A DNA stretch of 64,000 nucleotides from Marichromatium purpuratum 984. GTDB lineage: Bacteria > Pseudomonadota > Gammaproteobacteria > Chromatiales > Chromatiaceae. Of the stretch, positions 1 to 64,000 are shown piece by piece (within the stretch, counting starts at the first letter, position 1; every line of letters starts with the position of its first letter). The notes under the pieces were generated by a model, which made no database searches, was not told where the DNA came from, and saw only the letters and a list, made by a program, of their open reading frames with translations. A program made the translations under genes and the position numbers. The stretch lies in contig NZ_CP007031.1 of NCBI RefSeq assembly GCF_000224005.2, positions 669,501 to 733,500 of the forward strand, read 5' to 3'.

Positions 1-701
1 CGCTCGCGCTCGCTGGTGAAGCTGTTGAGGTTGTTGAGCAGTACGCGATAGCGATGGCGTCCGACCCGCTCGAGGACCTCGTGTTCGTCGATGCGGTTGA
101 TCCCGCGATAGAGCCGCAGGTGGGTGTCTGCGGGGGCTCGGCGTCCCAACTCGTACTGGCCATAGGTATAGAGCAGGTCAAGCTGGGACTCGAGCGCGTT
201 GGTGGCGTAGAGCCCCTGGGTGCCGGCGGCGACATAGCGCAGATAGGTCTCGCTGCCGCGTCCGTGCAGCGGACCGGCGTGGTGGCGCGCGAGCAGACCG
301 AAGCGGCTCTCCACCCAGCGCTTGAGCACCGCACCCTCGCGACCGTCGGAGTCGAACGACCAGCCGCGCACCATGCGCTGGTAGTCGGCCTTGGCGCGTC
401 CGCGACGTCCTCGAGTGAGCCCGGCCTCCTCGGGGAGGTCGAGCAAGAAGCGCCAGCGCATGTAGTCCTGAAAGTGACGCGCGCGTGCGCGATGACCGGG
501 GATGGCGTCGAGGTTGCGCAGCAGTGGGGTGTGGAGCGGGGCGATGCCGTCGAGTTCGAGGTCGACGGGATGGTGCTGGTAGGTGAGGCTGCCGAGGATC
601 ACCGCCGGCAGGTTGCAGCGGTTGAGCGTGAGTCGGGCGTGTGCCGGGAGCGAGGGTGGCGGCGGGTCGGGCGTCTGGGTCGGTTGTCTGTTGCTATCCA
701 T
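1..701 (-). CDS. draT: NAD(+)--dinitrogen-reductase ADP-ribosyltransferase DraT (3' end outside window)
   Basis: DraT transfers ADP-ribose from NAD+ onto a conserved arginine of NifH and so inactivates nitrogenase when ammonium appears or energy fails. About 233 codons are visible from an ATG at 699-701; the remainder runs off the left edge. Family motifs seen in order are NRCNLPAVILGSLTYQ, HFQDYMRWRF, DGREGAVLKRWVESRFGL, LRLYRGIN (the arginine of the R-S-E ADP-ribosyltransferase signature) and SFTS (the serine motif). The catalytic glutamate should lie beyond the edge. The gene is divergent from nifH, as draTG is in Rhodospirillum and Azospirillum (established). A draG partner would be expected just outside the window. 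Identity is from motif recognition and is quite secure. Confidence 0.9.
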   Translation of the reverse strand, partial: MDSNRQPTQTPDPPPPSLPAHARLTLNRCNLPAVILGSLTYQHHPVDLELDGIAPLHTPLLRNLDAIPGHRARARHFQDYMRWRFLLDLPEEAGLTRGRRGRAKADYQRMVRGWSFDSDGREGAVLKRWVESRFGLLARHHAGPLHGRGSETYLRYVAAGTQGLYATNALESQLDLLYTYGQYELGRRAPADTHLRLYRGINRIDEHEVLERVGRHRYRVLLNNLNSFTSERE

Positions 702-704
702 ACA
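689..704 (+). promoter_or_regulatory. NifA upstream activator sequence
   Basis: Perfect TGT-N10-ACA match, the established NifA binding consensus. It lies about 100 bp upstream of the -24 element of the nifH promoter, the usual range for enhancer-type activation. The site overlaps the draT start codon. A second, imperfect TGT-N10-ACC lies at 718-733. Confidence 0.7.
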
Positions 705-771
705 GCCCCTGCGGCTTTGTCGTGGATACGACCATCCGGCCTCTGCCCGAGGGGGGTGGTTAATCGAGCCA

Positions 772-784
772 AATCAATGCGGTA
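772..784 (+). promoter_or_regulatory. Possible IHF site between NifA site and nifH promoter
   Basis: AATCAATGCGGTA fits the IHF consensus WATCAA-N4-TTR except for one base. It sits between the activator site and the sigma-54 promoter, where IHF-assisted DNA bending is typical of nif promoters. A short degenerate motif, so this is only suggestive. Confidence 0.35.
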
Positions 785-801
785 GGTCGTTTTATCGATG
801 T

Positions 802-816
802 TGGCACGGTGGCTGC
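802..816 (+). promoter_or_regulatory. Sigma-54 (-24/-12) promoter of nifHDK
   Basis: TGGCACGGTGGCTGC matches TGGCAC-N5-TTGC with one change (CTGC for TTGC). The GG and GC doublets have the correct 12-base register. It lies 64 bp before the nifH start, downstream of a NifA site, as expected for RpoN/NifA control of nitrogenase. Confidence 0.8.
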
Positions 817-868
817 TTGAGCCTCCGTGTGGATAACGTCGTGCAACGCTCGCCAAGCGAGCCAATGA

Positions 869-1762
<894 letters not shown>

Positions 1763-1877
1763 GCCCAGTCTCGAGCCATCGCGCGGACGCGCCGCCGTCG
1801 GCGACGTCCAGTCCCCCAGCGTTTCTCACCGCGCGACCGTCGGCGGATTGGCCGCGGCGCCGTATAGAGGACACAGC

Positions 1878-3359
1878 ATGTCGAACATGACCCTCGAAGA
1901 GACCAAGGCCCTCATCCAAGAGGTGCTCGAGGCCTATCCCGACAAGGCGCGGAAGGATCGCGCCAAGCATCTCGCGGCCAACGACCAGTCGGTCGAGCAG
2001 TCGAAGAAGTGCATCATCTCCAACCGCAAGTCGCAGCCCGGCGTGATGACCATCCGCGGCTGTGCCTACGCCGGCTCCAAGGGCGTGGTGTGGGGTCCGA
2101 TCAAGGACATGGTGCACATCTCCCACGGTCCGGTTGGTTGTGGCGCCTATTCGCGCGCCGGGCGTCGCAACTACTACACCGGCCACACCGGGGTGAACAC
2201 CTTCGGCACGATGAACTTCACCTCCGATTTCCAGGAGAAGGACATCGTCTTCGGCGGGGACAAGAAGCTCGAGAAGCTGATCGACGAGATCGAGCAGCTC
2301 TTCCCCCTGGTCAAGGGCATCAGCGTGCAGTCGGAATGTCCGATCGGGTTGATCGGTGACGACATCGAGGCGGTCTCCAAGAAAAAGACCAAGGAGCACG
2401 GCAAGCCGGTGGTGCCGGTGCGCTGCGAGGGTTTCCGTGGCGTGTCGCAGTCGCTCGGTCACCATATCGCCAACGACTCGATTCGCGATCACGTGCTCGG
2501 CAATCGCGACGACGAGGCGTTCGCGTCGACGCCCTACGACGTGGCCATCATCGGTGACTACAACATCGGTGGCGACGCCTGGTCCTCGCGCATCCTGCTC
2601 GAGGAGATGGGGCTGCGCGTGGTCGCGCAGTGGTCGGGCGACGGCACCCTGCCGGAGATGGAGCTGACCCCCAAGGTCAAGCTCAACCTGATCCACTGCT
2701 ATCGCTCGATGAACTACATCAGTCGGTACATGGAGGAGAAGTACAGCATCCCGTGGATGGAGTACAACTTCTTCGGTCCGACCAAGATCGCCGAATCGCT
2801 GCGCAAGATCGCCGCCTTCTTCGACGAGACCATCCAGGCCAACGCCGAGAAGGTGATCGAGAAGTACCAGGCCGAGTACGAGGCGGTGATCGCCAAGTAT
2901 CGTCCGCGTCTCGAGGGCAAGAAGGTGATGCTCTATGTCGGCGGGTTGCGTCCGCGTCACGTCATCGGCGCTTACGAGGATCTCGGCATGGAGGTCGTCG
3001 GCACCGGTTACGAGTTCGCCCACAACGACGACTACGACCGCACCATCAAGGAAGTCGACAACGCGACCCTGCTCTATGACGACGTCACCGGTTACGAGTT
3101 CGAGGAGTTCGTCAAGCGCGTCAAGCCTGACCTGATCGGCTCGGGTATCAAGGAGAAGTACATCTTCCAGAAGATGGGCGTGCCCTTCCGTCAGATGCAC
3201 TCCTGGGACTACTCGGGGCCGTATCACGGCTACGACGGCTTTGCCATCTTCGCCCGCGACATGGACATGACCGTCAACAACCCCTGCTGGAGCAGCATGC
3301 AGGCCCCCTGGCTCAAGCCGGCCGCGGCCGAGACCGAGGCGACCGCCGCCAGCGCCTGA
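1878..3359 (+). CDS. nifD: Nitrogenase MoFe protein alpha chain NifD
   Basis: Alpha subunit of dinitrogenase, carrying FeMo-co and half of each P-cluster. It is 493 aa, normal for the family. P-cluster cysteines are visible in [22 protein letters not shown] and [12 protein letters not shown]. The FeMo-co cysteine lies in the [11 protein letters not shown] region and the FeMo-co histidine in [16 protein letters not shown]. The chosen ATG follows AGAGG with 7-base spacing and gives the usual [14 protein letters not shown] start; an in-frame ATG 30 bp upstream lacks this support. It lies 115 bp after nifH. A heptanucleotide-repeat hairpin follows the stop codon. Confidence 0.98.
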
Positions 3360-3372
3360 TGATCCGTTAGTC

Positions 3373-3433
3373 CCCAGCGGTCAGCCGCCAGCGACCAGCC
3401 CGCCCGGGCTGGTGGCTGGAGGCTGACGGCAGA
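3373..3433. repeat. Heptanucleotide-repeat hairpin between nifD and nifK
   Basis: Two arms of three heptamers each face each other. Minus-strand reading of the left arm gives TGGTCGC, TGGCGGC, TGACCGC; the right arm (3410-3430) gives TGGTGGC, TGGAGGC, TGACGGC. The centre CCAGCCCG-CC-CGGGCTGG closes the stem. The units belong to the TGRNNGC family also found after nifK and after pdxH in this window. In the nif mRNA this would be a long stem-loop between nifD and nifK. Function is unknown. Confidence 0.75.
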
Positions 3434-3491
3434 CAGCCCTAGACCTAGATGCCGTCGTCCGCGGATTTGCGGCGCGGCAGGAGCACAAGCC

Positions 3492-5063
3492 ATGAGCCAG
3501 ACCGTCGACAACATCAAGCCCTGTTACCCGCTGTTCCGTGACGCGGACTATGTCGAGAGCCTCGCCAACAAGCGCGAGACCGTCGAGGAGGTCGCCTCGC
3601 CGGAGAAGATCGAGGAGACCTTTACCTGGACCACCACCGCGGAGTACCAGGAACTCAACTTCAAGCGCGAGGCGCTGACCATCAACCCGGCCAAGGCCTG
3701 TCAGCCGCTCGGTGCGGTGCTCTGCTCGCTCGGCTTCGAGAAGACGCTGCCCTATGTGCACGGCTCGCAGGGCTGCGTGGCCTACTTCCGCACCTACTTC
3801 AACCGTCACTTCAAGGAGCCGGTGGCCTGTGTCTCGGACTCGATGACCGAGGACGCGGCGGTGTTCGGCGGCCAGAAGAACATGTTCGACGGACTGGAGA
3901 ACGCCCGTGCGCTCTACAAGCCGGAGATGATCGCCGTCTCCACCACCTGCATGGCAGAGGTCATCGGTGACGATCTCAACGCCTTCATCGGCAACGCGCG
4001 CAAGGAAGGTCACGTCCCCGAGGATTTCCCGGTGCCCTTCGCCCACACCCCGAGCTTCGTCGGCAGCCATACCACCGGCTGGGACAACATGTTCGAGGGG
4101 ATCCAGCGCTACTTCACCCTCAACGCGATGGAGGACAAGACGGTCGGCTCCAACGGCAAGATCAACCTGGTGCCGGGCTTCGAGACCTATCTCGGCAACT
4201 ACCGGGTGATGCACCGGATGATGGATGAGATGGGGGTCGACTACAGCCTGCTGTGCGATCCCGCCGAGGTGCTCGATACCCCGGCCGACGGTGAGTTCCG
4301 GATGTACGAGGGGGGAACCTCGATCGCCGAGGTCAAGGATGCGCCCAACGCCGTCGACACCCTGTTGCTGCAGCCCTGGCAGCTGGTCAAGACCAAGAAG
4401 TTCACCCAGCAGACCTGGAAGCACGATGTCCCGGCACTCAACATCCCGATGGGGCTGGCGTGGACCGACGACTTCCTGATGAAGATCTCCGAGCTCACCG
4501 GCAAGCCGATCCCCGAGTCGCTGACCCGCGAACGCGGTCGCCTGGTCGACATGATGACCGACAGCCACACCTGGCTGCACGGCAAGAAGTTCGCGCTCTA
4601 CGGCGACGCCGACTTCGTCATGGGCATGACCCAGTTCCTCATGGAGCTGGGCGCCGAGCCGACCCACATCCTCTGCAGCCACGCCAACAAGCGCTGGAAG
4701 AAGGCCGTCGAGAAGCTGCTCGCCGAGTCGCCCTACGGCGCCTCCGGCAAGGTCTACGTCAACCACGACCTCTGGCACCTGCGTTCGCTGTGCTTCACCG
4801 ACAAGCCCGATTTCCTGATCGGTAACAGCTACGGCAAATTCATCCAGCGCGACACCCTGCACAAGGGCAAGGATGCCGAGGTGCCGCTGATCCGCATCGG
4901 CTTCCCGATCTTCGACCGTCACCACCTCCACCGCATGACCACCATGGGCTACGAGGGCGCGATGTACATCCTCACCACCCTGGTCAACGCGGTGCTCGAG
5001 CGTCTCGACGAGGAGACGCGCGAGATGGGCGTGACCGACTTCAACTACGACCTGGTGCGCTAG
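3492..5063 (+). CDS. nifK: Nitrogenase MoFe protein beta chain NifK
   Basis: Beta subunit of dinitrogenase, sharing the P-clusters with NifD in the alpha2beta2 tetramer. It is 523 aa, full length. P-cluster cysteines are seen in NPAKACQPLGAVLCSLGF, HGSQGCVAYFRTY and STTCMAEVIGDDL. Conserved blocks include FNRHFKEPVACVSDSMTEDA and the C-terminal IRIGFPIFDRHHLHR. AGGAG lies a few bases before the ATG. The 132-bp gap to nifD is mostly the repeat hairpin. It is cotranscribed with nifHD by position. Confidence 0.98.
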   Translation: MSQTVDNIKPCYPLFRDADYVESLANKRETVEEVASPEKIEETFTWTTTAEYQELNFKREALTINPAKACQPLGAVLCSLGFEKTLPYVHGSQGCVAYFRTYFNRHFKEPVACVSDSMTEDAAVFGGQKNMFDGLENARALYKPEMIAVSTTCMAEVIGDDLNAFIGNARKEGHVPEDFPVPFAHTPSFVGSHTTGWDNMFEGIQRYFTLNAMEDKTVGSNGKINLVPGFETYLGNYRVMHRMMDEMGVDYSLLCDPAEVLDTPADGEFRMYEGGTSIAEVKDAPNAVDTLLLQPWQLVKTKKFTQQTWKHDVPALNIPMGLAWTDDFLMKISELTGKPIPESLTRERGRLVDMMTDSHTWLHGKKFALYGDADFVMGMTQFLMELGAEPTHILCSHANKRWKKAVEKLLAESPYGASGKVYVNHDLWHLRSLCFTDKPDFLIGNSYGKFIQRDTLHKGKDAEVPLIRIGFPIFDRHHLHRMTTMGYEGAMYILTTLVNAVLERLDEETREMGVTDFNYDLVR

Positions 5064-5065
5064 GG

Positions 5066-5111
5066 GCGCCACCAGCCATCAGCCACCAGCTGGAGGCCGG
5101 TGGCTGGCCGC
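5066..5111. repeat. Heptanucleotide-repeat hairpin between nifK and nifT
   Basis: Left arm read on the minus strand gives TGGTGGC, TGATGGC, TGGTGGC. The right arm, directly adjoining, gives TGGAGGC, CGGTGGC, TGGCCGC on the plus strand. It forms an imperfect stem beginning three bases after the nifK stop. Same TGRNNGC family and same inverted layout as the nifD-nifK element. Confidence 0.7.
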
Positions 5112-5152
5112 CGTAGCCGCGAACCTTTAGGCAAACGACAGTCGAGATACCC

Positions 5153-5371
5153 ATGCCTAACGTGATGATCCGCAAGAACGAAACCGGGGCGCTGCTCTTC
5201 TATGTCGCCAAGAAGGACATGGAGGAGACCATCGCCTCGGTCGAGCAGGACAGCGCCGAGCGCTGGGGTGGGGAGGTGGCGCTGACCGACGGCTCGCGCT
5301 GGTACATCGACCCGATCAGCCCGCCGCCGAGCTTCCCCACGACGCTGCGCTTTCGCCGCGTGGACGACTGA
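5153..5371 (+). CDS. nifT: Nitrogen fixation protein NifT/FixU
   Basis: Small 72-aa protein of the NifT/FixU family, which commonly follows nifK. Its biochemical role is unsettled and mutants in other species have little phenotype (established). The sequence starts MPNVMIRKNETGALLFYVAKK and carries the typical WGGEVALTDGSRWYI stretch and the PPSFPTTLRFRR ending. It lies between nifK and the ferredoxin gene, as in Azotobacter-type operons. No strong ribosome-binding site is visible before the ATG, so translation may depend on upstream reading. Confidence 0.93.
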   Translation: MPNVMIRKNETGALLFYVAKKDMEETIASVEQDSAERWGGEVALTDGSRWYIDPISPPPSFPTTLRFRRVDD

Positions 5372-5395
5372 ACCGCCCTGAGGAGGTACCCAATC

Positions 5396-5596
5396 ATGGC
5401 CTATCAAATCCAGCGCGACCTGTGCACCGCCTGCGGCGACTGCCAGCAGGCCTGCCCGAACCAGTCGATCAGCCCCTGGAAGGGGGTCTACCGGATCGAC
5501 GCCGCCACCTGTACCGAGTGCGATGGCGAGGGCGAACCGGGGATGCCGCAGTGTCTCGACGCCTGCATGGAAGAGGACTGCATCGTCCCGGCCTGA
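5396..5596 (+). CDS. nif-associated 2[4Fe-4S] ferredoxin
   Basis: 66-aa ferredoxin likely donating electrons to NifH or to cofactor assembly. The first cluster motif is CTACGDCQQACP (CxxCxxCxxxCP). The second is an extended CTECDGEGEPGMPQCLDAC followed by MEEDC, with a longer insertion between the second and third cysteines, as in nif-linked ferredoxins. A strong GAGGAGGT precedes the ATG at a good distance. It is 24 bp after nifT, so very probably in the same operon. FdxN-like in role, but the exact gene symbol cannot be fixed from sequence alone. Confidence 0.9.
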   Translation: MAYQIQRDLCTACGDCQQACPNQSISPWKGVYRIDAATCTECDGEGEPGMPQCLDACMEEDCIVPA

Positions 5597-5658
5597 GCCG
5601 GATCCGGCCCGTCCCGATGCGCTGGGACGGGTCCCGCCAACACCAGGGAGTCACCCTC

Positions 5659-6345
5659 ATGACCGCCGTACCACTCTCCGACGACATCGCGCTGCGCATC
5701 GGGCTCGCCGCCCGCATCCTCCCCGAGATCGATGTCGCGCGTCTGCTGCGCGTGCTCGAGACCACCCTGGGACTGCCACCGACCGCCGACAAGCTCGATC
5801 GTCTGCGATTGCGCGATCTGCGCCAGGGTGCTGACGGTGCGCTCGCCGACCTCGAGCCCGAGCGTCTCAGGGACGCGCTCGCCATCCTCAAGGGCGAGGC
5901 CGGCGAGACCCAGCCGCCGCCGCTGCCTGAACCCTATCTCGAGGGTGAGTTGCCGGATTCGATCCGGGTCGCCTGCACCTCGGACTCGGGTGAGCAGCTC
6001 GACGGCCATTTCGGCGCGGCGCGACGCTTCCTGGTCTATCAGGTCTCGGCCGAGGCGATACGGCTGATCGAGGTCCGTGAGATCGACGACAGCCAGGCCG
6101 AGGACGATCGCAACAGCTATCGCGCCGGTCTGATCGCCGACTGTCAGCTGCTCTACGTCGCCTCGATCGGGGGGCCGGCGGCGGCCAAGGTGGTCAAGGT
6201 CGACGTCCATCCGATCCGCGTCGTCGATGGCGGCGAGGCGCGCGCGCACCTGCGCGAGCTGCAGGGCGTTCTCGCCGGGCATGTCCCGCCGTGGCTGGCC
6301 AAGGCCATGGGGCAGGCGGGCGCCCGGAGCGGGGTCGCGACATGA
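5659..6345 (+). CDS. nafY: Dinitrogenase FeMo-cofactor carrier/assembly protein, NafY/NifX-like
   Basis: 228-aa two-domain protein. Residues about 1-85 (IALRIGLAARILPEIDVARL onwards) resemble the helical N-terminal domain of NafY that binds apo-dinitrogenase. Residues about 95-220 form the NifX/NifB-C-type FeMo-co binding domain, starting IRVACTSDSGEQLDGHFGAA; the histidine of DGHFG matches the FeMo-co-binding histidine known in NafY. The ATG follows CAGGGAG. The position behind nifT and the ferredoxin parallels nifY/nafY in Azotobacter. NifY and NafY are close relatives, so the symbol is a best guess; the family assignment is secure. Confidence 0.85.
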   Translation: MTAVPLSDDIALRIGLAARILPEIDVARLLRVLETTLGLPPTADKLDRLRLRDLRQGADGALADLEPERLRDALAILKGEAGETQPPPLPEPYLEGELPDSIRVACTSDSGEQLDGHFGAARRFLVYQVSAEAIRLIEVREIDDSQAEDDRNSYRAGLIADCQLLYVASIGGPAAAKVVKVDVHPIRVVDGGEARAHLRELQGVLAGHVPPWLAKAMGQAGARSGVAT

Positions 6346-6605
6346 TCGCGCCCGAGCGGATCGAGCAGGTCTCCGCCGTGGTCTCGCGCATCGGTGCCAA
6401 CGCGCAGACCGTGCAGGCGTTGCGCGAGAGTTTCGACGAGCTGCACTTCACCCTCTGTCTGGAGGATGAGGTCGGCGTCCGCGAGCCCTATCGCGAGCTG
6501 CCCGGGGTGAGCCTCTATCTGGTCGGCGCCGGCGCCTCGGGGTGCGCCACCCTGACCGATGATCCGGCTGAGGCCAGCGGGCTGCTGCTCGCCACCCACG
6601 CATGA
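6342..6605 (+). CDS. Uncharacterised small nif-operon protein
   Basis: 87-aa protein starting MIAPERIEQVSAVVSRIGAN. The ATG overlaps the nafY stop codon (ATGA), indicating translational coupling and a shared role with NafY. The fold appears mixed: a helical N-terminal half (AQTVQALRESF) and a strand-rich half (LPGVSLYLVGAGASGCATLTD). No cysteine pair, metal motif or signal peptide is visible. I recall similar small proteins of unknown function in proteobacterial nif clusters but cannot name the family with certainty. Function unknown. Confidence 0.8.
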   Translation: MIAPERIEQVSAVVSRIGANAQTVQALRESFDELHFTLCLEDEVGVREPYRELPGVSLYLVGAGASGCATLTDDPAEASGLLLATHA

Positions 6606-6651
6606 GCCGGGGGCCGGCCCGTGCTCCTGTCACCGAATCGAGTCCAGTCCG

Positions 6652-7596
6652 ATGACGATGATCGCCAGCACCACCGTCCACCCGCCTGTCGCCGAACTCG
6701 AACTCGCCGTCGCACGGCACTGTCAGGACTGTCCGCCCGAGGGCGGGATCGGGTCCCTGGTCACGACACTCCAACGGCTGTTCCCGGCCTGGCCGCTGCG
6801 CCACGTCCTCACCCGCGGCGGCTGGTATCGGCTCGGCGGCGTGGTCGATCTCGACGGTGAGCGGGTGGCCGAACAGATCCGCCCCTGGGCCGAGGCGGCG
6901 CTCGCCGCCGCCGGCGGTGATCTGGAGCAGATGCTCGACGAGCTGCCGCAGGGGCGTCTGTTCGCCACCCGGATCGAGGGCTGCACCCATTACCTGACCG
7001 TCGCCACCGGGCACAGCCCCGATGCCGCCATCCAGATCGAGGTCGAGGAGCTTCAGGAGGTGCTCGAGCGCCCGCTGACCGATCCCGACTGGTTCCCGGA
7101 GGGGCTCGGCGAGTTCATCGACCCGGTCGATGTCCCCAGGGTCGAGCCCGAGCCGGTGGGGGCGCCGCGACTGGTGTTCCGACGGTTGCTGCGTCTCGAC
7201 ACCCTGGAGGAGCACGACACCGGGTTGCGTCGCTTCTTCGCCGACTGGGCGCGCAGCTCCGCCGGTGAACAGGCGCAGCTCTGTCACCATTGGATTGTCG
7301 CGGTGCGCGATGGCGGAGGACGCGGCAGCGCCCGACCGGTGGCGGCCTGCGCCGCCGCCCCGCCGCTGACCGTCGGCGAGGGCATGCGCGGTACGGCGCT
7401 GGCCAACCAGCTCCACGCCTTCGACCGTCGCCTGGGCTATCCCTTCGCCTGGTACTTCCACATGCTGACCAGCCCGCGGGTGTCGCACCAGCTGGTCGAG
7501 GCGGTGCATGCCGATCTGATGGGCGCCTACGACTATCTGCCGGCGCGCGACCTGCAAGTGCTGCGTGACTGGTATCGAGATCCGTATGGTGTCTGA
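6652..7596 (+). CDS. Uncharacterised protein in nif cluster
   Basis: 314-aa soluble protein starting MTMIASTTVHPPVAELELAV. It lies 46 bp after the preceding nif gene on the same strand. No recognised domain. Visible features are an N-terminal CQDCPPEGG cysteine pair, a conserved-looking HYLTVATGHSPDAAI segment, and an aromatic-rich C-terminal half (RRLGYPFAWYFHMLT, AYDYLPARDLQVLRDWYRDP). No signal peptide or membrane segment. Its place in the operon suggests a role in nitrogenase maturation, protection or regulation; that is inference only. A longer in-frame start exists upstream but would overlap the previous gene. Confidence 0.8.
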   Translation: MTMIASTTVHPPVAELELAVARHCQDCPPEGGIGSLVTTLQRLFPAWPLRHVLTRGGWYRLGGVVDLDGERVAEQIRPWAEAALAAAGGDLEQMLDELPQGRLFATRIEGCTHYLTVATGHSPDAAIQIEVEELQEVLERPLTDPDWFPEGLGEFIDPVDVPRVEPEPVGAPRLVFRRLLRLDTLEEHDTGLRRFFADWARSSAGEQAQLCHHWIVAVRDGGGRGSARPVAACAAAPPLTVGEGMRGTALANQLHAFDRRLGYPFAWYFHMLTSPRVSHQLVEAVHADLMGAYDYLPARDLQVLRDWYRDPYGV

Positions 7597-7660
7597 CCCG
7601 CAGGTTTGCGATCGACTGCGGCCCCGAGGTTTTGAGGCGGTGCTAGAATCGGGCCACGGA

Positions 7661-7704
7661 GGCATGCCGGTTTGCGCATGCCGACCCGACAGGCAGTCCT
7701 GCCT
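7661..7704 (+). other. Tandem small hairpins upstream of the 103-aa gene
   Basis: GGCATGC and GCATGCC form a 7-bp stem with an 8-base loop (7661-7682). It is followed by AGGCA-GTCC-TGCCT (7691-7704). They lie in the 156-bp gap between two uncharacterised genes and could act in termination or as a 5' leader structure. Confidence 0.4.
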
Positions 7705-7752
7705 TCATTACCGCACCGCGCCTGCGCGGGCGGTCAACCAGGGGAGTTGGTT

Positions 7753-8064
7753 ATGAAATGCGCCATGCTTCTGACCGGAAACGGCCCGATCGTGATCCTG
7801 ACCTCTTACGACTCGATCGAGAATCCGAAGCTGCTCGAGCGGCTCAACAACAAGGGGATCCCCAAGTTTCTCGCCTATGAGATCCCGCTGGAGTTGGCCG
7901 AACAGCGTTATGGCGGCCACTTCCGCAAGGTCACCAACGGTTTTACCGAGACCGACGACCTGCGGGTGCTCGATCACAACGGTCATCGCGCCTTCAACCT
8001 GTTCAGCTGGGACGAGCTGGGCGAGCCGCTGGCCCACGAGGCTCCGCTCTCGACCCACATCTAG
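7753..8064 (+). CDS. Conserved small protein of unknown function
   Basis: 103-aa cytosolic protein starting [26 protein letters not shown] lies about 7 bases before the ATG. Conserved-looking blocks are [35 protein letters not shown] and [18 protein letters not shown]. No transmembrane segment or known motif. I recognise it as a conserved small proteobacterial protein but know no function for it. It is separated from the nif genes by 156 bp with hairpins, so it may be an independent unit. A GC-rich hairpin follows the stop codon. Confidence 0.8.
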
Positions 8065-8072
8065 ACCGACCC

Positions 8073-8097
8073 CGCCCGGCCCCCCTCGGGCCGGGCG
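8073..8097. terminator. Bidirectional GC hairpin between convergent genes
   Basis: CGCCCGGCCC and GGGCCGGGCG form a perfect 10-bp stem with a 5-base loop. It lies between two convergent genes 42 bp apart. No T-run on either side, so it may act as a pause or RNA 3'-end stabiliser rather than a classical intrinsic terminator. Confidence 0.55.
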
Positions 8098-8106
8098 TCC
8101 CGCCGC

Positions 8107-10302
8107 TCACAACAGGCTGTGGCTGGTGCTCACCCCTGCCATCACGATGGCCACCACGCTCATCAGCTTGACCAGGATGTTGAGGCTCGGCCCCGAGGTG
8201 TCCTTGAAGGGATCGCCGACGGTATCGCCGATCACCGAGGCGCGATGGGCGCGTGAGTTCTTGCCGCCGTGGTGACCGGCCTCGATGTGCTTCTTGGCGT
8301 TGTCCCAGGCGCCGCCCGAGTTCGACAGGAACACCGCCAGCACGAAGCCGCTCGACAGCCCACCGACCAGCAGCCCGATCACCCCCGCCACCCCCAGCAG
8401 CAGACTCACCGCCACCGGCGCGCTCACCGCGATCAGCGCCGGCACCAGCATCTCGCGCTGGGCGCCGAGCGTCGAGATCGCCACGCAGCGTTCGTAGTCC
8501 GGCTCCGAGGTGCCGGCGAGGATGCCGGGGTCGGCGCGGAACTGACGGCGCACCTCCTCGACCATCAGTCCGGCAGCGCGGCCCACCGCCTGCACCGTCA
8601 GCCCGCTGAAGACGAAGGCGACCATCGCCCCGAGCAGCACCGCCACCAGCACCGCGGGGTTGAGCAGGGTGACGTCGAAATAGGTCATGAAGTCGGCGAG
8701 GGTCGCCCCGGCGGTGGCGACCACCACCTCGTGACCGAGTTCGAGGGTGGCGACCCCGGTGCGGATCAGCTCGATGCGCACCACCTCGACATAGGAGGCG
8801 ATCAGCGCCAGCGCGGTGAGCGCCGCCGAGCCGATGGCGAAGCCCTTGCCGGTGGCGGCAGTGGTGTTGCCGAGGGCGTCGAGGGCGTCGGTGCGGGCGC
8901 GGACCTCGGGGCCGAGACCGCTCATCTCGGCGTTGCCGCCGGCGTTGTCGGCGATCGGGCCGTAGGCATCGCTCGCCAGGGTGATGCCGAGTGTCGAGAG
9001 CATCCCCACCGCGGCGATCGCCACGCCGTAGAGCCCCTGGTTGAGCGCCCCAGGGTCGAAGCCCGAGGCGCAGAGGAAGGCGACCAGGGTGCCGGCGCCG
9101 ACGGCGAGGATGGGTACCGCCGTCGACAGCATCCCCACCCCGATGCCGGCGATGATCGCCGTCGCTGGTCCGCCTTCGGCCTGCTGGGCGATGTGCAGCG
9201 TCGGCGCATAGCTCGGTGAGGTGTAGTACTCGGTGGCGCGACCGACGACGATGCCGGTGAGCAGTCCGCTGACCACCGCGCCCCAGATCCCCCAGGGGTT
9301 GGCGACGCCGAGCGCCCACAACAGCAGCGCGCTGGCGACGACGATCAGCGCCGCGGCGGCGTTGACCCCGCGCGAGAGCGCGCCGAGCAGGGCGCGCTGG
9401 TCGGCGCCCTCGCGGGTGCGCACCAGGAAGACGCCGAGGATCGACAACAGCACGCCGAGCCCGGCGATGGCAATCGGCGCCACCACCGCCTTGATCTGGT
9501 GCGTCGGGTCGCCGACATAGGCCGCGGCGCCGAGGGCGCAGGCGGCGAGGATCGAACCGCAGTAGGACTCGAACAGGTCGGCGCCCATGCCGGCGACGTC
9601 ACCGACGTTGTCGCCGACGTTGTCGGCGATCACCGCCGGGTTGCGCGGATCGTCTTCGGGGATGCCGCTCTCGACCTTGCCGACCAGATCGGCGCCGACA
9701 TCGGCGGCCTTGGTGAAGATGCCGCCGCCGACCCGGGCGAACAGCGCCTGCATCGAGGCGCCCATGCCGAAGGTCAGCACCGTGGTGGTGACCAGCACCA
9801 TGCGCACCCCGGCGTCCTCGCCGGCCGGTAGCAGCCAGTCGGCGAGGGCGAACCAGACGACGATGTTGCCGAGTCCGAGCCCGACCACCACCAGCCCCAT
9901 CACCGCGCCGCTGCGAAAGGCGATACGCAGCGCCTGGGGCAGCGAGGTCCGTGCCGCGGCGGCGGTGCGGGTGGCCGCGCGGGTGGCCGTCTGCATGCCG
10001 ATGTAGCCGGCCAGCGCCGAGAACAGCCCGCCGCAGACGAAGGTCGCCGGCAGCCAGGTGCTCTGCAGTCCGAACCCGTAGGAGAGCAGCGCGAACAGCG
10101 CGGTGAGCAGCGCGAACACCAGCAGCATCAGCCGGTACTGCTGGCGCAGATAGGCCATGGCGCCGTGGCGGACATGGTCGCCGATCTCGCGCATGCGCGC
10201 GCTGCCCTGGTCCTCGGCGAGCATCTCGCGGAAGAAACGCGTCGCGACCACCAGTGCGGTGAGCGCGGCGACGGGGGCGATCCAGAAGGCGATCTCGTTC
10301 AT
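8107..10302 (-). CDS. hppA: Membrane-bound cation-translocating pyrophosphatase (K+-dependent type)
   Basis: Integral membrane protein of 731 aa with about 16 membrane segments. It couples pyrophosphate hydrolysis to H+ or Na+ pumping. The substrate site [11 protein letters not shown] is present, followed by [20 protein letters not shown] and [10 protein letters not shown]. The motif [20 protein letters not shown] has alanine where K+-independent enzymes have lysine (GNTTK), placing it in the K+-dependent class (established signature). The ATG giving [18 protein letters not shown] starts at the first membrane helix. H+ versus Na+ specificity cannot be settled by eye. The enzyme would recover energy from PPi made in biosynthesis. 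Confidence 0.95.
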
Positions 10303-10330
10303 CGGGTGTCTCCCTGACGGGTGTTGCGGA

Positions 10331-11116
10331 TCATTCGAGCGGACCGAGCTGGGCCGAGCGCCACCAGTCGCGGTACTGGTCCTCGAGCTGCTCGTGATCG
10401 GGGAAGGGGTAATAGGCAAAGTCCTGCTGATCGCCGACATAGAAACCGTTGTGCACCATGCGATAGAGCACCCCGGCCTTGACCTGGCGCAGCACCAGCT
10501 TGCTCGACTTGGTGGTGGCGTCGCTGTTGAGTTCGACCAGGACGTCGCGCAGATGGGCGAGGTTGGGATAGGGCAGGTCGTCGGCCGCGCCGTGCTCGGG
10601 ATCGGTGGCCAGCGCCCCGAGACGCAGCTCGGAGAACACCACCCGGGGGACGTGCACCGGGTTGTCCGGGTCGGTGATGAAGTCGCAGAAGTCGTGCGGT
10701 TCGAGCCGGCTGGCGACCAGCGGGGTGACCGGGCTGAACTCCTGGTAGAGGTGCGAGCGTGGCTCGGGGTGGGGCTGGTAGGGTGCGCGCTCCAGGGTCA
10801 GGGTCTTGCCGTCGTTGGTGACCAGATGGAGGTTGCCGAGGGCGGCGACCGGGATGCGTTCGAGCACCCGATAGATGGCGAGATAGACCGAGCGCTTGAG
10901 CGCGCCCTCGGGGGTGCGCACGCAACGCGCCTCGATCAGCTCGAAGGGCAGGTCGGCGTCACGGAACCCGGGGTCGACCTCGAAGAAGATCGACTCGCCC
11001 TGGACATGGACCTTGGCGCCGATCGAGTAATAGCTGCCGAACGCCTCGGGGTCGAGCATCGAGGCGATCAGCGCCTGCGGGATCAGGGACAGGTAGAGGT
11101 GCTGAGGATCGGACAT
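10331..11116 (-). CDS. Uncharacterised protein (261 aa)
   Basis: Soluble protein starting MSDPQHLYLSLIPQALIASM. It lies 28 bp upstream of hppA on the same strand, so probably in one operon with it. Notable segments are LDPEAFGSYYSIGAKVHVQG, EVDPGFRDADLPF, FITDPDNPVHVPRVVFSEL and YPNLAHLRDVLVELNS. No cysteine-based metal site, no membrane segment. I cannot place it in a named family. The chosen ATG removes 58 upstream in-frame codons that run into the intergenic region and look non-coding. Confidence 0.75.
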   Translation of the reverse strand: MSDPQHLYLSLIPQALIASMLDPEAFGSYYSIGAKVHVQGESIFFEVDPGFRDADLPFELIEARCVRTPEGALKRSVYLAIYRVLERIPVAALGNLHLVTNDGKTLTLERAPYQPHPEPRSHLYQEFSPVTPLVASRLEPHDFCDFITDPDNPVHVPRVVFSELRLGALATDPEHGAADDLPYPNLAHLRDVLVELNSDATTKSSKLVLRQVKAGVLYRMVHNGFYVGDQQDFAYYPFPDHEQLEDQYRDWWRSAQLGPLE

Positions 11117-11230
11117 GCGGAGCCTCGCCTTGGCGGTGGTGTCGGTCGGTAATGCCGGCACATCACTGTCACTATAGATCAGCGCGATGACGACCTCGGA
11201 GTGGGCCTCGTTCTTGCTAACCCTCGACTG

Positions 11231-11373
11231 CGACCCCGTCGTGGGGTCGAACCCGTGCTTCCGTCGGGTGGGTATTTCCTTGATCGGCAAGCGGTTGTGT
11301 CACCAGAACGCAGATTGGCTCAGAACCTCTTGGTGGCAAAACCGACATCACTGTGAGATTCCCACCCCGACGG
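11231..11373 (+). ncRNA. Candidate structured RNA or leader upstream of the 187-aa gene
   Basis: Three nested or adjacent stems are visible. CGACCCC (11231-11237) pairs with GGGGTCG (11243-11249). Outer stem: 11261-11278 pairs with 11355-11373, about 17 pairs with one bulged C and one mismatch (CCGTCGGG against CCCGACGG, TGGG against CCCA, ATTTC against GAGAT). Inner stem: 11292-11305 pairs with 11331-11344, 13 of 14 positions. The non-canonical pairs T11276-G11357 and T11300-G11336, plus G11306-T11330 extending the inner stem, are G-U only in a plus-strand transcript. It ends 40 bp before the next ATG. No known RNA family recognised. An inverted-repeat mobile remnant is the alternative. Confidence 0.45.
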
Positions 11374-11413
11374 ACGCACCCTGATTCCCTGTCCTTTGTG
11401 GAGATCCTGATCA

Positions 11414-11977
11414 ATGTTGCTCGATAGCTATCAACAACAGGAACGGTTCTGGCTCAAGACCCTGTTCGGCGCACCGAGCCGCGAGGGCCTGCAGGTCTTT
11501 CGCGGCGAGTTCGTGGTGCTCGAGGGTGAACTCAAGGCCTCGACCGGCAAGCGCACCCCACCCAAGGCGGTGCTCAAGCAGGCGGTGATGGTCGGCGACG
11601 AGAGCCAGCTGCAGATGGTGGTGGGCAACTTCGCGAGCATCGACGAGCTGCCCGAGTTCGTCGCGCGCTTCCATTCGGCACTGGCCCCGGAGTGTCGTCC
11701 GGTGCTCTTCATCGACAACCTCGCCGAGAGCGCCGAGGTCGAGATCCAGGGCCATTCCTATGTGCTGATCCAGCACAGCGACGGGGTGGTGTGGAGCGCG
11801 CTCACCGAGTGCTGCTATCTCGACAAGCAGGACCTCAAGGGGCTCTCCGGCGAGGACAAGGTGATCCGGGTGTTCGAGGCCCTGGCCGACTACCGGCCGG
11901 AGCTGCCGAGCCGCGACCTGGAGACCATGCTCGCGACCAAGACCGAGGCCAAGCGCACCACCTGGGGCGCGGTCTGA
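11414..11977 (+). CDS. Uncharacterised protein (187 aa)
   Basis: Soluble protein starting MLLDSYQQQERFWLKTLFGA. Visible blocks: FRGEFVVLEGELKASTGKRT, ESQLQMVVGNFASIDELPEF, RPVLFIDNLAESAEVEIQGH and a C-terminal ELPSRDLETMLATKTEAKRT. No signal peptide, membrane segment or catalytic motif recognised. It is monocistronic by layout: the upstream neighbour is divergent and the downstream ampG-like gene is convergent. The long folded segment 40 bp upstream may be its leader. The start codon follows GGAGATCCTGATC, a weak ribosome-binding site. Function unknown. Confidence 0.75.
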   Translation: MLLDSYQQQERFWLKTLFGAPSREGLQVFRGEFVVLEGELKASTGKRTPPKAVLKQAVMVGDESQLQMVVGNFASIDELPEFVARFHSALAPECRPVLFIDNLAESAEVEIQGHSYVLIQHSDGVVWSALTECCYLDKQDLKGLSGEDKVIRVFEALADYRPELPSRDLETMLATKTEAKRTTWGAV

Positions 11978-11998
11978 TCCCCGGGCGGGGCGGGCGGC

Positions 11999-13534
11999 TC
12001 AGGGCGCGTCGCGCAACAGCCGTCCGGCCCGCCACACCAGGGCCACCACCGGGATACCGATGAGGGTGGTGAAGACGAAGAAGCCGGGATAGCCGAGGCC
12101 GTCGACCAGCGAACCGGAGTAGCCGCCGAGGACCTTGGGCAGCAGCGTCATCAAGGAGCTGAAGATAGCGTACTGCACCGCAGTGAAGGAGATGCTGGTG
12201 AGGCTCGAGAGAAAGGCGACGAAGGCCGCGCTGGCCAGCCCGGCGGCGAGGTTGTCGGCGCTGACCGCGAGATAGAGCAGCAGCGGCTCGTTGCCGGCAT
12301 GGGCCAGCAGTACGAACACCAGATTGGTGAGGGCCGAGAGCAGGGCGCCGAGCAGCAGGATGCGCATCACCCCGAAGCGGGTGGCGAGGATGCCGCCGAG
12401 CAGTCCGCCGAGGATGCTCACCAGCACCCCGAAGGTCTTCACCGCCGCGGCGATCTGCGGCTTGGTGAAGCCGATGTCCTGATAGAAGACGTTGGCGATC
12501 ACCCCGAGGACGATGTCCGAGATCCGGTAGAGCCCGATCAGCGCGAGCAGCAGCAGCGCGGTGCGCAGCCCGTAGCGCGAGAAGAAGTCGGCCACCGGCT
12601 CGATCCAGGTCTCGCGCGCCAGCCGCCGCTCGAGCAGGCCGAGGCGCACCAGCGCCCAGCCGAGCGTCGCCGCCACGGCGATGGCCGCAGCGAGATGGGT
12701 CACCTCCAGCGCGAAGCGCAGCAGCGCATCGCCGGCGGGCGCGGCGAACAGCGGCGCGCCGAGGAAAAAGGCGCCGACGAAGCTCGCCGCCACCACCACG
12801 AACACCATCACCAGATGCAGATAGTCACGCCCCGGATAGGGGCGCGCGAGCCGTTGTCCGGTCTCGGGCTCGCGCATCAGCAGGGTGGTGATGAGCCCGA
12901 CGCCGAGGGTGGCGGCCATCACCAGGTAGGTGTCGCGCCAAGCGCTATAGCTATAGGCCTCGGCCGTCGAGCCGAACCAGGCGGCGAGATAGAGCGCGCC
13001 GGCCCCGGAGACCACCATGCCGACACGGTAGCCGGCGATATAGGTCGAGGACATCAGCGCCTGCAGTCGGGGCGGGGCCGACTCGATACGCAGGGCGTCG
13101 ATGACGATGTCCTGGGTGGCTGCGGTCAGCCCGAGCAGGGTGGCGGCCAGTGCCATGCGCGCGAGCGCCGACTCGCCACCGGCGGGGTCGGTGAGGGCCA
13201 TCAGCATGATCGCTCCGGCGACCCCGAGTTGGGCGAGCAGCAGCCAGCCGCGGCGGCGTCCGAGCGCCTGGGTGAGCAGGGGGAGCGGCAGGCGGTCGAC
13301 CAGCGGTGCCCAGACGAACTTGAACGAATAACCGAGCGCGGCCCAACTGAAGAAGGTCACCGCGCTGCGCTCGATCCCGGCCTCGCGCAGCCACAGCGAC
13401 AGCGAGGAGAAGATCAGCAGCAGCGGCAACCCGGCCGAGAAGCCGAGGAAGAGCATCGCGATCACGCGACGCTCGAACAGGGCGAGCAGGGTCTGTCGCC
13501 AGTCGGTGGCGGTCTGGCCGTCGGCTTGGGGCAT
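11999..13534 (-). CDS. ampG: AmpG-like MFS permease (muropeptide import)
   Basis: 511-aa major facilitator with about 14 hydrophobic segments. AmpG imports 1,6-anhydro-muropeptides into the cytoplasm for peptidoglycan recycling. Family-typical stretches are MLFLGFSAGLPLLLIFSSL and VTFFSWAALGYSFKFVWAPL followed by VDRLPLP, the AmpG version of the MFS signature, and ATQDIVIDALRIE. The length matches AmpG-type transporters. It is convergent with the 187-aa gene (21 bp). pbpC further along the window makes peptidoglycan turnover products a plausible substrate source. Substrate is inferred from family only. Confidence 0.85.
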   Translation of the reverse strand: MPQADGQTATDWRQTLLALFERRVIAMLFLGFSAGLPLLLIFSSLSLWLREAGIERSAVTFFSWAALGYSFKFVWAPLVDRLPLPLLTQALGRRRGWLLLAQLGVAGAIMLMALTDPAGGESALARMALAATLLGLTAATQDIVIDALRIESAPPRLQALMSSTYIAGYRVGMVVSGAGALYLAAWFGSTAEAYSYSAWRDTYLVMAATLGVGLITTLLMREPETGQRLARPYPGRDYLHLVMVFVVVAASFVGAFFLGAPLFAAPAGDALLRFALEVTHLAAAIAVAATLGWALVRLGLLERRLARETWIEPVADFFSRYGLRTALLLLALIGLYRISDIVLGVIANVFYQDIGFTKPQIAAAVKTFGVLVSILGGLLGGILATRFGVMRILLLGALLSALTNLVFVLLAHAGNEPLLLYLAVSADNLAAGLASAAFVAFLSSLTSISFTAVQYAIFSSLMTLLPKVLGGYSGSLVDGLGYPGFFVFTTLIGIPVVALVWRAGRLLRDAP

Positions 13535-13706
13535 CCGGGATCCGGTCGGGTTGGGGCGGTGGCGTGCGGTTACGCTAGCGGGATCAATGGGTCTGGCGCA
13601 AGCCCACGTCGTGTCGGCAGGCCTGGCTCCGACCTACTACCCTTGGGGCAGCAGTCGCGTCCGGCGCTGTGGCCGGGCGCCATTCGTGCTGACAGGAGGT
13701 GGCATC

Positions 13707-14255
13707 GTGTCGAGTCCCGCTGCAGGCAGTCTGCGTCGTCTGTTACTGGCCGAGTGGCCCTATGTGGTGCTCTATGTCGCGGTCATCATCGGGGTTGGGC
13801 TGACCAATCTGGCCCCGGGGACCGCGTTGCTCTACTGGCAGGTGCTGATCCCGCTGTTCGGGGCGCTTGCGCTCTGGGTCGGCTGGGACGGTTTCGAGTC
13901 CGACTCGGGTGCGCGTACCGCCTTCGTGGTGCGTACCCTGGCGCACTGGGCGGCGCTGTTCGTACTGGTGCGACTGCTCTATCTGCCGCAGCTCCAGGCG
14001 GTGTTCGACAACGCGGTGATGGGGCTGATGATGGTGCTGTTGCTCGGCTTCTCGGCGCTGCTCGCCGGGATCTATGGGCATCTGCGCATGGCCGGGGTCG
14101 GGGGCGTGCTGATGCTGAGCGCGGTGGCGATCGCCTTTCTCGACGATGCCGCGGTGGCGGTCGCCGTGCTCGCCGTGGTGGTGGCCATCGTGGTGACCCT
14201 GGTCTGGCAACGCCATCGGCTCGAAGTCGGTACGGGTGAGATGGAGCACGCATAA
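13707..14255 (+). CDS. Small multi-pass membrane protein, function unknown
   Basis: 182-aa protein with about five hydrophobic segments: EWPYVVLYVAVIIGVGL, ALLYWQVLIPLFGALALWVG, TLAHWAALFVLVRLLYL, VMGLMMVLLLGFSALLAGIY, and VGGVLMLSAVAIAFL followed by AVAVAVLAVVVAIVVTLVW. The start is set at GTG (13707) because a clean GGAGGT ends 6 bases before it; upstream in-frame ATGs have no such site. It ends in a hydrophilic tail (RHRLEVGTGEMEHA). Divergent from ampG. No family name recognised. Confidence 0.7.
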   Translation: MSSPAAGSLRRLLLAEWPYVVLYVAVIIGVGLTNLAPGTALLYWQVLIPLFGALALWVGWDGFESDSGARTAFVVRTLAHWAALFVLVRLLYLPQLQAVFDNAVMGLMMVLLLGFSALLAGIYGHLRMAGVGGVLMLSAVAIAFLDDAAVAVAVLAVVVAIVVTLVWQRHRLEVGTGEMEHA

Positions 14256-14293
14256 AAAGGCCATCGGATCCGCCGCCACGGATCACGATGGCC
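14254..14293 (-). terminator. Intrinsic terminator for minus-strand transcript
   Basis: GGCCATCG pairs with CGATGGCC and the inner GATCCG with CGGATC, about 14 bp of stem (14259-14293). Read on the minus strand the stem is followed by TTTTT. It overlaps the stop of the plus-strand membrane gene. It could end the maeB transcript (stop about 460 bp away) or an unannotated minus-strand RNA. Confidence 0.6.
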
Positions 14294-14590
14294 AACCTTG
14301 GGGAGACGCGAGGAGGAGTGCCGCGTTCCCCGGGGATGCTCAGTTCCTTTCGCTGCGCGGTCAGGGACGTCGGGGCCCGGGGGGAGTGAGCGCGCCGACG
14401 TTTGATCCTGTCCGGCCGACCCTGGGATCGTGACGCCGGGAACTGTCCGGCTTCGCAATCCGTCCCGTGTCTACCGGTCTGTGCGACCTCACGAGCCGGT
14501 GCGGCCGGCTTCTCTTTGTTTCGGGCGTATGGCGCCGATCTGTGCGTCCTTCGGGGCCTTGCCTCGATCTCAATAAATGCATGAGGCATG
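14294..14590. other. Non-coding gap bounded by two opposed terminators
   Basis: No convincing protein gene on either strand; open stretches here are short, lack ribosome-binding sites and match nothing recognised. The segment is bounded by a minus-directed terminator on the left and a plus-directed one on the right, so it could hold a small RNA on either strand. No known RNA family was recognised. Confidence 0.4.
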
Positions 14591-14620
14591 CCACGCTTTT
14601 CGCTAGAGACGTGGTTTTTT
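14591..14620 (+). terminator. Intrinsic terminator for plus-strand transcript
   Basis: CCACG pairs with CGTGG around an imperfect inner stem (TTTT/TAGAGA region), followed directly by TTTTTT. It lies 336 bp after the plus-strand membrane gene, in an unusually AT-rich stretch. Confidence 0.5.
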
Positions 14621-14674
14621 CTTGTGCTTTGAATTTTATGCGGTTTTATGGGGTGCGGGAATCCGCGGGGGGAT

Positions 14675-14693
14675 GCCGCGACAGTGTCGCGGC
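14675..14693. repeat. Palindrome GCCGCGACA-G-TGTCGCGGC
   Basis: Perfect 9-bp arms around one central base, 58 bp downstream of the maeB stop codon and 14 bp from a second, longer palindrome. Confidence 0.6.
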
Positions 14694-14707
14694 GAACAGG
14701 CGGGACT

Positions 14708-14737
14708 GACAGAAGCTGTCAGCTGACAGCTTCTGTC
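14708..14737. repeat. 30-bp perfect palindrome downstream of maeB
   Basis: Arm GACAGAAGCTGTCAG is followed immediately by its exact complement CTGACAGCTTCTGTC with no spacer. It starts 14 bp after the maeB stop. A long loop-free palindrome can cruciform or act as a dimer-binding operator; as RNA it would give a hairpin for 3'-end protection. It contains TGACAGC in both orientations, a form of the TGRNNGC heptamer seen elsewhere. Confidence 0.65.
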
Positions 14738-14751
14738 GGCAGCGTGGCGGG

Positions 14752-17013
<2,262 letters not shown>

Positions 17014-17439
17014 CGGGGTCTCCGAATGGTGGTTTGCGGTCGCGCCGCAGTCTCTCTCGTGGCGGGGTCGATCCCCGCTGCTCATGGCGTGACACAGCGA
17101 GTGCGTGCGCTCGGCGCGTCGCAGGCCGGTATCGTGGTGGGCTCGGGGACGGGGGACGCGGCGCCGGACGTCATGGATCGGGGAGGCGCGCATCGGTCGC
17201 GGTGCAGCGGGCGTCTCGCCCGTGCGTACGCCCGATCACGCTCGCTGCGACACACCAGTATACCTGTTGGAGGGGGTGGGCAGCGAGTCGGCATCAGTGC
17301 GGTTGGCGGTCGAGGGGGGCAGGCGGCTATCATCATCGGTTGCGATGCGGTGCACGGCCCCGGGGTGGGGTCGCTGACGCCTCTGGAGAATGGACGAGAT
17401 CCGAGGAAAGACGATGGGCGCGAGACGGGTAGGGAGCGG
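17014..17439. other. Intergenic region between divergent maeB and rlmH
   Basis: No gene supported. It should hold the promoters of both neighbours. The only promoter-like hint for rlmH is TTGGCG (17303-17308) with TATCAT (17328-17333), but the spacing of 19 is poor. No strong repeat or hairpin noted. Confidence 0.4.
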
Positions 17440-17913
17440 ATGCGGATTCAGCTGATCAGCGTGGGGCGCCGCATGCCCGGTTGGGTCGAGCAGGGCTATG
17501 CCGAGTACGCCAGGCGCCTGCCCCCGGAGTGTGCCCTGCAGCTCCAGGAGGTCGAGCCGGCGCGCCGGGTCAAGAACGGCAGCGTGGCGCGCTACAAGGC
17601 CGAGGAGGCCGAGCGTATCCTCAAGGCGGTGCCCAAGGGCGCGGCGGTGATCGCGCTCGACGGTGGTGGTCAGCCCTGGAGCACCGAGCGTCTCGCCCAG
17701 GCGCTCGAGGGCTGGCTCGCCGACGGTCGCGATCGCGCCCTGCTGGTTGGAGGCCCGGACGGACTCGATCAGCGCTGTCTGGCCCGCGCCGAGCAGTCCT
17801 GGTCGCTCTCGCGCCTCACCTTCCCGCATCCTCTGGTCCGGGTGATCCTGGCCGAGCAGCTCTATCGCGCCTGGTCGCTGATGCATGGCCACCCCTACCA
17901 CCGTGGCGACTGA
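17440..17913 (+). CDS. rlmH: 23S rRNA (pseudouridine-1915-N3)-methyltransferase RlmH
   Basis: 157-aa SPOUT methyltransferase that modifies pseudouridine 1915 in helix 69 of 23S rRNA. It begins MRIQLISVGRRMPGWVEQGY and keeps the SAM-knot features ALDGGGQPWSTERLAQ, LLVGGPDGLD, LTFPHPLVRVILAEQLYRAW and the YHR C-terminus. Length is exactly typical. The ATG overlaps a GGGAGCGG region that can serve as ribosome-binding site. rsfS, its frequent upstream partner, is not here. maf follows at once. Confidence 0.95.
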   Translation: MRIQLISVGRRMPGWVEQGYAEYARRLPPECALQLQEVEPARRVKNGSVARYKAEEAERILKAVPKGAAVIALDGGGQPWSTERLAQALEGWLADGRDRALLVGGPDGLDQRCLARAEQSWSLSRLTFPHPLVRVILAEQLYRAWSLMHGHPYHRGD

Positions 17914-17914
17914 G

Positions 17915-18529
17915 ATGGACGCCGCCGCACCGCGCCTCCATCTCGCCTCGCGCTCGCCCCGACGCGCCGAACTGCTCGAGCAGATCGGCGTGCGCTTCAC
18001 GCGCCTTGATGCCGAGGTCGACGAGACCGTCCGTCCCGGCGAGGCCCCCGGCGACTATGTGCGCCGAGTCACCGGCGACAAGGGGCGAGCCGGCTGGGCG
18101 CGGGTCGCCGCGCGCGCCGATGCCCTGGTGCTCGCCGCCGACACCGCAGTGGTGGTCGACGCTTGCATCCTCGGCAAGCCGCGCGATCGCGCCGACGCGC
18201 TGGAGATGATGGAACGGCTCTCCGGTCGCGAACATCGGGTGCTCACCGCAGTGGCCCTGGTCGGCGCCGCCGGCGAGTCGCTGCGTCTCAGCGAGACCCG
18301 GGTGCGCTTTCGCCGGGTCGCGCCCGCTGAGGCCGCGCGCTACTGGGCGACCGGTGAGCCCCGTGACAAGGCCGGCGGCTATGCCATCCAGGGGCTCGGC
18401 GCGGTGTTCGTCGCCGCGATCGCGGGCAGCTACTCGGGGGTGATGGGGCTGCCGCTGTTCGAGACTGCGACGCTGCTGGCCGAGGCCGGGATTCCGGTGC
18501 TCGGCGCGCCGCCACCCGATCGGGACTGA
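17915..18529 (+). CDS. maf: Maf-family nucleotide pyrophosphatase (dTTP/UTP type)
   Basis: Maf proteins hydrolyse non-canonical or excess NTPs; this one resembles the YhdE subgroup (dTTP/UTP). Motifs are LASRSPRRAELLEQIG, the catalytic-acid region VLAADTAVVV, LGKPRDRADALEMMERLSGR, and YAIQGLGAVFVAAIAGSYSG with VMGLPL. The 204-aa form begins MDAAAPRLHLASRSPRR, which puts the conserved start close to the N-terminus; an ATG 30 bp upstream overlaps rlmH. The rlmH stop is only 1 base away, so the two are coupled. maf beside rng is a common arrangement. Confidence 0.93.
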   Translation: MDAAAPRLHLASRSPRRAELLEQIGVRFTRLDAEVDETVRPGEAPGDYVRRVTGDKGRAGWARVAARADALVLAADTAVVVDACILGKPRDRADALEMMERLSGREHRVLTAVALVGAAGESLRLSETRVRFRRVAPAEAARYWATGEPRDKAGGYAIQGLGAVFVAAIAGSYSGVMGLPLFETATLLAEAGIPVLGAPPPDRD

Positions 18530-18555
18530 TCCGTCCACAGCTTCACGCGGTGAAC

Positions 18556-18584
18556 CGCTCGCGCCGCCGGTCGCGGCGCGAGCG
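18556..18584. terminator. Strong GC hairpin after maf
   Basis: CGCTCGCGCCGC and GCGGCGCGAGCG form a perfect 12-bp stem with a 5-base loop, 26 bp after the maf stop and 81 bp before the rng start. No T-run follows, so the role (pause, attenuation, RNA stability) is open. Confidence 0.55.
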
Positions 18585-18665
18585 TCGCCTCATGGTTTTC
18601 GCGCGCGTGCCACCAGGCGCGGGCGCCCCCATCTCCATATCCAAATCCATAAGTGAGAACCTCCC

Positions 18666-20120
18666 GTGAGCGAAGAGATCCTGATCAATGTCACGCCACC
18701 CGAGACCCGTGTCGCCGTGGTCGAGAACGGCGTGGTGCAGGAGATCATCATCGAGCGCGCCGAGCGCTGCGGCCTGGTGGGCAATATCTACAAGGGCCGG
18801 GTCTGCCGGGTGCTGCCGGGGATGCAGGCGGCCTTCGTCGAGATCGGTCTGGAGCGCGCCGCCTTCCTGCACGCATCCGACATCGTCGGCCCCAGCGGCG
18901 AACCCTTGAGCGAGCATATCCAGGCGCTGGTGGTCGAGGGCGATCCGATCGTCGTCCAAGTGGTCAAGGACCCGCTCGGCACCAAGGGTGCGCGGTTGAC
19001 CACCAACATCTCGGTCGCCTCGCGCTATCTGGTGTGCATGCCCGCTCTCGGCGGCATCGGCGTGTCGCAGAAGATCTACGACGAGGACGAGCGGCGGCGC
19101 CTGCGCGATATCCTCCAGGCCTTTGTCGATGACCACGACGGGCAGGGCGGGTTCATCGCCCGCACCGCCGCCGAGGGCGTCGACGAGCATCTGCTGGTGC
19201 GCGACATGGGTTTCCTCGATCGACTCTGGCGCGGGGTCAAGGAGCGCTGCGCCAATGCCTCCGGCGATGGTCTGATCCACGAGGACCTGCCGCTGGCGCT
19301 GCGCGCGTTGCGCGATCTGGTCACCCCGGACGTCGAGCGGGTGCGCATCGACTCGCGCGCGATGGTCGACAAGGCGGTTCCCTTCACCGCCAAGTACATT
19401 CCCGAGATCAAGAACCGTATCGACCTCTATCAGGGCGAACGCCCGCTGTTCGATCTCTACGGCGTCGAGGACGAGATTCGCAAGGCGCTGCAGCGCAAGG
19501 TCAGTCTCAAATCCGGCGGTCATCTGGTGATCGACCAGACCGAGGCGATGACCACCATCGACGTCAACACCGGCGCCTTCGTCGGTCATCGCAATCTCGA
19601 GGAGACCATCTTCAAGACCAATCTCGAGGCGGCCCAGGCGATCTGCCGGCAGTTGCGTCTGCGCAACCTCGGCGGCATCATCATCATCGACTTCATCGAC
19701 ATGACCGAGGAGGAGCACAAGCGACAGGTGTTGCGTGCCCTCGAGAAGTGTCTGGCGCGCGACCACGCCAAGACCCACATCACCGAGGTCTCCTCGCTCG
19801 GGCTGGTGGAGATGACCCGCAAGCGTACCCGCGAGTCGCTCGAGCACGTGCTCTGTGAGCCCTGTCCCTGCTGTGGCGGTCGCGGCTCGATCAAGACCGC
19901 CGAGACCACCTGCTACGAGATCTTCCGCGAGATCATGCGCGAGTCGCGTCAGTTCGACGTCGAGAGCCTACTGGTGCTCGCCTCCCAGGAAGTGGTCGAC
20001 CGGCTGCTCGACGAGGAGTCGGCACACCTGGCCGAACTCGAGGAGTTCATCGGTCGGCCGATCCGGCTCCAGGCCGAGGCGCTCTATACTCAGGAACAAT
20101 ACGACGTGGTGCTGATCTGA
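18666..20120 (+). CDS. rng: Ribonuclease G
   Basis: 484-aa endoribonuclease of the RNase E/G family, processing the 5' end of 16S rRNA and decaying some mRNAs. It starts at GTG giving MSEEILINVTPPETRVAVVE. It has the S1 domain at about 35-125 (GNIYKGRVCRVLPGMQAAFV), catalytic aspartates in MTTIDVNTGAFVG and GGIIIIDFIDM, and the zinc-link CEPCPCCGGRG. Length matches E. coli RNase G, with no RNase E scaffold. Gene order maf-rng-yhdP is conserved in gammaproteobacteria. Confidence 0.96.
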   Translation: MSEEILINVTPPETRVAVVENGVVQEIIIERAERCGLVGNIYKGRVCRVLPGMQAAFVEIGLERAAFLHASDIVGPSGEPLSEHIQALVVEGDPIVVQVVKDPLGTKGARLTTNISVASRYLVCMPALGGIGVSQKIYDEDERRRLRDILQAFVDDHDGQGGFIARTAAEGVDEHLLVRDMGFLDRLWRGVKERCANASGDGLIHEDLPLALRALRDLVTPDVERVRIDSRAMVDKAVPFTAKYIPEIKNRIDLYQGERPLFDLYGVEDEIRKALQRKVSLKSGGHLVIDQTEAMTTIDVNTGAFVGHRNLEETIFKTNLEAAQAICRQLRLRNLGGIIIIDFIDMTEEEHKRQVLRALEKCLARDHAKTHITEVSSLGLVEMTRKRTRESLEHVLCEPCPCCGGRGSIKTAETTCYEIFREIMRESRQFDVESLLVLASQEVVDRLLDEESAHLAELEEFIGRPIRLQAEALYTQEQYDVVLI

Positions 20121-20124
20121 CCGG

Positions 20125-20151
20125 GCGCCCCGGGGAACACCCCCGGGGCGC
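20125..20151. terminator. GC hairpin after rng
   Basis: An 11-bp perfect stem (GCGCCCCGGGG with CCCCGGGGCGC) with a 5-base loop begins 5 bp after the rng stop. No T-run. It separates rng from yhdP. Confidence 0.55.
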
Positions 20152-20226
20152 TCGACCAGGTCTTGCGGACCGGTCCCCGGTCGCGGCGCTCCGCCATCCG
20201 TTCACGCCAGCCGCGAAGCACTGCCC

Positions 20227-23200
20227 ATGTCCTCGATCCGTCGTCCGTCCGCGCTCCTGTCCAGGTCCATGCTCGTCGTGCTGGTGGTGTGCGCGCTCGC
20301 GCTCACCGGCGTTCGCGTTGGGCTCGCGCTGATCGATCACTATCGCCAGCCATTGCTGCGCTCGGTCGCCGCCGCGCTCGGCGTCGAGCTGGAGGCCGAG
20401 CGGCTGCGTGCCGGGCTGGTCGGGCTGCGTCCCTATCTGGCGCTCGATGGCCTGGTGCTGCGCGCCCCGGACGCGGCGGCGCCGCTGCGACTCGACACCC
20501 TGGCGATCGAGTTTGCGCCGCTCGACTCGCTGCGTGCCGGCGCCCCCCGACTCGCCGGACTGGGGCTCGCCGGTGGCCAGTTGGTCTTGGTGCGCGATGG
20601 TGCCGGGCGGCTGTCTCTGCCGGCGCTCGATGGCCTCGGCGGCGGCGACCCCGAGGGGCTGGTGCGACTGCTCGAGCGGGGTCGGGTGACGCTCACCGAC
20701 ATCGATCTCGACTATCACGATCCGCGGCTGTCCGGGCCGCTGCACCTCGACGGGCTGACGCTGACCCTGGACAACGGCTGGCGTGGTCGTCGGGTGGCGC
20801 TCGCCGCTGCCGTGCCGGCGCTCGCCGGGCACATCGAGGCGCGCGCCCGGCTGCACGGACCGCTGCGCGAACCGGCGCGCTGGTGGGGGCACGTCGTGGC
20901 GCGGGTGGCGGCCTCACGGCTGGAGGCGCTGCCGACGCAATGGGCGGGGCAGGCGTTGCCCCGGCTCACCGCTGGCGAGGTTGAGCTGTGGGTCGAGCTG
21001 GTGCCCGGCCGGCTGGCCGGCGCCAGCCTGGCGCTGGCCCTCGACGGGCTGGCCAGCGCCGAGGGCGAGCCGGTGTTGCGCCGGGCACGAGCGTTGGCAC
21101 GGCTGCGTCCGGATCGTCACGGCTGGCAGCTACGGTTGGCCGACCTCGATCTCGTCGGGGCCGCGGGCGGCACGGTGGCGATCGGCGACCTCGCGCTCGA
21201 TCTCGATCCCAGAGGGCGCGCGCGCGCGCTCGTCGCCGAGTCCCGCACCCTCGATCTCGCCGCGCTCGGCACCTTGCTGCGCGCCAGTCCGCGGCCCTTG
21301 CCCGATGCGCTCGCCGGGCTCCTGGCCAGCGCCCCGCGCGGCCGGCTCGACGCCTGTACCCTGGAGGTGGCGCTGCCGGTCGATGCGCCACCGCGCTGGC
21401 GTCTCGACGCCCGGCTCGCCGGGATCGGTCTCGATCGTCACGGACACTGGCCCGGTCTCAGCGGGCTCGACGGGACGCTGAGCGTCGACCAGGACGGCGG
21501 GCGGCTGGCGCTCGCGCCGCGCCGTTTCGCGCTCGATCTGGCGCCGCTGTTCGATCGCCCGCTGGCCTTCTCCCGACTCGACGGCACGCTGCGCTGGCAC
21601 CATGCCGATGACGGCTGGCAGCTGGCGGCCGAGTCGCTCAAACTGGCCACCGCCGATCTCGCCGGTGATGCGCGTTTCAGTCTCCACCTGCCCGGCGACG
21701 GCGCCAGCCCGCTGCTCGATCTGCGCGCGCGCTTCCACGACGGCGACGCCGCCCAGACCCGCAGCTATCTCCCGGTCGGGCAGATGCACCCGCGTCTGGT
21801 CGCCTGGCTGGAGCGCGCCATCGTCGCCGGTCGGGTGCCCGAGGCCGAGGTGCTGTTTCGCGGTCCGCTGGCCGCCTACCCCTTCCGCGCTCAGGAGGGG
21901 CGCTTCGAGCTGCGCCTCGACTATGCCGACACCCGGCTCGACTATCTCCCCGGCTATCCCCCGTTGGAGGGGGCCAGCGGCGAGCTGCGCTTTCTCAACC
22001 AGGGCATGAGCGTGCGTCTCGACCGGGCGCGCGTCCTCGACAGCGACGTCGGCGCCGGCTGGGCGCGGCTTCCCGACCTGCGCGACAGCCGGGTGCTGGA
22101 GATCCATGCCGAGGCCGACGGCCCCTTCGCCGACGGCGTGCGGGTGTTGCGCGAGAGCCCGTTGCGCACGCGCCTCGGCGCCCTGGCCGCGCGGCTCGAG
22201 GCGAGCGGTGACTCGCACCTGGCGCTCGATATCGGGTTGCCGCTCAAGCGCGAGCAGCCGCTGACGCTCAGCGGGCGCCTGACCTGGCCCGAGGACGATG
22301 CCGCGCTGCGCCTGACCGAGACCCCGCTGCGACTGGTCGGTCTCGATGGCGTGCTCTCCTTCGACACCCAGGGGGTCGCCGCCGAGTCGATGACCGCCCG
22401 ACTCTGGGGGCGGTCGCTGCAACTGGCGCTGCGCACCGAGCCCGAGCGGGTGGTGCTCGAGGCCGCCTCGCGCACCCCGGTCGAGACCCTGGCCGCGCAG
22501 TTGCCCGCGCCGCTGTGGTCGAGCCTCGACGGCGAACTCGACTGGCGCCTGACGCTGGGGCTGGCTCACGCCGAGCTGGGCGCCTCCGCCCCCCGGCTCG
22601 ACTGGCAGCTGGAGAGCGGCCTCGAGGGGCTGGCGCTGGCGCTGCCGGCGCCGCTCGGCAAGCGCGCCGAGGGTCGGCGGCGGCTCGACCTCGCCGGCAC
22701 CCTGGTGCCCGACCAGCGCCTCGACGTCGCTGGTCGGGTCGGCTCGCTCGGCGTCAATCTCGCCCTGGGGCTGGCCCCGGCGCGGCTCGAGCGCGGCCAT
22801 CTGCGTCTCGACGGCGCCGCGCCCCGGCCGGGGCGCGACGGGCTGTTCATCGACGGCCGGGTGAAGCGGCTCGATCTCGATGCCTGGTCGACCTGGGCGC
22901 GTCGGCGCCCGGGTGGCGGCGCGGGTGCCACACCGCTCGTCGGGGTCGAGGTCGCCGCCGAGGAGGCGCGTCTCGGCGCGCTGCGGCTGCATCGTGCCAC
23001 GTTTGCGCTGGCGCCCGAGGCGCGCGGTTGGCGCTTGGGATTCGACAGCCGCGAGCTGGCCGGGCAGATGGTGCTGCCCACTGCGCCGGGTGCGCCCGGC
23101 GCGCCGCTGCGACTCGATCTCGATCGGCTCGAACTCGACGCCCTGCTCGCCAGCGGTGGTGGCGCCGGGGGCGCGGCGCGCGCGCCGGGCGACTGGCCGG

Positions 23201-24072
23201 CGCTCGATCTCGCCGTCAGCGATCTGCGCTGGGGCGGCGAGGGGCTCGGTCGGCTGGCCCTGGAGCTGCGGCCGAGCGCCGCCGGCATCGGCATCCCCCG
23301 GCTGCGTCTGAGCGATGGCGAGCGGCTCGCGCTGAGCGGCTCGGCGAACTGGCGCGACGGCCCCGGCGGCGGTCACAGCCGGGTCACCCTGGCGCTGGAG
23401 TCGGGCGATCTCGGTGAGTTGTTGCGCCGGCTCGGCTATCGCAGCGTGCTCGAGGGCGCACCGGTCGACGCCCATGCCGAACTCGACTGGCCGGGCGCGC
23501 CGGGTGACTACGCGTTGGCGCGCACCCACGGCTGGATCGATGTCGACATCGGCGCCGGGCGTCTGCTCGAACTCGAGCCCGGGGTGGGACGCGTGCTCGG
23601 CTTCCTCAACCTGGGGGCGATCAGCCGCCGTCTGGCGCTCGACTTCAGCGATCTCTATGCCCAGGGCTTCGCCTTCGAGCGGATGCAGGGGCGACTGCTG
23701 CTCGCCGATGGTCAGGCCGGCAGCGATCGCTTCGAGGTGGTCGGTCCCTCGAGCCGGCTGATCATCGGTGGACTGACCGACCTGGTCGAGCGGCGCTTCG
23801 ATCAGACCGTGGTGCTCGAGCCCAAGCTCGGCTCCAGCGTCGCCCTGGCCAGCGCCGTGGCCGGCGGTCCTGTGGTCGGCGCCGCGGTCTATCTGGTCGA
23901 CCGGGTGGCGGGGAACGCCATCGATCGGCTGGGGCGCTATCAATATCGGGTCAGCGGTCCCTGGACCGAGCCGCGGGTGACGCCGCTGGGCTGGGACCCG
24001 CAGCTGGTGCAGTCCGTCGCCGAGGACGAGGCGCCGAGTCGTGACGAGCCGGTGAACCTGTTTCTCGAGTGA
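20227..24072 (+). CDS. yhdP: YhdP-family AsmA-like envelope protein
   Basis: 1281-aa protein with a single N-terminal membrane anchor (about residues 15-36, LVVLVVCALALTGVRVGLAL) and a very long periplasmic region. In E. coli YhdP, with TamB and YdbH, moves phospholipids between inner and outer membrane (established). The DUF3971 middle region and AsmA-like C-terminus are recognisable: MQGRLLLADGQAGSDRFEVV, SSRLIIGGLTDLVERRFDQT and VLEPKLGSSVALASAVAGGP. Length is typical. The order rng-yhdP-nitrilase-tldD matches enterics and other gammaproteobacteria. Only moderate sequence similarity is expected in this family outside the C-terminus. Confidence 0.9.
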   Translation: MSSIRRPSALLSRSMLVVLVVCALALTGVRVGLALIDHYRQPLLRSVAAALGVELEAERLRAGLVGLRPYLALDGLVLRAPDAAAPLRLDTLAIEFAPLDSLRAGAPRLAGLGLAGGQLVLVRDGAGRLSLPALDGLGGGDPEGLVRLLERGRVTLTDIDLDYHDPRLSGPLHLDGLTLTLDNGWRGRRVALAAAVPALAGHIEARARLHGPLREPARWWGHVVARVAASRLEALPTQWAGQALPRLTAGEVELWVELVPGRLAGASLALALDGLASAEGEPVLRRARALARLRPDRHGWQLRLADLDLVGAAGGTVAIGDLALDLDPRGRARALVAESRTLDLAALGTLLRASPRPLPDALAGLLASAPRGRLDACTLEVALPVDAPPRWRLDARLAGIGLDRHGHWPGLSGLDGTLSVDQDGGRLALAPRRFALDLAPLFDRPLAFSRLDGTLRWHHADDGWQLAAESLKLATADLAGDARFSLHLPGDGASPLLDLRARFHDGDAAQTRSYLPVGQMHPRLVAWLERAIVAGRVPEAEVLFRGPLAAYPFRAQEGRFELRLDYADTRLDYLPGYPPLEGASGELRFLNQGMSVRLDRARVLDSDVGAGWARLPDLRDSRVLEIHAEADGPFADGVRVLRESPLRTRLGALAARLEASGDSHLALDIGLPLKREQPLTLSGRLTWPEDDAALRLTETPLRLVGLDGVLSFDTQGVAAESMTARLWGRSLQLALRTEPERVVLEAASRTPVETLAAQLPAPLWSSLDGELDWRLTLGLAHAELGASAPRLDWQLESGLEGLALALPAPLGKRAEGRRRLDLAGTLVPDQRLDVAGRVGSLGVNLALGLAPARLERGHLRLDGAAPRPGRDGLFIDGRVKRLDLDAWSTWARRRPGGGAGATPLVGVEVAAEEARLGALRLHRATFALAPEARGWRLGFDSRELAGQMVLPTAPGAPGAPLRLDLDRLELDALLASGGGAGGAARAPGDWPALDLAVSDLRWGGEGLGRLALELRPSAAGIGIPRLRLSDGERLALSGSANWRDGPGGGHSRVTLALESGDLGELLRRLGYRSVLEGAPVDAHAELDWPGAPGDYALARTHGWIDVDIGAGRLLELEPGVGRVLGFLNLGAISRRLALDFSDLYAQGFAFERMQGRLLLADGQAGSDRFEVVGPSSRLIIGGLTDLVERRFDQTVVLEPKLGSSVALASAVAGGPVVGAAVYLVDRVAGNAIDRLGRYQYRVSGPWTEPRVTPLGWDPQLVQSVAEDEAPSRDEPVNLFLE

Positions 24073-24220
24073 GCGCACGGTCGGCGGTTTCGGCTCGCCC
24101 GGGGGGATGGTATCTTTCCGATAGGTACGCAGTCGCCGCCATCGGCGGATGGCTGTTCGGGCGCAAAGGCGGAGATCGGCGAGGTCGCGGGCCGACCAAA
24201 CCGGCGAGGCGGTGCAGACG

Positions 24221-25051
24221 ATGAATGCGAAACCCAAGGTCGGGGCGGTGCAGATGGCGACCGGCCCCAACGTGAGCGCGAACCTGTTCGAGGCCGAGCG
24301 CTTGATCAAGGAGGCGGCCGAGGGCGGCGCCCAGCTGGTGGTGCTGCCCGAGAACTTCGCCTTCATGGGCAAGCGCGACCAGGATCAACTCACCCTCCGC
24401 GAAGAGGACGGCGAGGGGCCGCTGCAGGCCTTCCTCGCGCGGGTGGCCAAGCAGTACGGCGTGTGGCTGGTCGGTGGCACCATCCCGATGGTGGCCGAGG
24501 ACTCGTCCAAGGTCCGCGCCGCGTGCATGGTCTATGACGACCAGGGCCAGCGGGTGGCGCGTTACGACAAGATCCATCTGTTCGACGTCAGTCTGCCCGA
24601 GGTCGAGGAGCGCTATCACGAGTCGGCCGCGATCGAGGCCGGTGACGAGGTGGTGGTGATCGACAGTCCGCTGGGACGGCTCGGCGTGGCGGTGTGCTAC
24701 GATCTGCGCTTCCCGGAGATGTTCCGCAAGATGCTCGATCGCGGGGTGGAGATCCTGGTGGTGCCCTCGGCCTTCACCGCGATCACCGGCAAGGCGCACT
24801 GGGAGACCCTGGTGCGCGCACGCGCCATCGAGAACCTGGTCTATGTGGTTGCCGCCGCCCAGGGTGGTTTCCACATCAATGGGCGCGAGACCCATGGTCA
24901 CACCATGATCGTCGACCCCTGGGGCTCGGTGCTGGCGCAGGTGCCGCGCGGGGCCGGCAGCATCTGCTGCCCGGTCGACGAGGAGTTCCTCGAGTCGGTG
25001 CGTCGCAATTTCCCGACCATCGAGCACCGTCGTTTGAAATGTCACGGCTGA
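24221..25051 (+). CDS. Nitrilase-superfamily amidohydrolase (Nit1-like)
   Basis: 276-aa carbon-nitrogen hydrolase. The Glu-Lys-Cys triad is visible: VVLPENFAFMG (Glu), YDKIHLFDVSLPE (Lys) and VAVCYDLRFPEMFRKM (Cys). Nit1-type enzymes repair deaminated glutathione, and the gene between yhdP and tldD is usually of this type, but other small omega-amidase substrates are possible. The ATG gives MNAKPKVGAVQMATGPN, the usual N-terminus. Two GC hairpins follow the stop codon. Confidence 0.9.
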   Translation: MNAKPKVGAVQMATGPNVSANLFEAERLIKEAAEGGAQLVVLPENFAFMGKRDQDQLTLREEDGEGPLQAFLARVAKQYGVWLVGGTIPMVAEDSSKVRAACMVYDDQGQRVARYDKIHLFDVSLPEVEERYHESAAIEAGDEVVVIDSPLGRLGVAVCYDLRFPEMFRKMLDRGVEILVVPSAFTAITGKAHWETLVRARAIENLVYVVAAAQGGFHINGRETHGHTMIVDPWGSVLAQVPRGAGSICCPVDEEFLESVRRNFPTIEHRRLKCHG

Positions 25052-25072
25052 AGCCTCAGCTAGATCGCAAAG

Positions 25073-25118
25073 GGGTCCGCCGCCGGCGGACCCGCTCCGG
25101 GGGGAGCATCCCCCCCGG
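25073..25118. terminator. Two tandem GC hairpins between nitrilase gene and tldD
   Basis: GGGTCCGCC-GCC-GGCGGACCC (9-bp stem) starts 22 bp after the stop codon. It is followed by CCGGGGGG-AGCATC-CCCCCCGG (8-bp stem) at 25097-25118. Neither has a T-run. They may mark the end of the yhdP-nitrilase transcript. Confidence 0.5.
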
Positions 25119-25272
25119 GTCCCAGCAGTCCCTGCTCGTGCCGAGGGGGGCGGGGAGCGGTCGCACGGCGCTGCGCTGAAGCTGCCTCGTCCCACGTCCA
25201 TTTCGGGCCCGCCAGTTCACCCCTCGGCCGGTCACGGTCGGGGAGATGCTCCCCAGGAGTCCTCTAGATCCG

Positions 25273-26715
25273 ATGAACGATTCACTAGCGCTCGCGCGCG
25301 ACAGCATCCTCGCGCCGGTCGGTCTCTGCGACGGCGATCTCGACCGTCTGCTCGGGCTGCTCGCCGGCGCCTCGGTCGATGCCGCCGACATCTATTTCCA
25401 GTCCAGTCGCCTGCAATCCTGGGTGCTCGAGGACGGCATCATCAAGGACGGCAACTTCAATATCGAGCAGGGCGCCGGGCTGCGGGTGATCTGTGGCGAG
25501 AAGACCGGTTTCGCCTATTCCGACGAGTTGCAGTTCCCCGCCCTGGCGCAGGCGGCCGAGGCGGCGCGGGCCATCGCCCGGGGTGGCCAGAGCCGCAGCG
25601 TGGCGGTCGGCACCGGGGTGGCGGCGCGCACGCTCTACCCGCCGATCAATCCCATCGATACCCTCGCCGATGCCGACAAGATCGCCTTGCTGCGCCAAGT
25701 TGACGCCGAGGCGCGCGCGGCCGACCCGCGCGTGCGCGAGGTGATTGCCAGTCTGGTGGCGGTGCACGACGTGGTGCTGGTGCTCGCCGATGACGGCTCG
25801 CTGGCCGCCGACGTGCGCCCGCTGGTGCGGATGAACGTGAGCGTGATCGTCGAGGCCGACGGGCAGCGCGAGCAGGGCTCGAGCGGCGGTGGCGCGCGCA
25901 CCGATCTCGGCTTCTTCCTCGCCGAGGAGCGGGCGCTCGGCTTCGCCCGCGAGGCGGTGCGTCTCGCCCTCACCAGCCTCGAGGCCGAGGAGGCACCGGC
26001 CGGTACCATGCCGGTGGTGCTCGGTCCCGGCTGGCCCGGGGTGTTGCTGCACGAGGCCGTCGGTCACGGGCTCGAGGGCGACTTCAACCGCAAGGGCACC
26101 TCGGCCTTCGCCGGGCGGCTCGGCGAGCGGGTGGCCGCGCCCGGGGTGACGGTGGTCGACAACGGCACCCTGCCGGGACGGCGCGGCTCGCTGGCGATCG
26201 ACGACGAGGGCACTCCGACCCAGGACACGGTGCTGATCGAGGACGGCATCCTGCGCGGCTACATGCAGGACAAGCTCAACGCCCGGTTGATGGGCGTGGC
26301 GCCAACCGGCAACGGCCGGCGCGAGTCCTACGCCCATCTGCCGATGCCACGCATGACCAACACCTATATGCTCGCCGGGGATCGTGATCCGGCCGAGATC
26401 ATCGCCTCGGTCGACAAGGGGCTCTATGCTGCCAACTTCGGCGGCGGCCAGGTCGACATCACCTCGGGCAAATTCGTGTTCAGCGCCAGCGAGGCCTATC
26501 TGATCGAGAACGGTCGGATCGGTCGGCCGGTCAAGGGCGCGACCCTGATCGGCAACGGTCCCGAGGTGATGACCCGGGTGAGCATGATCGGCAACGACCT
26601 CAAGCTCGACGAGGGGGTCGGGACCTGTGGCAAGGACGGGCAGAGCGTGCCGGTCGGGGTCGGGCAGCCGACCCTGCGCATCGATGCGCTCACCGTCGGC
26701 GGCACCAGCGCTTGA
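25273..26715 (+). CDS. tldD: Metalloprotease TldD
   Basis: 480-aa subunit of the TldD/TldE (PmbA) heterodimeric zinc protease, which degrades unfolded peptides and matures some ribosomally made peptides such as microcin B17. The zinc motif [12 protein letters not shown] (HExxxH) is present, along with [33 protein letters not shown] and the glycine-rich [14 protein letters not shown]. The start [15 protein letters not shown] is chosen over an ATG 27 bp upstream. pmbA lies 71 bp downstream, so both partners are adjacent here. No RiPP precursor was recognised next to them. Confidence 0.96.
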
Positions 26716-26786
26716 GCCCGTCGCGACCCGGGCTCGATCCTGGGTCGCGACGCGTGTCGAATTCAATCCAGTCTGAAGGAAACCGC

Positions 26787-28136
26787 ATGTCCATCAGTGC
26801 CACAGAGGATACCGCCGAGCGTCTGGCGCGGCTGCAGGAGAGCGTCGAGGAGATGCTGCGCGAGGCCGAGCGCCGGGGTGCGAGCGCGGCCGAGGCCTCG
26901 ATCGGCAGCAGCACCGGACTCGAGGTCGCGGTGCGGCTGGGCGAGGTCGAGACGGTCGAGCACATCCGCGACAACGGGCTCGGCATCACCGTCTATTTCG
27001 GTCAGCGCCGTGGCTCGGCCAGCACCACCGACCTGTCGCCGGCGGCGGTGCGCGACGCGGTGCGTGCCGCCTGCGCCATCGCCGAGTACACCCAGGAGGA
27101 CAGCTGCGCCCATCTTGCCGCGCCCGAGTTGATGGCGCGCGAGCTGCCGGACCTCGATCTCTGTCACCCCTGGCCGATCGGGGTCGATGCCGCCGTGGCC
27201 CTCGCCGTCGAGTGCGAGGAGGCCGCGCGCGGTCACGACCCGCGCATCGTCAACTCCGAGGGGGCGAGCCTGTCGACCCATTTCGGGTTGCGTGTCTATG
27301 GCAACAGTCACGGCTTCATCGGCGGCTATCCGACCACCCGGCACGGGCTCAACTGCTCGGTGATCGCCCAGGAGGGCGAGTCGATGCAGCGCGACTACTG
27401 GTGGAGTTCGGCGCGCGCGCCCGAGGACCTCGATGCCGCCGCGCGCATCGGCGCGCGCGCCGCCGCACGTGCCGTGGCCCGGCTCAACGGGCGTCGTCTG
27501 GGGACGCGCAAGGTGCCGGTGCTGTTTCGCGCCGAGGTCGCCACCGGACTGTTGCGCGGGCTGATCGGGGCGATCAGTGGCGGCAGTCTCTATCGGCGCG
27601 CGAGCTTCCTGCTCGACAGTCTCGAGGAGCGCATCTTCCCCGAGTTCGTGCGTGTCCACGAGCAGCCCTTGTTGCCGCGCGGGCTGGCCAGCGCGCCCTT
27701 CGACGGCGACGGCGTGGCGACCCGGGCCAAGGATCTGGTACGCGACGGGGTGCTGCAGACCTATGTGCTCGATACCTATTCGGGCTGCCGCTTGGGGATG
27801 CCGACCACCGCGAACGCCGGCGGGGTGCGCAACCTCATCATCGACTCGGGGCCGCTCGATCGCGCCGCGCTGTTGCGCGAGATGGGCACCGGGCTGATGG
27901 TCACCGAGCTGATGGGGCACGGCGTCAACATGGTCACCGGCGATTATTCGCGCGGTGCCGCCGGGTTCTGGGTGGAGAACGGCGAGATCCAGTATCCGGT
28001 CGAGGAGGTGACCATCGCCGGCAACCTGCGCGAGATGTTCGCCAACCTGGTGGCCGTCGGCGACGACTGCGACTTCCCCGGCAGTACCCGCACCGGCTCC
28101 TGGCTGATCGAGCGGATGACGGTCGCCGGCGAATGA
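26787..28136 (+). CDS. pmbA: TldE/PmbA metalloprotease partner
   Basis: 449-aa partner of TldD that lacks the zinc motif and helps form the substrate tunnel. Typical blocks are IRDNGLGITVYFGQRRGSAS, VNSEGASLSTHFGLRVYGNS, SGCRLGMPTTANAGGVRNLI, ELMGHGVNMVTGDYSRGAAG and the C-terminal PGSTRTGSWLIERMTVAGE. AAGGA lies 6 bases before the ATG. Its stop codon overlaps the start of a small downstream gene. Confidence 0.95.
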   Translation: MSISATEDTAERLARLQESVEEMLREAERRGASAAEASIGSSTGLEVAVRLGEVETVEHIRDNGLGITVYFGQRRGSASTTDLSPAAVRDAVRAACAIAEYTQEDSCAHLAAPELMARELPDLDLCHPWPIGVDAAVALAVECEEAARGHDPRIVNSEGASLSTHFGLRVYGNSHGFIGGYPTTRHGLNCSVIAQEGESMQRDYWWSSARAPEDLDAAARIGARAAARAVARLNGRRLGTRKVPVLFRAEVATGLLRGLIGAISGGSLYRRASFLLDSLEERIFPEFVRVHEQPLLPRGLASAPFDGDGVATRAKDLVRDGVLQTYVLDTYSGCRLGMPTTANAGGVRNLIIDSGPLDRAALLREMGTGLMVTELMGHGVNMVTGDYSRGAAGFWVENGEIQYPVEEVTIAGNLREMFANLVAVGDDCDFPGSTRTGSWLIERMTVAGE

Positions 28137-28405
28137 CCGCGGCCGGGGCGCAACCGCTGGAGCAGGCGCTGGCGGCGATCGCCGCGGCGCCGGGCTCGGC
28201 CTCGGCGCTCACCCTCTATGCCTTGGTGTGCACCCTCGAGCAGCCGCGCTCGGGTTGTCTGTTCCGGCTCGACAAGCTCCTCGACCTGGAGCCGGCGCAT
28301 CGGTCGATCGCCTATGGTTTGATGGAGACGCTGGCGACGGGCGGCGTCGCCACCCCGGAATGGCGCCAGTTGCGCGCGCGCATCGAGGCCGTGGTACGCG
28401 GTTGA
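28133..28405 (+). CDS. Small uncharacterised protein coupled to pmbA
   Basis: 90-aa protein, MTAAGAQPLEQALAAIAAAP at the start. Its ATG overlaps the pmbA stop (ATGA), so translation is coupled. Largely helical composition, with SALTLYALVCTLEQPRSGCL, FRLDKLLDLEPAHRSIAYGL and METLATGGVATPEWRQLRAR. No membrane segment or known motif. The codon use resembles its neighbours and the overlap is the best evidence that it is real. It might be a TldD/PmbA accessory or substrate-related factor; that is speculation. Confidence 0.65.
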   Translation: MTAAGAQPLEQALAAIAAAPGSASALTLYALVCTLEQPRSGCLFRLDKLLDLEPAHRSIAYGLMETLATGGVATPEWRQLRARIEAVVRG

Positions 28406-28566
28406 GGTGCCGTTCGTCGTGCCGACGTTGCAACCACGGCAGGATGGCGGGAAACCTGCGTGTGTCGATGACTTGATCTCTCGCGATGGGGCTCGATGTT
28501 CCCGTGAGGGGCGTATTGGCGTACGTGTCACGGACGGAGGGAGCCGAAGCGATTCGGGGTCAGACG

Positions 28567-29901
28567 ATGCCAGTGGAAACCATCGGAGTGATCGGCGGCG
28601 GGATCGGTGGGCTCGGTGCCGCCTGGATGCTCGACGCGCGCTATCGGGTGACCCTGCTCGAGCGCAACGACTATGTCGGCGGCCACACCCATACCCTGGA
28701 GGTCGAGGGGGTCTCCGGGCGCTTTCCGGTCGACACCGGCTTCATGGTGTTCAACCGTCGCAACTATCCGCTGCTGTGCGCGATGTTCGCGCAGCTCGGG
28801 GTCGAGAGCTATCCCACCAGCATGTCCTTTGCCGCCAGCCTCGACGATGGCGCGATCGAGTATGCAGGCTCCGGCCTCAATACCCTGTTCGGCCAGCGCG
28901 CCAATCTGGTGCGTCCGGGATTCTGGTGGATGCTCGGCGAGATCCTGCGCTTCAACGGCGCGGCCAAGGCCTTCATCAATTCCAACCCCGGCACCACCCT
29001 GACCCTCGGTGATTTTCTCGACCGCGGGCGTTATTCCCGGCGCTTCGCCGAGGACTATCTGCTGCCGATGGCCGCGGCGATCTGGTCCTGTCCGACCGCC
29101 GACATGCTCGACTTCCCCTTCCTCGCCTTCGCTCGCTTCTTCGCCAATCATGGACTGCTTGATCTGATCGACCGGCCCGAGTGGGAGACGGTCGGCGACG
29201 GCAGTCGCGCCTATGTCGCCCGTATCCTCGAACGGATGCGCGGCGAGGTGCGCACCTCGACCCCGGCGCGCCGGGTGCGGCGGGTCGAGGGTGGGGTCGA
29301 GGTCGAGACCGCCGATGGCGAGCGGCTCGGCTTCGATGCGGTGGTGTTCGGCTGTCACGCCGATCAGGCGCTGTCGCTGATCGAGTCGCCGAGCGCGCGC
29401 GAGCGCGAGCTGCTCGGCAGCTTCCGCTATCAGGCTAACAAGGTCTACCTGCACACCGACCGGACGCTGATGCCACGCCGCCGCCGGGTGTGGTCGTCGT
29501 GGAACTATCTGCGTCATCGTGGCGATCCGGCCGACCTTCCGGTGACCATCACCTATTGGATGAACAGCCTGCAGGCGCTGCCGCCCGAGCGCGACATCTT
29601 CGTCAGCCTCAACCCGCACCGGGCGCCGGCCCGGCAGCACGTGATCGCCGAACTCGACTACGATCACCCGCTGTTCGATGCCCGGGCGATGGAGGCGCAA
29701 CAGCGTATCGGCGAGATCCAGGGGCGCGATCGGCTGTGGTTCAGTGGCGCCTATCTCGGTTACGGCTTCCACGAGGACGGGCTGCGCGCGGCGCTGGAGG
29801 TGGCCGAGGCGCTCGGCGCGCCCCCGCCCTGGGCGCCTGCGCGCACCGCGCCGGCCGGTTGCGGTGTGCGCGGCGGCGAACTGCCGCCGGTCGTGTCATG
29901 A
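28567..29901 (+). CDS. FAD/NAD(P)-dependent oxidoreductase of lipid-modification cluster
   Basis: 444-aa flavoprotein. The N-terminal dinucleotide fold is VIGGGIGGLGAAWML, followed by ERNDYVGGHTHTLEVEG and FPVDTGFMVFNRRNYP, typical of the amine-oxidase-like family found beside DUF1365 and cyclopropane-fatty-acid synthase genes. Later blocks include QANKVYLHTDRTLMPRRRRV, WSSWNYLRH and GYGFHEDGLRAALEVAEALG. The stop overlaps the next start (ATGA). In related clusters such enzymes act on membrane fatty acids, for example in furan or cyclopropane fatty acid formation; the exact reaction here is inferred from context. Confidence 0.88.
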   Translation: MPVETIGVIGGGIGGLGAAWMLDARYRVTLLERNDYVGGHTHTLEVEGVSGRFPVDTGFMVFNRRNYPLLCAMFAQLGVESYPTSMSFAASLDDGAIEYAGSGLNTLFGQRANLVRPGFWWMLGEILRFNGAAKAFINSNPGTTLTLGDFLDRGRYSRRFAEDYLLPMAAAIWSCPTADMLDFPFLAFARFFANHGLLDLIDRPEWETVGDGSRAYVARILERMRGEVRTSTPARRVRRVEGGVEVETADGERLGFDAVVFGCHADQALSLIESPSARERELLGSFRYQANKVYLHTDRTLMPRRRRVWSSWNYLRHRGDPADLPVTITYWMNSLQALPPERDIFVSLNPHRAPARQHVIAELDYDHPLFDARAMEAQQRIGEIQGRDRLWFSGAYLGYGFHEDGLRAALEVAEALGAPPPWAPARTAPAGCGVRGGELPPVVS

Positions 29902-30665
29902 CCAGGCCGGCGGCGGGACTGCTGTTCGGCGAGGTGATGCACCGGCGGTTGTTCCCGGTGCGTTATCGTTTCGTCTATCGGGTGTTCAGTCTGCTGCTCG
30001 ATCTCGATCGTCTCGATGAGTTGGCCGCCGGATCACGCTGGTTCTCGCACAATCGCTTCAACCTGCTCGCCTTCCACGATCGCGATCATGGCCCGCGCGA
30101 TGGCTCGCCGCTCAAGCCCTGGCTGCTGGCGCGGCTGCGCGAGCAGGGGCTTGAGGTCGCGGTGGCGCGGGTCGAGTTGCAGTGCTTTCCCCGTCTGCTC
30201 GGCTATGGCTTCAACCCACTGAGCATCTGGACCTGCTTCGACGCCGAGGATCGCCCGCTGGCGGTGCTCTGTGAGGTCCATAACACCTTCGGCGAGAGTC
30301 ACAGCTATCTGCTCCACGAGGACGGAGCGCCGCTGCGCTGGCCGATCCGTGCGCGTCATGCCAAGGATTTTCATGTCTCGCCCTTCATCGGCATGGCCGC
30401 CGACTATCAGTTCAGGTTCGCGCGTGACGGGCAGCAGCACAGCGTCGTCATCCGCGAGTTCCAGGAGGAACGGTTGATGTTGGCGGCCGTTCACAGCGCC
30501 CGGCTGCTGCCTTGTGATGATGCCGGTCTGTTGCGTGCCGCACTGAGTTATCCGCTGATGACGCTGAAGGTGATGCTGATGATCCATTGGCAGGCGCTGA
30601 AGATCTGGCTCCGTGGCGGGCGTTATCACGCCAAGCCCGAGCCGCCCCGCGAAGAGGTGTCCTGA
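29898..30665 (+). CDS. DUF1365 family protein
   Basis: 255-aa protein of the DUF1365 family. Recognisable blocks are GEVMHRRLFPVRYRFVYRVF, SHNRFNLLAFHDRDHGPRDG, CFPRLLGYGFNPLSIWTCFD, EVHNTFGESHSYLL and KDFHVSPFIGMAADYQFRF. A hydrophobic stretch near the C-terminus (LMTLKVMLMIHWQALKIWL) may contact the membrane. It overlaps both neighbours, so the three proteins are probably made together. Function is not established. Constant linkage to cyclopropane synthases suggests a lipid-modification partner. Confidence 0.9.
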   Translation: MTRPAAGLLFGEVMHRRLFPVRYRFVYRVFSLLLDLDRLDELAAGSRWFSHNRFNLLAFHDRDHGPRDGSPLKPWLLARLREQGLEVAVARVELQCFPRLLGYGFNPLSIWTCFDAEDRPLAVLCEVHNTFGESHSYLLHEDGAPLRWPIRARHAKDFHVSPFIGMAADYQFRFARDGQQHSVVIREFQEERLMLAAVHSARLLPCDDAGLLRAALSYPLMTLKVMLMIHWQALKIWLRGGRYHAKPEPPREEVS

Positions 30666-31894
30666 TGTCCGTCGAAGAGCCGTTGTCCGGGCCGCAGCCG
30701 GCCGATACCAGGGGCGCCTGGCGCCTGTTCGAGCGTTTCTTCCGCGATCTGCTGTTCGGTCAGGTGCTGGTGCGCATGGGCGCCGACGGCGCCCGGCTCT
30801 ATCGCGGGCGTTTCTGTGGCGGCGCCGGTGAACTGGCGATTCATCATCCCTGGCGTTTCGTCACCCGACTGGTCACGCGCGGCGAGATCGGTTTCGCCGA
30901 GTCCTATATCGCCGGGCACTGGTCCTCGCCCGATCTCACCGCGCTGCTCGGGGTACTCTACGACAACCTCGAGCATCTCGGCGGTGGTCCCCAGGGGATG
31001 CGCTGGGGGCGCTGGCTCAATCGTCTCACCCATCTGCGCCGGCGCAACCATCGTCGCAACAGTCGGCGCAACATCGCCCGTCACTATGATCTCGGTAACG
31101 ACTTCTATCGTTTCTGGCTCGATCGCGGCATGACCTACTCCTCGGCGCTGTTCGCGCCGGAGGCGGGGGATGAGTCGTTGGAGCAGGCACAGGCGCGCAA
31201 GTACGAGCGCCTGCTCGACGCCATCGATGCGCGTCCCGGCGAGCACCTGCTCGAGATCGGCAGTGGTTGGGGCGGGCTGGCCGAGGCCGCGGCACGGCGT
31301 GGGCTGCGGGTGACCAGCATCACCCTGTCGCGCGCCCAGCTCGACTATGCCCGCACTCGACTGGCGGCATCGGGGTTCGCCGACCTGGTCGAGTTCCATC
31401 TCGCCGATTATCGCGAGCTGCACGGCAGCTTCGATCACGCCATCTCGATCGAGATGATGGAGGCCGTCGGTGAGGCCTACTGGTCGACCTATTACGACAC
31501 CCTGCGGCGACTGGTGCGCCCGGGCGGGCGGATCGCGCTGCAGGTGATCACCATCAACGAGGACGACTTCCCGATCTATCGCCGCACCCCGGACTTCGTG
31601 CAGCTCTACATCTTCCCCGGTGGCATGCTGCCTTCGCCCCGCCGGATGAGCGAGGAGGCCGCGCGCGCCGGGTTGCGGGTGCGCGAGAGCCGCTGGTGCG
31701 GTGATGACTATGCCGAGACCCTGCGCCGCTGGCGCACGCGCTTCCACGCCGTCGACGCCGAGGTCGCGGCACTCGGCTACGATGCCGCCTTCCGGCGCAT
31801 GTGGGACTACTATCTGGCCTATTGTGAGGCCGGTTTCCGCGCCGGCTGCGTCGATCTGGTGCAGACCCTGCTCGAGGTGCCGCGGCGCGCCTGA
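30665..31894 (+). CDS. Cyclopropane-fatty-acyl-phospholipid synthase family methyltransferase
   Basis: 409-aa SAM-dependent enzyme that adds a methylene or methyl group to unsaturated acyl chains of phospholipids. The catalytic domain starts ARHYDLGNDFYRFWLDRGMT and contains YSSALF, the SAM loop LLEIGSGWGGLAEAAARRGL and ISIEMMEAVGEAYWSTYYDT. The N-terminal domain (GEIGFAESYIAGHWSSPDLT) is complete. Its ATG shares bases with the DUF1365 stop. Whether the product is a cyclopropane, methyl-branched or furan precursor cannot be told from sequence. Confidence 0.92.
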   Translation: MSVEEPLSGPQPADTRGAWRLFERFFRDLLFGQVLVRMGADGARLYRGRFCGGAGELAIHHPWRFVTRLVTRGEIGFAESYIAGHWSSPDLTALLGVLYDNLEHLGGGPQGMRWGRWLNRLTHLRRRNHRRNSRRNIARHYDLGNDFYRFWLDRGMTYSSALFAPEAGDESLEQAQARKYERLLDAIDARPGEHLLEIGSGWGGLAEAAARRGLRVTSITLSRAQLDYARTRLAASGFADLVEFHLADYRELHGSFDHAISIEMMEAVGEAYWSTYYDTLRRLVRPGGRIALQVITINEDDFPIYRRTPDFVQLYIFPGGMLPSPRRMSEEAARAGLRVRESRWCGDDYAETLRRWRTRFHAVDAEVAALGYDAAFRRMWDYYLAYCEAGFRAGCVDLVQTLLEVPRRA

Positions 31895-32069
31895 CTCGGG
31901 CGCGGCGATCTGCGTTAAAGTAGCGTCATCCATCAGCCACGGGCCGGACATCCCGACCCGTGCCGCCGTTGCAGGGACGTCTCCGGCGGATGCGGCGCGG
32001 CCCCGGCCGGGTGTCCAGGACGGACGCGCCCGCATCGATCCGAATCCTCGCGACCCGATACAGACCTTC

Positions 32070-33299
32070 ATGAGCCAAATCGTACTGATCAACGTGGCCG
32101 GTGAAGACCGTCCCGGCATCATCGCCGCACTCACCGAGACCCTGGCCCGCTACCATATCCCGGTGCTCGACATCGGCCAGTCGACCATCCACGACGCCCT
32201 GGCGCTGGGCATGCTGGTCGAACTGCCGGCGGCCGATCGCGACAGCGGCGTCTTCCGCGACCTGCTGTTCATCGCCCACGGCATGGGGCTCGACATCCGC
32301 TTCACCCCGATCGACGGCGACAACTACGAGCGCTGGGTGCGCGAGCAGGGGCAGCCGCGTCACATCCTCACCCTGCTCGGGCGCGAGATCGGTGCCGAGC
32401 ACATCGCCCGGGTCTCGGCGCTGATCGCCGAGCGCGGACTCAACGTCGATCGCATCAACCGGCTCAGCGGTCGCATCTCGCGGCGCACCGCGCCGGCGCC
32501 GCACGCGCTCGCCTCGGTGGAGTTCTCGGTGCGCGGCGCGGTCGATGATCTCACCGCGCTGCACGGCGCGCTGCTCGGGCTCAGCCAGGTGATGGATGTC
32601 GACGTCGCGGTCCAGGAGGACACCGTCTTCCGCCGCACCCGGCGGCTGGTCTGCTTCGACATGGACTCGACCCTGATCCAGACCGAGGTGATCGACGAGC
32701 TGGCCGCCGCCGCCGGGGTCGGCGACGAGGTGGCGGCGATCACCGAGGCGGCGATGCGCGGCGAGCTGGATTTCCAGGAGAGCTTCCGGCGGCGCATGGC
32801 GCTGCTCGAGGGACTCGACGAGTCGGTGCTGGTGGGGATCGCCGAGCGGCTGCCGATCACCGAGGGCGCCGATCGGCTGATCGCCACGCTCAAGCGACTC
32901 GGCTACAAGATCGCCATCCTCTCCGGCGGCTTCACCTATTTCGCCGAGCATCTGCAGCGACGTTTCGGTGTCGACTACGTCTATGCCAACCAGCTCGAGT
33001 TCCGTGACGGCCGGCTCACCGGTGAGGTCGCCGGCGAGATCGTCGATGGCGCGCGCAAGGCCGAGCTGCTGCGCGAACTGGCCGCGCGCGAGGGCATCCG
33101 TCTCGAACAGGTGATCGCTGTCGGCGACGGCGCCAACGACCTGCCGATGCTCTCGATCGCCGGACTCGGCATCGCCTTCCACGCCAAGCCGATCGTCACC
33201 CAGCAGGCGCGTCACTCGATCGCCACCGTCGGACTCGACGGTATCCTCTATCTGCTGGGGATGCGTGATCGCGACCTCGCCGCGCTCGATCGCATCTGA
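32070..33299 (+). CDS. serB: Phosphoserine phosphatase SerB with N-terminal ACT-like domain
   Basis: 409-aa enzyme completing serine synthesis. The N-terminal half contains ACT-like regulatory sequence (IVLINVAGEDRPGIIAALTE; a second unit near HILTLLGREIGAEHIARVSA). The HAD catalytic domain begins CFDMDSTLIQTEVIDELAA with nucleophile Asp in DMDST, and continues AILSGGFTYFAEHLQRRF and VIAVGDGANDLPMLSIAGLG. The ATG MSQIVLINVAG is chosen because upstream in-frame codons cover an intergenic leader. Two ACT units make it longer than E. coli SerB (322 aa), as in mycobacterial and many proteobacterial forms. Confidence 0.95.
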   Translation: MSQIVLINVAGEDRPGIIAALTETLARYHIPVLDIGQSTIHDALALGMLVELPAADRDSGVFRDLLFIAHGMGLDIRFTPIDGDNYERWVREQGQPRHILTLLGREIGAEHIARVSALIAERGLNVDRINRLSGRISRRTAPAPHALASVEFSVRGAVDDLTALHGALLGLSQVMDVDVAVQEDTVFRRTRRLVCFDMDSTLIQTEVIDELAAAAGVGDEVAAITEAAMRGELDFQESFRRRMALLEGLDESVLVGIAERLPITEGADRLIATLKRLGYKIAILSGGFTYFAEHLQRRFGVDYVYANQLEFRDGRLTGEVAGEIVDGARKAELLRELAAREGIRLEQVIAVGDGANDLPMLSIAGLGIAFHAKPIVTQQARHSIATVGLDGILYLLGMRDRDLAALDRI

Positions 33300-33308
33300 T
33301 CCGCACCG

Positions 33309-33328
33309 CGCCGGGATTGACCCCGGCG
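33309..33328. terminator. Hairpin between convergent serB and thioredoxin-fold gene
   Basis: CGCCGGG and CCCGGCG, 7-bp stem with a 6-base loop, occupying most of the 30-bp convergent gap. No long T-run. Confidence 0.45.
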
Positions 33329-33329
33329 T

Positions 33330-34343
33330 TCACTCCATCAGCTCGATCTCGACCCCCAAGGCCTCGACGCGTTCGCGCCGCGCCGCCAGATAGCGCTGGA
33401 AGCTCGGCTGCCAGCGATAGGCGCCGGTGGCGACATAGTCGAGCGCGCCGTGCAGGTGGAAGGCGCGCAGCTCGCCCTCGGCGCGGAAGACCTCACGCCC
33501 GGCGGCGTCGAAGAACACCAGCGTCGGGGTGTAGAGGATGCCGAGCGCGTCGGCCCAGTCGCTCGCGGCGCGCGCGGCGCCGTCCGGGGTCTGCAGTGGG
33601 GTCTCGGCGTCGATGTCGACGAGTGCCACGTCGAAGGCGCTGAGCGCATGGGCCAGGGGTGGGCGGCGCAGCAGATCGTCGTGGAGTCGGTCGCAGCCGC
33701 GACAGGTGCGCTGCTCGAACAGCACCACCAAGGGACGTGGCGAGCGGTCGCGGTTGTCGGCGAGGCGTAGTGGCGGTTCGAGAAAACCGGCCTCGTGGTG
33801 CAGCTCTCCGCTCGCCGGCGGGCCACCGCGCCTGGCGTGGAAGTCGGCGAAGCGCTCGCCGAACTGCTCGCGTCGTTCGGCGGCATAGGTCAGCGCGGCG
33901 GCGAGACGCGCCGGTGGCTGGTAGCCGTTGATGCGCAGCACCACCGCGCCGGCCTCGTCGAGCAGCAGCAGTGTCGGGGTGAACTGGACGCCGAGGGCAG
34001 CGGCCAGCCCCTTTTCGGTGGTGGTCTGGCCGTCGAGTCCGACCACCTCGCGATCACCCCAGATGTTGAGCGCGATGACCTCGAAGCGCTCCTGCGCCAG
34101 TCGCGCGATCTCGGGGTCGGCGAGGTTCACCCGCAGCAGCAGGGCGCAGTAGGGGCAGCCGTCCTGGTAGAAGTAGAGCATCAGCCGGCGGTCTGCGGCG
34201 GTGGCTTCGGCGACATCCTCGGCGAGATCGAGGAAGGACTGCTTGAACCAGGGTGGGTGCTCTGGTGGGGCGCTGAGGACATCGCCGGCGGATGTCAGCA
34301 GCAGCGCGAGCGCGAGCAGGACGAGGCGCGGGCGGATGGGCAT
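33330..34343 (-). CDS. Secreted double-thioredoxin-domain protein (SoxW/COG2143-like)
   Basis: 337-aa protein with a Sec signal peptide (MPIRPRLVLLALALLLTSAG, cleavage near VLSA). The first thioredoxin-like domain (about 25-155) has the redox motif in YFYQDGCPYCALLLRVNLA and FTPTLLLLDEAGAVVLRING. The second (about 185-325) has FEQRTCRGCDRLHDDLLRRP and YTPTLVFFDAAGREVFRAEG. It is probably a periplasmic disulfide reductase or thiol carrier, as in SoxW-type proteins of sulfur oxidisers. It follows aceK by 61 bp on the same strand. Two active CxxC motifs in tandem on one chain are noteworthy. Partner unknown. Confidence 0.85.
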   Translation of the reverse strand: MPIRPRLVLLALALLLTSAGDVLSAPPEHPPWFKQSFLDLAEDVAEATAADRRLMLYFYQDGCPYCALLLRVNLADPEIARLAQERFEVIALNIWGDREVVGLDGQTTTEKGLAAALGVQFTPTLLLLDEAGAVVLRINGYQPPARLAAALTYAAERREQFGERFADFHARRGGPPASGELHHEAGFLEPPLRLADNRDRSPRPLVVLFEQRTCRGCDRLHDDLLRRPPLAHALSAFDVALVDIDAETPLQTPDGAARAASDWADALGILYTPTLVFFDAAGREVFRAEGELRAFHLHGALDYVATGAYRWQPSFQRYLAARRERVEALGVEIELME

Positions 34344-34404
34344 GATGGCCTCCCCGGGCGGACCGGTCTGGGGCGCGCCGGGGATGGCGCGGCCTGTCCG
34401 CAGT

Positions 34405-36165
34405 CTAGCCGATGGCCTGCGCCCCGACGCCGCGCGGGGCTGCCGGAGCGGGGAAGCGACGCGCCTCGGGGTAGGGGAAGACGTCCTCGAGTCGGCCGCG
34501 GCGGATGTGGCTCTGGCGCTCGCGCCACCAGCCCGGGTCGAGCAGCTCGCCGTGGAGTTCACGGAACAGTGTGCGGATGCGCGGGTCGGTGAGCAGGAAG
34601 GTCTCGAACTCCTCGGGGAAGACGTCGGCCGGGGCGATGCTGTACCAGGGTTCGTCGGCCAGTTCCAGCTCCGGGTAGGGCGCCTCGGGGATCTCGCGGA
34701 AGTTGCACTCGGTGAGATAGCAGAGTTCGTCGTAGTCGTAGAACACCACCCGCCCACGCCGGGTGACGCCGAAGTTCTTGAACAGGAAGTCGCCGGGGAA
34801 AATGTCGGCGGCGGCGAGCTGGCGGATGGCGTCGCCGTACTCGGCCACTGCGTGGCGCGCGTCCTCGGCGTCGGCCTCTTGCAGATAGAGGTTGAGCGGG
34901 GCCATGCGCCGCTCGATATAGAGGTGCTTGATGATCAGGTGCTCGCCGTCGTGCTCGAGGCTGCCGGCGCACTCCTCCTCGAGCAGCGCGCGCAGCGCCG
35001 GGGAGAAGCGCGCGGCGGGGAAGGCAACGTGCGAGTACTCCCAGGAGTCGGCCATGCGCCCGACGCGGTCGTGGAGTTTGACCAGCTGGTATTTCTCCTT
35101 CACCGCCTCGCGGCTCATCTCCTTCTGCGGCGGGAAGCGGTCCTTGATCACCTTGAACACGAAGGGGAAGGAGGGCAGGGTGAAGACGCACATCACCATG
35201 CCGCGGATCCCCGGGGCGATGACGAACTCGTCGGCGGAGTGACGCAGGTGCTTGAGGAAGTCGCGGTAGAACTCGGCCTTGCCGAACTTCTGCAGCCCGA
35301 TCGCGGTGTAGAGTTCGGCCTTGCCCTTGCGCGGCAGCAGCGGGCGGAGGAACTCGACGACCGCCGCCGGTACCTCGGTGTCGACCATGAAATAGGCGCG
35401 CGAGAAGCTGAAGATGTCCGACAGCTCGTCCTCGCCGACCAGTAGGGTGTCGACATAGAGCCCGCGCTGCTCGTCGTTGAGGATGGGGATGGCGAAGGGG
35501 ATCTGGTCGGCGCCGTTGATCGCCTTGCCGATGAGATAGGCGGCCTTGTTGCGGAAGAAGGGGCTGCGCAGCACCGCGAGCTGGAAGTTCTGCTGCCGGG
35601 TCTGTGCTGTGGGCAGGCGCTCGCGCAGCGCGCGCAGCAGACAGCGCAGGTCGTGGCGTGGGGCGCGGAAGGGTCGCTCGAAGCCGGCCTCAGTGAGGAT
35701 GCGGGCGAGCACCCGGGCGAAGCCGTCGCGGGTGGGGTAGTAGGGGCGGTAGATCGGCACCTCGGCCTCGAGGTGCTCGGTCGAGATCATCGGCCAGACG
35801 AAGATATAGCGGTTGTCGTAGTAGCGCCGGTCGAACAGGCGACAGAACACCGAGTTGTAGAAGGTCTCGGCCAGCTCGGGCTGGCGGTGCAGCGGCAGCA
35901 GCCGTAGATACTCGACCTTGACCCGCTGCCACAACGCGTCGCTCGGGTCACGCAGATGGAACTCGCGGCGCAGCAGCGCCACGGTCTCGCCGATCCGGGT
36001 GTCGTAGTAGCTGATGCGTGCGCGGGCGGCGGCCTGGACGGCCGGCCAGTCGGCGCGCTCGAAGCGCGCCCGGGCCTCGCCGGTACAGGCGCGGAACAGT
36101 CGGTAATGACGCTCGAAACCATCGAGGATGGCCTCGGCGATCAGCTTCGCCTCGGTCCAGGCCAT
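34405..36165 (-). CDS. aceK: Isocitrate dehydrogenase kinase/phosphatase AceK
   Basis: 586-aa bifunctional enzyme that phosphorylates and dephosphorylates isocitrate dehydrogenase, controlling flux between TCA cycle and glyoxylate bypass. It starts MAWTEAKLIAEAILDGFERH. The kinase-like region shows APGIRGMVMCVFTLPSFPFV with FKVIKDRFPPQKEMSREAVK, and GDFLFKNFGVTRRGRVVFYD with YDELCYLTECNFR. Length matches the family. It lies 9 bp after the RraA-like gene, itself downstream of aceA, so the three are likely one operon. Confidence 0.97.
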   Translation of the reverse strand: MAWTEAKLIAEAILDGFERHYRLFRACTGEARARFERADWPAVQAAARARISYYDTRIGETVALLRREFHLRDPSDALWQRVKVEYLRLLPLHRQPELAETFYNSVFCRLFDRRYYDNRYIFVWPMISTEHLEAEVPIYRPYYPTRDGFARVLARILTEAGFERPFRAPRHDLRCLLRALRERLPTAQTRQQNFQLAVLRSPFFRNKAAYLIGKAINGADQIPFAIPILNDEQRGLYVDTLLVGEDELSDIFSFSRAYFMVDTEVPAAVVEFLRPLLPRKGKAELYTAIGLQKFGKAEFYRDFLKHLRHSADEFVIAPGIRGMVMCVFTLPSFPFVFKVIKDRFPPQKEMSREAVKEKYQLVKLHDRVGRMADSWEYSHVAFPAARFSPALRALLEEECAGSLEHDGEHLIIKHLYIERRMAPLNLYLQEADAEDARHAVAEYGDAIRQLAAADIFPGDFLFKNFGVTRRGRVVFYDYDELCYLTECNFREIPEAPYPELELADEPWYSIAPADVFPEEFETFLLTDPRIRTLFRELHGELLDPGWWRERQSHIRRGRLEDVFPYPEARRFPAPAAPRGVGAQAIG

Positions 36166-36174
36166 GATGCGTCC

Positions 36175-36660
36175 TCAGCCGTCGGTGAGCGACCGCTCGG
36201 CGATCACCACGCCGTCCTCGTCGCAATAGATGTGATCGCCCGGGTTGACGCGCGCCCCGGCGATGTGGATCGGGATGTCGCGCTGGCCCTCGCCGCGACG
36301 ATGGCTCTTGCGCGGGGTGCTGGCCAGCGCCTTGATGCCGATCGCCATGGCTGCCAGCTCGACCCGGTCGCGCACGCAGCCGTGGATCACCACCCCGGCC
36401 CAGCCCTGCTCGACGGCACGCGCGGCGATCAGGTCGCCGAGCATGGCGCAGCGCAGCGAGCCGCCGGCATCGACCACCAGCACCCGACCCTCGCCGGGTT
36501 CGGCCAGGGTCGACTTGACCAGCGAGTTGTCCTCGAAGCACTTGACGGTGACCGCCTCGCCACTGAAGCGCGAGTGGCCGCCGAAGTCCTGGAACACCGG
36601 GTCGCAGACCTGCAGGGCGTCGCCCTCGCGGTCGTAGAGGTCGGCGGTCTTGAAGTCCAT
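36175..36660 (-). CDS. rraA: RraA-like protein, possibly an aldolase/oxaloacetate decarboxylase
   Basis: 161-aa protein of the RraA/class II HMG-aldolase family. RraA proper binds RNase E and inhibits it, while relatives cleave 4-hydroxy-4-methyl-2-oxoglutarate and decarboxylate oxaloacetate. Visible are DPVFQDFGGHSRFSGEAVTV, KCFEDNSLV, VLVVDAGGSLRCAMLGDLIA and GVVIHGCVRDRVELAAMAIG. The RDRVE string fits the RD-x2-E/D active-site motif of the aldolases, which as I recall E. coli RraA lacks. Position between aceA and aceK also favours a metabolic role. Subunits form trimers in the family. Confidence 0.85.
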   Translation of the reverse strand: MDFKTADLYDREGDALQVCDPVFQDFGGHSRFSGEAVTVKCFEDNSLVKSTLAEPGEGRVLVVDAGGSLRCAMLGDLIAARAVEQGWAGVVIHGCVRDRVELAAMAIGIKALASTPRKSHRRGEGQRDIPIHIAGARVNPGDHIYCDEDGVVIAERSLTDG

Positions 36661-36737
36661 GCGCGGGGTCTCCTGGTACGGCTGGAACGATGCGGGGCGA
36701 GCGCCGGGGCGTGATCGCCCCGGCGCTGGGGGTGTTG

Positions 36738-38048
<1,311 letters not shown>

Positions 38049-38239
38049 GGGGTACTCCTTCTTGATCGTGTCGGTTCGTGCGATCTATGCCACCTTCCAG
38101 GCTCCGTGGTATCCGTTCACGATAGCCCGTGGAAGCGAATCGGCGGATGATTGACCGTCTTGGTAGGTCTTGGAGGGATGAAACTACCCCGGGTTCCGAG
38201 CATTTGGCGAGTCAATTATCCTAATCCTGTCCATTAGTT

Positions 38240-38253
38240 TTGATAATTATCAA
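38240..38253. promoter_or_regulatory. AT-rich palindrome upstream of pdxH (operator-like)
   Basis: TTGATAATTATCAA is a perfect 14-bp palindrome followed by TGAGAAG. It sits 79 bp before the pdxH start in the divergent aceA-pdxH gap. A related TCAATTATC lies about 27 bp upstream. It resembles part of a Fur box (GATAAT repeats) but lacks the full 19-bp spacing. The surrounding 100 bp are much more AT-rich than the window. Confidence 0.4.
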
Positions 38254-38332
38254 TGAGAAGACATCCTCTGATTTTCCCCTCGCGTCCGACCGGACGCGCC
38301 CCGCTCCGCCTCCAAGTCGCCGGGGTGGTGGC

Positions 38333-38974
38333 ATGACGGCGAACCCCGAAGAGATCCGCGCGCAGGGCATGGCGCAGGGGCTGGCGCGCGAGTCGCTCGC
38401 CGCCGATCCTTTCTCCCAGTTCGAGCAGTGGTACCAGGTGGCGGTCGGCAGCGGTATCCCCGAGCCCAACGCAATGACCGTCTCCACCGTCGATGCCGAG
38501 GGACAGCCCTCCTCGCGCACCGTGCTGATGAAGCTCTACGATGAGCGTGGGTTCGTCTTCTTCACCAACTACGCCAGTCGCAAGTCGCACCAGATCGAGG
38601 CCAACCCAAGGGTTTATCTGCTGTTTCCCTGGGTGGCGCTGGCGCGTCAGGTGGGGATCTCGGGGCGTGCCGAACGGATCTCGGCGGCCGAGTCCTTCCG
38701 CTATTTCACCTCGCGGGCGCGCGGTAGCCAGATCGGTGCCTGGGCCTCGCCGCAGAGCCAGGTGATCCGCTCGCGGGCGATGCTCGAGGCCAAAGTCGAG
38801 GAGATGCGCCAGCGCTTCCGCGACGGCAAGATCCCGCTGCCCGAGTTCTGGGGCGGCTACCGCGTTGTCCCCGACAGCATCGAGTTCTGGCAGGGCCGTG
38901 ACTGCCGCCTGCACGACCGCTTCCTCTACCGCCGTGCGGCCTCGGGCTGGGACATCGAGCGGCTGGCGCCCTAG
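38333..38974 (+). CDS. pdxH: Pyridoxamine 5'-phosphate oxidase PdxH
   Basis: 213-aa FMN enzyme making pyridoxal 5'-phosphate from pyridoxamine or pyridoxine phosphate. Family blocks: EPNAMTVSTVDAEGQPSSRT, VLMKLYDERGFVFFTNYASR, KSHQIEANPRVYLLFPW, SRARGSQIGAWASPQSQVI and the C-terminal DSIEFWQGRDCRLHDRFLYR, with R-L-x-D and H in the PLP region. The ATG MTANPEEIRAQGMAQGL gives normal length; an upstream in-frame start would extend into the regulatory palindrome. A repeat mosaic begins right after its stop. Confidence 0.95.
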   Translation: MTANPEEIRAQGMAQGLARESLAADPFSQFEQWYQVAVGSGIPEPNAMTVSTVDAEGQPSSRTVLMKLYDERGFVFFTNYASRKSHQIEANPRVYLLFPWVALARQVGISGRAERISAAESFRYFTSRARGSQIGAWASPQSQVIRSRAMLEAKVEEMRQRFRDGKIPLPEFWGGYRVVPDSIEFWQGRDCRLHDRFLYRRAASGWDIERLAP

Positions 38975-38983
38975 GGGCGGGGG

Positions 38984-39401
38984 CTCAGCCGCCAGCCATC
39001 AGCTTTCAGCCGCCAGTGGCAGTTTTCCGCTGACGGCTGCTGGTTTGAACCACAAAGACGCGAAGTGCGCAAAGTTAGGGGCGGCTTTTGGTTATCGCCA
39101 GCCGCCAGCCGCCAGTCATGCAGCCGCTCCTTCCCCACTGGCGGCTGGTCGCTGATCGCTGGCGGCTGGACGCTCTCCCCCCTTGCTTCGCCGCCTTTGC
39201 GTCCTTGCGGCTCGAACCAGCTTCCAGCGATCAGCTTCCAGCCTCCAGTCGGGGAGGCTGCTGCCCGGTCTACGAATCTGCAGACCGTTCGCTTGCTTTG
39301 CGCCCTTCGCGCCTTTGCGGTTCAATCTGCTGGCGGCTGGCGGCTGGCGGCTGGCGGCTGGCGGCTGGCGGCTGGCGGCTGGCGGCTGGCGGCTGAAAGC
39401 T
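38984..39401. repeat. Mosaic of TGRNNGC heptamers and CGCAAAGG-type repeats
   Basis: Heptamer blocks alternate in orientation. Minus: 38984-39016 (TGGCGGC, TGAAAGC, TGATGGC, TGGCGGC). Plus at about 39031. Minus near 39100. Plus 39138-39172 (TGGCGGC, TGGTCGC, TGATCGC, TGGCGGC, TGGACGC). Minus 39216-39254. Plus 39331-39393 (nine perfect TGGCGGC, then TGAAAGC). Between them lie CACAAAGACGCGAAGTGCGC (from 39052) and two opposite-strand copies near 39182-39212 and 39294-39325 built on CGCAAAGG. Reading frames through it (WRLAAGG-type repeats) are not genes. Probably intergenic repeat DNA prone to expansion. Confidence 0.85.
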
Positions 39402-39466
39402 GAATAATGCCGGTTCGTTCTTGCAACCCGACCGAGTGGCCGGCGCCGGCCCGAGACCCAGTATCC

Positions 39467-40774
39467 ATGTCCGAACACGCCAAGACCCATCGTATCGGCC
39501 CGATTCATCTTGCCCCCGAGATTAGCCTGCGCCACGGTTGGACCTTCATGGTCGTGGCCTTCTTCTCGATCGGGCTCATGGTCTTCGTCTCCATTGGCCA
39601 GACCTATATCCTCAACGAGCATCTCGGTATCCCCGAGTCGAGTCAGGGCCGCATCAGCGGTAACCTGGTGTTCCTCACCGAGATCGTCACCCTGTTGCTG
39701 TTCCTGCCCGCCGGGGTGCTGATGGACCGCCTCGGGCGGCGTACCGTCTATGGTGTCGGCTTTCTGCTGCTGGCGCTGACCTATGTGCTCTATCCCCTCG
39801 CCACCTCTGTGGAGATGCTCTACGGCTTTCGGGTGATCTACGCCCTCGGCGTGGTGGCGGTCGCCGGAGCGCTGTCGACGGTGCTCGCCGACTATCCCGC
39901 CGAGCGCTCGCGCGGCAAGCTGGTGGCGCTGGTCGGGGTGCTCAGCGGGCTCGGCGTGGTGATCGTCGGTCAGGGGTTGGGGGCGCTGCCCAAGGTCTTC
40001 ACCAATGCCGGGTTCGACGGTGTCGAGGCCGGTCGCCTGACCCATTTCATCATCGCCGGGCTGTCGGTGGCGGTCGCTGCCTTGGTTTTCTGGGGATTGA
40101 AGCCCGGGGTGCCGGTGCGTCATGACGAGCGCCCGAACCTGCGTACCCTGTTCGCCAGCGGTTTCGCCCAGGCGCGCAACCCGCGCATCCTGCTCGCCTA
40201 TGCCTCGGCCTTCATCGCGCGGGGCGATCAGTCGGTCAACGCGACCTTCATCATCCTGTGGGGGACGCTGGCCGGCAAGGCGGCGGGGATGGAGACGCCG
40301 GAGGCGGTGCTCGCCGGGACGGTGATCTTCATCATCACCCAGCTCTCGGCGTTGGTTTGGGCGCCGCTGCTCGGCCCGCTGCTCGATCGCATCGATCGGG
40401 TCTCGGCGATGGCCGTGTGCATGGGGCTGGCCGCACTCGGCAACCTGGCGCCGCTGCTGCTCGACGACCCGTTGGCGCGGATCGGTATCCTCTTCTTCAT
40501 CCTGCTCGGGATCGGTCAGATCAGTGTCTTTCTCGCCGGACAGTCGCTGATCGGTCAGGAGGCACCGACGGCGCAACGCGGCTCGGTGCTCGGCGCCTTC
40601 AACGTCACCGGCGCGATCGGCATCCTGCTGATCACCCTGGTCGGCGGCTATCTTTTCGACCAGGTCGATCCGCGCGCGCCCTTCGCGGTGGTCGGCGCGA
40701 TCAATCTGCTGCTGCTGTTCGCCAGTCTCTATGTGCGCTGGCGTCACCCCCAGGTGGGTGCGGTCGGGCGCTGA
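39467..40774 (+). CDS. Major facilitator superfamily transporter
   Basis: 435-aa protein with about 12 membrane segments. MFS signature elements are GVLMDRLGRRTVYGVGFLL between helices 2 and 3 and VLADYPAERSRGKLVALVGV. Other hydrophobic blocks include FMVVAFFSIGLMVFVSIGQT and GSVLGAFNVTGAIGILLITL. Substrate unknown. The ATG (MSEHAKTHRIGPIHL) is preferred as the last one before helix 1, but no ribosome-binding site is obvious; the upstream sequence is the heptamer repeat mosaic. A hairpin with T-runs on both sides follows. Confidence 0.85.
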   Translation: MSEHAKTHRIGPIHLAPEISLRHGWTFMVVAFFSIGLMVFVSIGQTYILNEHLGIPESSQGRISGNLVFLTEIVTLLLFLPAGVLMDRLGRRTVYGVGFLLLALTYVLYPLATSVEMLYGFRVIYALGVVAVAGALSTVLADYPAERSRGKLVALVGVLSGLGVVIVGQGLGALPKVFTNAGFDGVEAGRLTHFIIAGLSVAVAALVFWGLKPGVPVRHDERPNLRTLFASGFAQARNPRILLAYASAFIARGDQSVNATFIILWGTLAGKAAGMETPEAVLAGTVIFIITQLSALVWAPLLGPLLDRIDRVSAMAVCMGLAALGNLAPLLLDDPLARIGILFFILLGIGQISVFLAGQSLIGQEAPTAQRGSVLGAFNVTGAIGILLITLVGGYLFDQVDPRAPFAVVGAINLLLLFASLYVRWRHPQVGAVGR

Positions 40775-40875
40775 TGGAGCGGGTCGGCCGGGGCGCCGCC
40801 GTGCGCTCCGGCCGATCAGCCGTGCCCGGCCGGATGTTGGTGCTGGTGGGGCAGGGGTGGAGAGGTTGCAGGCAC

Positions 40876-40901
40876 AAAAAAACCGGCGCGCGGCCGGTTT
40901 T
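40876..40901. terminator. Bidirectional intrinsic terminator between MFS gene and tRNA-Pro
   Basis: AAAACCGG and CCGGTTTT plus one inner pair form the stem. Read on the minus strand it ends in seven Ts, suiting the tRNA-Pro/ispB side; on the plus strand it ends in TTTTCTT. Confidence 0.8.
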
Positions 40902-40917
40902 CTTGTCTAGCGGAGAT

Positions 40918-40994
40918 TGGTCGGGGTGACTGGATTCGAACCAGCGACTTCTGCCTCCCGAAGACAGCGCTCTACCAAGCTGAGCTACACCCCG
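40918..40994 (-). tRNA. tRNA-Pro (CGG)
   Basis: 77-nt cloverleaf with encoded CCA. Acceptor CGGGGTG/CACCCCG, D-arm AGCTCAGCTTGGTAGAGC, anticodon loop TTCGGGA (anticodon CGG, reading CCG), T-arm CTGGTTCGAATCCAG. It lies 13 bp downstream of ispB on the same strand, followed by an intrinsic terminator. Confidence 0.97.
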
Positions 40995-41007
40995 ATATCG
41001 GGAATTC

Positions 41008-41976
41008 TTAATACGACCGGCTGACCGCGAAGTCTGCCAGCGTTGCCATAGCGTCACGCGCGGGACTCGGGTCGAGGACGTCGAGAGCCTTACGAGCTTT
41101 CGCAGCGTGCCGTTTAGCAAGATCACCAGTATAGGCGATTGCGTCGGTGGATGCAATCGCCTCGATCACGGCGTCGATTCGCTCGCGACCGCCGTGCTCG
41201 ATACAGTCGCGCAGCATCGCGCGCTGCTCGGCGGTGCCGACGGCCATGGCGCGGATCAGCGGCAGGGTGGGCTTGCCTTCGTCGAGGTCGTCGCCGACGT
41301 TCTTGTCGAGGCTCTCGTTGTTGGTGCTGTAGTCGAGCGCGTCGTCGATCAGCTGGAAGGCGATGCCGAGGTTGAGACCATAGCTGTCGAGCGCGGCCTC
41401 GATCTCGGGTGAGGTCTCGGCGAGGATCGCGCCAAGGCGCGTGCCGGCGGCGAACAGGGTCGCGGTCTTGCGCTCGATGACCTCCATGTAGCGCGCCTCG
41501 TCGGTATCGGCGTCGCGCGCGTTGAGCAGCTGCAGCACCTCGCCCGCGGCGATGCGATTGGTGGCGTGGGCGAGGACTTCCATCACCCGCATGCTGCCGA
41601 CGTCGACCATCATCTCGAAGGCGCGCGAGTAGAGGAAGTCGCCGACCAGTACGCTCGCCTCGTTGCCCCAGACGGCGTTGGCCGTCTCGCGGTTGCGACG
41701 CATCTCGGAGTTGTCAATGACATCGTCGTGGAGCAGGGTCGAGGTATGGATGAACTCCACGATCGCGGCCAGGTCGATGTGGTGCTCGCCGCCGTAGCCG
41801 CAGGCGCGCGCCGCGAGCAACACGGAGAGCGGACGCAGCCGCTTGCCGCCGCTGTTGACGATGTAGTGACCGATCTGATTGATCAGTACGACATCGGACT
41901 CGAGCCGACGCAGGATCAGGGCGTCCACCGCCTTCGAGTCGTCGGCGACGGGGTGTCGAATCGTGGAGAGGTCCAT
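41008..41976 (-). CDS. ispB: Octaprenyl diphosphate synthase IspB
   Basis: 322-aa trans-polyprenyl diphosphate synthase making the ubiquinone/menaquinone side chain. The two aspartate-rich motifs are HTSTLLHDDVIDNSEMRRNR and AFQLIDDALDYSTNN. GGKRLRPLSVLLAARACGYG and GDFLYSRAFEMMVDVGSMRV are family blocks. Length equals E. coli IspB. It is divergent from rplU-rpmA, a gammaproteobacterial arrangement. Chain length (C40 versus other) is inferred from context, not from motifs. Confidence 0.96.
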   Translation of the reverse strand: MDLSTIRHPVADDSKAVDALILRRLESDVVLINQIGHYIVNSGGKRLRPLSVLLAARACGYGGEHHIDLAAIVEFIHTSTLLHDDVIDNSEMRRNRETANAVWGNEASVLVGDFLYSRAFEMMVDVGSMRVMEVLAHATNRIAAGEVLQLLNARDADTDEARYMEVIERKTATLFAAGTRLGAILAETSPEIEAALDSYGLNLGIAFQLIDDALDYSTNNESLDKNVGDDLDEGKPTLPLIRAMAVGTAEQRAMLRDCIEHGGRERIDAVIEAIASTDAIAYTGDLAKRHAAKARKALDVLDPSPARDAMATLADFAVSRSY

Positions 41977-42286
41977 TCGTATGCGGGGTCTATCGATAGT
42001 GACGGCGGATGCTAGGTGCGAGGCACCGAGCTGTCAAGGAGGTCGCGGATCGCAGTGCGTGCGTCCTCCCACGGCAACGGAAACGGGTGTGCTGGCAGGT
42101 CCGGGCTGTCTCGGCTCCTGCGGCCCTGAGGACGCCGCCTGATGTTGCCGGGCCTCGGGCGACCGCCTCCCGCTCCAGGGATCAGGAGTCAGCCGTTTCT
42201 TCGTCCAATCTGCCAACTGCGTCCTGGCGCGTCAAGTCTCGACCGGCTCGCGGGAGTGTGTTGTCACATTCGGAGAAGCGTCGACG

Positions 42287-42316
42287 TTGACGCACGTCAT
42301 GGCTTCGCGGTAGGAT
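42287..42316 (+). promoter_or_regulatory. Probable sigma-70 promoter of rplU
   Basis: TTGACG and TAGGAT separated by 18 bp, leaving a leader of about 70 nt before rplU. The rest of the 414-bp ispB-rplU gap shows no gene. Confidence 0.55.
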
Positions 42317-42390
42317 TCCGCTTCTTTGTTCCGGCGCGGAGCTGCGAGCTGCGTCGGCTGTTTCCGAATTATTCTGGGGATCTGCTGATC

Positions 42391-42702
42391 ATGTACGCGG
42401 TCATTCAAACCGGTGGAAAACAATACCGGGTTTCGGAAGGCGACACACTCAAGGTCGAGAAGCTCGCCGCCGAGGAAGGTTCCAACGTCGATTTCGAAGT
42501 GCTGATGGTCGCCGACGGCGAGACCGTCAAGGTCGGCAAGCCCTTCGTCGAGGGCGGCAAGGTGAGCGCCGTGGTCGAGTCGCACGGTCGTGGCGACAAG
42601 GTCTCGATCATCAAGTTCCGTCGTCGCAAGCACCACATGAAGCGTCAGGGCCACCGCCAGTGGTTCACGTCGCTCAAGATCACTGGCATCAACGCCGGCT
42701 GA
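42391..42702 (+). CDS. rplU: 50S ribosomal protein L21
   Basis: 103-aa ribosomal protein binding 23S rRNA near L20. Starts [20 protein letters not shown] and has the conserved C-terminal [20 protein letters not shown]. Length is typical. GGGGA lies upstream of the ATG. It is followed after 13 bp by rpmA, the universal partner, and the pair is closed by an intrinsic terminator. Confidence 0.98.
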
Positions 42703-42715
42703 GGAGAGATTACCG

Positions 42716-42973
42716 ATGGCACATAAAAAAGCAGGCGGTAGTTCGCGCAACGGCCGCGATTCAGAGTCCAAGCGCCTTGGCGTCAAGGTCTTCGGTGGTC
42801 AGCGTGTCAGCGCCGGCGCCATCATCGTGCGTCAGCGTGGCACCCAGTTCCACGACGGTGTGAACGTCGGCTGCGGGCGCGACCACACCCTCTACGCCCT
42901 GACCGACGGTGTCGTGAAGTTCGTCACCAAGGGTCCGCAGAAGCGTAAGTTCGTCACCGTGGAAGGCGCCTGA
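42716..42973 (+). CDS. rpmA: 50S ribosomal protein L27
   Basis: 85-aa ribosomal protein at the peptidyl transferase centre. Starts [20 protein letters not shown]; the N-terminal tail that reaches the tRNA is intact. Further conserved are [47 protein letters not shown] ribosome-binding site precedes the ATG. Confidence 0.98.
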
Positions 42974-43023
42974 TCCGCGAGCGGGTCCAGCTCTGGCCCC
43001 GCCCCTTCCGTGGAGACCGCGCA

Positions 43024-44211
<1,188 letters not shown>

Positions 44212-44214
44212 GCC

Positions 44215-45339
44215 ATGATCTCGCGCGAGGAACTGCCCGGGACCCGACGCTGGGTGATCAAGATCGGCAGCACCCTGCTGACCCGTGACGGTCGCGGGGT
44301 CGGGCGCGACCTGCTCGAGCCCTGGGTGGCGCAGATGGCCGCCCGTCATGGTGCCGGCGCCGAGGTCGTGCTGGTCTCCTCGGGGGCTGTGGCCGAGGGC
44401 ATGGCGCGGATGGGGTGGCGTGAGCGCCCTGGCGCGCTGCACGAGTTGCAGGCGGCCGCCGCGATCGGCCAGATGGGGCTGGTGCGCGCCTACGAGGACT
44501 GTTTTCGCGATCATGGCCGGCACACCGCTCAGGTGCTACTCACCCGTGACGACCTCTCCAACCGGGTGCGCTATCTCAATGCCCGCAGCACTCTGCGCGC
44601 CCTGATCCGTCACGGCGTGGTGCCGGTGATCAACGAGAACGACACCGTTGCCAACGACGAACTGCGTTTCGGTGACAACGACACCCTCGCCGCGCTGGTC
44701 GCCAACCTGATCGAGGCCGATCTGCTGGTGCTGCTCACCGACCAGGACGGCATCTTCGACCAGGATCCGCGCAACAATCCCGAGGCACGGCTGATCACCG
44801 AGACCTGGGTCGACGATCCCATGCTCGATCAGGTCGCCGGCGGCAGCGGCTCCGGTCTGGGCACCGGCGGCATGGTCACCAAGGTCCGCGCGGCCCGTCT
44901 GGCTGCGCGTTCCGGTACTCCGACGGTGATCGCCCCGGGCCGTGGCGAGCGGGTGCTGGCGCGGATCGGTGCGGGTGAGTCGATCGGCACCCTGCTGATC
45001 CCCTTCCAGGGGCCGCAGGCGGCGCGCAAGCAGTGGATCGCCGGTCAACTGCAGGTGCGTGGTCGGCTGGTGCTCGATGCCGGTGCGGTGCGGGCGCTGC
45101 GCGAGCAGGGTACCAGTCTGCTGGCCGTCGGGGTGCGGGCGGTCCACGGCGCCTTCGAGCGCGGCGAGGTGGTCGCCTGTGTCGATGAGCAGGGCAGGGA
45201 GGTCGCGCGCGGTCTGGTCAACTACGACGCCGAGGCGACGCGCCGGATCCAGGGTCGCTCATCGCATCGTTTCGCCGAGATTCTCGGCTATGTCGACGAC
45301 GACGAGCTGATCCATCGCGACAACCTGGTGTTGCTCTGA
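44215..45339 (+). CDS. proB: Glutamate 5-kinase ProB
   Basis: 374-aa enzyme phosphorylating glutamate in proline synthesis, usually inhibited by proline. The amino-acid-kinase domain at about 1-260 has [56 protein letters not shown] and [22 protein letters not shown]-terminal PUA domain is at about 275-365. The length with PUA matches E. coli ProB. It is the usual partner after obgE. proA is not adjacent. Confidence 0.97.
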
Positions 45340-45384
45340 AGGCCGGTTGTTCGGCGGCACGCGGGCCGGACATGAAAATGAGGG

Positions 45385-45413
45385 GTGACAAGACCCCGAC
45401 AAGCCTTTATACT
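45385..45413 (+). promoter_or_regulatory. Sigma-70 promoter of tRNA-Cys (and tRNA-Leu)
   Basis: GTGACA and TATACT with exact 17-bp spacing; the -10 ends 11 bases before the first base of tRNA-Cys. A GC-rich discriminator (GCGCGTT) follows, as usual for stable RNA genes. Confidence 0.8.
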
Positions 45414-45424
45414 GCGCGTTCTCT

Positions 45425-45498
45425 GGCTGAGTGGCAGAGTGGTTATGCAGCGGCCTGCAAAGCCGTGTACCTCGGTTCGATTCCGGGCTCAGCCTCCA
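45425..45498 (+). tRNA. tRNA-Cys (GCA)
   Basis: 74 nt with encoded CCA. Acceptor GGCTGAG/CTCAGCC, anticodon stem CGGC/GCCG with loop CTGCAAA (anticodon GCA), T-loop TTCGATT. First of two tRNAs after a sigma-70 promoter. Confidence 0.96.
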
Positions 45499-45552
45499 TA
45501 TCGCGTTTCTCAGTCCCCGTCGAGACCGAACTCGGGCAACAGCCCCGCACCC

Positions 45553-45637
45553 GCCCGGGTGGCGAAATTGGTAGACGCAGGGGACTTAAAATCCCTCGAC
45601 CTCGGTCATGCGGGTTCGAGTCCCGCCCCGGGCACCA
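45553..45637 (+). tRNA. tRNA-Leu (TAA)
   Basis: 85-nt class II tRNA with encoded CCA. Acceptor GCCCGGG/CCCGGGC, anticodon loop CTTAAAA (anticodon TAA, reading UUA), long variable arm CTCGACCTCGG region, T-arm GCGGGTTCGAGTCCCGC. 54 bp after tRNA-Cys and probably cotranscribed. Confidence 0.96.
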
Positions 45638-45647
45638 TCTCTTCTCG

Positions 45648-45689
45648 TTCCTCTTCCTCTTCCTCTTCCTCTTCCTCTTCCTCTTCCTC
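45648..45689. repeat. Hexanucleotide tandem repeat (TTCCTC)x7
   Basis: Seven perfect TTCCTC units start 10 bp after the CCA of tRNA-Leu, in the convergent gap before the next minus-strand gene. Such a polypurine/polypyrimidine tract can slip and vary in length. An open frame through it coding for alternating Lys-Arg is not a gene. Confidence 0.9.
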
Positions 45690-45776
45690 CTCGTACTGCG
45701 ATCTTGTTCGTTCGTCTGCGCGCGCGTTTTTGCCGAGCCGTCCCGTCGCGTGCTGCAGGGGACGGCTCGGGTTGGC

Positions 45777-46403
45777 TCAGCTCCGTGCCTTGCGGGCGCG
45801 CTTGGCCATGATGGCGCCACGCGTGCTGAGTTGTACAAGGAAGCTGGCAACGAATGCCAGTGCGGCGACGGCGATGATCATCGTCTGCGGCTTCTCTTGA
45901 GGGTTGGCGATCTTGAGCGCCTCGCCCAGCGGGTTGAGGACGGCGATATTGGCCGGATCGGCGAGCACGTAGGCGCAACAGCCGATGAACAGCCCGAAGA
46001 GGAACATCCGGGTGTCGAGATAGAGTCCGGCCACCAGTGCCGCCAGGGCGAGGACGTAGAGCTGAGTCAGGTTGAACTGCTCGGCGGTGATGGCGTCACG
46101 GACGCCATGCTCCTGGAGTGCCCACAGCAGGCTACCGAACGCGCCCCAGTGCAGGATCTGCTTGATCATGTAGACAAAGCGCGAGCGGTCGAGGGCGTAG
46201 GCCTGGGACCAGCCCGAGAGCAACGAGACGAAGGCAACGACCGGGAGGAAGAACTCCCAGTACTGGGTGGTGCTGGCGAGATCGTCGCGAGCGAAGAGCA
46301 CCAGTATCACTGCGGCAACATAGATAAAGACCGATGGCAGGATAGCGACCATCAAGGGGGTTTGCTTGGGTTTGACCTCGGACGAGGCTGCTGACTTTGA
46401 CAC
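45777..46403 (-). CDS. Multi-pass membrane protein, function unknown
   Basis: 208-aa protein with about five to six hydrophobic segments: LMVAILPSVFIYVAAVILVL, WEFFLPVVAFVSLLSGW, QILHWGAFGSLLWALQ, LYVLALAALVAGLYL, MFLFGLFIGCCAYVLA and MIIAVAALAFVASFLVQL. The N-terminal tail is hydrophilic (SKSAASSEVKPKQTP) and the C-terminal tail basic (AKRARKARS). The start is GTG with GGAGGG 7 bases upstream. No family name recognised. Convergent with tRNA-Leu. Confidence 0.75.
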   Translation of the reverse strand: MSKSAASSEVKPKQTPLMVAILPSVFIYVAAVILVLFARDDLASTTQYWEFFLPVVAFVSLLSGWSQAYALDRSRFVYMIKQILHWGAFGSLLWALQEHGVRDAITAEQFNLTQLYVLALAALVAGLYLDTRMFLFGLFIGCCAYVLADPANIAVLNPLGEALKIANPQEKPQTMIIAVAALAFVASFLVQLSTRGAIMAKRARKARS

Positions 46404-46503
46404 GACTGACCCTCCTTGCGTACGGGTACTGTGTGGTAAGTGGCCGATGGCCGGATCGACAACACCCCTCCGGCCATCGATTGCGTCAAGCGCTCTGAAT
46501 CTT

Positions 46504-46532
46504 AACCCTTACCGAAACTAAGTTTAAGGGTT
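46504..46532. promoter_or_regulatory. AT-rich inverted repeat upstream of the macroglobulin gene
   Basis: AACCCTTA and TAAGGGTT form 8-bp arms around a 13-base loop in the 252-bp divergent gap. Direct repeats of GTGACG follow at 46571-46585. It could be an operator or leader stem; no regulator is identified. Confidence 0.4.
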
Positions 46533-46655
46533 TACTACATCCACGAGTGCAATCAGGTCATCCACGGCGTGGTGACGGTTCGTGACGTCTTTACCCGTCA
46601 TCACCCAAGGGCTACAGTCCCTGAGATCAATCGATCTGCAAGGCGGGAGACGCTG

Positions 46656-49600
46656 ATGCTGGGTTCGATCGGGTTGCGCCGCTTGCTCATGCTGCTGTTC
46701 CCCTGGTTACTGATGAGCGCTGGCGTCGCTGCCCAGGAGTTGATGCACAGCCCCGGCGTGGATTATTTCGGTGCCGACCTGCGTACCCTGGAGTCGGTCC
46801 CGCTCGATGGCTGCGAGCGCGCCTGCGCCGACGACTCCGACTGTCTCGCCTTCACCTACGACCAGCGCTCCGGCTGGTGCTTCCTCAAGTCAGGTCCCGG
46901 CGAGGCGCGTGCCGCGCCGGGGGCGCGCTCGGGCTATCGCCCGGGACTGCTCTGGGACGCCCCTGGGGCCCTGCCCGAGACGCTCGCCTTCATCCCCCCC
47001 GATGCCCGTGCCCTCGCGCGCGAACAGGCGCGCGCCCTGGCGCTCGAACCGGCCCCCGGCCAGGAGCTGGCCACGCTGGCGCGGGCGGCGCCGGGCGAGA
47101 CCCCGGCACAGCGCCGGGCGCGGCTGCGTGCGCTGTTGCGGCTGGCCCCGGCCGATGCGGCGGCGTGGCGCGCCCTGGCTGAGACCGCGCTGGCAGTGGC
47201 CGCCGAGGACTGGCGCGCGCGCGACGAGGCGCTTGCCGCAGCACTCAACGCCGCGCGCCTGACCCCGGAGGACGGCGCCACGCTGGCCCTGCTCGGGCGC
47301 ACCTTCGCCGCGCGCGAGTCGTGGCCCGAGGCGATCCGTGCCACCCGCGCCGCGCTCGCCCTGCACGAGGATGCGACGCTGCGCGCCGAATACGCCCGCC
47401 TGCTCGCCGAGCACGGCTTCCGGGTGCTCGATCATGCCATCGACGCCGATGCCGCCGCCCCCAGGATCTGTGTGCGCTTCAGCGAGCCGATCGCCCGCGA
47501 CCGCGCCGAGATCGGCGACTTCGTGCGTGTCGATGGCGACCCCGACCTCGCCCTCCAGCCCGAGCGCGATCAGCTCTGTCTCGATGGCGTGCGCCACGGT
47601 CAGGGCTATCGGGTGCGGCTGCGCGCCGGGTTGCCGAGCGCCGCCGGCGAGGTGCTGGCCCGCGACGTCGACCTCGACCTCTATGTCCGCGACCGCGCCC
47701 CGCTCGCCCGCTTCCAGTCGCGTGCCTATGTCCTGCCGCGCGGCAGCGGCGCGCGTCTGCCGGTGGTCTCGGTCAACAGCGCGCGTCTGGCGCTCGAACT
47801 CTACCGGGTCGACGACCGCGCGCTCACCCAGGTGCGAGAGGAGGGCCTGTTCGAGCGCCAGCTCGATCGCTGGTCGCGCGAGCGCATCGCCGAGCGTCTG
47901 GGCTCGGCGCTGTGGTCGGGCAGCGTCGCGGTCGATGCCCGTCGCAACCAGGAGGTGAGCACCGGCATCCCGCTCGACGAGTTGGTCGAGCGCTTCGAGC
48001 CCGGGGTCTATCTGCTCACCGCACGCCCGCAGGAGCTGTCCGCCGAGCGTGACGGGGCGCTGGCGAGCCAGTGGTTCGTGGTCTCAGACCTGGGGCTGAG
48101 CGCGCTCACCGGCGCCGACGGGCTGCACGTCCTGGTGCGCGCCCTGGGCACGGCCGAGCCGCGCGCCGGGGTGCGGCTGCGGTTGCTCGCGGTCAACGAC
48201 CGGGTGCTCGGCGAGACCCGCAGCGACGCCGCGGGCTATGCCCGCTTCGCCCCCGGGCTGCTGCGCGGTCGCGGCGGCGATGCCCCGGCGCTGCTGGTGG
48301 CCGAGGCCGAGGAGGCGGCCGGCGACTACGCCTTCCTCGACCTCGCCCGCGCCCCCTTCGACCTGCGCGATCGCGGTGTCGCCGGGCGGGCGCCCGCCGC
48401 CGCGCTCGATGTCTTCCTGAGCAGCGAGCGCGGCGCCTATCGTCCGGGTGAGTCGGTGGTGCTCACCGCGCTGGTGCGCGACCGGCTCGCCGCCGCCGTC
48501 ACCGGGTTGACCACCACTCTGGTGGTGGAGCGCCCCGACGGTCATGTCGCCCGGCGTCAGCGGCTCGACGACCAGGGCGGCGGCGCCTACCGTGCCCGCG
48601 TCGCGCTCGCCGACACCGCCATGCACGGCACCTGGCGTGCCCGTCTCCACGCCGACCCCGAGGGCCCGGCGCTGGCCGAGGTGGCCTTCCTGGTCGAGGA
48701 CTTCGTCCCCGAGCGTGTCGAACTCGTCGCCGAGCTGCCGCCCGGTCCGCTCGACCCCGCCGCGCTGCCCGATCTCGGGCTGGAGGCAAGCTATCGCTAC
48801 GGTGCCCCGGGCGCGGGGCTGCAGCTCGACGGCGAGCTGCGGGTGGTCGCCCGCGACCAGCTCGAGGCCGCGCCCGGGTTCCATTTCGGCCTCGCCGACG
48901 AGGACTTCACCCCGCTTGGCGCGGCGTTGCCGACGCGCCGCGCCGATGCCGCCGGTCGGGCACGGATGCCGTTGGTGCTCCCCGAACTCGACCCCACCAC
49001 CAGACCGCTGGCGCTGACGCTGCAGGTGCGCGCGAGCGAGGACGGCGCGCGCCCGGTCGAGCGCCGGCTGACCCGCGCACTGCGTGATCCGGCGCCCAGG
49101 CTCGGCGCGCGCGCGCTCTTCGATGACCGGGTCGAGAGCGGCGCCAGCGCCGCCTTCGAGCTGATCGCGCTCGACCCGGGCGGCGAGCGGATCGCCGTCG
49201 AGCGCGCGCGTTGGACCCTGGCGCGGCTCGAGACCCGCTTCCAGTGGCATCGCCTCGACGGTCGTTGGCGCTACGAGCCGATCGTCACCAGCCGGCGAGT
49301 GGCCAGCGGTGAGCTGGCGCTCGACGCTGGGACGCCGGCGCGGCTCGAGACCGTCGTTGACTGGGGCAGCTATCGCCTGAGCGTCGAGGACGAGGACGGT
49401 CGGGCGCTGCCGGTTGCGCTCGACTTCGATGCCGGTTGGACCACGGCCCCCGGGCGCGAGGACACCCCGGACCTGCTCGGCGTCACCCTCGATCGTCCCG
49501 GCTATGCCGTCGGTGATCGCGCACGGGTGCGGCTCGAGCCGCGCTTCGCTGGCACCGCGACGGTGCTGGTGGTCGGTGAGCGGTTGCTGGCGCGCCGGCA

Positions 49601-52034
49601 GGTCGAGGTGCCCGCCGAGGGGTTGACCCTGGAGCTGCCGGTCGAGGCCGAGTGGGGCGCCGGGGCCTATGTCTGCGTGCTGCTGCACCGCCCGCTCGAT
49701 GCCGCCGCCGGGCGCATGCCGGGGCGCGCCATCGGGTTGCGCTGGGCGGCGGTCGACCCCGGTGCGCGTCGCCTCGGTGTCGCCATCGAGGCCCCGGCGC
49801 TGGCGCGTCCGCGCGCGCCGCTGGAGGTGACGCTGCAGGTCGCGGGCGCGAGCCCGGAGGAGCCGGTCCACGTCACCCTGGCGGCGGTCGATACCGGCAT
49901 CCTCGCGCTCACCGATCATCCGACCCCGGCCCCCGACGACTGGTACTTCGGGCAGCGTCGTCTCGGCACCGAGATTCGCGACCTCTACGGTCGGTTGATC
50001 GACCCGTTCGGCGCCACCCCGGGCGTGGTGCGCAGCGGTGGCGACGGCGGCATCCTCGAGCGCCGTGCGCCGCCGCCGACCGAGCCGCTGCTGGCGCTGC
50101 AATCGGAGATCCTCGAGGTCGACGCCGAGGGGCGCGCGCGGGTGCGACTCGCGCTGCCGCAGTTCGAGGGGCGGGTGCGACTGGCGGCGATGGCCTGGTC
50201 GGCCGATGGGGTCGGACACGCCGCGCGCGAGCTGCTGGTGCGCGACCCGGTGAGCGTGCGCGCCAGCCTGCCGGCGCTGCTCGCCCCCGGCGATCGCAGC
50301 CGCCTCGGGCTGGAGCTGACCGCCTTCGAGGGGGTGAGCGGCGCGGCCCGGGTCGAGGTCACCCCGCTCGGGCCGTTGCAGATCCCGGCCGCGGCGCGTG
50401 GCCATGACCTGGTGCTCGCGCCCGGTGCGCCGGTGGCGCTCGACCTGCCGTTGAGCGCCACCGCGGCGGGCGAGGGGGCGCTGCGGGTGCGGCTGGTGCC
50501 GCCCGTGGGTGCGCCGATCGAGCGTCGTTTCACGCTCGAGGTACGCGATCAGCGCGTCGCGACGCTCAGCCGTCGCTGGCATCGTCTCGCCCCGGGCGAG
50601 CGCTGGCGGCCCGCCGCCGACGCCCTCGTCGGGCTGGCGCCGGCGGGGGCGAGCCTGGTGCTCGCCGATGCCGCGATGATCGGTATCGATGTCGCCGGGC
50701 CGCTGCTCGCGCTCGATCGCTATCCCTATCGCTGTACCGAGCAGCGGGTCAGTCGTGCCCTGCCGCTGCTCACGCTCGCCGAGCGGGCGCGCGCGCTGGA
50801 GGCGCCGCGCGAGGTCGCGGCGCGACTGACCGGGACCCTCGCCGAGGTGCTCGCCAGTCAGCGCGCCGACGGCGGCTTCGGGCGCTGGGGGCAGGACGGC
50901 GGCGCGGCCTGGCTCGATGCCTATGTCAGCGACTTCCTGGTGCGCGCCGAGGCCCACGGGCTGGCGGTGCCGGCGCAGGCGTTGACGCTCGCGCTCGACA
51001 ACCTTGCCAACCAGGTCGCCTATGCCCCCGAGTTCAGCCACGGCGGCGAGTCGCTGGCCTATGCCCTGGCGGTGCTGGCGCGCGCCGGGCGCGCCGATCT
51101 CGGCGACCTGCGCTATTACCTCGACGCCCGGCTCGAGCACTTCGCCACACCGCTATCGCGCGCCCAGCTCGGTGCCGCGCTCGCCCGTTATGGCGAGCAG
51201 GAGCGCGCCGCGCGCGCCTTCGCCAGCGCGGTGGCGATGACGCCGCCCGGTGACGCGGACGGCTGGCGCGAGGACTACGGCTCCTGGCTGCGCGATCGCG
51301 CCGGGGTGATCGTGCTCGCCGCCGAGTCCGGGGTGGCGCTGGAGGCGCCGGCGCAACTGCTCGCCGGACTCGACCTCGAGGGCGCGCTCAGCACCCAGGA
51401 ACTCGCCTGGCTGGCGCGCGCCGCCGGGGTGCTCTCAGGTCCCGATGACGAGGGCGTGCTGCCGCTGCGCCTCGACCCCGCCGCGCTCGCCGCCGCGCCC
51501 TGGATCGAGAACTCGGGCGAGGGTCCGCTGACCCTGGTCGAGACCCGGATCGGGGTGCCCGAGGGTGCGGTCGCCGCCGGTGGCGTCGGCTATCGCATCA
51601 GTCGCCACTATCACGACCTCGACGGTCGCGCGCTCGACCCCGCCGCGCTGGTGCAGGGTCAGCAGCTGGTGGTGGTGCTCGATGTCGAGTCGAGCCGGGC
51701 GCGGCGCGGACGCCTGCTGGTGGTCGACCCGCTGCCCGGCGGGCTGGCGATCGACAGCCCGCGGCTGCTCGGCGGTGACAGAGCCGCCGGGCTCGACTGG
51801 CTGGGCGAGACGCTGGAATGGCCGTTGCACCAGTCTTTCGGGCGCGATGCCCTGGTGGTCGCGCTCGAGCGTGACGAGGCGGCGCCACGGCGCTTCCGTC
51901 TCGCCTATCGCGCCCGCGCGGTGGCGCCCGGGGTGTTCACCCTGGCCCCGGCGCGGGTTGAGGACATGTACCGACCGCGACTGCGCGGCTGGGGCGCGAG
52001 CGGCGAGCTGCGGGTGGCGCCGCCGGCGCCCTGA
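46656..52034 (+). CDS. Alpha-2-macroglobulin family protease trap with N-terminal PAN/Apple domain
   Basis: 1792-aa secreted protein of the bacterial macroglobulin family (YfhM type), which traps attacking proteases in the periplasm. A signal peptide is at about 1-27 (LLMLLFPWLLMSAGVAAQ). A PAN/Apple domain is at about 35-90 (VPLDGCERACADDSDCLAF, GWCFLKSG). Several macroglobulin beta-domains follow, with a C-terminal complement-like region. The thioester motif YPYRCTEQRVSR is intact at about residue 1360. There is no lipobox cysteine, so unlike lipoprotein forms it is probably soluble or anchored another way. pbpC follows after 8 bp, the same pairing as yfhM-pbpC in E. coli. Confidence 0.93.
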   Translation: MLGSIGLRRLLMLLFPWLLMSAGVAAQELMHSPGVDYFGADLRTLESVPLDGCERACADDSDCLAFTYDQRSGWCFLKSGPGEARAAPGARSGYRPGLLWDAPGALPETLAFIPPDARALAREQARALALEPAPGQELATLARAAPGETPAQRRARLRALLRLAPADAAAWRALAETALAVAAEDWRARDEALAAALNAARLTPEDGATLALLGRTFAARESWPEAIRATRAALALHEDATLRAEYARLLAEHGFRVLDHAIDADAAAPRICVRFSEPIARDRAEIGDFVRVDGDPDLALQPERDQLCLDGVRHGQGYRVRLRAGLPSAAGEVLARDVDLDLYVRDRAPLARFQSRAYVLPRGSGARLPVVSVNSARLALELYRVDDRALTQVREEGLFERQLDRWSRERIAERLGSALWSGSVAVDARRNQEVSTGIPLDELVERFEPGVYLLTARPQELSAERDGALASQWFVVSDLGLSALTGADGLHVLVRALGTAEPRAGVRLRLLAVNDRVLGETRSDAAGYARFAPGLLRGRGGDAPALLVAEAEEAAGDYAFLDLARAPFDLRDRGVAGRAPAAALDVFLSSERGAYRPGESVVLTALVRDRLAAAVTGLTTTLVVERPDGHVARRQRLDDQGGGAYRARVALADTAMHGTWRARLHADPEGPALAEVAFLVEDFVPERVELVAELPPGPLDPAALPDLGLEASYRYGAPGAGLQLDGELRVVARDQLEAAPGFHFGLADEDFTPLGAALPTRRADAAGRARMPLVLPELDPTTRPLALTLQVRASEDGARPVERRLTRALRDPAPRLGARALFDDRVESGASAAFELIALDPGGERIAVERARWTLARLETRFQWHRLDGRWRYEPIVTSRRVASGELALDAGTPARLETVVDWGSYRLSVEDEDGRALPVALDFDAGWTTAPGREDTPDLLGVTLDRPGYAVGDRARVRLEPRFAGTATVLVVGERLLARRQVEVPAEGLTLELPVEAEWGAGAYVCVLLHRPLDAAAGRMPGRAIGLRWAAVDPGARRLGVAIEAPALARPRAPLEVTLQVAGASPEEPVHVTLAAVDTGILALTDHPTPAPDDWYFGQRRLGTEIRDLYGRLIDPFGATPGVVRSGGDGGILERRAPPPTEPLLALQSEILEVDAEGRARVRLALPQFEGRVRLAAMAWSADGVGHAARELLVRDPVSVRASLPALLAPGDRSRLGLELTAFEGVSGAARVEVTPLGPLQIPAAARGHDLVLAPGAPVALDLPLSATAAGEGALRVRLVPPVGAPIERRFTLEVRDQRVATLSRRWHRLAPGERWRPAADALVGLAPAGASLVLADAAMIGIDVAGPLLALDRYPYRCTEQRVSRALPLLTLAERARALEAPREVAARLTGTLAEVLASQRADGGFGRWGQDGGAAWLDAYVSDFLVRAEAHGLAVPAQALTLALDNLANQVAYAPEFSHGGESLAYALAVLARAGRADLGDLRYYLDARLEHFATPLSRAQLGAALARYGEQERAARAFASAVAMTPPGDADGWREDYGSWLRDRAGVIVLAAESGVALEAPAQLLAGLDLEGALSTQELAWLARAAGVLSGPDDEGVLPLRLDPAALAAAPWIENSGEGPLTLVETRIGVPEGAVAAGGVGYRISRHYHDLDGRALDPAALVQGQQLVVVLDVESSRARRGRLLVVDPLPGGLAIDSPRLLGGDRAAGLDWLGETLEWPLHQSFGRDALVVALERDEAAPRRFRLAYRARAVAPGVFTLAPARVEDMYRPRLRGWGASGELRVAPPAP

Positions 52035-52042
52035 GCCGACCG

Positions 52043-54046
52043 GTGCGGCGCTGGGGCATCGCGGCGGGGCTCGCGCTGCTGCTCGGTGGCCTGAGCTGGC
52101 TGCTCGGCGGTACGGCGCCGGGGCTCGAGGTCCCGGTCGCGGTCGAGGTGCTCGATCGCGACGAGCGACTGCTGCGTGCCTTCCCCGTCGAGGACGGGCG
52201 CTGGCGGTTGGCGACCTCCGCCGCCGCACTCGACCCGGACTATCTCGCCCTGCTGTTGACGATCGAGGACCGGCGCTTCGACCGCCACCCCGGCGTCGAT
52301 CCGCGCGCCCTGGTGCGCGCGGCCTGGCAGTGGGCCACACGCGGTCGGATCGTCTCCGGTGGCTCGACCTTGACCATGCAGTTGGCGCGGCTGCGCGCCG
52401 GCCACCCGACCCGCACCCCGGCGGCCAAGCTCGCGCAGATCCGCGCCGCGCTGGCGCTCGAACGCGTCTATCCGAAGTCGCGCATCCTCGATGCCTATCT
52501 GACCCTGGCGCCCTTCGGCGGCAACCTCGAGGGGGTGCGTGCCGGCGCCCTGGCCTGGTTCGGCAAGGAGCCGCGTCGGCTCGATCTTGCCGAGGCCGCG
52601 CTGCTGGTGGCGCTGCCCCAGGCGCCGGAGGCGCGACGTCCGGACCGCCATCCCGAGGCCGCGCGTCGCGCCCGCGACCGGGTGCTGGCGCTGGCCGAGG
52701 CCGCCGGGCTGATCGACGCCCGCGCGCGGGCACGGGCCGCGGCGACCCCGGTGCCGCAGGTGCGTCGGGCGCTGCCGGCACGGGCCGCGCACCTGGCCGC
52801 GCGGCTGCACCGGGCCGAGCCAGCGCGCGCCTCCCACCACCTGACCCTCGACGGCGCGCTGCAGGCACGGCTCGAGCCGTTGGCGCTGGCGCGTGTCCGG
52901 GCGCTCGGTCCCCGGGTCTCGGTGGCGCTGCTGGTCGCCGATCATCGCGCTGGCATCCTGCTCGCCCACCTCGGCGCGGCCGCGCCCTTCGATCAGGGGC
53001 GGCGCGGCTGGATCGACATGACCCGGGCCGTGCGCTCGCCGGGCTCGACCCTCAAGCCGCTGATCTATGCCCTGGCCTTCGAGTCCGGGGTCGCCGACCC
53101 GGCCGGCTGGATCGAGGATTGCGCGCGCGACTTCCACGGCTATGCACCGCGCAACCTCGATCGCGACTACCAGGGCCGGGTGCCGGTGGCGCGGGCGCTG
53201 CAGCGCTCGCTCAACGTGCCGGCGGTGACCCTGCTCGAGGGGGTCGGGCCGCAGCGCCTGCTCGGGCGGCTGCGTCGTGCCGGGGTTGCGCCGCGCCTGC
53301 CGCCCGGCGCACGGCCGGGGCTGGCGCTCGCGCTCGGCGGGGTGGGGCTCTCGCTCGAGGAGCTGTTCGCGGTCTATGGCGCGCTCGCCAACGACGGTCG
53401 AGCGCTGGCGCTGCGCCAGCGGCGCGCGGCGGCGCCGGCCATGTCATCGGCCACCCCGCTGGTCGCGGCAGAGTCAGCGCGCCGGGTCGGCGCCATCCTC
53501 GCCGCCGCGCCGCCGGCGGGCACCGCGCTGGGGCGGGGGATTGCCCACAAGACCGGGACCTCGTACGGTCATCGCGACGCCTGGGCGCTCGGCTACGACG
53601 GGCGTCATCTGGTCGGGGTCTGGGTCGGGCGCGCCGATGGCGCGCCGGTCCCCGGGTTGACCGGCGCCGGTGCGGCGGCGCCGCTGCTGCGCGATGTCTT
53701 CGCCCGGCTGGGGCCGGGCTCGCCGTTACCGGTGCCGCCACCGGCGCGCGCGCCGGCACCGGCGCTGACGCTCGCGGGGTTGCCGCGCGCGGGGCCGCAC
53801 ATCGCCTATCCGCCGGCCGGGTCACGGGTCGCGCTCGGACTCGACGGAGACGGCGCGGCGGCGCTGTTGCGGCTGCGGGTGCACGAGGGGAGGGCGCCCT
53901 TCCAGTGGTTCGCCGACGGGGTGCCGATCGGGCGCGCGCCCGTCGCCCGGACCCTGGACTGGTGGCCGCGCGAGCCCGGTTATGTCGATCTCGCGGTGGT
54001 CGATGCCCGCGGTGAGAGCGATCGGGTGCGGGTGTGGCTCGAATGA
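52043..54046 (+). CDS. pbpC: Penicillin-binding protein 1C
   Basis: 667-aa class A PBP with GTG start. Membrane anchor about 5-22. Glycosyltransferase domain about 50-220: LTIEDRRFDRHPGVDPRALV, GGSTLTMQLARL. Transpeptidase domain about 290-560 with SPGSTLKPLIYALAF (SxxK nucleophile) and IAHKTGTSYGHRDAWALGYD (KTGT). C-terminal PBP1C-type domain about 580-667 (PHIAYPPAGSRVALGLDGDG). In the accepted model PbpC repairs peptidoglycan where envelope breach admits proteases caught by the macroglobulin. Same operon by spacing. Confidence 0.95.
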   Translation: MRRWGIAAGLALLLGGLSWLLGGTAPGLEVPVAVEVLDRDERLLRAFPVEDGRWRLATSAAALDPDYLALLLTIEDRRFDRHPGVDPRALVRAAWQWATRGRIVSGGSTLTMQLARLRAGHPTRTPAAKLAQIRAALALERVYPKSRILDAYLTLAPFGGNLEGVRAGALAWFGKEPRRLDLAEAALLVALPQAPEARRPDRHPEAARRARDRVLALAEAAGLIDARARARAAATPVPQVRRALPARAAHLAARLHRAEPARASHHLTLDGALQARLEPLALARVRALGPRVSVALLVADHRAGILLAHLGAAAPFDQGRRGWIDMTRAVRSPGSTLKPLIYALAFESGVADPAGWIEDCARDFHGYAPRNLDRDYQGRVPVARALQRSLNVPAVTLLEGVGPQRLLGRLRRAGVAPRLPPGARPGLALALGGVGLSLEELFAVYGALANDGRALALRQRRAAAPAMSSATPLVAAESARRVGAILAAAPPAGTALGRGIAHKTGTSYGHRDAWALGYDGRHLVGVWVGRADGAPVPGLTGAGAAAPLLRDVFARLGPGSPLPVPPPARAPAPALTLAGLPRAGPHIAYPPAGSRVALGLDGDGAAALLRLRVHEGRAPFQWFADGVPIGRAPVARTLDWWPREPGYVDLAVVDARGESDRVRVWLE

Positions 54047-54118
54047 GTTGGTGTGGCGCGGCTGTCTATACTCGCAACAAGGGGAAACGCGAGCTGTGCT
54101 CTGTCCGGGGAGGTCGAT

Positions 54119-54922
54119 GTGTGGCGGTGGCTCGGTGTCCTGGCGGTGGTCTGGACGGTGACTGGTGTGGCCGAGCCCTTGCGCATCGGTGGCACAGGCG
54201 GGGCCTTGGGGATTGCCGAGGCGCTGGCCGCGCGCTATGGCGCGTGCTGTGGCGAGCAGCCCAGGGTGCTGCCCAGCCTAGGTACGGGGGGCGGGGTGCG
54301 GGCGCTGGCCGACGGCCATCTCGATGTCGCTCTGGCCGGACGAGCGTTGACCGACGCCGAGCGTGAACGGGTCGCCCAGGTGCGGGTCTTCGCACGCTGC
54401 CCACTGCTCTTCGTCGCCCACCCCGGGGTCGCCGTCGACTCAGTGGACATCGCGCAGCTGGTGGCGATCTATCGCGGTGAGCGTGCAACCTGGCCGGATG
54501 GCAGCCCCTGCCGTCCGGTGCTGCGCGCCGAATACGACGCCGAGACCATGCTGCTGCGCGCACTCGATCCACGACTGGAGGCGGCGCTCGAGCAGGCCTT
54601 CACGCGTCCCGACCTGGTGGTGACGTTGACGGCGCAGGAGAATGCCGCCGTACTGGGTCGGGTGCCCGGGAGCTTCGGCTATCTCAGTCGGGCGCAGTGG
54701 GTCGCCGAGTCGTTGCCGCTGCGGGTGCTACGTCTCGACGGACAGGCGCCGACCCTGGAGGCGGTCGCCGCCGGGCACTATCCACTGGTCGCCGAGTTCA
54801 CCCTGCTGTTCGATGGCGCCGATGCGCGGGTAAGACACTTTGTCGAGTTCGTCTTTTCCGCCACCGGGCGGACGGTGATTGAGGCCGGTGGGGCTGTGGC
54901 GCCGCCCGAGCCGGAGGATTGA
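54119..54922 (+). CDS. Periplasmic phosphate-type solute-binding protein
   Basis: 267-aa secreted protein, GTG start with GGGGAGG 5 bases upstream, signal peptide MWRWLGVLAVVWTVTGVA. It resembles PstS-like binding proteins: LRIGGTGGALGIAEALAARY, LPSLGTGGGVRALADGHLDV, ALAGRALTDAERER, SVDIAQLVAIYRGERATWPD and SFGYLSRAQWV. No ABC permease or ATPase gene is near. Instead a diguanylate cyclase starts 3 bp later, so it probably acts as a periplasmic sensor for that enzyme. Ligand unknown; phosphate or another oxyanion is possible. Confidence 0.85.
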   Translation: MWRWLGVLAVVWTVTGVAEPLRIGGTGGALGIAEALAARYGACCGEQPRVLPSLGTGGGVRALADGHLDVALAGRALTDAERERVAQVRVFARCPLLFVAHPGVAVDSVDIAQLVAIYRGERATWPDGSPCRPVLRAEYDAETMLLRALDPRLEAALEQAFTRPDLVVTLTAQENAAVLGRVPGSFGYLSRAQWVAESLPLRVLRLDGQAPTLEAVAAGHYPLVAEFTLLFDGADARVRHFVEFVFSATGRTVIEAGGAVAPPEPED

Positions 54923-54925
54923 CAC

Positions 54926-55957
54926 GTGCCCTTCGGCGTTGGCCGCAGTCTCGCCGACTTGTTGCGTCTGGTCGTGCTGGTGGTGGTGGCCCTGGTCGCG
55001 CTGGTCGTGCCGGTGCTCCACTTCGACATCCAGCGGCGCTATCTCGATGGCAACCTGACCACGCTCTCGCTACTCACCGCCGAGCAGCTGATGCGCCAGG
55101 TGATCGCCCGCAACCCCGAACTCTGGGACTACGAGGAGGGTCGTGTCACCGGCCTGCTGCGCGATGAGCTGTGCGGCGTCCGGGTGCGTCAGGTCATTCA
55201 CGCCGAGGCCAAGGGGGTGGTGGCCGAGGTCGGTGAGCCACCCCTGTCGCCGGCTCTGGGGCATCGCGCGCCCCTGCTCGACGCCGGTCGCGTGGTGGGC
55301 GTGCTGGAGACCTCGGCCTCACTGCGTCCGTTGCTGGTCGATTCGTTGCTGCTGGCGCTGCTGCTCAGTGTCGTGGGCGCCATCCTCGCCGCGCTCTTCT
55401 GCCGTTATCCGTTGGCCAGGTTGCGCCGGGCCGAGCACGACATCCGTTATCTGGCCGAGCACGATCCGCTCACCGGCCTGCTCAATCGTCACGTGGTCGA
55501 GGCGCTGTTCGAGCGCGAGTCGGCGCGGGCGCGTCGTCATCGTCTACGACTCTCGATCATCATCTTCGATATCGATCACTTCAAGCGCGTCAACGACCAG
55601 CACGGCCACGACTGTGGTGATCGGGTGTTGCGCCAGCTCGCCGGGTTGGTGTCGCGACACGTGCGCGCCAGCGACTATCTGGTGCGTTGGGGTGGGGAGG
55701 AATTCCTGGTGCTCTCCACCCACACCGACCTGGCGATGGCGCGCGCCCTGGTCGAGAAGCTGCGTCGTCTGGTCGCCTCGCATGACTTTGGTTTGCCGCA
55801 GTCGGTCACCATCAGTCTAGGGGTGTGCGCCTGCTCGCCGGGGGATGGGCTGGAGCGCTGTGTGAGCTGCGCCGATGCGGCGATGTATCGCGCCAAGCGC
55901 GCCGGGCGCAACCGCTGGTTCGAGGGTGAGGGGGAGGACTCAACAACGGAGGGGTGA
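54926..55957 (+). CDS. Membrane diguanylate cyclase (GGDEF)
   Basis: 343-aa enzyme making c-di-GMP from two GTP. GTG start. Two membrane helices (about 10-33, LLRLVVLVVVALVALVVPVL; about 132-155, LVDSLLLALLLSVVGAILAA) flank a periplasmic domain of about 100 residues. The GGDEF domain is at about 175-335 with FDIDHFKRVNDQHGHDCGDR and active-site RWGGEEFLVL. RASD five residues before GGEEF is an intact RxxD inhibitory site. Closely linked to the upstream binding protein and followed after 3 bp by a DoxX gene. Confidence 0.93.
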   Translation: MPFGVGRSLADLLRLVVLVVVALVALVVPVLHFDIQRRYLDGNLTTLSLLTAEQLMRQVIARNPELWDYEEGRVTGLLRDELCGVRVRQVIHAEAKGVVAEVGEPPLSPALGHRAPLLDAGRVVGVLETSASLRPLLVDSLLLALLLSVVGAILAALFCRYPLARLRRAEHDIRYLAEHDPLTGLLNRHVVEALFERESARARRHRLRLSIIIFDIDHFKRVNDQHGHDCGDRVLRQLAGLVSRHVRASDYLVRWGGEEFLVLSTHTDLAMARALVEKLRRLVASHDFGLPQSVTISLGVCACSPGDGLERCVSCADAAMYRAKRAGRNRWFEGEGEDSTTEG

Positions 55958-55960
55958 GCG

Positions 55961-56563
55961 ATGTGGCATCTAGCGAGACGCCTTCAAGGACTGCTGGATA
56001 TGACCCGGGGGCTGGACTTCCTCGCGCCGCTGGCACTGCGACTCTATCTGGCGCCGGTGTTGTGGATGGCCGGCACCAAGAAGTTCGCGAACTTCGACGA
56101 CACCGTGGCCTGGTTCGGTAACCCGGAGTGGGGGCTGGGGCTGCCGGCGCCTGAGTTGATGGTGGTGCTCGCCGCCGGGACCGAGACCCTGGGGGCGGTG
56201 TTGCTGGTGGTGGGGCTCGGGGTGCGCTGGGTGGCGGTGCCGCTGATGGTCACCATGGCGGTCGCCGCGCTCACCGTGCACTGGCACAACGGCTGGCTGG
56301 CGATCGCCGAGGGTGGTGGCTCGCTGTTTGCCACCGAGCGCACCCTGCTCGCGCTCGAGCGTCTGGCCGAGGCCAAGGAGATCCTGCGCGCGCACGGCGA
56401 CTATAGCTGGCTGACCGAATACGGCAGCCTGGTGATGCTCAACAACGGGATCGAATTCGCCGCGACCTATTTCGTGCTGCTGCTGGTGCTCTTCTTCGTC
56501 GGTGCCGGGCGCTGGGTGAGTCTCGATCATTGGATCGGGCGGCGACTGGGCGTGGCGGGCTGA
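55961..56563 (+). CDS. DoxX-family membrane protein
   Basis: 200-aa protein with four hydrophobic segments. DoxX pattern: LAPLALRLYLAPVLWMAGTK near the N-terminus, ELMVVLAAGTETLGAVLLVV, VAVPLMVTMAVAALTVHW and FAATYFVLLLVLFFVGAG. A strong GGAGGGG precedes the ATG. DoxX proteins are linked to quinone or thiol redox chemistry in some bacteria and archaea, but their function is mostly unknown. A central insertion (EGGGSLFATERTLLALERLA) is longer than in minimal DoxX. It lies between the diguanylate cyclase and the response regulator and is probably cotranscribed with both. Confidence 0.85.
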   Translation: MWHLARRLQGLLDMTRGLDFLAPLALRLYLAPVLWMAGTKKFANFDDTVAWFGNPEWGLGLPAPELMVVLAAGTETLGAVLLVVGLGVRWVAVPLMVTMAVAALTVHWHNGWLAIAEGGGSLFATERTLLALERLAEAKEILRAHGDYSWLTEYGSLVMLNNGIEFAATYFVLLLVLFFVGAGRWVSLDHWIGRRLGVAG

Positions 56564-56570
56564 GTCGACG

Positions 56571-57974
56571 ATGGACGGTCGGCTGCTGATCGTCGAGGAC
56601 GACCGCGCGCTGGGGCGGATGCTGACGATGCACTTCGAGGACCTGGGATTCGCGGTCGAGCTGGCCGAGAGCTGCGGGGCGGCGCTGGCGCGACTCGAGC
56701 GTGGTGGTCTCGATCTGGTGGTGCTCGATCAGCAGCTACCCGACGGTCTCGGGGTCGATTTGATCGAGCAGGCGCGGGCGCTGCCCTCGGCGCCGGCCCT
56801 GATCATGATGACCGGGGTTCACGATCTGGAGCTGGCGATCGAGGCGGTGAGCCGGGGCGCGGCCGAGTTCGTGCACAAGCCGGTGCGGATCGAGCAGTTG
56901 CAGCAGCAGGTGGTGCGATTGCTCGAGCATCGTCTCGAGGCGGCGCGTGTGCGTGCGCGGCCCGCTCCCGACCCGGCGCAGCTGGCGCGCGAGCTGATCG
57001 GGCGCAGCGATGCCATGCTCGCGGTGAGCAAGGAGATCGCGCTCAGTGCCGCGACCTCGACCAGTGTGCTGGTCAGCGGCGAGTCGGGTACCGGCAAGGA
57101 GGTGGTGGCGCGCCTGATCCATCGCTACGGCAACCGCGACGGCCCCTTTGTCGCCGTCAACTGCGCGGCCATCGTCGATACCCTGCTCGAGAGTGAGCTG
57201 TTCGGTCACGAGCGTGGTGCCTTCACCGGGGCGGTGACGCGCAAGGCGGGCAAGTTCGAGCTGGCCGATCGGGGCACGCTGTTTCTCGACGAGATCGGCG
57301 AGCTTGCCGCGCCGCTCCAGGCCAAACTGCTGCGCGCGCTGCAGGAACGTCGTTTCGAGCGAGTGGGGGGAAGCGAGACGCTGCACAGTGGCGCCCGGGT
57401 GGTGGTGGCGACCAATCGTGATCTGGCCGCCGAGGTGGCGGCCGGGCGCTTTCGCGAGGATCTGCTCTACCGGCTCAATCCCCTCGAGATCCGGCTGCCG
57501 CCGTTGCGCGAACGGCGCGAGGACATCGCGCTGCTCGCCGAGGGGTTGCTGGCGCGGGTGGCCGAACGGGTCGGGCGCCAGGGGTTGCGACTCGGACGTG
57601 ATGCCCTGGCGCGGCTCGAGGTCCATGACTGGCCGGGGAACGTGCGCGAGCTGGAGAACGTGCTCACCCAGGCGGCGGTGCATGCCCGCGAGGGGGCGAT
57701 CACCGCCGATCTCCTCGACGGACTCGAGCCGGGGACGAATGACGCGCCGGCGCCGGTGGTCGCCACGTCGCCGCTGCGCAGCCTCGCCGCAGTCGAGGCC
57801 GAGCACGTGCAGCGGGTGCTCGACCACACCGGCGGGCACAAGGCGCGCAGTTGCGAGATCCTCGGTATCTCGCGCCCGGCGCTCGATCGCAAGATCCTCA
57901 AGTACGACCTGCGTCTGCCCGGGCGGTCGGCGTCGCTCAGTAGCGGCCCGGGGCGCGAACCAGATAGTTCTTGA
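56571..57974 (+). CDS. Sigma-54-dependent response regulator (NtrC family)
   Basis: 467-aa activator. Receiver domain 1-120 with phospho-acceptor Asp53 ([11 protein letters not shown]) and conserved Lys in [11 protein letters not shown]+ domain about 140-375 with Walker [18 protein letters not shown], the sigma-54 contact motif GAFTGA in [17 protein letters not shown], and Walker [13 protein letters not shown] Fis-type helix-turn-helix is at the C-terminus ([20 protein letters not shown]). The likely partner kinase is the GAF-containing histidine kinase encoded about 0.7 kb away on the other strand. Its last 38 bases overlap the convergent cyclic-nucleotide protein gene. Confidence 0.93.
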
Positions 57975-58419
57975 GTTCGGCGCTCTCCTGGTTCATCCGC
58001 ATCAGGTTGGCGTGGGTGATGCGGAAGATCGCGCGCATCACCTTGTAGACGATGCGCGGGTGATCGTCGAGCAGTGACTCGAAGTCGATCGGCTCCAGGG
58101 TCAGCACCCGGGCCTCGCCGACGGCGCGCAGCGCGGCCTTGCGGTCCGAGCCGTCGACGAAGGCGCGGGTGCCGGCGCACTCGCCGGCGCGCATGCGGTG
58201 GAGGTGGACGTCGCTGCCGCCCTGGTTACGGATGACGTCGATCTTGCCCTCGCCGAGCAGGAACAGGGTCTGGCGCGCCTCGCCCTCGGTCACCAGGGTG
58301 TCGCCGTTGGTGAGTGCGACCTCGCCCATGCGGTCGGCGAGGACGGCGCACTCGGCGTCGTCGAGTTCGGCGCCCAGGATCGACTGGTTGAGCGCCTGGA
58401 TCTTGTCGAATTGGCTCAT
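57937..58419 (-). CDS. Cyclic nucleotide-binding domain protein without DNA-binding domain
   Basis: 160-aa protein with one Crp-like cNMP fold at about 25-130: GDTLVTEGEARQTLFLLGEG, KIDVIRNQGGSDVHLHRMRA, GECAGTRAFVDGSDRKAALR and VLTLEPIDFESLLDDHPRIV. No helix-turn-helix follows; the C-terminal helix ([20 protein letters not shown]) may mediate partner contact. It overlaps the end of the NtrC-type gene in antisense. Ligand and partner unknown. Confidence 0.85.
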   Translation of the reverse strand: MSQFDKIQALNQSILGAELDDAECAVLADRMGEVALTNGDTLVTEGEARQTLFLLGEGKIDVIRNQGGSDVHLHRMRAGECAGTRAFVDGSDRKAALRAVGEARVLTLEPIDFESLLDDHPRIVYKVMRAIFRITHANLMRMNQESAELKNYLVRAPGRY

Positions 58420-58714
58420 TGCAATAGCTCCGCGTGCTGTGGATGCGTGGGGAGGCCGCTCGACCGCCCCTGTCTTCTTGTCCCCGGCGCCACGGTCGTC
58501 GCTGCGCTCCGGTCATCCGCAGGGCGCGTACAGGCGTCTCGGGAAACGGGTGCTATGCGCGATGGGTGGCGCAGTCCGGGTCGTCGCAGACCCTTGTCCA
58601 AGATGGGGAAATCTGTACCGAATCCTACTGGTTCGAGGTGTACGGCTGCAACTGTGGTCGGTGCGCACGGTTGCGGCAAGTCGCTGTCGGCGCTGGGGTT
58701 GCGCGCGTGTCGGC
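58420..58714. other. Intergenic region upstream of the cNMP gene
   Basis: 295 bp between two minus-strand genes. No gene supported. An imperfect inverted repeat around GTACCGAATCC and GGTTCGAGGTGTAC (58615-58643) is the only structure noticed. Confidence 0.4.
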
Positions 58715-60667
58715 TCAGTGCGCCAGGGGGGGGAAGGTCACGCGCATGCGGGTGCCATGGGCGAGCGATGAGTCGATGGCGAGTTGCGCGCCGTGTTGCT
58801 CGAGCAGTCGCGCGACGATCGCCAGTCCCAGTCCGGTGCCCTGCGGTTTGCCGCTGACGAAGGGGTCGAGGATGCGCGCACGCAGTGCCTCGGGGATGGG
58901 GTCGCCCTGATTGTGCACCTCCAGCACGATCTCGTCCTCGGCGTTGGTGGTGATGCGCCAGTGGATGGCGGCGTCGGGCGGAGAGGCCTCCCGGGCATTG
59001 TCGGTGAGATTGGTAAAGATCTGACGCAGTCGGTCGGGATCGCCGAGCAGCAGCCGTGGCTGCTGTTCGGTCTCGAGTACCAGCGGTGGCTGCGGATGGG
59101 CAATCCGGTAGTCGGCGACGAAGCGCGCGAGCAGTGCGTGCACGTCGAGTTCGACGAGTTCGAGCCGTAGTGGTCGGGCATAGCGCAGGATGTCGTCGAG
59201 CAACCGTCCCATGCGCGTCGTCTCCTCGGCGCCGAGCATGACGCGCTGGCGGGTGCGCTCGGCGAGCGGCTGTTGCTCGAGGTGCCTGAAGGCCATGGCA
59301 ACGGTGCTGATCGGGGTGCGCAGTTCATGGGCGATGGCGGCGACGAATTCACCGACCGTGGCCAGACGCTGTTGCTCGGCCAGTCGCGCGGTGCGCGCGA
59401 AGCTGTGGGTCATCAGCTGGGCGAGGTTGCCGAGGAAGCCGCGCTGCTCGGGTTCGAGTCGCCCGGGTGCGCGACGGGCGAGCACCACCACCGCCGGCAG
59501 CGGGGCGCCGGTCTGGGGCGTCAGTGGCAGCAGCAGCGCCTCGCGCATCCCCTGCGCGGCGAGATGGGCGAGGAATTCGTACTCCGGGTTGGCTGCTGTC
59601 TCGGCGGGGATGTCGTCGATCTCCAGCGGATCGCCGTGTTCGAGCGCGTGTTCGAGCAGGGTGCCGTGCAACCGGAACAGTCGCGGGCTGGTGCGTGGAC
59701 GAGCGCCGTCGATCCGGCAGGTCTCGATCCTCGCCCCGGAGCGCGTCGAATCGATCACCACCACGCCGACCCAGTCGCAGCCGAGCAGCGCCTTGAAGTC
59801 ATCCTTGAGGCCGTCGATCAGGTCGTCGAGATCTTTGCCCTGCTGCAGCCGATCGATCAATCGCTGGAGCAGCGCCAGGCGTGCCGAGAGCTGGTTGAAG
59901 CGTGTGGTCAGGCCGCGCAGCTCGGCGCTGCCGGTGATGCTCAGCCGATATCCGAAGTCGCCCTGGGCGATCCGGCGCATGCCGTCGATGGTGGTGCGCA
60001 GCGGGGCGAGCACCCGCTGTTGCAGGACTACCAGGAGTAGCAGCGCGATCAGCGCGATCAGCACGGCGACCACGGTGGTGGCCGTGAGCATCGCCCGGTA
60101 GGTGCGCTCGGACCAGGCGCGCAGCGCCCAGCTCAGTGCGTGGGTGGCGTTAGAGAGTTGTTGGTGCGCGGCCATGCTGTGTTCGGCGGCGTACTCCAGG
60201 CGTGGTTCCTCGAGATCGTCGCCGAGCGCGGCGAAGAGCGCCGCGCGGTAGTCGTCCCAAACCTCGCTGAGACGGTCGATCGCGTGCTCGACCTCGATGC
60301 CGACCCGGGGGGTGATCCAGGGCAACAATGCGGGGATGGCATCGGTGAAGGCGTGGTCGCGAAAGCGCCCGACCTCGTTGTCGAAGGTCGCGACATAGTC
60401 CATCAGGTCGCGGTAGTAGAGTTCGAGGTCGCGATAGTAAGTGGGGTAGTCGCGCGGGGCGAAGCGCTTGTAGTTCATGCCCTGGACATGCATCCGCTCG
60501 GCGGCCAGCTCGAGTCGGCTGGCGCTGTCGGTGAGCGCATCGTAGACCAGCTGGCGCTGAAAGGCGCCGAGGGCGTGGAGGCCGGCGGCGATGAACAGCA
60601 GGATCAGCGCCACGAAGGCGGCGCTGACCTGGAAGCCGAGACTGCTGTTGCGCGCCGGCAGCGGCAT
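58715..60667 (-). CDS. Membrane sensor histidine kinase (HAMP-GAF-HisKA-HATPase)
   Basis: About 650 aa. Two membrane helices (SAAFVALILLFIAAGLHALG and VVAVLIALIALLLLVVLQQR) bracket a helical periplasmic sensor of about 170 residues. HAMP follows (LAPLRTTIDGMRRIAQGDFG), then a GAF-like domain, the H-box EFVAAIAHELRTPISTVAMA with the phospho-accepting His, N-box NLTDNAREASPP and G-box GTGLGLAIVARLLEQHG. The ATG start is used; a GTG 48 bp upstream would overlap pgm by 26 bp. It lies just after pgm. It probably phosphorylates the nearby NtrC-type regulator. Confidence 0.9.
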   Translation of the reverse strand: MPLPARNSSLGFQVSAAFVALILLFIAAGLHALGAFQRQLVYDALTDSASRLELAAERMHVQGMNYKRFAPRDYPTYYRDLELYYRDLMDYVATFDNEVGRFRDHAFTDAIPALLPWITPRVGIEVEHAIDRLSEVWDDYRAALFAALGDDLEEPRLEYAAEHSMAAHQQLSNATHALSWALRAWSERTYRAMLTATTVVAVLIALIALLLLVVLQQRVLAPLRTTIDGMRRIAQGDFGYRLSITGSAELRGLTTRFNQLSARLALLQRLIDRLQQGKDLDDLIDGLKDDFKALLGCDWVGVVVIDSTRSGARIETCRIDGARPRTSPRLFRLHGTLLEHALEHGDPLEIDDIPAETAANPEYEFLAHLAAQGMREALLLPLTPQTGAPLPAVVVLARRAPGRLEPEQRGFLGNLAQLMTHSFARTARLAEQQRLATVGEFVAAIAHELRTPISTVAMAFRHLEQQPLAERTRQRVMLGAEETTRMGRLLDDILRYARPLRLELVELDVHALLARFVADYRIAHPQPPLVLETEQQPRLLLGDPDRLRQIFTNLTDNAREASPPDAAIHWRITTNAEDEIVLEVHNQGDPIPEALRARILDPFVSGKPQGTGLGLAIVARLLEQHGAQLAIDSSLAHGTRMRVTFPPLAH

Positions 60668-60689
60668 CACGTCGTCGGCCGGGCGCGGT

Positions 60690-64000
<3,311 letters not shown>

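Follow-up and report, generated by a model that had tools for sequence, protein, structure and literature searches.

Genes and features at the locus

The window (the whole 64,000-nucleotide stretch of Marichromatium purpuratum 984 DNA that was analyzed) starts with nifH, nifD and nifK, named from their translations, followed by a nifX-like gene. The folded segment considered here (positions 11231–11373) has a divergent 261-aa gene on one side and a 187-aa gene on the other (Table 1); at this locus M. gracile and M. bheemlicum are the closest relatives, with protein identities of 95% and 83%, respectively. The 261-aa gene adjoins the 187-aa gene only in Marichromatium and one MAG. The block TCACTATAGATCA (11170–11182) is strongly conserved in Marichromatium and recurs in very similar form in one related MAG; it is found only together with the divergent 261-aa gene and is probably the promoter of that gene. 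The segment had no match in a plasmid collection.

Table 1. Features in and around the folded segment (window coordinates).
Feature	Position	Strand	Remarks
Divergent 261-aa gene	10331–11118	-	family unknown
Sigma-54 −24/−12 element GGGCCTCGTTCTTGCT	11203–11218	+	GG-N10-GC, TTGCT; aligned in 12/12 Chromatiaceae
Predicted 5′ untranslated leader	11229–11413	+	~185 nt; placed from the promoter position
Hairpin	11231–11237 with 11243–11249	+	7 bp; ~+3 of the predicted transcript
Outer long-range stem	11261–11278 with 11355–11373	+	17 pairs, one bulged C, one U-U mismatch
Inner stem	11292–11305 with 11331–11344	+	13/14 positions paired, G-A at 11297–11339
Degenerate NifA-type palindrome GGT-N10-ACA	11332–11347	unstranded	inside the leader; 113 bp 3′ of the promoter 16-mer
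Ribosome-binding GGAG motif	11399–11403	+	nearly all relatives have an aligned TGGAGA-type motif
187-aa gene	11414–11977	+	nif-linked conserved protein without Pfam or NCBIfam family

Several observations tie the 187-aa gene to nitrogen fixation. In Pseudomonas, Stutzerimonas, Azotobacter and methylotrophs, its orthologues have nifHDK or nifX-like genes as neighbors, and the M. purpuratum genome encodes both NifA (701 bits) and RpoN (481 bits), each scoring above its curated cut-off. In Stutzerimonas the orthologue is located 3′ of a 308-aa ORF that is divergent from nifH, an arrangement that matches the one described in P. stutzeri A1501 for pnfA and PST1324 (PMC2820453); in that organism pnfA is NifA–sigma-54-dependent, and PST1324, in the pnfA-headed group, is up-regulated 26-fold under nitrogen fixation (PMC2820453). 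From its position in this syntenic arrangement, we infer that PST1324 is the orthologue of the 187-aa gene. Shared ancestry of the 316-aa gene in the window (6646–7593) and the pnfA-like Stutzerimonas ORF was considered and was not supported. The AlphaFold model of the 187-aa protein is confident (pLDDT 91.8), and a search with it gave no PDB match at an E-value of 0.001 or better. The locus links this conserved protein without annotation to the nitrogen-fixation regulon.

A conserved sigma-54 element upstream of the 187-aa gene

We aligned the upstream regions of the 187-aa-gene orthologues from 12 Chromatiaceae genomes, the window included. The alignment contains two conserved blocks, a sigma-54 element followed by a palindrome. 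The consensus for promoters recognized by sigma-54 (RpoN) is GG-N10-GC at −24/−12, that is, TGGCACG-N4-TTGCW. A plus-strand GG-N10-GC with TTGC, the feature that characterizes these promoters, is present in all 12 upstream regions at −196 to −303 from the ATG, and in 10 of the 11 regions scanned the sigma-54 site with the best score is a plus-strand one; taken alone, the copy in the window is weak, matching the consensus at 8 of 12 positions.

The conserved element ends ~12 nt before the segment; because it is on the plus strand and precedes the 187-aa gene, we read the segment as the 5′ leader of the mRNA for that gene, an assignment that is well supported by the aligned sequences. The predicted start, 11229, was placed 12 nt beyond the −12 C. 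The first-pass annotation had favored a selected plus-strand RNA that may be a leader or riboregulator of the 187-aa gene, or a free-standing RNA; the conserved promoter bears out the leader, and the selected structured RNA or riboregulator is not established (vide infra).

A NifA-type palindrome within the predicted leader

The second conserved block reads CTTTGT-N10-ACA in the alignment, and TGT-N10-ACA is the enhancer motif of the activator NifA. At the matching place the motif is exact in eight of the 12 genomes and has one mismatch in the remaining four; the window is one of these, and its left half is degenerate (GGT). The palindrome is located −82 to −122 from the ATG across the 12 Chromatiaceae; when 400-nt regions are shuffled, an exact TGT-N10-ACA is found in only 0.7–7% of them. 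The elements occur in the order promoter, palindrome, gene in every genome (12/12), with a promoter–palindrome distance of 144–150 bp in seven genomes, 112–115 bp in Marichromatium, and 78 and 169 bp in two others. A NifA site is usually found ~100 bp upstream of the promoter; here the palindrome is downstream in all 12 Chromatiaceae, and a scan of 11 regions out to 900 nt upstream found no second exact TGT-N10-ACA.

Two sets of sites allow the motif to be compared. Upstream of the same gene in Methylomonas and its relatives, TGT-N10-ACA is located at ~−173 to −192 and TGGCAAG-N5-TTGC at −61 to −69, that is, in the textbook order with the palindrome upstream of a good promoter. The nifH promoter region of the window (689–817) contains two NifA-type palindromes of the same class, TGTTGCTATCCATACA at 689 and TGTCGTGGATACGACC at 718 (TTTGTCGTGGATACGACC from 716), and a sigma-54 site at 802.

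The palindrome could bind some regulator other than NifA. It is downstream of the predicted start, where operators are common, and in Marichromatium it is also upstream of the 261-aa gene at an enhancer-like distance; it might then be the operator of a repressor or other regulator, or serve the divergent gene, instead of being a NifA enhancer. However, the motif matches both the nifH sites of the window and the canonical Methylomonas sites, and the divergent neighbor is confined to Marichromatium and one MAG whereas the palindrome is present in all 12 genomes. A minus-strand sigma-54 promoter for the 261-aa gene was also considered and rejected, as most species have no comparable site. We therefore regard these readings as quite unlikely and retain NifA as the most likely ligand of the palindrome.

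Two further arrangements were observed among the relatives. In Thiorhodococcus mannitoliphagus, ~22 bp (about two helical turns) are present between promoter and palindrome in addition to the spacing in its relatives, and this extra sequence adjoins another, degenerate palindrome copy. In the loci of three Thiodictyon MAGs, the 187-aa gene has no palindrome of its own and is directly 3′ of a homologue of the window gene at 6646–7593, with a gap of ~45 bp in two of them; this suggests an operon that was later split in Marichromatium.

The fold of the segment

All of the stems described in the first-pass annotation are present on the plus strand (Table 1), and the minimum-energy fold of the segment, at −59 kcal/mol, includes every one of them. 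The z-score against shuffled sequences is −2.8 to −2.93, with one of 200 shuffles equally stable; for the entire predicted leader the minimum free energy is −74.3 and the z-score −2.75. As background for these values we used 420 random 143-nt windows from the same 64 kb, for which the mean z-score is −0.35 (sd 1.13); 3.6% of them are at least as extreme as the segment, and 49% reach a minimum free energy of −59 or below, owing to the high GC content of the DNA. The fold is beyond chance yet not striking, that is, it is unusual but not rare.

The asymmetry of the non-Watson–Crick positions had been taken as a sign of a plus-strand RNA; this argument is weak because the minus strand of the segment folds nearly as well (z −2.0). 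One of the G-U pairs on which it was built, T11300–G11336, is G-G in both congeners, and this part of the argument falls away. The first-pass annotation had recognized no known RNA family, and a scan of the window with Rfam identified tRNAs only, with no match for the segment at the gathering threshold.

The direct repeat ACATCACTGT (11160–11169 and 11345–11354) that had been pointed out exists in the window and is absent from M. gracile and M. bheemlicum. An inverted repeat that is long and imperfect and is flanked by a direct repeat might point to a mobile repeat such as a MITE or REP; however, the segment occurs once in the genome (no second match with an E-value below 0.2) and occupies the orthologous position in the two congeners. 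With a single copy and no dispersed ones, the MITE that had been named as the refuting alternative is excluded, and we give any mobile repeat next to no chance.

Conservation of the stems in relatives

In M. gracile, 16 of the 17 outer pairs, 11 of the 13 inner pairs and all seven hairpin pairs are kept; in M. bheemlicum the corresponding numbers are 11/17, 8/13 and 6/7. The conservation of stems that the first-pass annotation had asked about is therefore found in part: the outer stem and the hairpin persist in M. gracile, and the inner stem, which erodes in the congeners, is not conserved. The covariation that it had proposed to look for is likewise limited to a few pairs in a comparison of three sequences. 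In M. bheemlicum, double-sided changes affect four of the 37 pairs, two each in the hairpin and the outer stem; the inner stem has no compensatory change in either M. gracile or M. bheemlicum. The two in the hairpin were counted in the MAFFT register, and in the ensemble fold of M. bheemlicum itself the pairing probability of the hairpin is near zero.

These data bear on a selected cis-acting leader RNA, in which the hairpin and the long stem would act alongside the promoter in Marichromatium and control how stable the 187-aa mRNA is or how well it is translated. The z-score of the segment (−2.9) is in its favor, as are the four double-sided pairs, compared with 1.3 in shuffles (7/500) and 0–2 in slid controls. 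In addition, the region of the outer 3′ arm keeps its partners in the region of the 5′ arm in all three species (mean pairing 0.86, 0.85 and 0.53); the minimum-energy fold of M. bheemlicum uses different registers, yet there too this pairing occurs about half the time. However, the tests for compensatory change use three sequences, only one of which is informative; a substitution simulation gives P ~0.02 for the total number of pairs kept and 0.25 for the compensatory count, and the chance probability of as many kept pairs in the outer stem of M. bheemlicum is ~0.08. The whole M. gracile leader has a z-score of only −0.3, and the outer stem leaves the ribosome-binding site uncovered.

A long stem enclosing the palindrome was also considered as a trait of the whole family and rejected: its duplex energy is significant against shuffles only in the window (P 0.017) and M. 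gracile (0.033), with P 0.16 in M. bheemlicum and no significant flank-to-flank stem around the palindrome in the nine other Chromatiaceae. Outside a single genus the data lend no support to a selected structured RNA, and we consider the cis-acting RNA unlikely within that genus.

We lean instead toward chance pairing in GC-rich intergenic DNA as the origin of the inverted repeats. As described above, 3.6% of random windows reach the z-score of the segment and half reach its free energy, and the inner stem decays in the congeners; the 16 of 17 outer pairs kept in M. gracile and the compensatory changes in M. bheemlicum count against it. Chance pairing is compatible with the leader proposed for the 187-aa gene, which needs no stems. 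The 3′ arm of the inner stem is conserved most simply as the DNA palindrome, with which it coincides, and not through pairing; this is a caution that the conservation of one half of a stem should not be taken as conservation of RNA where a DNA-binding palindrome explains it.

Proposed mechanism

We consider it probable that the segment is the leader of the nif-associated 187-aa gene, with a sigma-54 promoter ahead of it and a NifA-type site inside it. The aligned sequences show that promoter and palindrome keep their position and form across the Chromatiaceae; the binding of NifA, its action from a downstream site and the start at 11229 are inferred. The sigma-54 polymerase would sit at 11203–11218 and transcription would start near 11229. 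Enhancer-binding proteins contact the sigma-54 polymerase by DNA looping from upstream sites; in the mechanism proposed here the activator, most likely NifA, would bind the palindrome at 11332–11347, ~100 bp downstream of the start, and loop the DNA back to contact the polymerase. The hairpin would begin at ~+3, and the outer stem would cover most of the leader; in Marichromatium the fold may at most stabilize the message, or it may be incidental.

The window copies of both elements are degenerate (promoter 8/12; GGT instead of TGT), which counts against this mechanism. NifA normally binds upstream of the start, at a distance of at least ~100 bp (PMC2820453), and a literature search of incomplete coverage found no report of a NifA site downstream of a promoter. 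If the mechanism is correct, it would suggest that a nif enhancer can be active when it is located within transcribed DNA. A more far-reaching version, in which NifA activates from inside the leader at a near-fixed distance throughout this family of purple sulfur bacteria and the Marichromatium leader RNA is also folded around the enhancer such that transcription and RNA folding could influence NifA binding, seems to us quite unlikely.

Comparison with known systems

The locus resembles the NifA–sigma-54 nif promoters, e.g., those of nifH and the pnfA operon of P. stutzeri A1501 (PMC2820453), in its −24/−12 GG-N10-GC element, its TGT-N10-ACA-type palindrome, its nif-linked gene and a host genome that encodes NifA and RpoN. 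It differs from them in that the Chromatiaceae palindrome is 78–169 bp downstream of the promoter, in the predicted transcribed leader, and in that the window copies are degenerate. All of the parts belong to the known NifA–sigma-54 kind except for the position of the site; because a downstream site departs from the usual defining feature, we describe the locus as a variant that would work like these promoters and not as a canonical member.

As with Rfam cis-regulatory leaders, the segment would be a structured 5′ leader of a bacterial gene; unlike them, it matches no family at the gathering threshold and its structure can be traced within the genus only. Sigma-54 flagellar promoters, such as those controlled by FleQ and FlrC, have enhancer sites downstream of the promoter. 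They share with the locus described here an enhancer-type site in the leader, which in our case is predicted from sequence, and they differ from it in activator, motif and class of gene.
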